Assembly: GCA_015655355.1 (NCBI GenBank)
Contig: JAATFG010000107.1
Span: 1-53,947 of the forward strand
Source of the DNA: Lysobacterales bacterium
Lineage (GTDB): Bacteria; Pseudomonadota; Gammaproteobacteria; Xanthomonadales; Xanthomonadaceae
Direction of reading: 5' to 3'
DNA length: 53,947 nt
Positions 1-53,947 of the stretch are shown one piece after another; position 1 is the first letter of the stretch; each line of letters opens with the position of its first letter. The position numbers and the translations under genes are program-made. The notes beneath the pieces are model-generated. The model did no database searches and was not told the DNA's origin. It was given only the letters and a program-made list of their open reading frames with translations.

Positions 1-2
1 AA

Positions 3-287
3 CCGCTGTGGCGCGCTCTGAACACGCCACAGGCCGACGAAACGGCGATGCCGCAGGCCATGGCCGCCGACAATGCCGACAAGGCGAAGCTGAAGAAACT
101 GCAGGACGCCGTCGCCACCAAGTCCGCCGAACTGCACCTGCCCGATGGCGTGCTCGCCTCGCGGCGCTGGCTGGAAGCCTTGATGGACAGCCACCGCCCC
201 GGTGGCGATCGCGCGTGGCCGGCCGCCCTGGCCGGCTGGCGCCGCGCGCAGCTCGAACCGGTACTGGCACCGTTGCTTGCCGGCTGA
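3..287 (+). CDS. rnd: Ribonuclease D, C-terminal fragment (5' end outside window)
   Basis: The reading frame is open from the left edge and ends with TGA at 285-287, giving 94 residues of a C-terminus. The tail is helical, rich in Ala and Leu, with LASRRWLEAL and a terminal WPAALAGWRRAQLEPVL. This resembles the last helical (HRDC-like) part of Xanthomonas-type ribonuclease D, the 3'-5' exoribonuclease that trims tRNA precursors. The catalytic DEDD domain would lie to the left and cannot be checked, so the name rests on resemblance of the tail only. The tRNA-Ala downstream fits a tRNA-processing context but proves nothing. Confidence 0.5.
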   Translation, partial: PLWRALNTPQADETAMPQAMAADNADKAKLKKLQDAVATKSAELHLPDGVLASRRWLEALMDSHRPGGDRAWPAALAGWRRAQLEPVLAPLLAG

Positions 288-296
288 ATCGAACAC

Positions 297-326
297 TTGG
301 CAATTCCCGCGCCGGCTGGTTAGAAT
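297..326 (+). promoter_or_regulatory. Promoter of tRNA-Ala
   Basis: TTGGCA at 297-302, an 18-bp spacer, then TAGAAT at 321-326. This is a good sigma-70-type match and would start transcription near 333, about 49 bases before the mature tRNA. It sits just after the stop of the upstream gene. Confidence 0.6.
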
Positions 327-381
327 ACGCGCCTCGCTTCGCAGGCCCTTTGGGTCATCGCGAAGATGGTTCCCGGATTTT

Positions 382-457
<76 letters not shown>

Positions 458-465
458 AAATCATG

Positions 466-490
466 AAAACCCGCCGCAAGGCGGGTTTTT
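466..490. terminator. Bidirectional intrinsic terminator between tRNA-Ala and proA
   Basis: Stem AAAACCCGCC / GGCGGGTTTT with loop GCAA, flanked by A and T runs on both sides. It can therefore stop the tRNA transcript on the plus strand and the arg-pro operon on the minus strand (proA ends at 532). Confidence 0.85.
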
Positions 491-531
491 CATTGGTGCC
501 GCGTACCGCCTCGCGCGGCGGAAGGCTGGGC

Positions 532-1788
532 TCATGCCAGTTTCAGGTTGCGCGTCTGCCCCGCGCCGCGCACGACGAAGCGCTCGACGGTAAGCGCTTC
601 CAGCCCCATCGGCCCGTAGGAATGCAGGCGCGTGGTGGAAATGCCGATTTCCGCGCCGAGGCCGAGTTCGCCGCCATCGGAAAAGCGCGACGAGGCGTTG
701 ACCATGATCACCGCGCTGCGCAGCGATTCGATGAACTTCGCCGCGTTCGCCTCGTCGCGGGTCACGATCACTTCGGTGTGGTCGCTGCCGTACTTGCGGA
801 TGTGGGCGATGGCTTCGTCGAGCGAATCGACCACGCGCACCGCGATCACCAGATCGAGGAATTCGGCGGCGTAATCGTCCTCGGTCGCCGGCGTCGCGTG
901 CAGGAATTCGTTGGCGCGTTCGTCGCCGCGCAATTCGACGCCGCGCGCACGCATCAACTCCGCCGCCTTCGGCAGGAATTCCGCGGCAATGGCCGCATGC
1001 ACCAACAGCGTTTCCAGCGCGTTGCACGCACTCGGCCGCGAAACCTTGCCGTCGAGCAGCAGCGCCAACGCGACCTGCACATCCGCGCCCGCATCGACGT
1101 ATTGGTGGCACACGCCCTTGTAGTGCTTGATCACCGGCACCCGCGCATGCTCGGCGACGAAGCGGATCAGGCCCTCGCCGCCACGCGGGATGGCCAGGTC
1201 GACGATGTCGGTGAGTTGCAGCAGTTCCAGCATCGTCTCGCGGCGCAAATCCTCGACCAGCGTGAGCGCGGCATCCGGCACGCCGGCTTCGCGCAATGCG
1301 CGCTTGAGCGATGCGGCGATGGCCGTGTTCGAGTGGATCGCCTCGCTGCCGCCACGCAGGATCACCCCGTTGCCGGCCTTCAGGCACAGCGCCGCGGCGT
1401 CGGCGGTGACGTTCGGCCGCGCCTCGTAGATCATCGCGATCATGCCCAGCGGCACGCGCACGCGCTGCACGACGATGCCATTCGGGCGCGTCTCCTCGCG
1501 CGTGACCAGGCCGACCGGATCGGGCAACGCGGCCACTTCGCGCAATGCGTCGGCGATGCCGGCCAGGCGCTTTGCGTCGAGCCTCAGGCGGTCGAGCATC
1601 GCGCTGCCGATGCCCTTGGCCCGCGCGGCCTCGATGTCCTGCGCGTTCGCGGCGAGAATCGCCTGTTCGTCGTCGAGCAAGGCTTGCGCCATCGCTTCGA
1701 GCAACGCGTTCTTCCGCTGCGTGGTCAGCTGCGCCACTGCCTGCGCCGCATCGCGGCAGGCCAGCGCCAGGGTTTCGATGTCGCTCAT
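532..1788 (-). CDS. proA: Gamma-glutamyl phosphate reductase
   Basis: Cytosolic NADPH-dependent reduction of L-glutamyl 5-phosphate to glutamate 5-semialdehyde, the second step of proline synthesis. The 418-residue product has the usual length and aldehyde-dehydrogenase fold. The catalytic cysteine is visible as C255 in the motif [14 protein letters not shown]. It is the last gene of the operon: its ATG overlaps the proB stop by four bases (ATGA, 1785-1788), implying coupled translation with ProB, with which it acts in sequence. Confidence 0.97.
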
Positions 1789-2921
1789 AGGATCACCAGA
1801 TCGTCGCGGTGGATCACGTTCTCGCCGTAGTTGTAGCCGAGAATCGCGTCGATGTCGCGCGAATGCTTCTTCGCGATGCGGCGCACGTCGGCGGCCGAAT
1901 ACTGGCAGATGCCGCGCGCGACCAGTTGCGTGCCCGCGTCGCCGCGCAGCGCCACTTCGATCATGTCGCCGCGACGGAAATCGCCCTCGGCACCGCTGAC
2001 CCCGCCGGGCAGCAGCGACGCGCCCTTGTCGCGCATCGCCTGCGCCGCGCCGGCATCGACCAGGATCAGCCCCGCCTCGACCGGTGCATTGCGCAGCCAG
2101 TATTTGCGCGCGGCCATGCGGTTCTGCGCGGCGCGGAATCGCGTGCCATGCAACTTGCCCCGCGCGAGTTGCTGCACCGTCGCCGCATGCGTGCCGTTGA
2201 ACAGATACGTTTCGATCCCGGCCGCGCCGGCTTTCGCCGCCGCTTCCAATTTGGTGCGCATGCCGCCGGTGCCGATGCTGCTGCCGCTGCCGCCGGCCAT
2301 CGCGAAGAATTCAGGCGTCAGCGCTTCCACTTCGTCGATGGGATGCGCGTTCTCGGCGCTGGTGCGCGGGTTGGCGGTGTAGAAACCGTCGATGTCGCTG
2401 GCGATGAACAAGGCGTCGGCATCGACCAAGGCGGCGACGATCGCGGCGAGGTTGTCGTTGTCGCCGAGCTTCAGCTCATCGACCGAGACCGTGTCGTTCT
2501 CGTTGACCACCGGGATCGCGCCGAGTTGCAGCAGTTCGCCCAGCGTGGCGCGCGCGTTGAGATAGCGGCGGCGGTTGCGCAGGTCGTCGTGGGTGAGCAG
2601 CACCTGCGCGACGGGGCGCTCGAAGAAGCGTTGCCACAGCGCGATCAGCTGCGCCTGTCCCAGCGCGGCCAATGCCTGTTTTTCCGCGAGGTTGTGGCCG
2701 CTGCTGCTCCGATGCAGCACGCCGCGCCCGGCGGCGACCGCCCCCGAGGACACGATCACCACTTCGCGCCCGGCACCGAGGCTTGCCGCAACGAATTGGG
2801 CCAGGCCGAGCGCGTGCTTCGGCGAAAGCCCGTCGGCTTCGGCCAGCAGGCTGCTGCCGACCTTCAATACCGCGCGCTTCCATTGCGGCAAGGTCTGTTC
2901 GGCGAAGGCGGCGTGGCTCAT
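1785..2921 (-). CDS. proB: Glutamate 5-kinase with PUA domain
   Basis: Phosphorylates glutamate to L-glutamyl 5-phosphate, the first and normally proline-inhibited step of proline synthesis. It has 378 residues: an amino-acid-kinase domain starting with VLKVGSSLL (about 18-26), further motifs NENDTVS and GTGGMRTK, then a C-terminal PUA domain. The frame is open further upstream, but ATG at 2921 gives the family N-terminus and lies 13 bases after the argH stop. It overlaps proA by four bases. Placing proBA in the arginine operon joins two pathways that both start from glutamate, as known in Xanthomonas. Confidence 0.96.
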
Positions 2922-2934
2922 TGCGCGGATTCCG

Positions 2935-4236
2935 TCAGAAAGTGGGCAGCGCGTGCCAGCGCGCATGCAATTCGTCGAGGCGCAAATCCGCCGCCGCGCC
3001 GGGCGACACGCGCGCGGCCAGGCTGCCCTCCGGCGTGCGGCCGACACCGGCCGTGTTCGCGCTTTCCGCGGCGGCCTTGTACGCCTCGCGGAACGGCACG
3101 CCGGCCAGCGCCGCTTCGACCGCGACGTCGGTGGCGTACATGCCGTTGTCGATCGCCGCGCGCAATTTTTCCTCGCGCCATTCGAGGTTGGCGAACAGCG
3201 CCTGCAACAATTCCAGCGCGGACAGGCCGCGGCCGAAGCCGTGGAAGATCGCGCCCTTGCTCGCCTGCAGATCGCGGTGGTAACCGGACGGCAATGACAG
3301 CAGTTGTTCGATCTCGGTGCGCGCCGCCGCGACGCTCGCATGCGTGGCGCGCATCAGTTCGATCACGTCCGGGTTGCGCTTGTTCGGCATGATGCTGCTG
3401 CCGGTGGTGTACTGCGCCGGCAGCGCGACGAAAGCGAATTCGCCGCTGGTGAACAGCGACAGGTCCCATGCGACGCGGCGCAAGTCGAGCGTCGCCGAAC
3501 CGAGCGCTTCCAACGCGGCCAGCTCGAACTTGCCGCGCGACAGCTGCGCGTAGATCGGCGATACCTGCATCCGCGCGAAGTGCAGCGCCCGCGTGGTGTG
3601 TTCGCGGTCGAGCTTCAGATTCACGCCGTAACCGGCGGCGGTGCCGAGCGGATTGGCGTCGATCAACTTGAGCGTGTCTTGCGCGCGAATCGCATCGTCG
3701 ATGAAGGCCTCGGCCCAGCCGGCCCACCACATGCCGGCGCTCGACACCACGGCACGCTGGATGTGGGTGTAACCGGGAATCGGCAAATCCTTCTCGGCCT
3801 GCGCACGATCGAGCGCGACCTCGGCTATCTCCTTCGACAACGCGGCGACGCGTGCGACCTTCTCCTTCAGCCACAAGCGCGTGGCGACGAGGATTTGATC
3901 GTTGCGGCTGCGTCCGGTGTGGATCTTGCGGCCGGCGTCGCCGAGACGCTCGGTCAGGCGCGCTTCGATCGCCGAATGGCCGTCCTCGTAGCGTTCGTCG
4001 AGCACGAACCCGCCCGTGCGGAAATCCTCGGCCAGCACTTGCAATTCGCGCTTGAGGCCGTCCAGTTCATCGGCGGAAAGAATGCCGATGTTGTTCAGGC
4101 CTTCGGCATGCGCGGTGCTCGCGGCGATGTCGTGCAGGAAGAATTCGCGGTCGAGGATCACGTCGTCGCCGGCGAGGAAGCGCTGGATCTTTTCGTCCAC
4201 GGCCACGCCGGGCTTTTGCCAGAGCAGGTTGCTCAT
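2935..4236 (-). CDS. argH: Argininosuccinate lyase
   Basis: Last step of arginine synthesis: argininosuccinate to arginine plus fumarate. The 433-residue protein belongs to the fumarase/aspartase superfamily. Seen are TGRSRND (108-114), GYTHIQRA (155-162) with the catalytic-base region, and the signature [11 protein letters not shown] (279-289) whose serine acts as general acid/base. The start at 4236 overlaps the argC stop by four bases (ATGA). The longer open frame upstream is only the antisense-free extension inside argC. The protein is a little shorter than the E. coli enzyme but complete. Confidence 0.97.
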
Positions 4237-5210
4237 GCCGAAATCTCCGTGAAGAAATCCGCCGGCGGGATCGACGCCAATTCGTCGAAGCCGAACGCGA
4301 GGTTGAGGTTCTGCATCGCCTGCGTCGCCGCGCCTTTCAGCAGGTTGTCGAGCGTGGACACGACCACGGCGCGCTTGCCGCCCGGCGCGACGGTGAAACC
4401 GCCGATCTCGACGCCATGCTTGTGCGCGATGCGGCTGACCCATGGCGCATCGTCGCTGATGCGGATCAGCGGTTCGCTCGCGTAACGCTGGCGGTACAGC
4501 GCGCGCAAATCACCGACTTTCACCGGCTGTTGCAGCCAGATGTTCACCGTCATCGTGATGCCGCGGAACCACGGCGCGACGTGCGGCATGAATTCGACCG
4601 GCACGCCGAGCTGGCGCGACACTTCGCGCTCGTGCATGTGGTCGGCCAGCGAATACGGCATCAGGTTGTCGTGCAGCAGCGCCGGATTGTTGCGGTCCGA
4701 CGGCGTGGTGCCGGCGCCGGAATAGCCGCTGACGCCGAAGCACTGCGGCGGGCCGGCGAGCTGGCCCAGTAGCGGCGAAATCGCCAGTTGCATCGCGGTC
4801 GCGTAACAACCCGGATTACCGATGCGCTTCTGGCCGTCGTAGTTGTCGCGGGTCAGTTCCGGCAAGCCGTAGAACCACGCATCGTCGAAGCGGTAATCCG
4901 CGGACAAATCGACGACGACGGGATTCGCTTTCGCCGCGTCGATCGCGGCGACGTACTCGCCGGCCTTGCCGTTCGGCAACGCGAGCACGACCGCATCGAC
5001 GTCCTTTTGCGCTGCCGCTTCCGGCGACAGGTTTTCGTAGCGCAATTCGCCACCGCAAGCGACGTTGTGGTCGGCGACCGGATGGCCGTCGAGCTCGCGC
5101 GAGGACACGAAGCCCAGCTCGAATTGCGGGTGGTCGGCAATCAGGCGGATCAGCTCGCTGCCGGTATGGCCGCGCGCGCCGACGATGCCGATGGTTTTCT
5201 TGTCGCTCAT
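4233..5210 (-). CDS. argC: N-acetyl-gamma-glutamyl-phosphate reductase
   Basis: NADPH-dependent reduction of N-acetylglutamyl phosphate to the semialdehyde, third step of arginine synthesis. It has 325 residues. The Rossmann motif [14 protein letters not shown] lies at 7-20 and the active-site cysteine is C135 in [19 protein letters not shown] is the substrate region. ATG at 5210 overlaps the stop of the acetyltransferase gene by four bases, and the gene overlaps argH by four bases, so the whole middle of the operon is translationally coupled. Confidence 0.97.
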
Positions 5211-5833
5211 GCGTTTGCCTCGTGCGAATGCAGTTTGCGCAGCAGGCCAAGTTTCACTTCCGGCCATTCGCCGCGCAGGATCGAGAAGGAATGCGTATCG
5301 CGCAGGCTGCCGTCGCGGTGGCGCATGTTCGCGCGCAGGACGCCATCGCGCCTTGCGCCAAGGCGCAGGATCGCCTGCTGCGAACGCAGGTTCTCGTGGC
5401 TGGTTTCCAGGGCGACGGACTCGCAGCCCAGCCTCTCGAACGCATGGTTCAGCAGCAGCAACTTGGCCTCGGTATTCAGGCCGGTGCGCTGCACGCGCCG
5501 CGCATACCAGGTGTAGCCGACGCACAGGCGCGGCACGGCGGCGTCGATGCTGTAGAACCGCGTGCTGCCGACGACGGCGCCATCGGCATCGAACACCGCG
5601 AACGGCAGCGCCGTTCCCGCCGTGCGCAGCGCCAGCGCGGTGTCGATGTAGCGCTCCGCTTCGCCGGGCTGCGGGCCGGGCACGCTGGTGTACCGCAGCG
5701 CCCACAACTCGCCGTCGGCCGCCGCCGCGCGCAGGCCATCCGCATGCTCCGGGGCGAGTGGCGCCAGCACGACGTGCCTGCCGCGCAACACCGGCACGGT
5801 CTTCCACGGCATCGACGATGGCGTCGCACTCAT
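5207..5833 (-). CDS. GNAT-family (RimJ/RimL-like) acetyltransferase in the arginine operon
   Basis: A 208-residue GNAT protein of the RimJ/RimL type. It starts with [20 protein letters not shown] and has the late motif [20 protein letters not shown] typical of N-terminal or small-substrate acetyltransferases. It sits between argB/A and argC, one base after the argB stop and overlapping argC by four bases, so it is co-expressed with the pathway. The known acetyl steps are already covered by the fused synthase domain of ArgB/A. Its substrate is therefore unknown: it could acetylate a protein, an amino acid or a pathway intermediate. An equivalent gene occurs in Xanthomonas arginine clusters. 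Confidence 0.85.
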
Positions 5834-5834
5834 C

Positions 5835-7160
5835 TCACTCCACCCAGCTCGCCGGACGCGTCGCGGTGTGTTGCGCGCAGCGGGCGATGTCGTTGAAATC
5901 CCTGATGCCGAACCAGAACAGCTTCCACTTTTCCTGCTTGTAGCAGCCGTCGGATTCGCTGTAATAGAAAATGTTGACCTGGTTGTTGTGGCGCGAACGC
6001 CAGAACATCTGCGGATTCTCCTCGCGCGCGACGTGCCACACCGCGCGTCCCAGGCCTTCGCCTTGCGCCTCGTCGAGCACCGCGAACTTGTCGAGATAAG
6101 CGAAACCTTCCTCGTGGGTGAGGATCATCGCCGCGCGATAGGTCTCGCTGACGTAGACGCGGAACGGCCTGGTCTTCTCGAAATAATCCGGCACCAGCTT
6201 GCGACCGAAGCTGGATTCGACCAGCGTTTTCATGCGTTCGAGGTCGATGCCGTCCCACGAATCGGCGAAGCGCAGCACCTTCTCGCCGCGCTTGACCAGC
6301 GTGCCGCTGCCCTTGTGGGTGAACAATTCCTTCGCCAATTCCGACGGCTTGGTGATCGACACCGACGAAGCCTGCGGCAAGGCATCGAGCAATTCCTTGA
6401 TCTGCCCGATCTTGACGCGCATGCCGCCGTTGATCCACGGCGCATGTTGCAGCTCGTCGTATTCGGTGCTGAGGTTGATCGAATCGATCAGCTTGCCGTT
6501 CTGGTCGAGCAGACCACCGGTGCCGGTGAGGAACACGATCTTGTACGGCTGCAAGGTCTTGACCAGTTCGTTCGCGGCCCAATCGGCGTTGACGTTTAGG
6601 TACTGGCCACCGGGGGTGATGCCGAGCGAGGCGATCACCGGGATCGCGCCGATGCCGATCGCCGTGTCGATGCCGTGCGTATCGACCTGGGTGACCTTGC
6701 CGACCAGCCCGTATTTTTCGCGATCGAGGAACCGCGCCTCGAACACGCCGCTGGTGATCGACGTCGCGTGCACGCCGGCCTTGTGCAGCTCGGACACGAG
6801 GCGCAGGTTTTCGCCCTGCATCACCTTGCGCACGATCGCCAGCGCCGCGTCGCCGGTGACGCGCAGGCCGTCGACGGTCTGCTTCTCGATGCCGGCGGCG
6901 GAAAGTTCCTCGTCCAGCTGCGGGCCGGCGCCATGCACGACGATCGGGGTCAAGCCGACCTGCTGCAGGAACGCCAGCGAATCGACCAAGGCCTGCATGT
7001 CGTCGCGCAGGATCGCGCCGCCGACTTTCACCACCGCGAAGCGCTTGGTGTCCAGCTCGGCGTAGCGCTTGAGGTACTGGTCGATTTCCTTCGCGCTGCC
7101 GATGTTGGTCAGCAGCTTGACGATGGTTTGCCGGGTCTGTTTGTTGGCCTGGATGTTCAT
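5835..7160 (-). CDS. argB: Bifunctional N-acetylglutamate kinase / N-acetylglutamate synthase
   Basis: A 441-residue fusion carrying steps 1 and 2 of arginine synthesis. The N-terminal amino-acid-kinase domain (about 35-290) has [10 protein letters not shown] at 41-50 and [10 protein letters not shown]. The C-terminal GNAT domain (about 295-441) has [17 protein letters not shown] and [20 protein letters not shown], matching vertebrate-like NAGS. This arrangement is the known bacterial NAGS/K of Xanthomonas, where activity is inhibited by arginine. No separate argA or argJ is seen in the window. ATG at 7160 lies nine bases after the argE' stop. Confidence 0.95.
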
Positions 7161-7169
7161 TGCATCTGC

Positions 7170-8261
7170 TTAGGCGAAAATGTTGCGCACGTTCTGCGCA
7201 TAGTGTTCGAGTTGCGACAGCGCGACCCATTCGTCTGCGCTGTGCGCCTGGGCGATGTCACCCGGGCCATAGACCAGCGCGGTCAGGCCGGCAGCGGAAA
7301 ACAGCGAGGCCTCGGTCCAGAAATCGACCGCATTGCCGACCGGCAAACCGAGCTCGTCGGCCAGATCGCGCGCCTGCAGACGGCGTTCTTCGGCGCGCGC
7401 CACGTCGCCTGACGGCAGCGAGGGCCCCCAGAACGTCGGCGCGTATTCGGCCAGCGCATCGGGATTGGCGAAGGACTTGAACGTGGCGTGCAGTTCGTCC
7501 GCATCCTGCGAGGGCAACGGGCGGAAACCGAAACGCACTTCGGCGCTGGGCGCGATCATGTTGGCCTTGATCCCGCCTTCGACCTTGCCGATGTTGAAGC
7601 GCAGGCCGGTCAGGCCGCCGAAACGCAGGTGCTTCTGCGCCTCGACATGATCCAGCGCGGACACGCCCCAACGCATCGCGTTGTGCAGCGCGCTCAGTTG
7701 CAGCGCGTTTTCCGCGCTCGCATGTCCCGCCTGGCCCTTGAACGCCATGCGCACCGCGGCGATGCCGCGATGGGCGAGCACCGCTTCGCCGCGCGTCGGT
7801 TCGGCGATGATCGCTTCGCGGAATCTCCGCTCGCGTTGGTTGCGCCTCAGGAACGCGGCGATGCAGCGCGGGTCGTTGGCTTCCTCGTCGCTGGAAAACA
7901 GCAAGGCCGCATCGCCCTTGCCCGCTTGCGCGGCGGCGATCAACGCGGCGGCGGCGCCCTTGATGTCGCAGGCGCCGAGGCCGATGACCCTGTCCTCGGT
8001 GACCCGCAGTCGATGCGGATTCGCGCTCCACGCCGGCGAATCCGGCACCGTGTCCAGATGCACGTTGAACACGCGCCCGGGCTCGCCGCGCACCGCGAAC
8101 AGCGACACCGCGCCGGCTCCGTGATCGGTCACTTCGACATCGAAGTCCGGCAACTGCGCGCGGATGTAGTCGAAGATGCCGCCAGTGCCTATTTCGCGCG
8201 GCGGGTTGCGGGTGTCGAACGACACCAGCGCTTCGAGGTGCTTGAGCGTTGCGTTGAGCAT
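7170..8261 (-). CDS. argE': N-acetyl-L-citrulline deacetylase
   Basis: Removes the acetyl group from N-acetylcitrulline to give citrulline. It has 363 residues and belongs to the M20/ArgE/DapE zinc hydrolase family. Metal ligands are visible: H68 in NVHLDTVPDSP with D70, D99 in GACDIKG, and the catalytic glutamate E126/E127 in SSDEEAND. The specificity (citrulline derivative rather than acetylornithine) is inferred from its place beside acetylornithine carbamoyltransferase and from the Xanthomonas cluster with the same order. It lies nine bases after the argG stop. Confidence 0.93.
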   Translation of the reverse strand: MLNATLKHLEALVSFDTRNPPREIGTGGIFDYIRAQLPDFDVEVTDHGAGAVSLFAVRGEPGRVFNVHLDTVPDSPAWSANPHRLRVTEDRVIGLGACDIKGAAAALIAAAQAGKGDAALLFSSDEEANDPRCIAAFLRRNQRERRFREAIIAEPTRGEAVLAHRGIAAVRMAFKGQAGHASAENALQLSALHNAMRWGVSALDHVEAQKHLRFGGLTGLRFNIGKVEGGIKANMIAPSAEVRFGFRPLPSQDADELHATFKSFANPDALAEYAPTFWGPSLPSGDVARAEERRLQARDLADELGLPVGNAVDFWTEASLFSAAGLTALVYGPGDIAQAHSADEWVALSQLEHYAQNVRNIFA

Positions 8262-8270
8262 CGACGTGGC

Positions 8271-9464
8271 TTACTTGTTGATCTCGGCCCACAACGTGCT
8301 GCTCATGCCGAACAGCTTGATGAAGCCTTCGGCTTCCTCGACGCCCCAGTCGGCCGATTGCGCGTAGGTCGCGCCCTTGGCGTTGAGCAGGTGCGGCGAA
8401 CGCACGGCCACCGCGTCGACGCGGCCGCCGCGGGTTTCCAGCACCACCTCGCCGTTGACCTTGGATTGCGAGGACTTCAGGAACGCTTCGATGTCGGTCT
8501 TCAGCGGGTCGTGGAAGAAGCCTTCGTACACCAGCTCGACCCACTTGCGGCCGAGTTCCGGCTTGAAGCGGTTCTGCTGCTTGGTCAGCACCGCGTCTTC
8601 CAGCGCGCGGTGCGCAGCCAGCAGCGAGATCAGGCCCGGCGCTTCGTACACGATGCGGCCCTTGAGGCCGATCACGGTGTCGCCGGTGTAGACGCCGCGG
8701 CCGACGCCGTACGGGGCGAACATGGTGTTTAGCCTGGCCAGCAATTGCGCGCCGGCCAGCGGCTTGCCGTCGAGCGCGACCGCTTCGCCATCCTTGAAGG
8801 TCAGCGTCACCTGCAGCGGTTCCAGCGGCCACGCGCTGCGCGGCGCGCACCAGCCGCGCGCGCCTTCGCCGGGGATTTCCCACTTGTCGATCTCGCCGCC
8901 GGACATGGTCAGGCCGAGCAGGTTCTCGTTGATCGTGTAGCTCTTCTGCTTGGCGCGCACGCCGAAGCCGCGTTCTTCGAGGTACTTCTGCTCGTAGGCG
9001 CGGGTCTGGGTGTGCTCCTTCTGGATTTCGCGGATCGGCGCGACGATCTTGTAGTCGCCCGACGCCTTGATCGCCAGGTCGAAGCGGACCTGGTCGTTGC
9101 CCATGCCGGTGCAGCCGTGGGCGATGATGTTGGTGCCCAGTTCCTTGGCGCGCTGCAACGCGGCATCGACGATCAGGTAGCGGTCGGACACCAGCAGCGG
9201 ATACTGGCCCTGGTAGCCTTCGCCGGCCCACACGAACGGCTTGACGAAGCCTTCCCAGATCGCCGGGCCGCCATCGACGGTGACGTGCGAAGCGGCGCCG
9301 AGTTCCTTCGCGCGGCCTTCGATGTATTCGCGTTCTTCCGCGTCCACGCCGCCGGTGTCGGCGAACACGGTGTGCACGGCGTAGCCGCGTTCCTGCAGGT
9401 ACGGGATGCAGAAGCTGGTGTCGAGGCCGCCGCTGAAGGCGAGGACGATGTTGGGCTTGGACAT
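8271..9464 (-). CDS. argG: Argininosuccinate synthase
   Basis: ATP-dependent condensation of citrulline with aspartate. It has 397 residues of the common short form. The pyrophosphatase loop FSGGLDTS lies at 10-17; further conserved stretches are [14 protein letters not shown] and APIREIQ, and [17 protein letters not shown] at 9464 lies 46 bases after the argF' stop, the largest gap inside the operon. The Shine-Dalgarno sequence is weak (GGAAAA, then a C-rich stretch). Confidence 0.97.
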
Positions 9465-9510
9465 GGGGGAGTTTTCCGTTTTTTCCTGCGTTGAGTTTGG
9501 ATGCCGGGGA

Positions 9511-10530
9511 TTACTGTCTTGCGAGCGCGGCCATGATCGCCTTCTGCACGTGCAGGCGGTTTTCGGCCTCGTCGATGGCGATGCATTGCGGCGAATCCAT
9601 CACCGCGTCGCTGGCCTTGACGTTGCGGCGCAGCGGCAGGCAGTGCGAGAACACGCCGTTGTTGGTCAGCGCCATTTTTTGCCCGTCGACCATGAAATGC
9701 TTGTACTGGTCGCGAATGGGCTTCTCCGGCTCCCAGTTGCCGAAGTACGGCAGCGCCCCCCAGCTCTTGGCGTAGACGACATCGGCACCGGCATACGCAC
9801 TTTCAATGTCGTGGCTGATGGCGAAGCTGCCGCCGCTTTCGGCGACGTTGTCCTTGGCCCAGCCGAGGTAGCGCTCGTCGAGGATGTAATCCGGGGTCGG
9901 ACACAAAAGCGTCACGTCCATGCCCATGCGCGTGGCGATGGTCAGCGCGGAATTGGCGACGGCGGTGTTCAGCGGCTTCGGGTGGTAGGTCCAGGTCAGC
10001 ACGTACTTCTTGCCGCGCAGGTCGGTGGTGCAGAAGTGTTCCTGCAAGGCCAGCACGTGGGCCAGCTCCTGGCATGGATGGGTGATCGTCTCCATGTTGA
10101 TCACCGGCACCGGCGAATACCTGGCGAAGCTCTTGAGCACCACGTCCTCGCGGTCATGTTGCCAATCGACGAATTTCGGGAACGCACGCACCCCGATCAG
10201 ATCGACGTAGCGGCCGAGCACCTTCGCCACTTCGGCGATGTGCTCCTCGGTGTCGCCGTCCATCACCGTGCCGAGCTGGAACTCGATCGGCCACGCGTCC
10301 TTGCCCGGCTGCAGCACCACCGCGTGGCCGCCGAGCTGGAACGCGCCCAACTCGAAGCTGGTGCGGGTGCGCATCGACGGGTTGAAGAACACCAGCGCGA
10401 TCGACTTGCCCTTCAGCGCGTCGCCAAGCTTGTCCTGCTTGTAGCGGTGCGCCTGCGCCAGCAGCGCGTCGAGCTCGGCGCGGCTCCAGTCCTGGGTATT
10501 GAGGAAGTGCTTGATGGAAGCGGGCTGCAT
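9511..10530 (-). CDS. argF': N-acetyl-L-ornithine carbamoyltransferase
   Basis: Transfers the carbamoyl group to N-acetylornithine, giving N-acetylcitrulline. It has 339 residues. The carbamoyl-phosphate motif [16 protein letters not shown] is at 49-64. Two residues that separate this enzyme from ordinary ornithine carbamoyltransferase match the Xanthomonas enzyme after a three-residue offset: E95 (Xanthomonas E92, in DGDTEEHI) and K305 (Xanthomonas carboxylated K302, in RRNVKASD). The frame is open upstream, but ATG at 10530 with AAGGA ten bases before it gives the family N-terminus. It is the first structural gene of the operon, behind a putative attenuator. Confidence 0.97.
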
Positions 10531-10585
10531 GGATCGGGATTCCTTGGTCGAGGTTCTTGCAGACGAAACTTTACAGGCGGGAAAA

Positions 10586-10614
10586 ACGAAAAAACCCGGC
10601 GTTGGGGCCGGGTT
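10586..10614 (-). terminator. Intrinsic terminator before argF', probable attenuator
   Basis: On the minus strand AACCCGGC and GCCGGGTT form an 8-bp stem around loop CCCAAC, followed by T6, CG and T5. It lies 62 bases before the argF' ATG and 25 bases after the stop of a short Arg-rich ORF. The end of that ORF carries GCCGGGT (10642-10648), the same sequence as the 3' arm of the hairpin, so it can pair with the 5' arm and block termination. The hairpin itself is certain; its role as attenuator is inferred. It would also stop readthrough from the exported-protein gene at 10783. Confidence 0.85.
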
Positions 10615-10639
10615 CGTTGCAGGCAGCACACGGCTTCCG

Positions 10640-10735
10640 TCACCCGGCGAATTGACGCGGTTCCGGTCGACGCGCACGCGAGGTCATGGCGGTGGCCATC
10701 TGCGCGCTGCTGGAAAAGGCGTGGGTCTGCTTCAT
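10640..10735 (-). CDS. Putative arginine leader peptide upstream of argF'
   Basis: A short ORF of 31 codons from ATG at 10735, with in-frame internal ATGs at 10699 and 10687. The shortest version is MTSRARRPEPRQFAG. Four of its 15 codons are Arg (CGT, CGT, CGA, CGT), unlike the CGC preferred in neighbouring genes; two are adjacent. The last codons GCC GGG TGA overlap a segment that can pair with the terminator's 5' arm. A ribosome stalled at the Arg codons would leave this segment free; a ribosome at the stop would cover it. No Shine-Dalgarno is seen; the first ATG could coincide with the transcription start. Translation is unproven, and Arg-rich short frames are common at this GC content. 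Confidence 0.5.
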   Translation of the reverse strand: MKQTHAFSSSAQMATAMTSRARRPEPRQFAG

Positions 10736-10742
10736 GCGCGCA

Positions 10743-10771
10743 ATGGTCGCATGGCGACGCGGGCCGCGCAA
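10743..10771 (-). promoter_or_regulatory. Candidate promoter of the arginine leader/operon
   Basis: On the minus strand TTGCGC (10771-10766), 17 bp, GACCAT (10748-10743). Each box matches three of six consensus bases, so this is a weak candidate chosen for spacing and position. A start seven bases downstream would fall on the A of the ATG at 10735. Confidence 0.35.
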
Positions 10772-10782
10772 GGATGCGGCGC

Positions 10783-11367
10783 TCAGTCGTGCGGGTCCAG
10801 CGCCTGCGAATCGACGCCGTAGGGCGCCACGGTCAGGCGGATGCGCAGGCGGTTGCCCGGGTCCTGCGGCAGTCGCGCGCGGAACTTCATGCCACGGTAG
10901 ACGTAATCGACGTCATAGGCGGTCGGCGTGCTCAATTGCACGTCCCGCGGCACGCTGCGGCAGCGCTTCGGCCCCTCCGCCTTGGCCTCGGCGGCATGGG
11001 AATCCAGCGTGGTTTCGGCATGGTCTTCGCCGCCGCCGAACCAGCCCTTGATGTCGCCCCACCACTTCGCCACGTGGCCCTGCCCGGCACCGGCCTGCGT
11101 CTTGGCCGGCTTGGCCGGCGTCTGCTGCGCGTCGTCGCAGACCACTTCGCTGCGCCTCGCGTTGACCGTCTCGTAGACCGGATTGACGTTGAGCACCTGC
11201 GCGTATTCGACGCGCACGTTTTCGGCCTGCTGCGCCGCCTGCGCGTCGGCCGCTTCCTTTTCCCTGGCCGCATCCTTGTCGCGATTGGCCGCAAGGCCCG
11301 GCATCGACCACGCCACCGTGACGGCGAGCAGGCAGGCGCTGAGCAGGATGCGGCGGGAAGCAGGCAT
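10783..11367 (-). CDS. Exported protein resembling 17 kDa surface-antigen family without its glycine zipper
   Basis: 194 residues with a signal peptide (RRILLSACLLAVTVAW, cleavage after about A27). An early stretch VRVEYAQVLNVNPVYETV and a C-terminal stretch AYDVDYVYRGMKFRARLPQD followed by Arg/Val strands match the two ends of periplasmic/outer-membrane proteins related to the rickettsial 17 kDa antigen. The glycine-zipper membrane segment usually found between them is missing. A Gln/Lys/Ala-rich linker with WWGDIKGWFGGG takes its place. Two cysteines (in VVCDD and KRCRS) flank the linker. ATG at 11367 is chosen for the signal peptide. Function unknown. Confidence 0.75.
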   Translation of the reverse strand: MPASRRILLSACLLAVTVAWSMPGLAANRDKDAAREKEAADAQAAQQAENVRVEYAQVLNVNPVYETVNARRSEVVCDDAQQTPAKPAKTQAGAGQGHVAKWWGDIKGWFGGGEDHAETTLDSHAAEAKAEGPKRCRSVPRDVQLSTPTAYDVDYVYRGMKFRARLPQDPGNRLRIRLTVAPYGVDSQALDPHD

Positions 11368-11474
11368 GGGTCCGTGGCGTGAGCCGTGCGAAGAGGAGCT
11401 GCCGCAGTGTAGGGGCGCGCAGTTGAATCGAACCGAACCGGGGGCCGGCGCGAGCACGCCCGCGCCCGGCCCGG

Positions 11475-11480
11475 TAGAAT
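11475..11480 (+). promoter_or_regulatory. -10 element upstream of cysS
   Basis: TAGAAT in the context GGTAGAATCGG, 43 bases before the cysS ATG. The same box occurs before tRNA-Ala and, on the minus strand, before thrS. No convincing -35 hexamer is seen in the C-rich sequence upstream. Confidence 0.4.
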
Positions 11481-11523
11481 CGGCAGGCTCGCTTCGATGA
11501 AGCCCGTCCGTCCGTAATCGCCG

Positions 11524-12936
11524 ATGCCCCTGCGCCTGCACAACAACCTCACCCGCAAGGTCGAGGAATTCGTCCCGCTCGACCCCGCCCGCCCGACGCT
11601 GTACGTGTGCGGCCCCACCGTCTACAACTACGTGCACATCGGCAACGCGCGCGGGCCGGTGGTGTTCGGCGTGCTCGCCGCGCTGCTGCGCCGCCGCTTC
11701 GGCAACCTGCGCTACGCGCGCAACATCACCGACGTCGACGACAAGATCAACGCCGCCGCGCGCGAGCAGAACGTGCCGATCGGCGCGATCACCGACAAGT
11801 TCGCCGACGCCTATCGCGCCGACATGGCCGGGCTCGGCGTCACCGGCGAATTCGCCGCCAACATCGAGCCGACCGCGACCGGCCACATCGCGCAAATGAT
11901 CGCGATGATCCAGCAGCTCATCGAATCCGGCCACGCGTACGCGGCCGAAGGCCACGTGCTGTTCTCGGTCGCCAGCTTCAGGGAGTACGGCAAGCTCTCC
12001 GGCCGCGACCCGGAGGAAATGCTCGCCGGCGCGCGCGTCGAAGTGGCGCCGTACAAGCGCGATGCCGGCGATTTCGTGCTGTGGAAACCGAGCACCGAAG
12101 GCTTGCCGGGCTGGGATTCGCCGTGGAGCCACGGCCGTCCCGGCTGGCACATCGAATGCTCGGCGATGGCCGAAGCGCACCTCGGCAAGACCATCGACAT
12201 CCACGCCGGCGGCGTCGACCTGCAGTTCCCGCACCACGAGAACGAGATCGCGCAGAGCGAATGCGCGCACGGCGGCGCGACCTTTGCCCGGTTCTGGCTG
12301 CACAACGGCATGCTCAATTTCGGCGGCGCCAAGATGAGCAAGTCGCTGGGCAACATCGAGCGCGTGCACGACCTGCTGCAGAAGCATCCGAACGAAGCGC
12401 TGCGCTACGCGCTGCTTTCCGCGCACTATCGGCAGCCGCTGGACTGGAACGATGCGCTGATCGAGCAATCGATCCGCACGCTCGACCGCCTGTACGGCAC
12501 GCTGCGCGACCTGGCCGACGTCGCGGCGGCGGCGGACATCCCGCAGGCCATCGAGGACGCACTCGACGACGACCTCAACACGCCGCTGGCCTTGAGCGTG
12601 CTCGCACAGATCGCCGGCGACGCGCGCAAGGCCACGACGCCCGGGGACAAGCGCGCATCGAAATCGCAACTGCTCGGCGCCGGCCTGGCGCTCGGCCTGT
12701 TGCAGCAGGCGCCGGAAACCTGGTTCAAGCGCGGGACGCACGGGCAAGGCGCCGAAGCCGCGGACGGAAAAACCAATCAAGTCTCCGAAAAAGAAATCGA
12801 GGCCTTGATTGCGGAACGCGACGCGGCCAAGAAAGCTAGGGACTTCGCCTGCGCCGACGCGATCCGCAAGCAACTGGCCGACGCCGGCATCCTGCTCGAA
12901 GACACGCCGCAAGGCGTCAGGTGGAAAAGAGCGTAG
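11524..12936 (+). CDS. cysS: Cysteine--tRNA ligase
   Basis: Charges tRNA-Cys. It is a 470-residue class I synthetase. Zinc ligands C29, C212, H237 and E241 are all present; the HIGH motif reads HIGN at 38-41 and KMSKS is at 270-274. The C-terminal domain contains a low-complexity insert ([14 protein letters not shown]) before the final helical part. It is divergent from the exported-protein gene. A palindromic repeat follows its stop. Confidence 0.97.
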
Positions 12937-12938
12937 CC

Positions 12939-13022
12939 GTCATGCCGGCGAAAGCCGGCATCCAGTGACTTTACAATCGCAAGAATCCCAAGGCTCCGGA
13001 TTCCGGCTTTCGCCGGGATGAC
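12939..13022. repeat. REP-like inverted repeat between cysS and sufE
   Basis: Two arms of about 27 bases (12939-12965 and 12994-13022) related to GTCATGCCGGCGAAAGCCGG, facing each other around a 28-base centre. Each arm is itself a small hairpin (CCGGC GAAA GCCGG). This is the intergenic palindrome type common in Xanthomonadales, and a single related arm occurs at 45841-45873. It may also act as a weak terminator for cysS. Confidence 0.7.
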
Positions 13023-13037
13023 GAGCAGAAAGCCACG

Positions 13038-13478
13038 ATGACCGAAACGACATTCCCGCTTGAACCGACCGCCGCCGAAGCGCAGGACGCCATCCGCGAC
13101 GAGTTCGCGTTCTTCGCCGACTGGGCCGAACGCTACCAGTACCTGATCGACCTCGGCCGCAAGTTGCCGGCGTTTCCCGAAGAATGGAAGACCGAGGAGC
13201 ACCGCCTGCTCGGCTGCCAGTCGCTGGTGTGGATCGTGCCCGCAGGCAACGCGGACAGGCTCGACTTCCGCGCGATCAGCGATTCGGCCATCGTCAGCGG
13301 CCTGATCTACCTGGCGCTGCGCGTGTATTCCGGGCGCAGCGCGCAGGAAATCCTCGCCACCGAAGCCAGCTACATCGCCGACATCGGCCTGGCCAAGCAC
13401 CTGTCGCCGACGCGCAGCAACGGCCTGGCCTCGATCCTGGCCTTCGTCAAGCACACCGCGCAAGCGGCGCTTGCATGA
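13038..13478 (+). CDS. sufE: SufE-family cysteine desulfuration protein
   Basis: 146 residues of the SufE/CsdE family. These proteins accept persulfide sulfur from a cysteine desulfurase and hand it to the Fe-S assembly scaffold. The acceptor cysteine is C60 in the conserved EEHRLLGCQSLVWI. No desulfurase or other suf gene is in the window. It follows cysS with only the repeat between them. Confidence 0.93.
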   Translation: MTETTFPLEPTAAEAQDAIRDEFAFFADWAERYQYLIDLGRKLPAFPEEWKTEEHRLLGCQSLVWIVPAGNADRLDFRAISDSAIVSGLIYLALRVYSGRSAQEILATEASYIADIGLAKHLSPTRSNGLASILAFVKHTAQAALA

Positions 13479-13503
13479 ACACGACCGCAGAGGCACACAC
13501 CGC

Positions 13504-14769
13504 ATGAGCGCAGACGCCGAAACATCGAACGAAGCCGCCGTCGCGCGCAGCAGCCTCGACCTGTTGCGCCGGCCTGCCTTCCTCGCCCTGCTCGCGTTCC
13601 GCGTCGCCATCACCCTGTCCTACCAGATCGTCGCGGTCACGGTCGGTTGGCACATCTACGAAATCACCCGCAACACCTTCTCGCTCGGCCTGATCGGCCT
13701 GGCCGAAGTGCTGCCCTTCGTCTGCGTCGCGCCGTTCGCCGGTTACCTGATCGACCACCTGCCGCGGCGCAAGCTCGGCATGGCCGCGTGCGCGGCGCTG
13801 CTGCTGACCGCCATGATCCTGCTCCTGGTCGCCGCCGGCAAACTGCCGGTGCACGGCATCTGGCCGATCTACGCGGCGATCGTGTTCACCGGCGCGGCGC
13901 GCAGCTTCCTCAACCCGACCTACAACGCGATATTCGCGCGCGTGCTGCCGCGCGAGGACTACGCGCGCGGCTCGGCGTTCAGCGGCATCACCTGGGACCT
14001 GAGCACGGTCATCGGCCCGGCGCTGGGCGGCGTGCTGGTGGGCTGGAGCGGCACGCCGCTGTCGTACGCGGTGGCCTGCGGCTTCGCCGTGCTCGCCATC
14101 GTCGCGCTGGTCGCGCTGCGCATCGAGGAACCGAAGCACGAAGGCCCGAGCGCGCCGATCTTCGCCAGCATCGCCGAAGGTGCGCGGTTCGTGTTCTCGC
14201 AGCAAGTGATGCTCGGGGCGATGTCGCTGGACATGTTCTCGGTGCTGCTCGGCGGCGTGGTGGCGATGCTGCCGGCCTTCATCCACGACATCCTGCATTA
14301 CGGCCCGCAAGGCCTCGGCATCCTGCGCGCCGCGCCCGCGCTGGGCTCGATCCTGATGGGCGTGTGGCTGGCGCGGCATCCGCTGAGCAAGAACGCCGGC
14401 CGCACCTTGTTGTTCGCCGTCGCCGGATTCGGCCTGAGCGTCATCGCCTTCGGCCTGTCGCGCAGCTTCTGGCTGTCGGCGGCGATCCTGCTCGCCTATG
14501 GCGCCTGCGATGCGATCTCGGTGGTGCTGCGCACGACGATCATGCAGTTGGTCACGCCGGACGACATGCGCGGGCGCGTGTCCTCGATCAACGGCATCTT
14601 CGTCAGTTCGTCGAACGAATTCGGCGCGTTCTACGCCGGCACGATGGCGCGCCTGCTCGGCCTGATTCCGGCGGTGTTGGTCGGCGGCTGCGCGATCCTC
14701 GGCGTGGTCGGCACGGTGGCATGGAAGGCGCCGAAGTTGCGCAATCTCGATCTCAAGGATTTGCAGTAA
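13504..14769 (+). CDS. MFS transporter (EntS-like)
   Basis: 421 residues with about 11-12 hydrophobic segments and the MFS loop motif GYLIDHLPRRKLGM between helices 2 and 3. It resembles the EntS/enterobactin-exporter-like branch of the major facilitator superfamily, but nothing nearby indicates a substrate. The frame is open to 13471; ATG at 13504 is chosen because it has AGAGG upstream and leaves a short polar N-terminus before the first helix. It lies 25 bases after sufE. Confidence 0.88.
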   Translation: MSADAETSNEAAVARSSLDLLRRPAFLALLAFRVAITLSYQIVAVTVGWHIYEITRNTFSLGLIGLAEVLPFVCVAPFAGYLIDHLPRRKLGMAACAALLLTAMILLLVAAGKLPVHGIWPIYAAIVFTGAARSFLNPTYNAIFARVLPREDYARGSAFSGITWDLSTVIGPALGGVLVGWSGTPLSYAVACGFAVLAIVALVALRIEEPKHEGPSAPIFASIAEGARFVFSQQVMLGAMSLDMFSVLLGGVVAMLPAFIHDILHYGPQGLGILRAAPALGSILMGVWLARHPLSKNAGRTLLFAVAGFGLSVIAFGLSRSFWLSAAILLAYGACDAISVVLRTTIMQLVTPDDMRGRVSSINGIFVSSSNEFGAFYAGTMARLLGLIPAVLVGGCAILGVVGTVAWKAPKLRNLDLKDLQ

Positions 14770-14775
14770 CGCCCG

Positions 14776-14797
14776 CCCTCTCCCACGAGGCAGAGGG
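14776..14797. terminator. Weak hairpin between convergent MFS and Lrp genes
   Basis: CCCTCT at 14776-14781 pairs with AGAGGG at 14792-14797. This resembles the CCCTCTCCC-type intergenic palindrome at 22466-22489. There is no clear T run, so termination is only possible. Confidence 0.4.
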
Positions 14798-14804
14798 AAA
14801 ACCG

Positions 14805-15272
14805 TCAGCGCTCGAACTTGGTCGAGAGGATGATCGACGAGGTCGTGCGCTCGACGCCGTCGATCAGGCCGATGCGGTCGGTCAATTCGTCCATCTCGCC
14901 GACGCCGCCGGTCACGCCGAGCGCGATCAGGTCGTGGCCGCCGCTGACCGAATACAGCACCTGCACTTCGCGCATCGCCTTCAGCGCCTTGACCACCGCA
15001 GCCATCTGCTTCGGGCGCACGGTGATGGCGATGTGCGCGCGGATGCGGCTGCGCGCGTAGTCCTCGTGCAGGCGCACGCTGTAGCCGCCGATCACGCCGC
15101 CGCGTTCGAGCCGCTCGATCCGGTTCTGCACCGTGGTCCGCGACAGGCCGAGCTTGCGCGCGATTTCCGCGGTCGAGGCACGCGCGTTCTCGCGCAGTAC
15201 CGCCAGCAGTTGCTCGTCGGCGATGCTGATGCGCAGGCCCGGATTGGTCGTTTTGCCGATCGATTTGGTCAT
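14805..15272 (-). CDS. Lrp/AsnC-family transcriptional regulator
   Basis: 155 residues: an N-terminal winged HTH (about 20-65, STAEIARKLGLSRTTVQNRI) and a C-terminal RAM ligand-binding domain (VRPKQMAAVVKALKAM, YSVSGGHDLIALGV). The ATG at 15272 gives the family N-terminus. It is divergent from a class III aminotransferase gene, and the shared 97-bp gap holds a strong inverted repeat, so it probably controls itself and the aminotransferase in response to an amino acid. The ligand is unknown. Confidence 0.93.
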   Translation of the reverse strand: MTKSIGKTTNPGLRISIADEQLLAVLRENARASTAEIARKLGLSRTTVQNRIERLERGGVIGGYSVRLHEDYARSRIRAHIAITVRPKQMAAVVKALKAMREVQVLYSVSGGHDLIALGVTGGVGEMDELTDRIGLIDGVERTTSSIILSTKFER

Positions 15273-15290
15273 TCCGACGGAAACCTGGCG

Positions 15291-15323
15291 TGATTCGGGC
15301 GAATCATACCTGTGATTCGCCCG
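15291..15323. promoter_or_regulatory. Inverted-repeat operator between lrp-like gene and aminotransferase
   Basis: Three copies of TGATTCG in alternating orientation: forward at 15291-15297, reverse at 15300-15306, forward at 15313-15319. The last two extend to an 11-bp inverted repeat CGGGCGAATCA / TGATTCGCCCG with a 6-base spacer. It sits 19 bases before the regulator's ATG, a good position for autoregulation by a multimeric Lrp-type protein. Confidence 0.65.
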
Positions 15324-15369
15324 GAAACTGCACAAGAATGCGGGAAGGCCACTTTCGGGAGGGAATGCC

Positions 15370-16881
15370 ATGCACCACGTCACCGCCAAACTCGCCGCGC
15401 TGCGCGCGCATCAGGGCACGCGCCTGACCCACGGTCTCGACGACGCGACGATCGGGAAATTCGCCGCGACGCATCCGGCGCTGGGCGAAGCCATCGATGC
15501 GGCCGCCGCCGAATACGCACGCATCCAGCAAGAGTTCGCCGATCTGCTCGACCTCGACGAAGCCGAGCAAATGCACCGCGTGCAGTCCGGCTACGTCAAC
15601 TTCTACGCCGACGACGCCGTGCAGCCCTACGTCGCGCTGGCCGCGCAAGGGCCGTGGATCGTCACCCTGAAAGGCGCGGTGCTGTACGACGCCGGCGGCT
15701 ACGGCATGGTCGGTTTCGGCCACAACCCCCGGCACGTGATGGAGGCGCTCGCCAAGCCGCAGGCGATGGCCAACATCATGACGCCTTCACTGGCGCAACT
15801 GCGCTTCGACGCGGCGCTGCGCAAGGAGATCGGCCACGCCCGCGGCGGCGCCGACAAGGGCGGCCCATACGCGAAGTTCATGTGCCTCAATTCCGGTTCC
15901 GAAGCCGTGGGCCTGGCCGCACGCATCGTCGACATCAACGCCAAGCTGATGACCGACCCCGGCGCGAAGCACGCCGGCAAGCCGATCAAGCGCGTGGTGG
16001 TGAAAGGCAGCTTCCATGGCCGCACCGAGCGCCCGGCGCTGTATTCGGATTCGACCCGCAAGACCTACCAGCAGCACCTCGCCTCGTACCGCGATGAAGA
16101 TGCGCACATCGCGATCGCTCCCTACGACGTCGAGGCATTGGAAAAAGCCTTCGCCGACGCGGAAACGCACGGTTTCTTCATCGAAGCGATCTTCCTCGAA
16201 CCGGTGATGGGCGAAGGCGACCCGGGCCGCAGGCTGCCGGCGGACTTCTACGCCGCCGCGCGCGAACTGACCCGCGCACACGGCAGCCTGCTGCTGGTCG
16301 ATTCGATCCAGGCCGGCCTGCGCGCGACCGGTACCTTGAGCTTCATCGATTATCCCGGCCACGAGCGGCTCGAAGCGCCGGACATGGAGACGTTCTCCAA
16401 GGCGCTGAACGCCGCCCAATTCCCGCTGTCGGTGCTGGCGCTGAGCGCGGAAACCGCGGCGCTGTACCGCAAGGGCGTGTACGGCAACACGATGACCGCC
16501 AACCCGCGCGCGCTCGACGTCGCCGTCGCCACGCTGCAATCGCTGACGCCGCAACTGCGCGCGAACATTTGCAAGCAGGGCGACGCGGCCATCGCCAGGC
16601 TGGAGAAGCTGAAGAACGAACTGCCCGGCCTGATCACCAGGGTGCAAGGCACCGGCCTGCTGTTCTCGTGCGAGCTGGCGCCGCAATTCAAGTGTTACGG
16701 CGCCGATTCGACCGAGGAATGGCTGCGCATGCACGGCATCAACGTCATCCATGGCGGCGAGAACTCGCTGCGCTTCACCACGCATTTCGCGATGGACGAC
16801 GCGGAGCTGGACCTGCTCGTCGCGATGGTCGGCCGCGCGCTGCGCGAAGGCCCGCGCAAACGCGAAGCGCAGGCGGCGTGA
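15370..16881 (+). CDS. Class III PLP-dependent aminotransferase
   Basis: 503 residues, fold type I. Seen are the phosphate-binding NSGSEA (174-179), SFHGRT (214-219), the PLP-ring Asp in LLVDSIQAGLR (D311) and the PLP lysine K344 in METFSKALN. It has an N-terminal extension of about 70 residues compared with acetylornithine aminotransferase. The usual class III GGG after the lysine reads NAAQ, which is unusual. The substrate is not evident: a lysine, ornithine or other omega-amine donor is possible. Control by the divergent Lrp-type regulator suggests amino-acid catabolism. It is followed by a terminator. Confidence 0.85.
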   Translation: MHHVTAKLAALRAHQGTRLTHGLDDATIGKFAATHPALGEAIDAAAAEYARIQQEFADLLDLDEAEQMHRVQSGYVNFYADDAVQPYVALAAQGPWIVTLKGAVLYDAGGYGMVGFGHNPRHVMEALAKPQAMANIMTPSLAQLRFDAALRKEIGHARGGADKGGPYAKFMCLNSGSEAVGLAARIVDINAKLMTDPGAKHAGKPIKRVVVKGSFHGRTERPALYSDSTRKTYQQHLASYRDEDAHIAIAPYDVEALEKAFADAETHGFFIEAIFLEPVMGEGDPGRRLPADFYAAARELTRAHGSLLLVDSIQAGLRATGTLSFIDYPGHERLEAPDMETFSKALNAAQFPLSVLALSAETAALYRKGVYGNTMTANPRALDVAVATLQSLTPQLRANICKQGDAAIARLEKLKNELPGLITRVQGTGLLFSCELAPQFKCYGADSTEEWLRMHGINVIHGGENSLRFTTHFAMDDAELDLLVAMVGRALREGPRKREAQAA

Positions 16882-16896
16882 AATCCGCCGCATGAC

Positions 16897-16925
16897 GAAA
16901 AGCCCGGCATATGCCGGGTTTTTTC
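16897..16925 (+). terminator. Intrinsic terminator after the aminotransferase gene
   Basis: CCCGGCAT / ATGCCGGG with no unpaired loop bases in the strict stem (so the top pairs open), followed by T6 and CGTTT. It lies 21 bases after the stop codon. Confidence 0.85.
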
Positions 16926-16989
16926 GTTTCCGCCCGCGGCACGCCATGACACAATCGGCAGCGAACGCCGCATACCGGGAACTACCTGC

Positions 16990-17622
16990 ATGAAAACCGT
17001 CGAAGTCCGTCATCCGCTGGTGCAGCACAAGATCGGCCTGCTGCGCAATGCCGCGCTCAGCACCAAGGAATTCCGCGAACTGGCCACCGAACTAGGCACC
17101 CTGCTCGCCTACGAGGCCACCGCGGACCTGGAAACCGAAGCGGCCATGCAGCAAGGCTGGGCCGGCGAGGTGCAGGTGCGGCGCATCGCCGGCGCGAAGA
17201 TCACCCTGGTGCCGATCCTGCGTGCCGGCCTGGGCATGCTGCCCGGCGTGCTGGCGCTGATTCCGGCGGCGAAGGTCAGCGTGGTCGGCCTGCAGCGCGA
17301 CGAACAGACCTTGCAACCGGTGCCGTATTTCGAGCGCCTGGTCGGCCGCCTCGACGAGCGCGACGCGCTGGTGCTCGACCCGATGCTCGCCACCGGCGGC
17401 ACCCTGATCGCAACCATCGACATGCTCAAGCGCGCCGGCGCGCGGCGGATCAAGGGCATCTTCCTGGTCGCCGCGCCGGAAGGGCTGAAAGCGCTGGAAG
17501 CCGCGCACCCGGACGTCGAGGTCTACACCGCCGCGATCGACCGGCGCCTCAACGAAAAGGGCTACATCCTGCCCGGCCTCGGCGATGCCGGCGACCGCAT
17601 CTTCGGCACGCGCGTGGAGTGA
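16990..17622 (+). CDS. upp: Uracil phosphoribosyltransferase
   Basis: Pyrimidine salvage: uracil plus PRPP gives UMP. 210 residues, typical length. PRPP-binding motif [12 protein letters not shown] at 128-139, [11 protein letters not shown] near 73, and the uracil-binding C-terminal [12 protein letters not shown]. Convergent with the metallo-hydrolase gene, with only seven bases between the stops and no hairpin terminator seen. Confidence 0.96.
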
Positions 17623-17629
17623 TCGACGC

Positions 17630-18499
17630 CTACAACGCGAACGCTTCGACCGCCGTCCATTCGTTCGCGGTCGAGAACTTTCCCTTGTCGTCGCGCTGCA
17701 CCTCCGCCATCGCACATGCGCTGTCGTGGGTGAAGAACAGGCGCACGCCGCGCGCCAGCTTGTCGGCGAGGAACCGCCTCTTCTCGTCGATCAGCAATTC
17801 GGCATTGCGGTCGTAGCCCATCGTGATCGGCACGTGCACCCACGGTTTGCCCGGAATCAGATCCGCGCAGAACACCACGCCGCCGCTGCCGTTTTCGCCG
17901 ACGATTTCGCTCAACATCAGGCCCGGCGTGTGGCCTTCGCTGTAGCTGAAACGCAGCGCATTCCCCAGCGTTTCCGAGTATTCGCCGTCGATCAGTTCGA
18001 GCCGGCCGCTGGCTTCGAGCAGGCCCGGCAATTCGGCAATGAAGCTGGCGCGGTCGCGTGGATGCGGTTGCAGCGCGCGTTGCCAGTGCGCCTTGCCGAC
18101 AATGAATTTCGCGTTCGGGAACAGCAGCTCCGGTGCCTTGCCTTCCTGCCATGCCGCGAGCAAGCCGCCGGCGTGGTCGAAATGCAGGTGGCTGAGCACG
18201 ACTGCATCGATGTCCTCATGCGCGAAGCCTGCTTGCGTCAGTGAATCCAGCAGCACGTGGTGCGATTCGACCACGCCGTAGCGCTGGCGCAGCTTCGGCT
18301 CGAAGAACGCGCCAATGCCGGTTTCGAACAACACCGTCTTGCCGTTGACGCCCGTCGCCAGCAGCGCGCGGCAGGCCAGATCGATGCGATTGGACGCATC
18401 GACCCTTACCCATTTCTCCCACATCGCCTTCGGCGCGTTGCCGAACATCGCGCCGCCGTCGAGCTTCTGCGAATTGCCGGTGATGGACCAGAGTTTCAT
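17630..18499 (-). CDS. MBL-fold metallo-hydrolase (YtnP-like)
   Basis: 289 residues. The zinc motif HLHFDH is at 104-109; further ligands are in YSEGHTPG, in [10 protein letters not shown] (Asp) and in [10 protein letters not shown] (His). The arrangement matches metallo-beta-lactamase-fold hydrolases of the YtnP/lactonase-like group, which include lactone-hydrolysing enzymes. No signal peptide is seen, so it is probably cytosolic. GGGAGG seven bases before ATG at 18499 fixes the start although the frame is open further. Substrate not known. Confidence 0.85.
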
Positions 18500-18531
18500 G
18501 CCTGCCTCCCTTGGTGCTCGTGTCGGAATCA

Positions 18532-20253
18532 TCAATGCGTCAGCGCCTGCAGCGCAGCGACCACGTAGACCAGCGGCGCGTTCCAGTTGATCGCCACTTC
18601 GTTGCTCGCGTACGCGCAAGTGGCATCGAGATACGACAGCGCCGGCACGTTCGATGGATATGGCGCGCGCTTGCAGTCGCTGTCACGATCCTGCTGGCCC
18701 GGATTCGCGCCGCCGGCCAGCCAGCCCGGCACCGGCGCGTCGATGCCGTCGGCCGCGGACACGCGATGGTGGATGTGCAATGGCGGCCGCGCGCCGAAGC
18801 CGGTGACGAACGAACGCCCGAGCGGATTGCGCCCGAGCACGTAGTCCAGTTGCGATTGCGCCGCGTCGAGATAAGCGCGCTTTTTCGTCAGGCGATACGC
18901 CTGCACCAATACCACCGCGCGGTTCAACGCGGTCGCGTTGCTGCCCCAGACGAAATCCTTTTCCTGCATCGCCACGGCATACGCGGAATCCTTCCATTCG
19001 CGGCGCAGGCCTTCGGCGACGCCGACCACCCGACGTTCGACCAGCGCGCGGTCGGCGTGCGGCGTCAGCAAATCGCGATGCGCGGCCAGCGACGTCCACG
19101 CGAAACCGGCGACGTTTTCCCACGACGGCACGCCGGCCGCTTGCTTGCGCGCAATGAAGTCGTCGTAGAACGCATCCTCGTGCGTGGCCAGGTACAACTC
19201 GGCGGCGGCCCAGGCGAATTCGTCGTCGAGATGCGCGTCGTCGTACTTGCCGGTGAGCACGTCCGCCGGCTGTTCGTAGGTTGCATTCGGATGCTGCTGC
19301 GCCCACGTCCACGCCTGTTGTGCGGCGGTGAGCATGCGTTGCGATGCGCCGGAAAATTGCCCGTCAAATTTCGCGTACACGCGGCTGGCCTGCGCCATCA
19401 CCGCGGCGAAATCGAGCGCGGCCGCCGTGCTCTTCTGCACCACGTAACGCGGCGCGTGGTCTTCGCTCGGCATCACGAAGCCGGAGAACTTCAGCGTAGT
19501 CAGCTTGTGGTAGACGCCGTCGTCGTTCGGATCCTGCATGTCCAGCAGCCATTGCAGGTTCCACCATGCCTCGTTCAACACGTCCGGCGCGCCGTTGCCG
19601 CTTTCGGGCAGATCGAGTTTCTGCGCGGCAAATACCTGCGGGAAGGCTTCGTACGCGTCGAGCAACTGATGGGTGGAAACCGCGGCGTTGACCGAATACT
19701 CGTTGTAATCCCCGGCGTCGTACCAGCCTTTCGGCGCGGAAATCTTCGTCCCTTCCGGACGCTGCGGCGACGCGGCTGATGCGTGCACGAACACCACGTC
19801 ATCCGGGTGGCCTTCGGCGCGCGCGTAGATGCCCGCATGCTTCGCATCCAGCGCAGTGCTGGCGCGGTTGAAATAATAGGCTTTGAGCACGCCGGCGCCG
19901 AGCGCGGCGTAGGCGTCGTCCGCGATGACGAATGCGTCCGAATCCGCCAGACCATCGATATGCAGGCGGTAATGGCCGGGCGTTTTCAACGCGGAGAAAT
20001 CGGCGAGGCGCACGCTTTGCCGCGCCGGTTCCCATTCCGCGGCAATGCCGAGTTTGCCGCGGAAAACCGTCTCGCCCGTCAGCACGTCTTCGACGACGAA
20101 CGCATCCGGTGCATCGGCTGGCGCAACCGCGAGCTTGTGCGCCGCGGGCAGATAGCCGACTTGATCGACCTCGATCGCCGCGCCATCAGCCGCCTGTGCC
20201 ATCGACGCGAACGACAGCGAAACCAGAATGAACGGAATCGACCAAAGCTTCAT
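18532..20253 (-). CDS. Exported glycoside hydrolase family 9 protein (endoglucanase-like)
   Basis: 573 residues: signal peptide (about 1-21), an N-terminal Ig-like CelD-type domain ([14 protein letters not shown] onward, about 25-110), then an (alpha/alpha)6 GH9 domain. Catalytic aspartates are D179 and D182 in YDAGDYNEY; the substrate-contact His lies in PLHIHHRVS; the proton donor is E552 in [11 protein letters not shown]. These residues predict an inverting beta-1,4-glucanase or a glucosaminidase-like enzyme acting in the periplasm or outside the cell. No carbohydrate-binding module or polysaccharide-utilisation partners are present nearby. Confidence 0.9.
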
Positions 20254-20342
20254 GTGCGCCTCCGCATTGCCGAGGCGCACATTATCGCGGCACGGTGCGC
20301 GCTGCGGCCGTGCCTGCGACCAAGGTTCAGTGCGCCCGGCTT

Positions 20343-22079
20343 TTAACGAGCGGCTTCCACTGCGCCGGCGCCGACCGGATTGCGCGGATCGCTGCCGGTC
20401 GAAAGCGTGTCGGTGGTCTTGTCCCATTCCACCGTCTGCAGGTTGCCCCACGGATGGCTGGAACCCAGTGCCTTGCCTTCGGCACCGACCAGCTTGTGCC
20501 CCATCGCGGTCAACTGCTGCGCGGCTTCGGGCGAAATCGCGTCCGGCTCGGCTTCAACCACGTCCGGCAGCCATTGCGAGTGGTAACGCGGCAACGCGGC
20601 GACCTGCTGCGCGGAAAGCCCCGCGTCGTAACCGAGGATGCCGAGCAGCACCATCGTGATGATGCGCGAACCGCCGGGCGTGCCGAGCACGGCGACCTTG
20701 TCCTTCGACTCCATGAAGGTCGGCGTCATCGACGACAACGGGCGCTTGCCCGGCTTCGGCGCGTTCGCTGCGTAGCCCATCACGCCGAACGCATTGGGCG
20801 TGCCGGGCTTGAGCGCGAAGTCGTCCATCTCGTCGTTGAGCAGCACGCCGGTGCCTTTCGGGATCAGGCCGCTGCCGTACAGCAGGTTGACGGTCTGGGT
20901 CGCGGCGACGCGGTTGCCGTCGGCGTCGATGATGCTGAAGTGCGTGGTCTCGTCGTCTTCCAGCGGGGTCGGATTACCGCTGAGCTGGTCGCTCGGCGTG
21001 GCCTTGTCCGGGTTGATGGTCGAACGCAGGCCTTGCGCATAGTCGCGGCTCAACAACGTCTTTTCCGGAATCGTGGTGAAGTCCGGGTCGCCGAGGAAGA
21101 AGGTGCGGTCGCGATACGCGCGGCGTTCGGCCTCGACGATGAAGTGCACGCGATGCGCCTCGTCCATCTTGTGCAAGTCGTAGGGCTCGAGCATTTGCAG
21201 CATCGACGCCAGCGCGATGCCGCCGGACGAACTCGGCGGCGCGGTGACGATGTCCCAGCCGTGGTACTTGAACTCGATCGGCGCGCGCACCTTCAGGGTG
21301 TAGCCGGCCAGTTCCTGCGGCGTCCACTTGCCACCGGCCTGCTTGACCCCGGCGATCAGCTTCTGCGCGGTTTCGCCGCGATAGAAACCGTCGAAGCCCT
21401 TGTCGGCGAAAAGCTGCAGCGTATGCGCCAGCTCCGGCTGCTTGAACAGCGTGCCTTCGGTCATCGGCTGGCGTTCGTACACTTCGCGCGTGCCGGGGAA
21501 TTGCAGCATTTCGGCGCGGCGCGAGGCGTAGCCCGACGCCATCCGCGCGTAGATCGGGAAGCCTTCGGTGGCGATGCGGATCGCCGGCTGCAAATCCTGC
21601 TTCAGCGACAACTTTCCGTACTTGGTCGCCATTTCGACCAGCGCCGCCGGCAGGCCGGGAATGCCCGCGGACCACGGACCGTCCTGCGATTTCTTCGGAT
21701 CGAGATTGCCGGCCTTGTCGAGGAACTTGTCCGGCGTTGCCGACTCCGGCGATTGCTCGCGCGCATCGAGGAACACGTCCTTGCCGGTTTTCGCGTCGTG
21801 CAGCAGATAGAACCCGCCGCCGCCGAGACCGGAGGAAATCGGTTCGACCACGCCGAGGGTCGAGGACACCGCGACCGCCGCGTCGAATGCGTTGCCGCCT
21901 GCGCGGATGATTTCCAGGCCCGCGTCGGTGGCGAGCTTGTGCCCGGAAGCGATCGCCGCGCCCAGCGGATGCGTGGCGGCGGAGGAATCGTTCGCCGCCG
22001 CGACGGCACTGGTCGAAGCAGCGCAGATCGGGGCGGACAACAACGCGGACAACAACAGCACACGCATGCTCGGCTTCAT
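20343..22079 (-). CDS. ggt: Gamma-glutamyltransferase (glutathione hydrolase proenzyme)
   Basis: 578 residues, periplasmic Ntn hydrolase. A signal peptide (MRVLLLSALLSAPICAAS) is followed by the large-subunit motif GGNAFDAAVAVSSTLGVVEP. The autocleavage site is T378 in DDETTHFSII, giving the small subunit with YGSGLIPKGTGVLLND and PLSSMTPT. It hydrolyses glutathione and transfers gamma-glutamyl groups. ATG at 22079 with GGAG ten bases upstream is preferred; ATG at 22067 is also possible. It starts four bases after the ferredoxin stop, so the two are probably co-transcribed. Confidence 0.95.
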   Translation of the reverse strand: MKPSMRVLLLSALLSAPICAASTSAVAAANDSSAATHPLGAAIASGHKLATDAGLEIIRAGGNAFDAAVAVSSTLGVVEPISSGLGGGGFYLLHDAKTGKDVFLDAREQSPESATPDKFLDKAGNLDPKKSQDGPWSAGIPGLPAALVEMATKYGKLSLKQDLQPAIRIATEGFPIYARMASGYASRRAEMLQFPGTREVYERQPMTEGTLFKQPELAHTLQLFADKGFDGFYRGETAQKLIAGVKQAGGKWTPQELAGYTLKVRAPIEFKYHGWDIVTAPPSSSGGIALASMLQMLEPYDLHKMDEAHRVHFIVEAERRAYRDRTFFLGDPDFTTIPEKTLLSRDYAQGLRSTINPDKATPSDQLSGNPTPLEDDETTHFSIIDADGNRVAATQTVNLLYGSGLIPKGTGVLLNDEMDDFALKPGTPNAFGVMGYAANAPKPGKRPLSSMTPTFMESKDKVAVLGTPGGSRIITMVLLGILGYDAGLSAQQVAALPRYHSQWLPDVVEAEPDAISPEAAQQLTAMGHKLVGAEGKALGSSHPWGNLQTVEWDKTTDTLSTGSDPRNPVGAGAVEAAR

Positions 22080-22083
22080 CGGT

Positions 22084-22371
22084 TCAAGGCTCCGGTGGGG
22101 ATTCGGATTCGTAGAGTTCGGGATGCTCGATTTGCAGCTTGCGCAATTTGCCAAGCAGGTCGTCGCGGCTTTCAGGATACGCCGGATCGGGGTCGATGCA
22201 CTCGACCGGGCACACGACCACGCATTGCGGCTCGTCGAAATGGCCGATGCATTCGGTGCAGCGCGCCGGATCGATCACGTAGATGGTCTCGCCCATCGCG
22301 ATGGCCTTGTTCGGGCAGGCCGGCTCGCAGACGTCGCAGTTGACGCAAAGCTCGTTGATCTTGAGGGACAT
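22084..22371 (-). CDS. YfhL-type 2[4Fe-4S] ferredoxin
   Basis: 95 residues. First cluster motif C9-x2-C12-x2-C15-x3-C19 (CVNCDVCEPACP), second set C38, C41, C50, C54 with an extra C58 and an insertion between C41 and C50, as in the YfhL/Alvin family of low-potential ferredoxins. The cytosolic electron-transfer partner is unknown. A ferredoxin of this type close to coaD is a known gammaproteobacterial arrangement. Confidence 0.93.
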   Translation of the reverse strand: MSLKINELCVNCDVCEPACPNKAIAMGETIYVIDPARCTECIGHFDEPQCVVVCPVECIDPDPAYPESRDDLLGKLRKLQIEHPELYESESPPEP

Positions 22372-22380
22372 GGGAACGGA

Positions 22381-22493
22381 TTATCCCCTCTTCCCTCGCG
22401 GGAGAGTGCGCGAAGCGCGCTTCGCGCCTGCAACCGTCCCCTCTCCGTGCGCGCTGCGCGCGCTGTCCCTCTCCCATGAGGGGAGAGGGGAAA
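22381..22493. repeat. Mosaic of intergenic palindromes
   Basis: About 110 bases made only of palindromes: CTTCCCTCGCGGGAG near 22390, a perfect 20-bp palindrome at 22408-22427 centred on GCG|CGC, a run of alternating GCGCGC near 22450, and a 9-bp stem CCCTCTCCC / GGGAGAGGG at 22467-22489. It lies between the ferredoxin and lipoprotein genes on the same strand. Shorter relatives occur at 14776-14797 and around 46763-46791. Confidence 0.6.
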
Positions 22494-22505
22494 GACGATG
22501 CACGG

Positions 22506-23000
22506 TCACTTCGTCTCGACGAATACGAAATCCGCGCCCGACGGCGCCACCGCCGTGGTCACGCGATCCTTGTCGGCGGCGTCGCCGATGAACAGCACGC
22601 GCACGTTCTTGAACGTATCCGGCTGCGCGCCCTTGAACGCATCGACGACGATGTCGGCCATTTTCGCCGATTCCGGCGCGGCGAACACGATCATGTTGCC
22701 GGCGGGCACGCCGCGCGCGATCGAGTTCTTGATGTCACCGGCCTGACGCTCGTACTTGCCATCGAAATCCGGGTCGGCGGCGCGGCCGGAGAGGAAGTAC
22801 ACGAACGGCGGGTTGGTGATCTTGCCGCTGTTGTGCTCGACCACGTAGGTCAGGTAATCCTTCCACGACGCGGCATCGGCGGCGGTCGGCAGCGCCACCG
22901 ACACGTCGGCGGCCGTCGGCGCGGCGGTTTCCTTCTTGCTGCATGCGGCGAACGGCAGCACCAGGCAGGCGGCCAGCAGCAGGCGGGTTGCGATTTTCAT
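22506..23000 (-). CDS. Lipoprotein of unknown function
   Basis: 164 residues. Lipobox LPFAAC with the acylated cysteine C20, followed by SKKE, which has no Asp at +2 and so allows outer-membrane sorting. The mature part is a small alpha/beta domain with FVYFLSGRAADPDFDG, GVPAGNMIVFAAPESAKMAD and VRVLFIGDAADKDRV. The latter looks like a nucleotide-like or redox-free sandwich, but I recognise no family. It lies between coaD and the ferredoxin gene, all on one strand. Confidence 0.8.
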   Translation of the reverse strand: MKIATRLLLAACLVLPFAACSKKETAAPTAADVSVALPTAADAASWKDYLTYVVEHNSGKITNPPFVYFLSGRAADPDFDGKYERQAGDIKNSIARGVPAGNMIVFAAPESAKMADIVVDAFKGAQPDTFKNVRVLFIGDAADKDRVTTAVAPSGADFVFVETK

Positions 23001-23054
23001 GGCGAGGTTCCTCAGTAAGTGGGTGGTTGATTTCGTGGGAGAAGATGCGGCGCC

Positions 23055-25322
<2,268 letters not shown>

Positions 25323-25326
<4 letters not shown>

Positions 25327-26366
25327 GCGACGCGTTCGCGCAAAAACTGCTCGCCTGGTTCGACCGCAACGGCCGCCATGACCTGCCGTGGCAGCATCCG
25401 CGCACGCCTTATCGGGTGTGGCTGTCGGAAATCATGCTGCAGCAGACCCAGGTGGCGACGGTCACTGCGTATTTCCTGCGCTTCGTCGAACGCTTCCCGA
25501 CGATCGCGGACTTGGCGAACGCCTCGACCGACGAGGTGATGGCGCATTGGGCCGGCCTCGGCTACTACGCAAGAGCGCGCAACCTGCACGACGCGGCGAA
25601 ACGTTGCGTCGAATTGCATGGCGGCGAACTGCCACGCGATTTCGACGCCCTGCTCGCCCTGCCCGGCATCGGCCGCAGCACGGCCGGCGCGATTCTTTCG
25701 CAGGCATGGAATGACCGTTTCCCGATCCTCGACGGCAACGTCAAGCGCGTGCTCGCGCGTTTCCACGGCATCGACGGTTTTCCCGGTTTGCCCGCCATCG
25801 AAAAACAGCTGTGGCGGATCGCGCAATCGCATTTGCCGCAACAACGCATGGCCGACTACACCCAGGCGCAGATGGATTTCGGCGCCACGTTGTGCACGCG
25901 CGCCAAGCCAGCCTGCGTGTTGTGCCCGCTGCAAAACGATTGCATCGCGTTCCGCGATGGCCTGAGCAACGTGCTGCCAACGCCGAAACCGTCGAAAACG
26001 CTGCCCGAACGCGAAGCCCTCGCGCTGTGGCTGGAAAATTCGCATGGCCAAATCCTGCTGCAGCGGCGTCCGCCCGCGGGCATCTGGGCCTCGCTGTGGA
26101 CGCTGCCACAAGCCGATACGCAAGCCGAACTGCATGCATGGTTCGAGCGCGAAATCCGCGGCGATTTCGACGCCGCCGAGGAACTGCCGCGCATCGTCCA
26201 CACCTTCAGCCACTATCGCCTGCATCTGCAGCCGCTGAAGCTGCGCAAGGTCGCGCCGCGCGCCGCGGTGCGCGACAATGCCGACCTGCGCTGGGTGGCG
26301 CGCGAAGATCTGACTTCGCTCGGCCTGCCCGCGCCCATCCGCAAACTGCTGGAAACAAGCCGATGA
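25323..26366 (+). CDS. mutY: A/G-specific adenine DNA glycosylase
   Basis: Removes adenine mispaired with 8-oxoguanine. 347 residues from a GTG start at 25323, which overlaps the ftsY stop (GTGA). The frame is open upstream but inside ftsY. HhH-GPD domain with E36 ([10 protein letters not shown]), [12 protein letters not shown], and D137 in PILDGNVKR. The [4Fe-4S] cluster ligands are C191, C198, C201 and C207. The C-terminal NUDIX-like domain that recognises 8-oxoG contains [10 protein letters not shown]. Confidence 0.96.
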
Positions 26367-26632
26367 CCCGCACCGTGTTCTGCGAATACGAGCAGAAGCA
26401 AACCGAAGGCCTCGACTTCGCACCGTGGCCCGGCGAACTCGGCCAGCGCATCTACGCGCACATCGGCAAGGCCGCATGGGCACGCTGGCTGGAACACCAG
26501 ACCATGCTGATCAACGAGAACCGGCTGTCGCCGCGCGACCCGCAACACCGCGCGTTCCTCACCGCGAAAATGCAGGAATTCCTGTTCAATCGCGTCACCG
26601 ACAAGCCCGAAGGCTACGTCCCGGAGGCCTGA
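26363..26632 (+). CDS. yggX: YggX-type Fe(II)-trafficking / oxidative-damage protection protein
   Basis: 89 residues, full family length: [19 protein letters not shown] with the conserved N-terminal cysteine C7, and KMQEFLF near the end. The family protects Fe-S clusters and labile iron during oxidative stress. It overlaps mutY by four bases (ATGA), the same pair order as in E. coli. A shared operon links two oxidative-damage functions. Confidence 0.95.
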
Positions 26633-26646
26633 ACGCATCCAGGCTC

Positions 26647-26675
26647 TTGCCGAAACCCGAGCATCCCCGTATCAT
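26647..26675 (+). promoter_or_regulatory. Promoter of tRNA-Phe
   Basis: TTGCCG at 26647-26652, 17-bp spacer, TATCAT at 26670-26675. Transcription would start near 26682, about 50 bases before the tRNA, the same layout as for tRNA-Ala. Confidence 0.6.
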
Positions 26676-26732
26676 GCGCGGCTCTCGCAGCAAGCCTGCG
26701 GGGCAATTACGGATTTTCGATCCTCGTCCCGT

Positions 26733-26808
26733 GGCCGGGTAGCTCAGTTGGTAGAGCAAGGGATTGAAAATCCCTGTGTCGGGGGTTCGATTCCCTCCCC
26801 GGCCACCA
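26733..26808 (+). tRNA. tRNA-Phe (anticodon GAA)
   Basis: A 76-base cloverleaf with encoded CCA. Acceptor GGCCGGG/CCCGGCC, D arm GCTCAGTTGGTAGAGC, anticodon loop TTGAAAA with GAA, T loop TTCGATT. Single gene with its own promoter and a terminator. Confidence 0.97.
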
Positions 26809-26832
26809 CGTGAAAATCCGTAATGCAGAAAC

Positions 26833-26856
26833 AAGCGCCGCGAGGCGCTTTTTCTT
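26833..26856 (+). terminator. Intrinsic terminator after tRNA-Phe
   Basis: AAGCGCC / GGCGCTT with loop GCGA, followed by T3, C and T3. It also separates the tRNA from the convergent LysR gene ending at 26878. Confidence 0.85.
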
Positions 26857-26877
26857 TGTCCGCGATGCGCGCGGATA

Positions 26878-27786
26878 TCACGTTCCGGCGTGTTTTCGTT
26901 CAACGCGTTTCAGCACGCGCACCAGTTCCATCAACTTGAGCAGCGGCGGCGACGGCTCCGCATCGCGGGCGGTGGCCATCAGCAGGTCCACTTGCGGGCT
27001 GCTGCCCTTCAGCGGCCGCACCACCACCGTGCGCGGGCAGAACGCTTCGGCATACGAGGGCAGCAAGGCGTAGCCGAAGCCGCCGGCGACCATGTTGACG
27101 CTCATCAGGATGTTCGAGGAAGTCGGCCCCTTGCCGGTGCGCACCCGGTGCCGTTGCAGGTACGCATCCACCACGTCGCGCAAAGGCCGCCCGAACTTGT
27201 TGTCGGTATCCACCTGCGGCAGGCCATCGAGCTTGCGCACCGGGATTTTTTCCAGCGCGGCCAGTTCGTGCTGCGCCGACAGGAACACCCGCAGCGGCTC
27301 GCGCAGCACCAGTTCGCTTTGCAGCGACGGCACCCGCAGCGGCGGGCGCAGGAAGCCGATGTCGATTTCGCCGTGCGCCAGCGCCTGTTCCTGTTCGTCG
27401 GAAGTCATGCTGCGCAGGACGGTGTTCAACTCCGGGAACATCACCCGCAACTCGGTCAGCACCTTGGGGAAGATGCGCACTTCCGCCTCCGGCACGAAAC
27501 CGATGCGCAGGCTGGCCGCCGCGTTCTCGGCCGCCTTGCGGGTCGCGTCCAGCGCGTCGTCGACCTGCCGCAGGATGCGCCGCGCCTGTTCGAGGAACAC
27601 CGCGCCGGCTTCGGTCAGCTCCACCTTGCGCCGGTTGCGGCGCAGCAGGCGGCAGCCCACGTCGCGTTCGAGGTTGCGGATCTGCTCGCTCAACGACGGC
27701 TGCGAGGTGTAAAGCGTTTCCGCCGCGTGGGTGAAACTCAGTTCTTCCGCCACCGCAACGTAATAGCGCAGATGCCGCAATTCCAT
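26878..27786 (-). CDS. hcaR: LysR-type regulator of the aromatic operon (HcaR-like)
   Basis: 302 residues: N-terminal winged HTH (RHLRYYVAVAEELSFTHAAE, then TSQPSLSEQIRNLE) and a substrate-binding domain resembling the HcaR/BenM/CatM group. It is divergent from the dioxygenase operon with a 276-bp gap that holds a perfect palindrome. E. coli HcaR occupies the same place relative to hcaEFCBD and activates with phenylpropionate or cinnamate. The inducer here is inferred by that comparison. The symbol is by context and family, not by proof. Confidence 0.85.
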   Translation of the reverse strand: MELRHLRYYVAVAEELSFTHAAETLYTSQPSLSEQIRNLERDVGCRLLRRNRRKVELTEAGAVFLEQARRILRQVDDALDATRKAAENAAASLRIGFVPEAEVRIFPKVLTELRVMFPELNTVLRSMTSDEQEQALAHGEIDIGFLRPPLRVPSLQSELVLREPLRVFLSAQHELAALEKIPVRKLDGLPQVDTDNKFGRPLRDVVDAYLQRHRVRTGKGPTSSNILMSVNMVAGGFGYALLPSYAEAFCPRTVVVRPLKGSSPQVDLLMATARDAEPSPPLLKLMELVRVLKRVERKHAGT

Positions 27787-27935
27787 GCCCGCCTCGTCAA
27801 CATTCGGTCACGGTCCGCGGCCTGCGCGGGTCGTGTTGCAACCCAACAAAATCACGCCCGGAACGGCCACGGTCGCATCCGCGACCAAAGTATGAAGATC
27901 CGCCCGCGGCCCGTGCCGGCCCTGCAAAATCCATA

Positions 27936-27954
27936 TTATCGGAAATTCCGATAA
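27936..27954. promoter_or_regulatory. Candidate LysR operator of the hca-type operon
   Basis: Perfect palindrome TTATCGGAATTCCGATAA-like: two 9-base arms TTATCGGAA and TTCCGATAA around a single A. It lies 108 bases before the hcaE-like ATG and 149 before the regulator's ATG. It stands out as AT-rich in this GC-rich genome. A possible -10, TATTTT (27971-27976), follows, so the site would lie close to or over the -35 region, a usual place for a LysR activator. Confidence 0.6.
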
Positions 27955-28062
27955 CAGCAAAAGCACAAACTATTTTCCCCGCCCGCAGCGCGGAACTAGC
28001 TTCGCGTCAGCTTCAAGCAACCATTTCATCCTGCCCCAGGCCGGAATCAAAGGGAGCTCGCC

Positions 28063-29424
28063 ATGACGTACAGCAACAAAGACATCGAAGCGCTGGTCGA
28101 CGCGCGCAACGGCCGCGTCGGACCGGAAATCTACACCAGCGAAGAACTCTACGAGCTCGAACTGGAACGCATCTTCGGCCGTACCTGGCTGTTCCTGTGC
28201 CACGTCAGCCAGATCCCGAAGGCCGGCGATTTCTTCAACACCTACATGGGCGAAGACCCGATCGTCGTCGTGCGCCAGAAGGACGGCGGCATCAAGGCGT
28301 TCTTGAACCAGTGCCGGCATCGCTCGATGCGGGTGAGCTACGCCGACAGCGGCAACACGCGCGCATTCACCTGTCCATACCACGGCTGGTCGTATGCCAC
28401 CGACGGCGCACTGATCGAAGTGCCGCTGGAGGCCAAGGCCTATCCGCACGGCCTGTGCAAGGAGAAGTGGGGCCTGCAGGAAGTCACTCGCGTCAGGGAA
28501 TACAAGGGCCTGGTGTTCGGCAACTGGGACGCGACCGCGCCCGAGCTCGAAGACTACATGGGCGGCATCGCCTGGTATCTAGACGGCGTGCTCGACCGCC
28601 GCGAAGGCGGCACCGAGATCATCGGCGGCGTGCAGAAGTGGGTGATCGACTGCAACTGGAAATTCCCCGCCGAACAATTCGCCTCCGACCAGTACCACGC
28701 GCAGTTCTCGCACGCTTCGGCGGTGCAGGTACTCGGCGCCAAACCGGACGATGGCGAGGATGCGAAGAAGCTCGGCGCCGGCCAGACCGCGCGCCCGGTG
28801 TGGGAAACCGCGAAAGACGCCGTGCAGTACGGCCAGCGCGGCCACGGCAGCGGCTTCTTCTTCACCGAAAAGCCCGATGCGAACGTGTGGGTCGACGGCG
28901 AAGTGGCCGAGTATTTCCGCGAGACCTTCGACGAAGCGAAATCGCGCCTCGGCGAAATCCGCGCGCTGCGTTTGGCCGGGCACAACACGATGTTCCCGAC
29001 GCTGAGCTGGCTCAACGGCACCGCGACGCTGCGCGTGTGGCATCCGCGCGGCCCCAATCAAGTCGAAGTGTGGAATTTCTGCATCGCCGACAAGGCGGCT
29101 TCGGACGAAGTGAAGGCCGCGTTCGAGCGCAGCGAAACCCGCGCTTTCGGCCCGGCCGGCTTCCTCGAACAGGACGATTCGGAGAACTGGACCGAAATCC
29201 AGAAAGTGCTGCGCGGCAAGCGCGCGCGCAAGACCCGCCTGTGCATGGAACAAGGCCTCGGCAACGAAAGGCTGCGCGACGACATGCCCGGCATCACCAA
29301 CTACATCTTCTCCGAAACCGCCGCGCGCGGCCTGTACCAGCAATGGGTCAACCTGCTGGTCTCGGACACCTGGGAAGAGGTGATGCAGCGCGGCCACGCC
29401 TACGAGAAGGAGTTGGTGAAATGA
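28063..29424 (+). CDS. hcaE: Aromatic-ring dioxygenase, large (alpha) subunit, HcaE-like
   Basis: 453 residues, the same length as E. coli HcaE. Rieske centre ligands C84, H86, C104 and H107 (CRH and CPYH). Catalytic iron ligands H212 and H217 with the electron-bridging D209 ([10 protein letters not shown], the D-x2-H-x4-H spacing of naphthalene dioxygenase) and an Asp in LEQDDSENW (371/372). It adds O2 to the ring to make a cis-dihydrodiol. 3-Phenylpropionate/cinnamate as substrate is inferred from the gene order and from mhpB downstream; benzoate- or biphenyl-type substrates are not excluded. Strong ribosome site GGGAG before ATG. Confidence 0.9.
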
Positions 29425-29981
29425 ATGCCATGGCCAAGCCCGACGAATTGCAGCTGAGCACGAAGCCCGTCGTCGATGCGCAGACGCATTACCAGGTCGC
29501 CGACTTCCTGCATCAGGAAGCCGAGTTGCTCGACGACTGGAATTTCCGCGAATGGCTGAAGGTGATGGCGCAGGACGCCAACTACTTCATGCGCACCGGC
29601 GCCAACGCGCAGACCCGCGACCGCCGCCGCCACGTCGGGCCGCCGACCACGTGGATCTTCAACGACAACTGGTACCAGCTCGAACGCCGCGTCGCGCGCC
29701 TGGAAACCGGCATGGCCTGGGCCGAAGAACCGCCGAGCCGCACGCGCCACCTGGTCAGCAACCTGCGCGTCCGCGAAACCGAGGACGGCCAGGGTTTCGA
29801 GATCCGCAGCAACTACGCCCTGCACCGTTCGCAGAAGGAAAAGGACTACACCACCTACTTCGGCATGCGCATCGACCGGGTACGCCGCGCCGACAACGGC
29901 TACGGTTTCGAGATCTATTTCCGCGACATCGTGCTCGATCAGGTGGTGATCACCTCGCACAACCTCAGCGTGCTGTTCTGA
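29421..29981 (+). CDS. hcaF: Aromatic-ring dioxygenase, small (beta) subunit, HcaF-like
   Basis: 186 residues with the cone-shaped SnoaL/beta-subunit fold: [22 protein letters not shown] near the N-terminus, then [10 protein letters not shown] and [20 protein letters not shown]. It forms the structural alpha3beta3 core with the large subunit. ATG overlaps the alpha-subunit stop by four bases (ATGA). About 14 residues longer than E. coli HcaF at the N-terminus. Confidence 0.92.
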
Positions 29982-30007
29982 GCCGCGCTTCTCCAAGGGA
30001 AACAACC

Positions 30008-30328
30008 ATGGCCCGAATTGCCGCAATCGACGTCGATGCCATCCGCGATGGCGAAGCCGCCAAGGTCGAAGCCAACGGCCTCGACATCGCCATCTTCAAG
30101 GTAAACGGCGAGTTTTTCGCCCTGAACGACCATTGCAGCCACGGCAACGCATCGATGTCCGAAGGCTACGTCGAGGACGATTTCACCGTCGAATGCCCGC
30201 TGCATTCGGCGCGCTTCTGCCTGAAATCCGGCGAAGCGCTGTGCCAGCCGGCGACCGACCCGATCGCGGCATACCCAATCGTGATCGAAGGCGGCAAGGT
30301 TTACGTCGAATTGCCGGAGGCCGCATGA
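30008..30328 (+). CDS. hcaC: Rieske ferredoxin of the dioxygenase, HcaC-like
   Basis: 106 residues, equal in length to E. coli HcaC. Rieske [2Fe-2S] ligands C43, H45 (DHCSHGNA), C63 and H66 (ECPLHSARF). It carries electrons from the reductase to the oxygenase. The frame extends upstream inside hcaF, but ATG at 30008 gives the family start 26 bases after the hcaF stop. It overlaps the next gene by four bases. Confidence 0.93.
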
Positions 30329-31146
30329 ACGCCGGCGGCTGGCTGCAAGGCGAAGCCGTGCTGATCACCGGCGGCGGCTCGGGGCTGGGGCTTGCGCTCG
30401 TCGAGCGTTTCCTCGCCGAAGGCGCGAAGCCCTCGGTGCTGGAACGCTCGCCGGAAAAGTGCGAAGAGCTGTTGCGGAAATTCGCCGGCGACGTGGTCGT
30501 CACCCAGGGCGACGTGCGCAGCGGCGCCGACAACCTCAAGGCGGTCGCGGCCACCGTCGCGCGCTTCGGCAAGCTCGATTGCTTCATCGGCAACGCCGCG
30601 GTGTGGGACCACGGCGCACGCCTGCTCGACACCGACATCGACAAGCTCGAAAAAGGCTTCGACGAGCTGTTCGCGATCAACGTCAGGGGCTACCTGCTCG
30701 GCGCCAAAGCCGCCGCGCCGGAACTGGTGAAATCGTGCGGCAGCATGATCTTCACGCTCTCCAATTCCGCGTTCTACCCCGAAGGTGGTGGCCCGCTGTA
30801 CACCGCGAGCAAGCATGCGGCGACCGGCCTGATCCGCGAACTGGCGTTCGAGCTGGCGCCGAAGGTGCGCGTCAACGGCGTCGGCCCCTGCGGCATGAAA
30901 ACCGATTTGCGCGGCCCGGTCGCACTCGGCCAGCAGGACACGCGGATCATGGATTCGCGTTCGCCCGATGCGATCAAGGCGATCCTGCCGCTGCAATTCT
31001 TCCCCGAGCCCGCCGAATTCACCGGCCCGTTCGTGCTGCTGGCTTCGCGCCAGAACAACCAGACGCTCACCGGCGTGATGATCAATGCCGACGCCGGCCT
31101 CGGCATTCGCGGCATCCGCAACGTCGCCGGCGGCTTGAACCTGTAA
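30325..31146 (+). CDS. hcaB: cis-Dihydrodiol dehydrogenase (SDR family), HcaB-like
   Basis: 273 residues, classical short-chain dehydrogenase: NAD motif [13 protein letters not shown] motif ([11 protein letters not shown]), catalytic Ser in [10 protein letters not shown] and YTASK. It rearomatises the dihydrodiol to the catechol, here 2,3-dihydroxyphenylpropionate if the operon assignment is right. ATG overlaps the ferredoxin stop by four bases. Confidence 0.92.
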
Positions 31147-31155
31147 GGCGCGCAC

Positions 31156-32400
31156 ATGACCGCGGACATCGCCACTCGGATTGTCATCATCGGCGCGGGC
31201 CAGGCCGGCGCGACCGCGGCAATGGAATTGCGCCGGCGCGGTTTCGCCGGCAGCATCGTGCTGGTCGGCGACGAAACGCACGCGCCCTACGAACGCCCGC
31301 CGCTGTCGAAGGATGCGCTGCTGCATCCGGAAAGCGCCAGGCTGCAACTGTGGCCACAGGACAAGTACGCCGAACAGGACATCGAGCTGAAGCTCGGCGC
31401 GCGCGCCACGCGCATCGATGCGGATGCGAAAACCGTTGCGCTGTCCAACGGCGAGACATTCGCTTTCGACAAACTGCTGCTCGCCACCGGTGCGCAGCCG
31501 CGGCGCCTGCCCGAACTCGACGCGCTCGGCGACAGCGTGCACGTGCTGCGCACGATCGAGGACGCAAGCCGCATCCGTGCGCAATTGTGGCCCGGCAAGC
31601 GCGCGCTCCTCGTCGGCGCCGGCGTGATCGGTCTGGAGCTCGCGTCGAGCCTGACCGAGCTGGGCTTGCAGATCGAAGTGATCGACCCGGCGCCGCGCGC
31701 GATGCTGCGCAATTCGCCGGAGATTTTGGGCAACTTCCTGCAACGCACGCACGAAGCGCGTGGCGTGAAGTTCCACTTCGGCACGTCGGTGCGCGACGCG
31801 AAGAACGATGACGGCAAAATCCTGCTCGCGCTGGAAAACGGCACGCACCTCGAAGGCGACGTGCTGGTCTACGGCATCGGCGTCATCACCGATGGCGCGC
31901 TGGCCGAAAGCGCCGGGCTGCGCACGCTGCACGGCGCCATCGTCATCGACGAGCACTGCCGCACTTCGCACGCCGACATCCACGCCGCCGGCGACGCGGT
32001 GCTGCAACTGCGCGACGACGGCCGTCACCACCGCGTCGAAACCTGGGAAAACGCCAACCAGCAGGCGGTGATCGCGGCCTGCGACATGCTCGGCCTCGAA
32101 GCGCCACTGAATCCGGTGCCATGGTTCTGGACCGACCAGTGCGGCCTCAACGTGCAGTTTTCCGGCGACATGGCCGCGCCAAACTGGATCGTGCGCGGCG
32201 ACGTGTCGCAAGCGCCGTTCCTGCTGTGGGGTCTCGACGACGATGGCCACATCGTCGCCGCGATCACGGTCAACCAGGGCAAGGACATGCGCCCGGCGAA
32301 AGACCTGATCGGCAAGCGCGCGAAGTTGCCGGCCGAGGTGCTCACCGATCCGACCGGCAACCTGCGCAACCTCGCCAAGAAGGATGCCCAAACCGCCTGA
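31156..32400 (+). CDS. hcaD: Ferredoxin--NAD(+) reductase component, HcaD-like
   Basis: 414 residues, FAD-dependent reductase of the BphA4/HcaD type. FAD motif IVIIGAGQAGATAAMELRRR (9-28), NAD motif ALLVGAGVIGLELAS, and the C-terminal FAD motif HAAGDAV with WENANQQAVIAA. It takes electrons from NADH and passes them to the Rieske ferredoxin. It lies nine bases after hcaB. After it comes a 133-bp gap with no clear hairpin. Confidence 0.93.
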   Translation: MTADIATRIVIIGAGQAGATAAMELRRRGFAGSIVLVGDETHAPYERPPLSKDALLHPESARLQLWPQDKYAEQDIELKLGARATRIDADAKTVALSNGETFAFDKLLLATGAQPRRLPELDALGDSVHVLRTIEDASRIRAQLWPGKRALLVGAGVIGLELASSLTELGLQIEVIDPAPRAMLRNSPEILGNFLQRTHEARGVKFHFGTSVRDAKNDDGKILLALENGTHLEGDVLVYGIGVITDGALAESAGLRTLHGAIVIDEHCRTSHADIHAAGDAVLQLRDDGRHHRVETWENANQQAVIAACDMLGLEAPLNPVPWFWTDQCGLNVQFSGDMAAPNWIVRGDVSQAPFLLWGLDDDGHIVAAITVNQGKDMRPAKDLIGKRAKLPAEVLTDPTGNLRNLAKKDAQTA

Positions 32401-32533
32401 ATCCGCTGTGCATCACTCTTTGCATCCAACGTCGATTCCAGACCGCATGCGCTGGGTGCACATCGCCGACGTTTTCCATCGCCGCGCCTGATGCTGTTTC
32501 CACGCTTCCGGAATCGCCACAAGGAACACCGCC

Positions 32534-33481
32534 ATGACCGCCCATCTCGAATGCCTTTCGCACACGCCGCTGCTCGGTCATTACGACCCGGCGCAGAACG
32601 TGCTGGATGAAGTGTTCGCGGTGCAGCGCGCCGCGCGCGCGCGCATCGACGCGTTCGCCCCGGAGCTGGTGGTGCTGTTCTCGCCGGACAACTTCAACGG
32701 CTTCTTCTACAACGTGATGCCGAGCTTCTGCATCGGCACCGGCGCGCATGCGATCGGCGATTTCGGCAGCCTCGCCGGCCGCGTCGGCGTGCCGTTCGAC
32801 CTGGCCACCGAATGCGCCACCGCCGTGGTCAACGACGGCATCGACGCGGCGTTGTCACATGACATGCAGGTCGACCACGGCGTCGCCTATCCGCTCGAAC
32901 ACATCATCGGCGGGCTGGACAAATACCCGGTGATCCCGGTGTTCGTCAACGCGGTCGCCGAACCGCTGCCGACCTTCAAGCGCGCGCGCCTGCTCGGCGA
33001 AGCGATCGGCAAGTGGGCGCATGCGACCGGCAAGCGCGTGCTGTTCATCGGTTCCGGCGGCCTGTCGCACCAGCCGCCGGTGCCGGTGTACGCGACCGCG
33101 CCGGAGCCGGTACGCAAATCGCTCGACGGCGACGGCTACAACCTGTCGCCGGAAGCGCGCGCCCTGCGCACCCGTCGCGTGATCGAAGCCGGCAAGGCCT
33201 TCGCGCAAGACCAGAACACCCTGCATCCGCTCAACCCGGGGTGGGACAACGGCTTCCTCGACATGCTGCAAGCGCAGACCTACGCGCAACTGGACAGCGT
33301 GCCGAACGCCGTCGTCTCGCAAATCGCCGGGCGCAGCACGCATGAAGTGAAGACGTGGCTGGCCGCGTTCGCCGCACTGTCGGTCTACGGTCCGTACCAG
33401 GCCAGCGATCGCTATTACCGCGAAATCCCCGAATGGATCGCCGGCTTCGGCGGCCTCAGCGCCAAGCCACTGGGCACCTGA
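32534..33481 (+). CDS. mhpB: 2,3-Dihydroxyphenylpropionate 1,2-dioxygenase, MhpB-like
   Basis: 315 residues, LigB-type (class III) extradiol dioxygenase; E. coli MhpB has 314. Aligned stretches include [60 protein letters not shown] and [14 protein letters not shown]. It opens the ring of DHPP between C1 and C2 using Fe(II). This family member is specific for phenylpropionate-derived catechols, which is the best clue to the operon's substrate. Ribosome site AAGGA before ATG. Confidence 0.94.
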
Positions 33482-33516
33482 TTTCCCTCTCTCTCCACAG
33501 CAACAAGGAACCGAAC

Positions 33517-34371
33517 ATGCGCATCAATGAAGCCGATACCAGCCGTTTCGCCAAAGTGAAGGAAGGCGAAGCCGAACTCAACATCCATTACAACGATTGC
33601 GGCACCGGCAGCGAAGTGGTGGTGATGCTGCACGGTTCCGGCCCCGGCGCCAGCGGCTGGGCCAACTTCAACCGCAACATCGAGCCGCTGATGGACGCCG
33701 GCTATCGCGTGCTGCTGATCGACCTTCCCGGCTGGGGCAAGAGCGATTCGATCGTCAACACCGGCTCGCGCAGCGACTTGAACGCACGCATCGTCAAGGG
33801 CGTGATCGACGCGCTCGGCATTGGCAAAATCTCTCTGCTCGGCAATTCGATGGGCGGGCACAGCTCGGTGGCATTCACGCTGGCGTATCCCGGAAACGTC
33901 AGCAAGCTGGTGTTGATGGGCGGTGGCACCGGCGGCATGAGCCTGTTCAACGCGATGCCGACCGAAGGCATCAAGCTGCTCAATGCGCTGTACCGCGAAC
34001 CGACGCTGGAGAACCTGAAGAAGTTCAACGACGTGTTCGTGTTCGATGCCAGCGTGCTGACCGAGGATCTGCTGCAAGCGCGTCTGGCCAACATGCTGAA
34101 CCGCAAGGATCATCTGGAGAACTTCCTCAAGTCGCTGGCCGCGAACCCGAAGCAGTTCCCGGATTTCAGCCCGCGCCTGCCGACGATCACCGCGCCGACC
34201 CTGATCGTGTGGGGCCGCCAGGACCGCGTGGTGCCGTTCGACACCGGCCTGCGCCTGGTCGCCGGCATCCCCAATTCGCAGTTGCACATCTTCAACCAGT
34301 GCGGGCACTGGGCGCAGTGGGAACACGCGGACGCGTTCAACCGCATGGTCATCGACTTCCTCGCCCATTGA
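33517..34371 (+). CDS. mhpC: 2-Hydroxy-6-oxononadienedioate hydrolase, MhpC-like
   Basis: 284 residues, alpha/beta-hydrolase of the meta-cleavage product (C-C bond) type. Oxyanion region [13 protein letters not shown], nucleophile Ser in [10 protein letters not shown], Asp in WGRQDRVVP, His in [13 protein letters not shown]. It splits the ring-opened product into succinate (or fumarate for cinnamate) and 2-hydroxypentadienoate. ATG at 33517 with AAGGA upstream; the frame is open further inside mhpB. Last intact gene of the operon. Confidence 0.93.
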
Positions 34372-34385
34372 TTGAGGCAACGACC

Positions 34386-34449
34386 ATGAGCAAAAGGCGC
34401 CGCCCTGCGCACCGCCGAGCACATGCTGGCCGCCCGGCAAGCCGCGTAA
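34386..34449 (+). pseudogene. Remnant of a 2-hydroxypentadienoate hydratase gene (mhpD-like)?
   Basis: Fourteen bases after the mhpC stop, an ATG with GAGGC upstream begins MSK, then shifts frame at the AAAA run 34392-34395. If one A is dropped, the frame reads GAALRTAEHMLAARQAA and ends at TAA 34447-34449. This pattern fits the N-terminal helix of vinylpyruvate hydratases (alternating Ala and Leu with AAR before I-x-P-L). The position also fits, since mhpD follows mhpC in mhp operons. Similarity is over some 17 residues only, so the identity is tentative. What follows is unrelated. Confidence 0.4.
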
Positions 34450-34452
34450 GGC

Positions 34453-34983
34453 CCTTTTCGTTTGCGCACGATCGGCACGACTACATTTCCGGGTCGCGTG
34501 CCTCGGCCATCGTCAGCCAGTGCCCGTCCTTCCTCACCTGCACGCCGAAGAAAAACGTCAGCGGGCGCGGCGTGCTCGAATCCAGCGTGGACAGATACAC
34601 CCAGCCATCGATGGCGTGCGCCGCATCGCTGGGATAGCGCACGATGGCCTGTTCCGGCGTGCAGATCGGTTCGTGGTGGTGCTGGCTCAATCGTGAATTT
34701 CCCGCGTCGAAACGGGAATTCTGGCGGGTGGTTGACACCTCTCCGGGTGGCCCGCGACGGGGATTGGGCTGTGGAGAGAGAGCACAGGGCGACGAACCCC
34801 ACCCGGAACAGGTGCCTGCAGCCTTGGTCGGGCCACGTGCACAGAATGCGCGCGGCAGATTCCAGGGCGATGACAGCGCGATGGCGATTCGATGCGGACG
34901 CGCCGACTTTGGTCGAGGCGGCGCAGCATTCCGCATTCCATACGCCGTAGTATCCTTGTAAGGTCGCCCAACGGAATTCCTGC
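34453..34983. other. Gene-poor stretch after the aromatic operon
   Basis: About 530 bases with no convincing intact gene. It holds a minus-strand C-terminal gene fragment (34481-34690), a small inverted repeat GAATTtCCCG / CGGGAATTC (34694-34721), and otherwise only short frames that look like noise on both strands. The 5' part is probably debris left by loss of downstream pathway genes. Confidence 0.6.
34481..34690 (-). pseudogene. C-terminal fragment of an unrecognised protein
   Basis: The frame ending at TAG 34481-34483 reads like real protein for about 65 residues: PEQAIVRYPSDAAHAIDGWV, YLSTLDSS, LTFFFGVQVRKDGHWLTMAE and ARDPEM. Upstream (to the right) the same frame becomes Arg/Pro/Ser-rich without domain character, and no start codon precedes the good part. 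It therefore looks like the tail of a truncated gene. I do not recognise the family. Confidence 0.45.
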
Positions 34984-35457
34984 ATGTCGCTACGCCGCCT
35001 CTTCGCCGTCTTCGCCGTCGTCCTGTTGCTGGTTGCGTGCAGCGGCGTGTCGCGGCGCATTTCCCCGCCGACGGCGAGCATCCAGCAACTCACGGTCAAT
35101 GCCGACGGCAGCTGGAAAATCGACCTGCGCCTGCAGAACTACAGCAACATCACGATGCGTTTCGCCGACATCGAACTGGCGCTGGCGGTGAACGGCCAGG
35201 ACGCCGGCACCGTGCACGCCGCGCCGGACCTCAACATCGGCCCGGTCACCGCCGACGTGGTGAGCATCGACTTCAAGCCCGGCCTGGAAGCGCGCCTGTA
35301 CGCGGCCGATGCGCTTTCGCGCCGGCGTTCGCTCGACTACACGCTGAAAGGCCACATCGACGCGGCGCCGGAACAGAAGAAGAAAGCGCGCGAGTTCGAC
35401 ATCGACGCGCACAACAGCCTCAATCCGGCGCCCGGCCTCGACGGCGTGCTGCGCTGA
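34984..35457 (+). CDS. LEA14-like (water-stress/hypersensitive-response domain) lipoprotein
   Basis: 157 residues. Lipobox LLVAC with C20 as lipid anchor; the mature part is one LEA type 2 beta-sandwich domain (VNADGSWKIDLRLQNYSNIT, LALAVNGQDAGT). Such lipoproteins occur widely in Xanthomonadales and have no established role. It is 35 bases upstream of an acyl-CoA dehydrogenase gene on the same strand. Confidence 0.8.
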   Translation: MSLRRLFAVFAVVLLLVACSGVSRRISPPTASIQQLTVNADGSWKIDLRLQNYSNITMRFADIELALAVNGQDAGTVHAAPDLNIGPVTADVVSIDFKPGLEARLYAADALSRRRSLDYTLKGHIDAAPEQKKKAREFDIDAHNSLNPAPGLDGVLR

Positions 35458-35492
35458 ATTCCCCCTCCATTTCCAACCCGAAAAACACCGCA

Positions 35493-37286
35493 ATGAGCAC
35501 CTACAAAGCCCCTGTCAACGACATCCGTTTCGCCCTGTACGACGTGCTCGGCGCCGACAAGACCTTCGCTGCCCTCGGCTTCGCCGACGCTTCGCGCGAC
35601 ATCACCGACGCGGTGCTCGACGCCGCCGCCGAATTCACCGAAACCGTGCTCTCGCCGCTCAACGCGGTCGGCGACGACGTCGGTTGCGTCTACGACAAGG
35701 AAACCGGCAACGTCACCACGCCGCCGGGCTTCGCCGATGCATACAAGCAGTTCTACGAGAACGGCTGGACCGCGCTGACCTCGTCGCCGGAATACGGCGG
35801 TCAGGGCATGCCGGAAACCCTCGGCATGGCCACCACCGAAATGATCCAGGCCTCGAATCTGGCGTGGAGCCTGTACCCGATGCTGACCCACGGCGCCGTG
35901 GTCGCGCTGAAGACCTACGGCACCGACTGGCAGAAAAAGACCTTCCTCGAACCGCTGGTCGCCGGCCACTGGACCGGCACGATGAACCTGACCGAGCCGC
36001 ACGCCGGCACCGACCTCGGCCTGCTGAAAACCCGCGCCGAAGCGAACGCCGACGGCACCTATTCGATCACCGGCACCAAGATCTTCATCACCGCCGGCGA
36101 GCACGACCTGGCGGAAAACATCATCCACCTAGTGCTGGCCAAGTTGCCCGATGCACCGCCCGGCCCGAAGGGCATTTCGCTGTTCCTCGTGCCCAAGTTC
36201 AAGGTCGACGAAGCCGGCAACAAGGGCGAGCGCAACGCGCTGCGCGCCGGCGCGATCGAACACAAGATGGGCATCAAGGGTTCGGCCACCTGCGTGATGA
36301 ACTACGACGGTGCGCAAGGCTATCTGGTCGGCGCGCCGCACAAGGGCCTGCAGGCGATGTTCGTGATGATGAACTCCGCGCGCATGGGCGTGGGCCTGCA
36401 GGGTCTGGCGCAGTCCGAACGCGCCTACCAGAACGCGCTGCGCTATGCGCGCGAACGCCTGCAATCGCGCGCACCGAAGGGCGCGCAACTGGCCGACAAG
36501 CCGGCCGACCCGATCATCGCCCAGCCCGACGTGCGCCGCATGCTGCTGTCGATCAAGTCGCTGACCGAAGCCGGCCGCCTGCTCGCGCTGCACAACTACA
36601 TCCAGCTCGACACCGCCGAACACGCCAGCGATGCGAAGGCGCGCGAGGACGCGGAAACGCTGACCAGCTTCCTCACCCCGATCACCAAGGCCTGCCTGAC
36701 CGAGTGGAGCATCGAGAACACCTACAACGCGGTGCAGTGCTTCGGCGGCCATGGCTACATCCACGAACACGGCATGGAGCAACTGTCGCGCGATGCGCGC
36801 ATCACCACCCTGTACGAAGGCACCACCGGCATCCAGTCGCTCGACCTGATCGGGCGCAAGACCGCGGCCACGCAAGGCGCGGGCCTGAAGCTGTTCCTCG
36901 CCGAAGTCGAAGCCTTCGCCAAGGCCAACGAAGCCGATCCGGCGCTCGCCGAATTCATCGCGCCGCTGCGCGCCAAGGCCGCCGAATGGGTCGAGCTGAC
37001 GACGGGCATCCTGCAACGCGCGGCAAAGAACCCGGAGGAACTCGGCGCGGCCAGCACCGATTACCTGTTCTACTCCGGCTATGTCGCGCTCGCCTACTGG
37101 TGGGCGCGCAGCGTCGCGGCGCTCAAGGCTTCATCGCAGACCGAAGCCTTCAAGCAAGCCAAGCTGGAGACCGCGCGCTTCTACTTCGCGCGCATGCTGC
37201 CGCGCACGCTGGCGCACAAGGCTGCGATCGACGCCGGCGCCGAATCGCTGATGGCCCTGGACGCGGCGTACTTCGGCGAGGAATGA
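35493..37286 (+). CDS. Acyl-CoA dehydrogenase (long form with C-terminal extension)
   Basis: 597 residues, FAD enzyme of the AidB/ACAD-related 'acyl-CoA dehydrogenase C-terminal' group. ACAD N-terminal domain, FAD-binding strand MNLTEPHAGTDLGLLKTRAE and ITGTKIFITAGEHDL, helical domain with QCFGGHGYIHEHGMEQLSRD and the TLYEGTTGIQSLDLIGRK motif holding a catalytic-type Glu, then an extra about 120-residue domain. It likely starts beta-oxidation of an acyl-CoA. Its link to the aromatic operon is not shown. ATG at 35493; terminator follows. Confidence 0.92.
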   Translation: MSTYKAPVNDIRFALYDVLGADKTFAALGFADASRDITDAVLDAAAEFTETVLSPLNAVGDDVGCVYDKETGNVTTPPGFADAYKQFYENGWTALTSSPEYGGQGMPETLGMATTEMIQASNLAWSLYPMLTHGAVVALKTYGTDWQKKTFLEPLVAGHWTGTMNLTEPHAGTDLGLLKTRAEANADGTYSITGTKIFITAGEHDLAENIIHLVLAKLPDAPPGPKGISLFLVPKFKVDEAGNKGERNALRAGAIEHKMGIKGSATCVMNYDGAQGYLVGAPHKGLQAMFVMMNSARMGVGLQGLAQSERAYQNALRYARERLQSRAPKGAQLADKPADPIIAQPDVRRMLLSIKSLTEAGRLLALHNYIQLDTAEHASDAKAREDAETLTSFLTPITKACLTEWSIENTYNAVQCFGGHGYIHEHGMEQLSRDARITTLYEGTTGIQSLDLIGRKTAATQGAGLKLFLAEVEAFAKANEADPALAEFIAPLRAKAAEWVELTTGILQRAAKNPEELGAASTDYLFYSGYVALAYWWARSVAALKASSQTEAFKQAKLETARFYFARMLPRTLAHKAAIDAGAESLMALDAAYFGEE

Positions 37287-37308
37287 CCGCCGCTTTCATC
37301 GCTTCACC

Positions 37309-37334
37309 AAAAACGCCGCTTTCGCGGCGTTTTT
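37309..37334. terminator. Intrinsic terminator after the acyl-CoA dehydrogenase gene
   Basis: AAAAACGCCGC / GCGGCGTTTTT, an 11-bp stem with loop TTTC, and T and A runs on the two sides. It lies 22 bases after the stop. Confidence 0.9.
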
Positions 37335-37369
37335 CGTTTGCCTCGCCACTCAATATTCCACTTTGCCTG

Positions 37370-37398
37370 TTCACAAATCGTCATACATCGGGTATAAG
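37370..37398 (+). promoter_or_regulatory. Promoter of the HNH gene
   Basis: TTCACA at 37370-37375, 17-bp spacer, TATAAG at 37393-37398. The predicted start near 37405 is only about four bases before the HNH ATG at 37409, so the mRNA would be leaderless or nearly so. Confidence 0.6.
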
Positions 37399-37408
37399 CT
37401 GATATGCA

Positions 37409-38089
37409 ATGGAAGCAGACCTAGTCCAGCTTCACCCGCACCGCACCGGGGAGTTCCCCACCCCGGCGGGCCTCGTGCCCCTTTTCTCACCCCTCGTCTC
37501 CCCGCTGCCGCCATCCAATGGCCGCACCAGCGTGCGCCTGCTGTCGCTGGACGCACAGGGCCGCGTGCTCGACTGGATCAACTGGCAGGACGCCGCCTGC
37601 CTGTACGCGCGCGGTGCGGTGGCGTGGACGCTGGGCGAACCCTGCCTGCGCGTGCATGGCGGCATGAACCGCTTTAGTGGCGAACAGAGCGTGATCGACA
37701 TGCATCCGATCGTCGCCTCCACCGGTCATGCGCACGCCAAGGCGCTGTCGCCGACGCCGACGCTGACCAACACCGCGCTGTTCGCCCGCGACGCGCACAT
37801 CTGCCTGTATTGCGGCCAGGAATTCAGCCGCCCGCACCTGACCCGCGACCACGTGATGCCGGTTTCCAAGGGCGGCCGCGACGTGTGGGAGAACGTGGTC
37901 ACCGCCTGCTTCCACTGCAATTCGCGCAAGAGCAACCGCACCCCGCAGCAGGCCAACATGCCGCTGCTGGCCGTTCCCTATCGACCGAGCTGGGTCGAGC
38001 ACCTGATCCTCAGCAACCGCAACATCCTCGCCGACCAGATGGCGTTCCTGAAAGCACAGTTACCGAAGAAGTCCAAGCTTTCGGCCTGA
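37409..38089 (+). CDS. HNH endonuclease family protein
   Basis: 226 residues. The C-terminal half carries an HNH domain with two zinc-type pairs, C132-x2-C135 (CLYCG) and C167-x2-C170 (CFHCN), and the catalytic DH at 147-148 ([19 protein letters not shown]). The N-terminal half (about 40-110) is a conserved but uncharacterised lead-in: [20 protein letters not shown]. Standalone proteins of this kind occur next to housekeeping genes in many proteobacteria and are not restriction enzymes with partners. Its nucleic-acid target is unknown. No Shine-Dalgarno is visible, which fits a near-leaderless mRNA. Confidence 0.88.
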
Positions 38090-38177
38090 ACGCCGCAACT
38101 TGCCCCGCCCCGCCGCTGGTAGGAAAATGCCCGGCCATGTTCTTTACCGGGCGCGCCGTTCCGGCCGCGCCGACACG

Positions 38178-40085
38178 ATGATCGATTCCGTCAAATACCC
38201 GCGCCTGTCGCAAATCGAGTTTCCCGCCGACCTGCGCAAGTTCGATGAAAGCGAGCTGCCAGCCATCGCCGAGGAATTGCGTGCGTTCCTGATCGAATCG
38301 GTCGGCAGGAGCGGCGGCCACTTCGCGGCGGGCCTGGGCGTGATCGAACTGACCATCACCCTGCACTGGCTGTACGACACGCCGGCCGATCGCCTGATCT
38401 GGGACGTCGGCCACCAGACCTATCCGCACAAGATCCTCACCGGCCGCCGCGACAACATCCATACGGTCAAGCAGAAGGACGGCATCGCGCCGTTCCCGAA
38501 GCGCGAGGAAAGCGAGTACGACACTTTCGGCGTCGGCCATTCGTCCACCAGCATTTCCGCCGCGCTCGGCATGGCGATCGCCAACGCGCAGAAAGGCGAC
38601 GGGCGAAAGGTCGTCGCGGTGATCGGCGATGGCGCGATGACCGCGGGCATGGCCTACGAAGCGCTGAACCACGCCGGTGGCATGGACGAAGAGCCGAACC
38701 TGCTGGTGATCCTCAACGACAACCGCATGTCGATCAGCGAGGCCGTCGGCGGCTTGACCAAGATGCTCGGACGCATGTCCGGCAGCCGCACGCTCAACGC
38801 GATCCGCGAGCGCGGCAAGAAGCTGCTTGGCAGCAAGAAGGCGCCGCCGGCGCGTTTCGTCAGGCGTTGGGAAGAGCACTGGAAAGGCATGTTCGTGCCG
38901 TCCACGCTGTTCGAGGAAATGGGCTTCCATTACACCGGCCCGATCGACGGCCACGACATTCCCGCCCTGCTCGACACGCTGAAAACGTTGAAAGGCCTGA
39001 AAGGCCCGCAGTTGCTGCACATCCACACGGTCAAGGGCAAAGGCTACGAACTGGCCGAAGGCGACCAGATCGCATATCACGCGGTCGGCCCGTTCGATCC
39101 CGAGAAAGGCCTGATTTCCAAGGCGGGCGCAAAGAAGCCGAGCTACACCGACGTGTTCGGCGACTGGCTGTGCGATGCCGCCGCCGCGGAACCGGCATTG
39201 CTCGGCATCACCCCGGCAATGCGCGAAGGCAGCGGCCTGGTGCGTTTCAGCAAGGAATTCCCGCAGCGCTATTTCGACGTCGCCATCGCCGAACAACACG
39301 CGGTGACGCTGGCCGCGGGCATGGCCTGCGAAGGCGCGAAACCCGTCGTGGCGATCTACTCGACCTTCCTGCAGCGCGGCTACGACCAGCTCGTGCACGA
39401 TGTTGCCATCCAGAATCTCGACGTGCTGTTCGCGATCGACCGCGGCGGCGTGGTCGGCCCGGATGGCGCGACGCACGCCGGCAACCTCGATTTTAGTTTC
39501 CTGCGCTGCGTGCCGAACATGGTGGTGATGGCGCCGAGCGATGAGAACGAAGCGCGCAAGATGCTCACGACCGGCCTGAAATACGCCGGCCCGGCGGCAG
39601 TGCGTTATCCGCGCGGCACCGGCACCGGCGTCGCGATCGAAGACACGCTCGACACGCTGCCGATCGGCAAGGCCGAAGTGCGCGCGAACGGCGCACGCGT
39701 CGCGATCCTCGCATTCGGCTCGACCGTCGCCGCCGCCGAAAAGGTCGGCGGCGACCTGGGCTTCACGGTCGTCAACATGCGCTTCGTCAAGCCGCTGGAT
39801 CGCGCGCTGGTCCTCGAACTGGCGAAGACGCATGCCGGCTTCGTCACCGTCGAGGACAACGTCGTCGCCGGCGGCGCCGGTTCCGGCGTGGCCGAACTGC
39901 TCAATGCCGAAACCGTGCTGCTGCCGATACTGCACCTCGGCTTGCCGGACGCGTTCCAGCACCACGCCAGCCGCGAGGACCTGCTGCACGAAGCGGGCAT
40001 CGATGCGACCGGCATCCGCACCGCTATCCTCAAGCGCTGGCCGGAGCTGGCGAACGCGGCTTCGCCGCGCACTGCGACCGGCTGA
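38178..40085 (+). CDS. dxs: 1-Deoxy-D-xylulose-5-phosphate synthase
   Basis: First step of the MEP isoprenoid pathway: pyruvate plus glyceraldehyde 3-phosphate. 635 residues. Thiamine diphosphate motif [15 protein letters not shown] to ILNDNRMSI, conserved [15 protein letters not shown], the catalytic Glu in [13 protein letters not shown], and the transketolase C-terminal domain. ATG at 38178 matches the family start. Convergent with the TraB/GumN gene. Confidence 0.96.
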
Positions 40086-40094
40086 ACCCCGCGC

Positions 40095-41102
40095 TTATTC
40101 CGGCGCCTCGACCGTGTAGCCCCTCGCCGCGAAATCGGCCAGCACGCCGTCCTTGTCCAACAAGCGCTCGACCGGCAACAGCGCGAATGTCGTGGCGTTC
40201 TTTTCCAGCGCCGCACTGGCGGTTTCCAGCCATTTGGCACGCACCCGCGCCTTGAGATCGGTAATGCCCTGCTTGCGCATCGTATCGGTGTCCGCCCACG
40301 CTGACCAGCAGGCATCGCGCTCGGCCAGCGGCAAGGCCCGCAGCGCGTCCAGATCGCCGATGGCCCACGCGTTGGCACGGGCGACCATGTGAGGAATGTC
40401 GTTCTCGACCGCGTCGAGCATCTCGTTCATGCACGCTTGTTCCTGCGCACCGATTTGCTCCTTGCGGAAATCGGCGATGGCGGCTTTCGGGTCGTCCACG
40501 ACGAGCTTGAGCGTGGTCGAGGTGTAATCCAGCTTGCGCTGCTTCAGCACCGCGCCGATGACCGGCGACACCACCTTACCGCCCAACCCAGCCTGCTTGA
40601 TGGCCTTGCCGTACAACTCCTGCGCGGCGAGGAATGGACGCTTCTTTTCGATGTCGCCGTCCTTGCCGATGTAGCGCTGCTTCTGCGCCTCCCAGCGCGC
40701 ATAAGTGGCCGCCGGCAACACGTCGCGCAAGGTCTTGTCGTCCGGATTCTTCATCGCCTTCATCGCCGAGGGCAACAGCATCAAACCGCGGAAAAAACCG
40801 AGGTTAGTGCCAACCGCCAAGCCCGGCTCAGCCAGCACTTCGTCGGTCTGCGCCAACACGCCGCGGACGTCGTCAGCCTTCCACTGCATGGCCGCCGGCA
40901 ACGGCGAAACCGTACCCAGAATCCACAGCACATGATCGCCTTTGGAGACTTTCCACATGCCCGGCCCCGGCTGGGTGCCGGTGACCACCACCGGCGCCAA
41001 TTCCTTGTCCACCGGCGTCGGTGGCGCGTTGCTTTCCTGCGCATGCACCGGCATCAGCGCAACGGCCAGACAGGCGGCACACGACAACGGCAACCAACGC
41101 AT
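40095..41102 (-). CDS. Exported TraB/GumN-family protein
   Basis: 335 residues. Signal peptide RWLPLSCAACLAVALMPVHA (1-22). The TraB/GumN domain begins with GMWKVSKGDHVLWILGTVSP, and a second conserved stretch reads PVERLLDKDGVLADFAARGY at the end. The family is related to metal-dependent proteases of the Tiki/TraB type, with GxxH and Glu motifs. The usual H after GT reads V here (GTVSP), so peptidase activity is doubtful. AAGGGGA seven bases before ATG at 41102 fixes the start. Confidence 0.85.
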   Translation of the reverse strand: MRWLPLSCAACLAVALMPVHAQESNAPPTPVDKELAPVVVTGTQPGPGMWKVSKGDHVLWILGTVSPLPAAMQWKADDVRGVLAQTDEVLAEPGLAVGTNLGFFRGLMLLPSAMKAMKNPDDKTLRDVLPAATYARWEAQKQRYIGKDGDIEKKRPFLAAQELYGKAIKQAGLGGKVVSPVIGAVLKQRKLDYTSTTLKLVVDDPKAAIADFRKEQIGAQEQACMNEMLDAVENDIPHMVARANAWAIGDLDALRALPLAERDACWSAWADTDTMRKQGITDLKARVRAKWLETASAALEKNATTFALLPVERLLDKDGVLADFAARGYTVEAPE

Positions 41103-41189
41103 TGTTTTTTTCCCCTTCGAAACAACGTATTCGATGAAGTCTAGATGACAGTTTTTCGTTCGTGGTTCAAGAAACGTTATGCCGCACAT

Positions 41190-41215
41190 GCAAAAGGCCG
41201 CGCCAAGGCGCGGCC
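41190..41215 (-). terminator. Terminator after the small charged-protein gene
   Basis: GGCCGCGCC / GGCGCGGCC with a two-base strict loop (AA), followed on the minus strand by TTTTG. It lies about 26 bases after the stop of the 55-residue gene. Confidence 0.7.
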
Positions 41216-41240
41216 CTCCGTGGTTCAGAAGCTACAAGAA

Positions 41241-41408
41241 TTACTTGTGCTGTTGCCGCTTCTGCGACCCGCCTTCGTTGGCTTGGCCCTGTTTCGCCGC
41301 TTCGTCCTTGGCAGCCGCATCCTTGCGCTGAAGCTCGGTCTGTCCGGACTTCGTGTGCGTGGCCACAGCTTGCTGTGGGGCGGGATTCCTGCTCATGTTG
41401 CTGGTCAT
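41241..41408 (-). CDS. Small charged hydrophilic protein (55 residues)
   Basis: From ATG at 41408 with AGGAG six bases upstream, ending TAA at 41241. The product is rich in Gln, Lys, Ala and Glu with no hydrophobic core (TELQRKDAAAKDEAAKQGQA), so it is probably disordered. A terminator follows. Small proteins of this character are annotated as hypothetical in Xanthomonadales. The good ribosome site plus terminator support expression; the function is unknown. Confidence 0.65.
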   Translation of the reverse strand: MTSNMSRNPAPQQAVATHTKSGQTELQRKDAAAKDEAAKQGQANEGGSQKRQQHK

Positions 41409-41525
41409 GCCGTACTCCTGTGCGGTGGATTCACCGCAATCCCACGGTGGCCCCCTGCGGGTTACGCGAGCGTGAGCAACAGGATACGAACGCAATACCT
41501 GGGGCTGGCACGAATGCCCTGCACG

Positions 41526-41551
41526 AAAAAGCCCGCGTTGGCGGGCTTTTT
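41526..41551. terminator. Terminator downstream of tRNA-Pro
   Basis: AAAAAGCCCGC / GCGGGCTTTTT, loop GTTG, T and A runs on both sides. It lies 25 bases beyond the 3' end of the minus-strand tRNA. Confidence 0.85.
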
Positions 41552-41576
41552 CATCACAGTCGTTTTTCCCGGGAAT

Positions 41577-41653
41577 TGGTCGGGGTAGCCGGATTTGAAC
41601 CGACGACCACTTGTCCCCCAGACAAGTGCGCTACCAGGCTGCGCTATACCCCG
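41577..41653 (-). tRNA. tRNA-Pro (anticodon GGG)
   Basis: A 77-base cloverleaf on the minus strand with encoded CCA. Acceptor CGGGGTA/TACCCCG, D arm GCGCAGCCTGGTAGCGC, anticodon loop CTGGGGG (GGG, reading CCC and CCU), T loop TTCAAAT. The C1:G72-type start is characteristic of tRNA-Pro. Confidence 0.97.
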
Positions 41654-41694
41654 ATCCGAGGGAAAACCAGCGGAACCGCGTTTGCGGCGACGAA

Positions 41695-41700
41695 ATTATA
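41695..41700 (-). promoter_or_regulatory. -10 element of tRNA-Pro
   Basis: TATAAT on the minus strand, a perfect -10 box 42 bases before the tRNA. No good -35 at 16-18 bp. It sits 31 bases downstream of the merR-like stop. Confidence 0.5.
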
Positions 41701-41730
41701 GCGGGTTTGCGCAACCGCGTCCCGCTTCGC

Positions 41731-42087
41731 TCAACGCCGCAGCAGTTGCAGGACTTCTTCCAGCTCCATCCGCACCTGCTTGACGATCTGGTTGCTCAGC
41801 GCCGATTCCTGCTTAGCACCCTCGCCTTCCAGGCGCAGGCGCGCGCCGCCGATGGTGTAGCCCTGTTCGTACAGCAGGCCGCGGATCTGGCGCACCATCA
41901 GCACGTCGTGGCGCTGGTAGTAGCGGCGGTTGCCGCGGCGCTTGACCGGCTCCAGCGAGGGGAATTCGGTTTCCCAGTAGCGCAACACGTGCGGCTTGAC
42001 GTCGCACAACTCGCTGACTTCGCCGATGGTGAAGTAACGCTTGGCCGGAATCGGCGGCAATTCCCTGTTGCTGCCCGGATCAAGCAT
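41731..42087 (-). CDS. MerR-family transcriptional regulator
   Basis: 118 residues. MerR-type winged HTH from [20 protein letters not shown] to [20 protein letters not shown] and [15 protein letters not shown], then a short helical tail ([19 protein letters not shown]) without metal-binding cysteines. A MerR-like gene after ihfA is a conserved feature of gamma- and betaproteobacteria. Its target is unknown. ATG at 42087 overlaps ihfA by eight bases. Confidence 0.9.
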
Positions 42088-42400
42088 GGAGCGCTCCCGT
42101 CATTCCCACGGAAGCGGCGTAGGTTTCGACGCGCTCCTTCAGTTTCTGCCCCGGACGGAACGTCACCACGGTGCGCGCGGTGATCGGAATCTCTTCGCCG
42201 GTCTTCGGGTTGCGGCCGGGACGCTGGTTCTTGCGGCGCAAGTCGAAATTGCCGAAGCCGGACAGCTTGACCTGACGACCGCCTTCCAGCGCCTCGCGCA
42301 ACACGTCGAAATATGCATCGACGAATTCCTTCGCCTCACGCTTGTTCAGGCCGACATCGTCGAACAATTTTTCGGCCATTTCCGCCTTGGTCAATGCCAT
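42080..42400 (-). CDS. ihfA: Integration host factor, alpha subunit
   Basis: 106 residues of the HU/IHF family: [20 protein letters not shown] at the start, the beta-arm signature [21 protein letters not shown] with the intercalating proline, and [11 protein letters not shown]. It forms a heterodimer with IhfB and bends DNA. The order pheS-pheT-ihfA is the standard gammaproteobacterial one. It lies 30 bases after pheT. Confidence 0.96.
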
Positions 42401-42430
42401 GAGCTTCCCCGTTCGTCCGGCTTTACCAGT

Positions 42431-44800
42431 TCAACCTCGGATGCGGGCACCGTGTTCGCTCCCCAGCGCTGCGACCACTCGGGCCACCACCGCGTCCACG
42501 TCCGTATCCGTGAGGGTGCGCGAGTTCTCCTGCAAAATCAAGCCGATAGCCAAGCTTTTTTGACCGGCATCAACTCCCGGGCCAACATAGCGGTCGAACA
42601 CCCGCACTTCGCGCAGCAAGGGCCCGGCATGGGCGCGCACCACGGCCGAAATTGCGGACCAGCTCACGTTTTCGGCGATGCTGAAGGCCAGGTCGCGGCG
42701 CACCTGCGGGAACTTCGACAGCTCGGCGGCACGCGGCAAGACGCGTTGCGCCAGTGCGGCGAAGTCGAGTTCGAAGGCGTATACGTCGGCATCGAGGTCC
42801 AGCGCCTTCTGCAAACGCGGATGCAATTGGCCGATCCAGCCGATCCTCGTGCCGTTGCCCGTTTCATTCAGGCGATACACGTCGGCACTGCGGCCCGGAT
42901 GGCCGAACGCAGCAGTCGATGGCCTGAATTCAAGCGTCGCGCCCGATGCGGCGGCCAGCGCCTCGAGATCGCCCTTCAGGTCGTGGAAATCGAGCTTGCG
43001 CGTTTTCTCGCCCCACTGCTCGGCGTGCGCGTCGCCGCATGCCACCGCGGCGATGCGCAGGTTTTCCGGCAGGCCTTCGGCGAACACGTTGCCGATCTCG
43101 AACAGGCGCACCCGCGACGCCTGGCGCGCGAGATTGCGCTGCGCCGCGGCGACCAGCCCCGGCAGCAGCGACGTTCGCATCACCGCCAGTTCCGCGCTGA
43201 GCGGATTGGCCAATGGCACCGCGCCGGCGTCGAGCTTCCACGCCTGCAGCCACGCCGCATCGACGAAGGCGAAGTTGATGGTTTCCAGCATTTCGCGCGC
43301 GACCAGCTGGCGGCGGATCGTCGCCGCGTCGAGCACGGTTTCGCTCTGCACCGCGATGCGCGTGGCGCCGCCGGGCAGCGTGGTCGGTACGTGATCGTAA
43401 CCGTGGATGCGCGCCAGCTCCTCGATCAGGTCTTCCTCGATCGCGATGTCGAAACGGCGGCTCGGCGCAGTCACGCTCCAGCCTTCCGCGTTCGCCACGG
43501 CCGTCATGCCGAGTGCGCGCAGGATGCGCTCGACTTGCGCATCGGCAATCCCGATGCCGAGCACGCGCTTGATGCGCGCACGGCGCAAGTTGATCGCCTG
43601 CGGCTGCGGCATGGGCAATTCGGCGATCGTCACCGGGCCGGGCATGCCGCCAGCCAGATCGATGACCAGCTGGGTCGCGTATTCGATGGCGAGCTTCGGC
43701 AGCTCCGGATCGACGCCGCGCTCGAAGCGATGGCCGGCGTCGGTGTGCAGGCCGAACTTGCGGCCGCGGCCGATGATCGCGCTCGGCGCGAAATGCGCCG
43801 CCTCGAGGAACACGTTCCGCGTCGCGTCGCCGACCTTGGTGTCGTTGCCGCCCATGATGCCGGCCAGACCGACGGGACGATCGGCATCGGTGATGACCAG
43901 GCATTGCGCATCGAGCCGGGCCTCGTCGCCATTGAGCAACTTCAACGGTTCGCCTTCGCGCGCCGCGCGCACGCCGATCGGGCCTTGCAGCAAGTCGCGA
44001 TCGTAAGCATGCATCGGCTGGCCGAGTTCGAGCATCACGTACTGGGTGATGTCGACCAGCAGCGACACCGGGCGCACGCCGCTGCGGCGCAGGCGCTCGG
44101 CCATCCACACCGGGGTTTTCGCCGTGGCATCGACGCCTTCGATCACGCGGCCGCAATAACGCGGCGCATCGTCGCCGGCGTTCAATTCGATCTTCAGTTC
44201 CGAAGCGATCGTCGAGGCAATCGGCGCAACCTCGAACTTCGCCACCTCGCAACCGGTCGCCGCAGCGACATCGAACGCGATGCCGCGCACGCTGAAGCAA
44301 TCGGCGCGATTCGGGGTCAGATTGACCTCGATACTGCTGTCCGGCAGGCCAAGATAATCCGCAATCGGCGTGCCTACCGGCGCATCGTCGGGCAATTCGA
44401 TCAGGCCGGATGCGTCGGCGTCGATGCCCAGCTCCTTCGCCGAGCACAGCATGCCGTTGGATTCGACGCCGCGCAGTTTCGCCGCCTTGATCAGGAAGTC
44501 GCCGAACTTCGCGCCGACCAGCGCCAGCGGCGCATGCAGGCCGGCGCGCGCGTTCGGCGCACCGCAGACAATCTGCAGCAATTCGCCGACGCCGGCATCG
44601 ACCTTGCACACTTGCAGGCGATCGGCTTCGGGATGCTTTTCCGCGCTGACGATCTTCGCGACGACGACCTTGTCCAGCGCTTCGCCGAGGTTCATCACGT
44701 CTTCGACTTCGAGGCCGATCGCGGTCAGCGTTGCGGCGAGCTCGTCGCGCGAAACGGTGGTCGGCACGTGGCTGCGCAGCCAGTTTTCGGAGAATTTCAT
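42431..44800 (-). CDS. pheT: Phenylalanine--tRNA ligase, beta subunit
   Basis: 789 residues, normal length. N-terminal MKFSENWLRSHV, the EMAP/tRNA-binding fold (about 40-150), B3/B4 editing domain, B5 domain, the catalytic-like core and a C-terminal ferredoxin-fold anticodon-binding domain (FPQVRRDLAFSIAENVSW). ATG at 44800 lies ten bases after the pheS stop. It acts in the alpha2beta2 synthetase. Confidence 0.96.
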   Translation of the reverse strand: MKFSENWLRSHVPTTVSRDELAATLTAIGLEVEDVMNLGEALDKVVVAKIVSAEKHPEADRLQVCKVDAGVGELLQIVCGAPNARAGLHAPLALVGAKFGDFLIKAAKLRGVESNGMLCSAKELGIDADASGLIELPDDAPVGTPIADYLGLPDSSIEVNLTPNRADCFSVRGIAFDVAAATGCEVAKFEVAPIASTIASELKIELNAGDDAPRYCGRVIEGVDATAKTPVWMAERLRRSGVRPVSLLVDITQYVMLELGQPMHAYDRDLLQGPIGVRAAREGEPLKLLNGDEARLDAQCLVITDADRPVGLAGIMGGNDTKVGDATRNVFLEAAHFAPSAIIGRGRKFGLHTDAGHRFERGVDPELPKLAIEYATQLVIDLAGGMPGPVTIAELPMPQPQAINLRRARIKRVLGIGIADAQVERILRALGMTAVANAEGWSVTAPSRRFDIAIEEDLIEELARIHGYDHVPTTLPGGATRIAVQSETVLDAATIRRQLVAREMLETINFAFVDAAWLQAWKLDAGAVPLANPLSAELAVMRTSLLPGLVAAAQRNLARQASRVRLFEIGNVFAEGLPENLRIAAVACGDAHAEQWGEKTRKLDFHDLKGDLEALAAASGATLEFRPSTAAFGHPGRSADVYRLNETGNGTRIGWIGQLHPRLQKALDLDADVYAFELDFAALAQRVLPRAAELSKFPQVRRDLAFSIAENVSWSAISAVVRAHAGPLLREVRVFDRYVGPGVDAGQKSLAIGLILQENSRTLTDTDVDAVVARVVAALGSEHGARIRG

Positions 44801-44810
44801 TCTTGCACTC

Positions 44811-45873
<1,063 letters not shown>

Positions 45874-45894
45874 TTTTAGTTTTTGCTTCGACAC

Positions 45895-45930
45895 AAAAAA
45901 CGATGGGGAAGGACTTGCGCCCTTCCCCAT
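45895..45930 (-). terminator. Strong intrinsic terminator after rplT
   Basis: ATGGGGAAGG / CCTTCCCCAT, a 10-bp stem with an 8-base loop, followed on the minus strand by CGTTTTTTG. It separates the infC-rpmI-rplT part from pheST and could act as an attenuator. However, no short ORF with Phe codons precedes it. Confidence 0.85.
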
Positions 45931-45981
45931 GCGTTGTCAGCTTTTGCTCCGCTGCTTTCGCAGAGGGATCCACCGCGAGGA

Positions 45982-46341
45982 TTACGCGGCGAGAGCGCCC
46001 TTCGCCTTTTCGGCCAGCGCGGCAAAACCCGCCGCGTCGTTGACGGCGATGTCCGCCAGCACCTTGCGGTCGAGGGTGATGCCGGCCTTCAGCAGGCCGT
46101 TGATGAACTTGCTGTAGCTCAGGCCGTTGATGCGGGAGGCCGCGTTGATGCGGGCGATCCACAGCTGGCGGTACTGGCGCTTCTTCTGCTTGCGGCCGAT
46201 GTAGGCGTATTGCTGCGCCTTGATGACCGCCTGCTTGGCGACGCGGAAGACCTTGCGACGGGCGTTGTAATAGCCCTTCGCGCGGCCAAGGATCTTGTTG
46301 TGACGGCGGCGCGCCTGGACGCCACGCTTGACTCGTGCCAT
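45982..46341 (-). CDS. rplT: 50S ribosomal protein L20
   Basis: 119 residues, fully typical: [20 protein letters not shown] at the basic N-terminus and the globular C-terminal domain [20 protein letters not shown]. Binds 23S rRNA early in 50S assembly. In E. coli it also represses the rpmI-rplT mRNA. It starts 13 bases after rpmI. Confidence 0.97.
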
Positions 46342-46354
46342 GACTTATTCCTCC

Positions 46355-46552
46355 TCAGAGATACGGCAGCATGCGATCCAGACGGCCCGAATCTTCCTTG
46401 CGGATGATCTGGCCGGCGCGGGCGGCGCGCTTGGTCTTGGTCGCTTTCTTGGTGAGGATGTGGCTGCGGTTGGCCGAGCCAGCCTTGTACTTGCCGGAGG
46501 CGGTCTTGCGGAAACGCTTGGCCGCGGCCCGGTGGGTCTTGATCTTGGGCAT
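46355..46552 (-). CDS. rpmI: 50S ribosomal protein L35
   Basis: 65 residues, [20 protein letters not shown] to [15 protein letters not shown], typical. ATG at 46552 is chosen over an upstream in-frame ATG (46579), which would add nine non-conserved residues. The 11 bases over its start (GATTCCACAAT) are the same as over the infC start. Confidence 0.97.
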
Positions 46553-46633
46553 TGTGGAATCACTCTTGATGTTGAACATGCCGGGCGCTTCTTGCGAAGA
46601 CTTGAAAGCCCGAACCTGCGGATAAGCCTTTGA

Positions 46634-46668
46634 TTCCGAAACGAGTTCCGGAACGTGGGGCGAGTTCC
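46634..46668 (-). promoter_or_regulatory. Two overlapping hairpins in the rpmI leader
   Basis: Minus strand: GGAAC-(9)-GTTCC (46668-46650) and TTCCG-(10)-CGGAA (46653-46634) share four bases, so only one can form at a time, or they may form a pseudoknot. They lie in a roughly 160-base leader between the internal promoter and rpmI. This is a possible L20 binding/autoregulation site by analogy with E. coli; the sequence alone does not prove it. Confidence 0.4.
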
Positions 46669-46720
46669 AACGAAGCTGCCAACGTCCCCGCGGCAGCGGT
46701 CCCGGCGAACCGGGCTGGCA

Positions 46721-46749
46721 ATTATGCCCGGTCGCGGAATTCTTTGCAA
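46721..46749 (-). promoter_or_regulatory. Internal promoter before rpmI-rplT
   Basis: Minus strand TTGCAA (46749-46744), 17-bp spacer, CATAAT (46726-46721). Good spacing in the 288-bp gap between infC and rpmI, predicting a start near 46714. Confidence 0.6.
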
Positions 46750-46840
46750 ATCAGCGGATTACCCTTCTCCCCTTGCCCGCAGGGGGATCGAAGTCACGGC
46801 TAGCGACTTCGGGTGGCGCGCAGCGCCGGACGAAGGGCGC

Positions 46841-47368
46841 TTATTTCTTCTTCGGCGCGATCATCATCACCATCTGCCGGCCTTCGAGGCGCGGACGCGA
46901 TTCGATGACGATTTCATCCCCGAGTTCCTGCTCGATGCGCTCGGCCATCTGCCGGCCCAGTTCCTGATGGCTCATTTCGCGGCCGCGGAAACGGATGTTG
47001 ACCTTGACCTTGTCGCCTTCTTCCAGGAAGCGGCGGATGTTGCGCATCTTGATCTGGTAGTCGCCTTCGTCGGTGACCGGGCGGAACTTGAGTTCCTTGA
47101 TTTCCTGCTGCTTCTGCTTCTTCTTGGCCTCGTTGGCCTTCTTCTGCTGCTCGAAGCGGAACTTGCCGAAGTCCATGATCTTGCACACCGGCGGTTCGGC
47201 GTTGGGCTGGATTTCGACCAGATCAAGGTCTTCTTCCTGGGCCATGGCCAAGGCTTCGTCGCGCGTGAGCACGCCGATCATTTCGCCATCCGAGCCGATC
47301 ACGCGCACGCGCGGCGTGCGGATTTCATGGTTCTTGCGGTTCTGCTTGGTATCTGTTGGGGTACTGAT
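46841..47368 (-). CDS. infC: Translation initiation factor IF-3 (ATC start)
   Basis: 175 residues if started at ATC 47368-47366, giving an N-terminus [20 protein letters not shown] that matches Xanthomonas IF-3. GGAG stands eight bases before it. The first ordinary in-frame start, GTG at 47308, would cut off 20 conserved residues. C-terminal domain: [20 protein letters not shown] and [20 protein letters not shown]. In E. coli infC uses AUU and IF-3 represses its own rare start codon; the ATC start predicts the same autoregulation here. Follows thrS. Confidence 0.95.
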
Positions 47369-47385
47369 TGTGGAATCTCCAAGAA

Positions 47386-47409
47386 ACGCCCCACGTTCCT
47401 GCGGGGCGT
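47386..47409 (-). terminator. Hairpin between thrS and infC
   Basis: Minus strand ACGCCCC-(10)-GGGGCGT followed by TTCTTGG, ending six bases before the infC ribosome site. The T run is poor. It may be a weak terminator, an RNA-processing site or a translation-affecting stem. Confidence 0.4.
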
Positions 47410-47456
47410 AGTTCCGTGCGGCGCAGGCCGACGGGCCGGTACAGCGGACGCGTAGT

Positions 47457-49358
47457 TTACGCCGCTTCGGAACGCAAGCGTTCGACGAAGGCGTCCAGGC
47501 TCATCGTGCCCAGGTCCTCGCCCGACCGCGTGCGCACGGCGACCGCTCCGTTCTCCTTCTCGCGGTCGCCGACCACGAGCAAGTAGGGGATGCGCTGCAG
47601 CGTATGCTCGCGGATCTTATAGCCGATCTTCTCGTTGCGCAAATCGGCTTCGACCCGGAAGCCTTGATTTGCAAGGGTTTTACGGGTTTCGGCGACGTAA
47701 TCGGCCTGCGCGTCGGTGATGTTCATGAGCATCGCCTGGGTCGGCGCCAGCCATGCCGGGAACTGGCCGGCGTGGTGCTCGATCAGGATGCCGATGAAGC
47801 GCTCCATCGAACCGACGATCGCCCGGTGCAGCATCACCGGATGCTTCTTCTGGCTGGTTTCGTCCACGTACTCGGCGCCGAGGCGGCCGGGCATCATGAA
47901 ATCCACCTGCATCGTGCCGAGCTGCCAGGTGCGGCCGATCGCATCCTTCAGGTGGTACTCGATCTTCGGCCCGTAGAACGCGCCCTCGCCCGGCAATTCC
48001 TGCCACTCGACGCCAGCGTTGCGCAATGCGGAGCGCAGCGCGTTTTCGGCCTTGTCCCAGGTCGCATCGTCGCCGAGGCGATTTTCCGGGCGCAGCGCGA
48101 TCTTGATCTGGATGTCGTCGAACCCGAAATCCGAATACACCTTCAATGCCTGCTTATGGAAGGCGTTGACCTCGCTTTCGACCTGTTCCTCGGTGCAGAA
48201 GATGTGGCCATCGTCCTGGGTGAAGCCGCGCACGCGCAGGATGCCGTGCAGCGCGCCGGAGGCTTCGTTGCGGTGGCAGGAACCGAATTCGCCGTAGCGG
48301 ATCGGCAGGTCGCGGTAGCTGTGCAGGCCCTGCTTGAAAATCTGCACGTGGCCGGGGCAATTCATCGGCTTCACCGCGTAAGTCCGCTTCTCGGACTCGG
48401 TGAAGAACATGTTGTCCTTGTAGTTGTCCCAGTGCCCGGACTGCTTCCACAAGCTCACGTCGAGAATCTGCGGGCAGCGCACTTCGCCGTAACCGGTTTC
48501 GCGATACAGCTTGCGCATGTATTGCTCGACCACCTGCCAGATCGCCCAGCCCTTCGGATGCCAGAACACCAGGCCCGGCGCCTCTTCCTGCAGGTGGAAC
48601 AAGTCCTGCTGCTTGCCGATCTTGCGGTGGTCGCGCTTCTCGGCTTCCTCGATGCGCTGGATGTAGGCGTCGAGCTGCTTCTTGTCCGCCCACGCGGTGC
48701 CGTAGATGCGCTGCAACTGCTCGTTGTTGGCGTCGCCACGCCAGTACGCGCCGGAAATGCGGGTGAGCTTGAACGCCTTGAGGAAGCGCGTGTTCGGCAC
48801 GTGCGGGCCACGGCACATGTCCACGTATTCCTGGTGGTAGTACATGCCCATCGCTTTCACGTCGTCGGGCATGTCCTCTATCAGACGCAGCTTGTAGTCC
48901 TCGTGGCGCGACTTGAAGATGTCGATAACTTCGGCGCGCGGCGTCATCTTCTTGATCACGTCGTAATCCTGGTCGATCAGTTCGCGCATGCGCGCTTCGA
49001 TCGCGGCGAGGTCTTCCGGCGTGAACGGCTTTTCCGCGTAGATGTCGTAATAGAAGCCTTCGGCGATGACCGGGCCGATCACCATCTTCACGTCCGGGTA
49101 CAACTGCTTGACCGCGTGGCCGACCAGGTGCGCACAGGAGTGGCGGATGATCTCGACGCCCGCCTCGTCCTTGGGCGTGATGATGCGCAGCCTGGCGTCG
49201 TGGTCGATCAGGTCGCTGGCATCGACCAGCACGCCATCGACGGCACCGGCGACGGTGGCCTTAGCCAGGCCGGCGCCGATCGACTGCGCGACCTGCATGA
49301 CCGAAACCGGCGCATCGAACTGACGGACGCTGCCGTCGGGAAGGGTGATGTTGATCAT
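47457..49358 (-). CDS. thrS: Threonine--tRNA ligase
   Basis: 633 residues, class II. N-terminal TGS domain ([20 protein letters not shown]), editing domain with [20 protein letters not shown], catalytic core with zinc ligand Cys in [22 protein letters not shown], and anticodon-binding domain at the C-terminus. ATG at 49358 fits the family; the frame is open upstream through the leader. First gene of the thrS-infC-rpmI-rplT-pheST block. Confidence 0.97.
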
Positions 49359-49402
49359 CGGAATGTCTCGAACGGAATTCTGGAAGCGATCCTGAAACGC
49401 AA

Positions 49403-49422
49403 AAGGCGCCACAAGGCGCCTT
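49403..49422 (-). terminator. Hairpin terminator in the thrS leader (putative attenuator)
   Basis: Minus strand AAGGCGCC / GGCGCCTT with loop TTGT, followed by TTGCGTTTC. It lies 44 bases before thrS and 22 bases after the stop of a short Thr-codon ORF. An alternative pairing GCCAC (49432-49428) with GTGGC (49412-49408) would disrupt it. The T run is short, so termination is likely partial. Confidence 0.6.
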
Positions 49423-49444
49423 CGCGGGTGGCCTCGGGCAAGGT

Positions 49445-49471
49445 TCAGCAGTGGGAAGTGGTAGTGCTCAT
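49445..49471 (-). CDS. Putative threonine leader peptide of thrS
   Basis: ATG AGC ACT ACC ACT TCC CAC TGC TGA encodes MSTTTSHC, with three consecutive Thr codons in eight, two of them ACT rather than the GC-ending codons preferred in neighbouring genes. It lies between a TAGAAT -10 box and the leader terminator. A Shine-Dalgarno is weak (GAG eleven bases upstream). A role as a Thr-sensing leader is inferred from composition and position only. Confidence 0.45.
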
Positions 49472-49534
49472 GTCGCACGCTCGGCCGGCGTTTCCGCAGG
49501 CCACCTTTCGCTCGGGCGGGGCTTGGACACCGCC

Positions 49535-49540
49535 ATTCTA
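49535..49540 (-). promoter_or_regulatory. -10 element of the thrS operon
   Basis: TAGAAT in GGTAGAATGG on the minus strand, predicted start near 49528, about 57 bases before the leader ATG. No clear -35. It lies 49 bases beyond the stop of the TAXI-protein gene. Confidence 0.5.
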
Positions 49541-49588
49541 CCGCGCCGCGGACGGAATTCGCGCATGGCGCGCCTGTCCCCGGCTTTT

Positions 49589-51013
49589 TCAGGAATGCGC
49601 CACGGACAGGCGCTCGCCGGGCGTGGTGTAGCCAGCTTCGAGGCTGTCGCGGACCAGATGGATGTGATCGCGCAAGACGAAAGCCTGGTCGGCGTAGGCA
49701 CACGGAATCGAGGTGCCGACCACCGCCTTCTCGATGTTGTCCAGGCGCACGTGCAATTCGGCGATCTGCGCCGGGCTCAGGTTCGGCTCCAGCACCGCGC
49801 GTTCCAGCGACATAAGCTCGGCGTAGTACTTGTAGATGCGGCGATTGACCCGCCAGCCGTACAGCTTCGGCGCGAACTGCAGGCCGGAGAAGACCACCAC
49901 CAGCACCGGCACGATCACCGCGACGCGGCTGATCAGGCTCGCCAGCCAGAACGGCAGGTAGCGGTACACGAAGGTCTTGCCCGAGGCGTAATAGCGCGTG
50001 GCCTCGTCGCTCATCGGGTAATCCTGCTCCAGCGGATGCGGGAATTCGCCCGGGTTCTGCATCAGGCTGGCGCGTGAATGCACTTCCTGCGCGGCCTCGA
50101 CCAGCAGGTCGGTCACGCCCGGGTTCAAGTCCTCATGCGCGAGCAATTCGACCGTCGGCGCCATCATCGTGATCTTGCTGCCCGGCAGGTTTTCGCCGAG
50201 GTCGAACGCGCCTTCGGGCAAATCGAAGCGGTTGAGATAGCGGAAGCGGCGCTCGTAGGCGTCGCCCTGCGCACCGAAGTCGTACAGGCGCACGCCATCG
50301 GCGTGCAGCAACTGGCGCGCGGCGAGCAGGCTGGCGTTGTCGCCGGACAGGAACATCGCATCGATCTTGCCGCTTTCCAGTGCGCTCACCGCCTCGTCGC
50401 CGTCGAGTTCGCTCAGATCGGTTTTCCTGTCGTTCTCGGCAATGCCATTGGCCGCCAGCAATGCCAGCGCCAGTACGCGGGTGCCACTGCCCTGCGCGCC
50501 GATCGCGAGCTTCCTGCCCTGCAGTTCGGACAGCTTGGCGATCGGCTTGGCCGCGCGATAGAAGATCAGCAGCGGCTGGCGCTGCACCGTGCCGAGCGAG
50601 ACCACGTCGTCAATGCCATCCTTGCCGGCTTCATCCTTGAGCGTCACCCCGGCCTGGACCAGGGCGATGTCGACCTTGTGCTGCGCGAGCAGGCCGAGGT
50701 TTTCCGCCGAGCCTTCGGTCGGTACCAAATCGAGAGTGATGCCGTTGCGCGCGAGGATGGCCTTGTAGCGCTGGGCGACGGTCTGGAACGAACTGCCGTC
50801 CGCACCGGCCGCCAAGCGCAGGTGCTTCGGCGGCGCCGGCTTGAGGAAATGCAGCATCAGTACGACCGCGATCAGCGCCAGCACCACGAACGGCGCCAGC
50901 GTCACCACCGCGTCGCGCCACGACACCAGCGAGACCGGGCGCAGTTTCAACGTGGAAAACACGCGGCGCGCGGCGGCGCGGGAAGCGGATTCGTCGTTCG
51001 GATTCGTTGCCAT
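49589..51013 (-). CDS. Membrane-anchored TAXI-family (TRAP-type) solute-binding protein
   Basis: 474 residues. An N-terminal membrane helix (about 35-58, [20 protein letters not shown]) precedes a TAXI/NMT1-like periplasmic binding domain ([40 protein letters not shown]). A second membrane segment ([17 protein letters not shown], about 370-390) leads to a short C-terminal region. No TRAP permease genes are adjacent, so it may act as a sensor or partner of a remote permease. ATG at 51013 is preferred to GTG at 51019. Confidence 0.85.
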
Positions 51014-51085
51014 TGCCACGGGTTTGCGCGATTTCGGGACCTCGCATCTTGCCAGAACCGCCGCGAAAGCGATGTTGCGGCGTTC

Positions 51086-52276
51086 TCAGAACGCATCGCC
51101 CGGAATGCGCACTAAGCCTTCCATCAGCACCCGCGCCGAACGCGACATGAGCGCCTTGGTCACGGCCCACTGCCCATCGACCAACTTCGCTTCCGCGCCG
51201 ACGCGCAAGGTGCCGGACGGATGGCCGAAACGCACCGCGCCGCGCTCGCCACCGCCGGCGGCGAGATTGACCAGCGTGCCCGGCACCGCCGCCGCGACCG
51301 CAATCGCCACCGACGCGGTACCCATCATCGCGTGATGCAGCTTGCCCATCGACATCGCGCGGACGAGCACGTCGATGTCGCCCGCCTCGATCTTTTTCCC
51401 GCTCGATGCAACGTAGCCTTTCGGCGGCGCGACGAAGGCGACCTTCGGCGTGTGCTGGCGCGTGGCGATTTCGGACAGGTCCTTGATCAGCCCCATCTTC
51501 AGCGCGCCATGCGCGCGGATCGCCTCGAACTTCGCCAGCGCGGCCTTGTCCTCGTTGACGTCGCCTTGCAATTCGGTGCCGACGCAGCCGACGTCACCTG
51601 CATTGACGAAGATCGTCGGGATGCCGGCGTTGATCAGCGTTGCCTTCAACGTGCCGACGCCGGGAACGCCCAGATCATCGACGAGATTCCCGGTCGGAAA
51701 CATCGACCCGCCCTCGCCTTCGCCCTCGTCGGCGGGGTCGAGGAATTCCAGTTGCACCTCCGCGGCCGGAAAGGTCACCCCGTCCAGCTCGAAATCACCG
51801 GTTTCCTGTACCTCGCCGTTGGTGATCGGCACGTGCGCGATGATGGTCTTGGCGATGTTCGCCTGCCAGATGCGCACCGTGGCGATGCCGTCGTTCGGAA
51901 TGCGCGACGCATCGACCAGCCCGTTCGCGATCGCGAACGGGCCGACGGACGCCGAAAGATTGCCGCAGTTGCCCGACCAGTCGACGAAGCGGGTGTCGAT
52001 GCTCACTTGCCCGAACAGGTAATCGACATCGTGGTCGGGTTTCGACGACTTGGCCAGGATCACCGTCTTGCTCGTCGATGAAGTGGCCCCGCCCATGCCG
52101 TCGATCTGCTTGGCATACGGGTCGGGCGAACCGATCACCCGCTGCAGCAACTTGTCGCGCACCGCGCCGGGGACCTGCGCGGCTTGCGGCAAGTCGTCGC
52201 GCTTGAAGAACACGCCCTTGCTGGTGCCGCCGCGCATGTAGGTCGCGGGAATCCTGACTTGCGGAACCGAACCCAT
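51086..52276 (-). CDS. prpF: 2-Methylaconitate cis-trans isomerase PrpF
   Basis: 396 residues with the diaminopimelate-epimerase-like double fold: ATYMRGGTSKGVFFKRDDLP near the N-terminus, DWSGNCGNLSASVGPFAIAN with the active-site cysteine, and GERGAVRFGHPSGTLRVGAE. It converts the trans isomer made by AcnD so that aconitase B can finish 2-methylisocitrate formation in propionate breakdown. It starts one base after the acnD stop, a clear operon. Confidence 0.94.
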   Translation of the reverse strand: MGSVPQVRIPATYMRGGTSKGVFFKRDDLPQAAQVPGAVRDKLLQRVIGSPDPYAKQIDGMGGATSSTSKTVILAKSSKPDHDVDYLFGQVSIDTRFVDWSGNCGNLSASVGPFAIANGLVDASRIPNDGIATVRIWQANIAKTIIAHVPITNGEVQETGDFELDGVTFPAAEVQLEFLDPADEGEGEGGSMFPTGNLVDDLGVPGVGTLKATLINAGIPTIFVNAGDVGCVGTELQGDVNEDKAALAKFEAIRAHGALKMGLIKDLSEIATRQHTPKVAFVAPPKGYVASSGKKIEAGDIDVLVRAMSMGKLHHAMMGTASVAIAVAAAVPGTLVNLAAGGGERGAVRFGHPSGTLRVGAEAKLVDGQWAVTKALMSRSARVLMEGLVRIPGDAF

Positions 52277-52277
52277 T

Positions 52278-53947
52278 TCACGCCACCTTGCTTGATTCGA
52301 GGAAATCCTGGGCGAAGCGTTGCAGCACGCCGCCGGCCTCGTAAATGGAGACCTCTTCGTCCGAATCGAGGCGGCAAGTGACCGGCACTTCGATCTTTTC
52401 GCCGTTGTCGCGATGGACCACCAGCGTCAGCTCCGCGCGCGGCCTGCGCACACCGGCCACGTCGAAGGTTTCGGTGCCGTCGATGGCGAAGGTCTTGCGG
52501 TTCTGCCCCGGCTTGAACTCCAGCGGCAGCACGCCCATGCCAATCAGATTGGTGCGATGGATGCGCTCGAAGCCTTCGGCGACGATCGCCTCGACGCCGG
52601 CCAGGCGCACGCCTTTCGCCGCCCAATCGCGCGAACTGCCTTGGCCGTAATCGGCGCCGGCGACGACGATCAGCGGCTGCTTGCGCTGCATGTAGGTTTC
52701 GATCGCCTCCCACATGCGCACGACCTTGCCTTCCGGTTCGATCCGCGCCAGCGAGCCCTGCTTGACCGCGCCATCGACCACGGCCATTTCGTTGACCAGT
52801 TTCGGATTGGCGAAAGTCGCGCGCTGCGCGGTGAGGTGATCGCCGCGATGGGTGGCGTAGCTGTTGAAGTCCTCTTCGGGCAAACCCATCTTGTGCAGGT
52901 ACTCGCCGGCAGCGCTATCCAGCAAAATCGCATTGCTCGGCGAGAGATGATCGGTGGTGATGTTGTCGCCGAGCACCGCCAGCGGCCGCATCGCTTGCAA
53001 GGTGCGTGCGCCGGCCAGCGCGCCTTCCCAATACGGCGGGCGGCGGATGTAGGTGGATTTTTCGCGCCATGCGTACAGCGGCGCGGCCTTCCGCACGTTG
53101 CCGTGGCGCGCGAACATCGGCTCGTACACGGCGCGGAATTGCTCGGGCTTGACGCTCGACTTCACGATGGCGTCGATTTCGGCGTCGTTCGGCCAGATGT
53201 CCTTCAGCCGCACTTCGTTGCCTTGCGCATCGATGCCGAGCACGTCCTTCTCGATGTCGAAGCGCACGGTGCCGGCGATGGCGTAGGCCACCACCAGCGG
53301 CGGCGAAGCCAGGAAGGCCTGCTTGGCATAGGGGTGGATACGTCCGTCGAAGTTGCGGTTGCCCGAGAGCACGGCGGTGGCGTAGAGGTCGCGGGCGATG
53401 ATTTCCTGCTGGATCTTCGGGTCGAGCGCGCCGGACATGCCGTTGCAGGTCGTGCAGGCGAACGCCACCACGCCGAAACCGAGCTTTTCCAGCTCGGACG
53501 TCAGGCCGGCCTCGTCCAGGTACAGCGCCACCGTCTTGGAGCCGGGCGCGAGCGAACTCTTCACCCAGGGCTTGCGCGTGAGGCCGGCGCGGTTGGCGTT
53601 GCGCGCCAGCAGGCCCGCCGCGATCACGTTGCGCGGGTTGCTGGTGTTGGTGCAGCTGGTGATGGCGGCGATGATGACCGCGCCGTCGGGCATCTGGCCC
53701 GGCGTGTTTTCGACGATACCCGAGATGCCGCGCGCAGCCAGGTCGGACACGGGCAGGCGGCGGTGCGGGTTGGACGGCCCGGCCAGCGTGCGCACCACGC
53801 TGGACAGGTCGAAGCTCAGCACGCGCTCGTATTGCACGTTCTTCAAGCTGTCGGCCCACAGGCCGGCCGTCCTGGCATAGGTTTCGACCAGCTTGACCTG
53901 CTCGTCCTCGCGGCCCGTGAGCTTGAGGTAGGCGATGGTCTGCGGAT
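52278..53947 (-). CDS. acnD: Fe-S-dependent 2-methylisocitrate dehydratase AcnD (5' end outside window)
   Basis: 555 residues of the C-terminal two-thirds; the frame runs off the right edge (PQTIAYLKLTGREDEQVKLV is the first part seen). Aconitase-type cluster cysteines lie in ITSCTNTSNP and in FACTTCNGMSG; the swivel domain has GADYGQGSSRDWAAKG and ERIHRTNLIGMGVLPLEF. AcnD dehydrates 2-methylcitrate. Assignment to AcnD rather than AcnA rests on prpF directly downstream. prpB and prpC are expected further right. Confidence 0.9.
   Translation of the reverse strand, partial: PQTIAYLKLTGREDEQVKLVETYARTAGLWADSLKNVQYERVLSFDLSSVVRTLAGPSNPHRRLPVSDLAARGISGIVENTPGQMPDGAVIIAAITSCTNTSNPRNVIAAGLLARNANRAGLTRKPWVKSSLAPGSKTVALYLDEAGLTSELEKLGFGVVAFACTTCNGMSGALDPKIQQEIIARDLYATAVLSGNRNFDGRIHPYAKQAFLASPPLVVAYAIAGTVRFDIEKDVLGIDAQGNEVRLKDIWPNDAEIDAIVKSSVKPEQFRAVYEPMFARHGNVRKAAPLYAWREKSTYIRRPPYWEGALAGARTLQAMRPLAVLGDNITTDHLSPSNAILLDSAAGEYLHKMGLPEEDFNSYATHRGDHLTAQRATFANPKLVNEMAVVDGAVKQGSLARIEPEGKVVRMWEAIETYMQRKQPLIVVAGADYGQGSSRDWAAKGVRLAGVEAIVAEGFERIHRTNLIGMGVLPLEFKPGQNRKTFAIDGTETFDVAGVRRPRAELTLVVHRDNGEKIEVPVTCRLDSDEEVSIYEAGGVLQRFAQDFLESSKVA

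Follow-up and report, generated by a model that had tools for sequence, protein, structure and literature searches.

A putative arginine attenuator with a conserved leader peptide upstream of argF′ in Xanthomonadaceae and other families of the order

Introduction

The region upstream of argF′ in the bacterium studied here raises the question of whether a short ORF with several Arg codons, followed by an intrinsic terminator, allows the supply of arginine to set the expression of the arginine and proline genes that lie behind it. The region is part of a 53,947-nucleotide stretch of DNA (contig JAATFG010000107.1, assembly GCA_015655355.1), which we call the window. In the his/trp-type attenuators of proteobacteria, a leader ORF rich in codons for the product of the pathway is combined with mutually exclusive hairpins (1:2, 2:3, and 3:4) and a terminator before the first gene. 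An initial annotation of the locus had proposed that the same logic is applied here to arginine, and our sequence tests of conservation, spacing, and pairing largely support that proposal. On these grounds we consider it very likely that the region is a ribosome-mediated transcription attenuator that would sense charged arginyl-tRNA before argF′-argG-argE-argB-argC-argH-proBA.

Results and discussion

Anatomy of the region upstream of argF′

The following features, all on the minus strand of the window, make up the putative device and the genes that it would control.

10743–10771: promoter-like motif, with TTGCGC at 10771–10766, a 17-nt spacer with TGC at its end, and GACCAT at 10748–10743
10640–10735: leader ORF of 31 amino acids, MKQTHAFSSSAQMATAMTSRARRPEPRQFAG, with its ATG at 10735 and its TGA at 10642–10640
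10667–10678: control codons R-A-R-R (CGT GCG CGT CGA), with the CGA at 10669–10667
10656–10666: segment 1, the 5′ arm of the 1:2 hairpin, CCGGAACCGCG
10642–10648: segment 2, GCCGGGT, the 5′ half of the candidate antiterminator, overlapping the leader stop codon
10607–10613: segment 3, ACCCGGC, common to the antiterminator (2:3) and the terminator (3:4)
10589–10600: segment 4, GCCGGG plus the T run, the 3′ half of the intrinsic terminator
10615–10592: intrinsic terminator, GAACCCGGC-CCCAAC-GCCGGGTTT-TTTCG, 62 nt 5′ of the argF′ ATG (10530)
9511–10530: argF′ (N-acetylornithine carbamoyltransferase; NCBIfam NF003384, E 3.2e-190, and Pfam), the first gene under putative control
down to 532: same-strand genes argG, argE, argB (with a fused NAT domain), a GNAT acetyltransferase ORF, argC, argH, proB, and proA (NCBIfam, Pfam)

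These coordinates bear out the terminator placed 62 bases before argF′ by the initial annotation, as well as its estimate of about 25 bases between the leader stop codon and the terminator, which we measured as 24 nt to the stem. Also confirmed was its claim that GCCGGGT (10648–10642), made up of the last two sense codons of the leader plus the T of its stop codon, repeats the letters of the terminator's 3′ arm and can form 7 bp with ACCCGGC (10613–10607), the 5′ arm. The antiterminator (2:3) and the terminator (3:4) exclude each other through their common segment 3.

Taken in isolation, several of these elements are unremarkable. The terminator carries modest weight by itself, since a scan for terminators found two overlapping sites where shuffles gave 0.7 ± 1.1; the folding z score of the window's leader RNA is only −1.18; and a run of eight codons with three for Arg is nothing unusual in GC-rich sequence (shuffle P of 0.13–0.44 in family f12, one of the twelve families, f1 to f12, referred to below). 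Chance is excluded because the ORF, the Arg codons, the switch segment, the terminator, and the promoter-like motif all recur in 80 relatives.

The leader peptide is conserved beyond its Arg codons

The 80 relatives, found by searching public genome contigs for argF′, are the 80 best among at least 579, with argF′ and not the leader as the basis of the choice; with the window they give 81 loci of the window's own family (f1). An in-frame leader containing TSRARRP was present in 80/80 relatives and in the window, starting with ATG at 76 loci and with GTG at five, and the Met that precedes TSRARRP was replaced by Ile in a single locus (L065). The last 15 residues of the window's leader, MTSRARRPEPRQFAG, do contain the four Arg codons counted in the initial annotation (CGT, CGT, CGA, and CGT), but conservation does not extend to the fourth, the CGT in PRQFAG. 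The conserved Arg residues are the three of RARR, which are found at 81/81 loci and provide the enrichment in Arg codons that a his/trp-type attenuator requires. The leader peptide had no match in Pfam or NCBIfam up to an E value of 1.

Synonymous variation was found at five of the seven TSRARRP codons. Over the 81 loci, Thr was encoded by ACC (54), ACG (22), or ACT (5), Ser by TCG (77), TCT (3), or TCC (1), the first Arg by CGT (56) or CGC (25), Ala by GCC (41), GCG (38), or GCT (2), and the second Arg by CGC (58) or CGT (23), whereas the third Arg was always CGA and the Pro always CCG. At these loci, the argF′ genes use CGA for 8 of their 1320 Arg codons, as compared with 81/81 at the third Arg of the leader, and this leader CGA (10669–10667 in the window) is the presumed key stall codon. 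CGT, CGC, and CGA are all decoded by one tRNA, with anticodon ICG, so the leader would report on a single isoacceptor.

The pN/pS ratio of the MTSRARRP core was 0.021 within the family, as against 0.43 for the six preceding codons; argF′ windows of 40 codons were out of register (pN 0.54) and gave no coding yardstick for these ratios. Across 105 sequences from four families (81 from f1, 3 from f2, 7 from f3, and 14 from f12), TSRARR had zero replacement changes at a pS of 0.42. The anchor in our script itself encodes TSRARR; all regions examined in these four families matched it and none was dropped. The low pN/pS together with the invariant codons points to selection on the peptide itself, with an additional constraint at the codon or RNA level on CGACCG. 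The ORF is probably translated from a nearly leaderless mRNA. Its strong purifying selection also counts against the idea that the terminator belongs to the upstream gene and the ORF is fortuitous: a same-strand ORF upstream of the promoter-like motif does end nearby, at 10783, but in the window that motif sits between the upstream gene and the terminator, and we regard this explanation as hardly credible.

Conservation of the M, T, S, and A residues exceeds what codon counting needs. It could reflect an arrest peptide, in which free arginine, ornithine, or some other metabolite, and not codon starvation, would be the signal on which nascent MTSRARR halts the ribosome, as SpeFL and TnaC do. 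The absence of change in TSRARR across the four families is what such a peptide would predict, and the conserved residues would be those nearest the peptidyl-transferase center when the A site holds CGA or the codon after it. However, arrest at Arg/Pro by excess arginine would be expected to turn the genes on, the wrong sense for a biosynthetic operon, and the spacing within the leader and the peptides of other families, described below, argue in the same direction; we judge arrest as the sole mechanism to be improbable.

One leader departs from this pattern. In the small genome G177 of the same family, the leader (L193) is degenerate: it retains TSRARR, its third Arg codon is CGG followed by ATG, the ORF extends beyond the usual stop codon, and the terminator stem is altered.

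The presumed control codon lies at a nearly constant distance from the switch segment

In the window, 21 nt separate the start of the CGA codon from that of segment 2. The same distance was found at 68 of the 81 family loci, the others having 18 nt (one locus), 20 nt (11), or 22 nt (one). The stop codon is less constrained, starting 27 nt (65 loci), 24 nt (one), or 18 nt (15) past the start of the CGA. The distance from RARRP to the stop codon therefore shifts by up to 9 nt, which makes a stop-codon arrest peptide, with its fixed distance, unlikely. In f2, f3, and f12, the spacing from CGA to segment 2 was 16–24 nt in 23 of 24 regions; in the remaining one (L179) the script misplaced segment 2, and the spacing read by eye was 20. 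These values were computed from the core because several f12 rows of the first table were out of frame.

Given the usual footprint of a ribosome, one at the stop codon would cover segment 2 in each of the three stop classes, and one with CGA in its A site would end short of segment 2 and cover segment 1. The control codon thus appears to be placed such that a stalled ribosome would mask segment 1 and leave segment 2 free. Invariance of the distance from Arg codon to segment 2, and not of that from peptide to stop codon, fits an attenuator that responds to a starved codon and not a stop-codon arrest peptide.

Pairing in the terminator, antiterminator, and 1:2 hairpin

The terminator stem, CCC[AG]GC...GC[CT]GGG, was found at 81/81 family loci, counting L046, which has a C inside its T run. 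For the arms we used the 74 distinct family sequences (alignment A1). The 3:4 arms paired in 100% of cells, with two-sided changes in 12 cells, a number reached by 0 of 500 shuffles. The 2:3 arms paired in 97.9% of cells, as against at most 56% in slid controls, but their covariation score was matched by 466 of 500 shuffles, the weakness of which reflects the few variable positions in this family. Of the two stems in which the initial annotation had suggested looking for covariation, the 3:4 stem thus showed it and the 2:3 stem showed it weakly. The ORF with GC(C/T)GGG at its stop codon, whose absence from relatives would have spoken against that annotation, was retained in the relatives; one or two mismatches between the heptamers of segments 2 and 3 occurred in 7 of the 74 family sequences, 3/3 sequences of f2, and 6/7 of f3. 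Segments 2, 3, and 4 covary as a set, with C/G/C in the window and T/A/T in most of its family relatives; in f12, 13 of 14 sequences have C/G/C and the fourteenth, L173, has T/A/T.

A swap test used 59 sequences from ten families, eight of them from the 81 loci of f1. When a single sequence was drawn from each family, 2:3 pairing was better with the sequence's own partner than with swapped partners in 98.9% of derangements. The fraction of swapped partners that paired equally well was 6% in f8, 13% in f2, 17% in f12, 21% in f3, 40% in f1, 45–47% in f4, f9, and f10, 74% in f7, and 80% in f6. When compared with shuffled leaders, the 2:3 duplex ranked in the best 5% for 28 of the 59 sequences (3/3 in f4, 2/2 in f6, 7/9 in f7, 5/5 in f8, 4/7 in f9, 5/14 in f12, 2/8 in f1, 0/3 in f2, 0/7 in f3, and 0/1 in f10).

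The 1:2 arms paired in 92.2% of cells of the 74 sequences (at most 60% in slid controls), with modest covariation (4 of 500 shuffles scored as high), and in the predicted 1:2 fold at least four of the seven segment-2 bases were paired in 74/74 family sequences and 9/14 f12 sequences. The mean shuffle z score of this hairpin was −0.74 in the family and +0.54 in f12; because its stability is not markedly above that of shuffles, it is the weakest part of the device. Together with the 2:3 pairing in f2 and f3, the 1:2 hairpin appears to be where the case from pairing is weak. A hairpin that RNAalifold placed inside TCGCG...CGA was set aside and not used.

The device in other families, including some with different peptides

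From 126 genomes drawn outside the window's family, we obtained argF′ upstream regions of 60 genomes in eleven other families, and counted the device as present when a terminator was accompanied by a leader ORF in which three or more Arg codons fell within a stretch of eight. The Arg count uses the richest ORF within 190 nt, which in L134 and L135 is not the TSRARR ORF. By this definition the device was present in all regions of f2 (3/3), f3 (7/7), f4 (3/3), f6 (2/2), f7 (9/9), f8 (5/5), f10 (1/1), and f12 (14/14), in 7/8 of f9, and in neither f5 (0/1) nor f11 (0/7), for a total of 51 of the 53 regions from ArgR-less genomes of other families. The two others, L142 (f5) and L156 (f9), come from ArgR-less genomes that have, by the same definition, neither a terminator nor an Arg-rich leader before argF′. 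A pattern search over the order was noisy, as was its reversed-pattern control, and was used only for hits just upstream of argF′.

The leaders of f1, f2, f3, and f12 are recognizably one peptide, for example SARMAAGMTSRARRP. In f4 and f6–f10 the peptides are different, with typical tails LRRRRRLSQRRAG, PRRRRVLQSTAG, and VVVRRRRPVKRMELFG, and 27 of the 28 regions nonetheless have a terminator and an Arg-rich ORF. Single-sequence shuffle tests of the Arg cluster were significant in most of the AT-rich and more divergent families (P of 0.005 in 5/5 regions of f8), not significant in f2 and f12, and mixed in f3. An Arg codon was found 16–23 nt before segment 2 in 3/3 regions of f4, 2/2 of f6, 7/8 of f7, 5/5 of f8, 4/5 of f9, and 1/1 of f10; this table covers 8 of the 9 f7 regions, 5 of the 8 f9 regions, and none from f3, and segment 2 was placed by hand in f7, f8, and f9. 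That six families differ in peptide yet keep Arg clusters at similar spacing is a further point against arrest by the peptide itself.

The automatic segment-2 finder returned nothing for L146, L153, L155, L157, L158, and L184, of which L153, L155, and L184 (all f8), as well as L146 and L158, were read by eye. In the three f8 regions, TCTTTGG or GCTCTTTGG can pair, by eye, with CCAAAGAGC, which comprises the loop and 3′ arm of the terminator, so the antiterminator there has apparently been rewired, with other letters and the same logic.

The device and ArgR are mutually exclusive in the sampled genomes

Among 151 genomes of the order, eight had ArgR (PF01316); these eight all belong to f11, and in each of them the match lay on the argF′ contig, within ~1.4 kb of the gene. 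The argF′ upstream region was examined in seven of the eight genomes, and none of the seven had a terminator. Searches with PF01316 gave no match in the window's genome, which is 94% complete and in this respect does not look like the host of an ArgR regulon, nor in any of 11 further genomes of its family. The device and ArgR therefore exclude each other within this sample. This is a clear instance of a protein regulator and an RNA device substituting for one another, with the device in 51/53 ArgR-less regions and at 81/81 family loci versus 0/7 regions with ArgR.

A leader model (R1) matched strongly (E ≤4.7e-12) in 56 of 60 family genomes, once in each, with the next-best match at 5.3e-7; one strong match per genome suggests that argF′ is the sole target of this form. 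When 15 of the 56 matches were compared with argF′ coordinates, 15/15 lay within 250 nt upstream of the gene. Of the four genomes with no strong match, one is G177, with its degenerate leader, and the other three (G155, G189, and G194) have no argF′ above the family cut-off, though their relatives carry argF′; these three are possibly arginine auxotrophs or cases of assembly gaps. R1 matches of 35 bits or less probably represent background, including one at 16825–16927 on the plus strand of the window (33 bits).

Promoter-like motif and correspondence with the Xoo5 RNA

At 81/81 family loci, a TTG-(17/18)-TGn-nAnnnT pattern ends 4–11 nt 5′ of the leader start codon (7 nt before the ATG in the window), with a spacer of 17 nt at 79 loci and 18 nt at two. 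The pattern, which was picked after viewing the loci, was absent from 4000 windows taken at random from argF′ coding sequence. A transcription start between the terminator and argF′ would be at odds with the proposal of the initial annotation, and our scan found no sigma-70-like site there; this is a weak test because the leader promoter, too, escaped the scan.

The Rfam family RF02242 (Xoo5) matched the window at 10734–10620 with 48.7 bits (E 1.9e-9), just under the gathering threshold of 50 bits, so the window falls formally outside the family. By position, coverage, and E value, the sequence of the window's leader is nevertheless homologous to Xoo5. Among 12 relatives, five matched with 89.7–146.9 bits, three with 36.5–48.2 bits, and four had no match at an E value of 0.001. 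At three Xanthomonas loci the match reached 143–147 bits, and here the model, which has 124 positions, begins 2 nt before the leader ATG and ends shortly before the terminator.

Xoo5 was described in Xanthomonas oryzae, from the same locus, as a small RNA of 124 nt, with a 5′ end from RACE and a cloned 3′ end; in cells grown in PSA medium, Northern blots gave bands of ~130 and ~100 nt in early growth and later only the short one (PMC3039613, partial text). If Rfam position 1 is equated with the RACE end, as the equal length of 124 suggests, then the Xanthomonas RNA would start 2 nt before the ATG, and the leaderless start that had been suggested for the window would be nearly, though not strictly, so. 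The terminated RNA expected in two Xanthomonas relatives is 158–159 nt. Xoo5 is shorter than this, which implies either trimming or a gap in our model. In PMC3039613, neither argF nor arginine nor leader appears as a word of the main text, and we found no function for Xoo5 in the text available.

A discrete RNA, detected by Northern blotting and 5′ RACE and filed by Rfam as an sRNA, might instead be the product of a trans-acting sRNA gene with its own terminator, argF′ being transcribed from a separate promoter. The window contains an element, AAGTTTC-N4-GCAAGAA (10554–10571, minus strand), between the terminator and argF′ that is possibly an operator or second promoter. It was found at one place only in the window's genome when at most one mismatch was allowed; a looser form was present at 48 of 81 family loci, and GTTTC-N7..9-GAA at 43 of 81. 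The element is absent, by pattern, from the other 33 loci, however, and several relatives have no more than ~13–50 nt (by eye) between the T run and the start of argF′, which leaves little room for a second promoter. Moreover, the selected feature is an ORF, with synonymous variation and a fixed frame, and its Arg codons recur in families whose sequences are otherwise different. Seven of the X. oryzae sRNAs, a group that may or may not include Xoo5, were deleted without obvious phenotype (PMC3039613). A trans-acting sRNA gene therefore strikes us as very unlikely.

A conserved leader RNA 5′ of an amino-acid operon could also be a riboswitch or a T-box, binding a metabolite or tRNA for arginine, and arginine T-boxes are listed for other groups (PMC1262725, partial text). 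Our Rfam search returned Xoo5 and another sRNA family (at an E value of 0.18) and no T-box or riboswitch family, and what is conserved is a set of codons and short arms, not an aptamer; we give this explanation almost no weight.

Proposed mechanism

The observed anatomy, conservation, geometry, complementarity, and distribution of the device, and the absence of ArgR, suggest the following scheme, within which we infer leader translation, stalling, and the response to arginine. Transcription would start at the leader ATG or ~2 nt before it, going by the conserved promoter-like motif and by the 5′ end that others measured on the X. oryzae homologue. When arginine is plentiful, the ribosome would pass CGT-GCG-CGT-CGA, reach the stop codon, and cover segment 2; the 3:4 terminator would then form and transcription would stop, with the terminated short leader RNA corresponding to Xoo5. 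When arginyl-tRNA is scarce, the ribosome would stall at the Arg codons, mainly at the rare CGA, which lies 21 nt ahead of segment 2, and would mask segment 1, so that segment 2 is free to pair with segment 3 and the polymerase could read into the arg–pro genes. Without translation of the leader, both 1:2 and 3:4 would form, again ending transcription.

The peptide may add to this scheme. In one large clade of this ArgR-poor order, MTSRARR might also assist the arrest and fix the stall at CGA-CCG, giving a hybrid of attenuator and arrest peptide whose terminated RNA circulates as the sRNA Xoo5; we put this forward tentatively, as a possibility that is less likely than not. With a CGA that is rare yet invariant and a peptide that is conserved, a hybrid sensor of codon and peptide can be tested directly, and if this reading is true, the order has largely given up ArgR for an arginyl-tRNA attenuator.

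Relation to known systems

The mechanism class is known: the leader ORF, the exclusive hairpins, and the intrinsic terminator follow the same plan as in his/trp-type attenuators. What sets the present case apart is the proposed specificity for arginine (and not His, Trp, Phe, Thr, Leu, or Ilv), the near-leaderless set-up, the small number of control codons (three that are conserved, one of them an invariant rare CGA), the conservation of the peptide beyond these codons, and the exchange with ArgR, the device being found where ArgR is missing. It would add arginine to the amino acids that are sensed by classical attenuation, offer a function for an orphan Rfam sRNA, and suggest how a large ArgR-less group of bacteria can regulate arginine synthesis. 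The fungal arginine attenuator peptide is likewise an upstream peptide that regulates a gene of the arginine pathway, through arginine-induced translation arrest; it differs in being a eukaryotic translation control with no terminator.

The nearest bacterial precedent that we found is the speF leader of Salmonella, in which ribosomes pause on consecutive Arg codons of orf34 (SpeFL) in low arginine and thereby refold the RNA (PMC6386406, partial text). Like the leader described here, it is an upstream ORF with Arg codons in which pausing alters RNA folding, but, according to the same text, its target is ornithine decarboxylase and it works via Rho, RNase G, and exposure of the ribosome-binding site, with no intrinsic terminator. 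The trpL attenuator of Sinorhizobium meliloti (rnTrpL, peTrpL) resembles our case in having a leaderless ORF and a terminated RNA that is seen as an sRNA, and differs in responding to tryptophan and in encoding a peptide described as functional (PMC10117765, partial text). In Pseudomonas aeruginosa, a leader peptide precedes carA, which supplies carbamoyl phosphate for arginine; there, however, gene and signal are different, with arginine acting transcriptionally and pyrimidines possibly by attenuation (PMC4997734, partial text).

Our search of the open-licence PMC literature found no attenuator of arginine biosynthesis, and one may be described in subscription papers. As far as their available text goes, a 2005 survey of actinobacteria reports no RNA element before arginine operons (PMC1262725), and a survey of proteobacterial regulons handles arginine through ArgR (PMC5343134). 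The word arginine is absent from the main text of a survey of premature terminators (PMC2965389).

Further features of the gene cluster

The reading frame of argF′ is open upstream of its ATG, across the terminator, up to a GTG at 10677, which would give a protein of 388 amino acids. The ATG at 10530 is the likely start, and the longer GTG frame is likely an annotation trap. At 5207–7160 of the window (minus strand), within the arginine cluster, the GNAT acetyltransferase ORF adjoins argB, whose fused NAT domain corresponds to PF04768; the GNAT ORF matches PF13302 (E 5.6e-20) and gave no match in an NCBIfam search at 1e-20.
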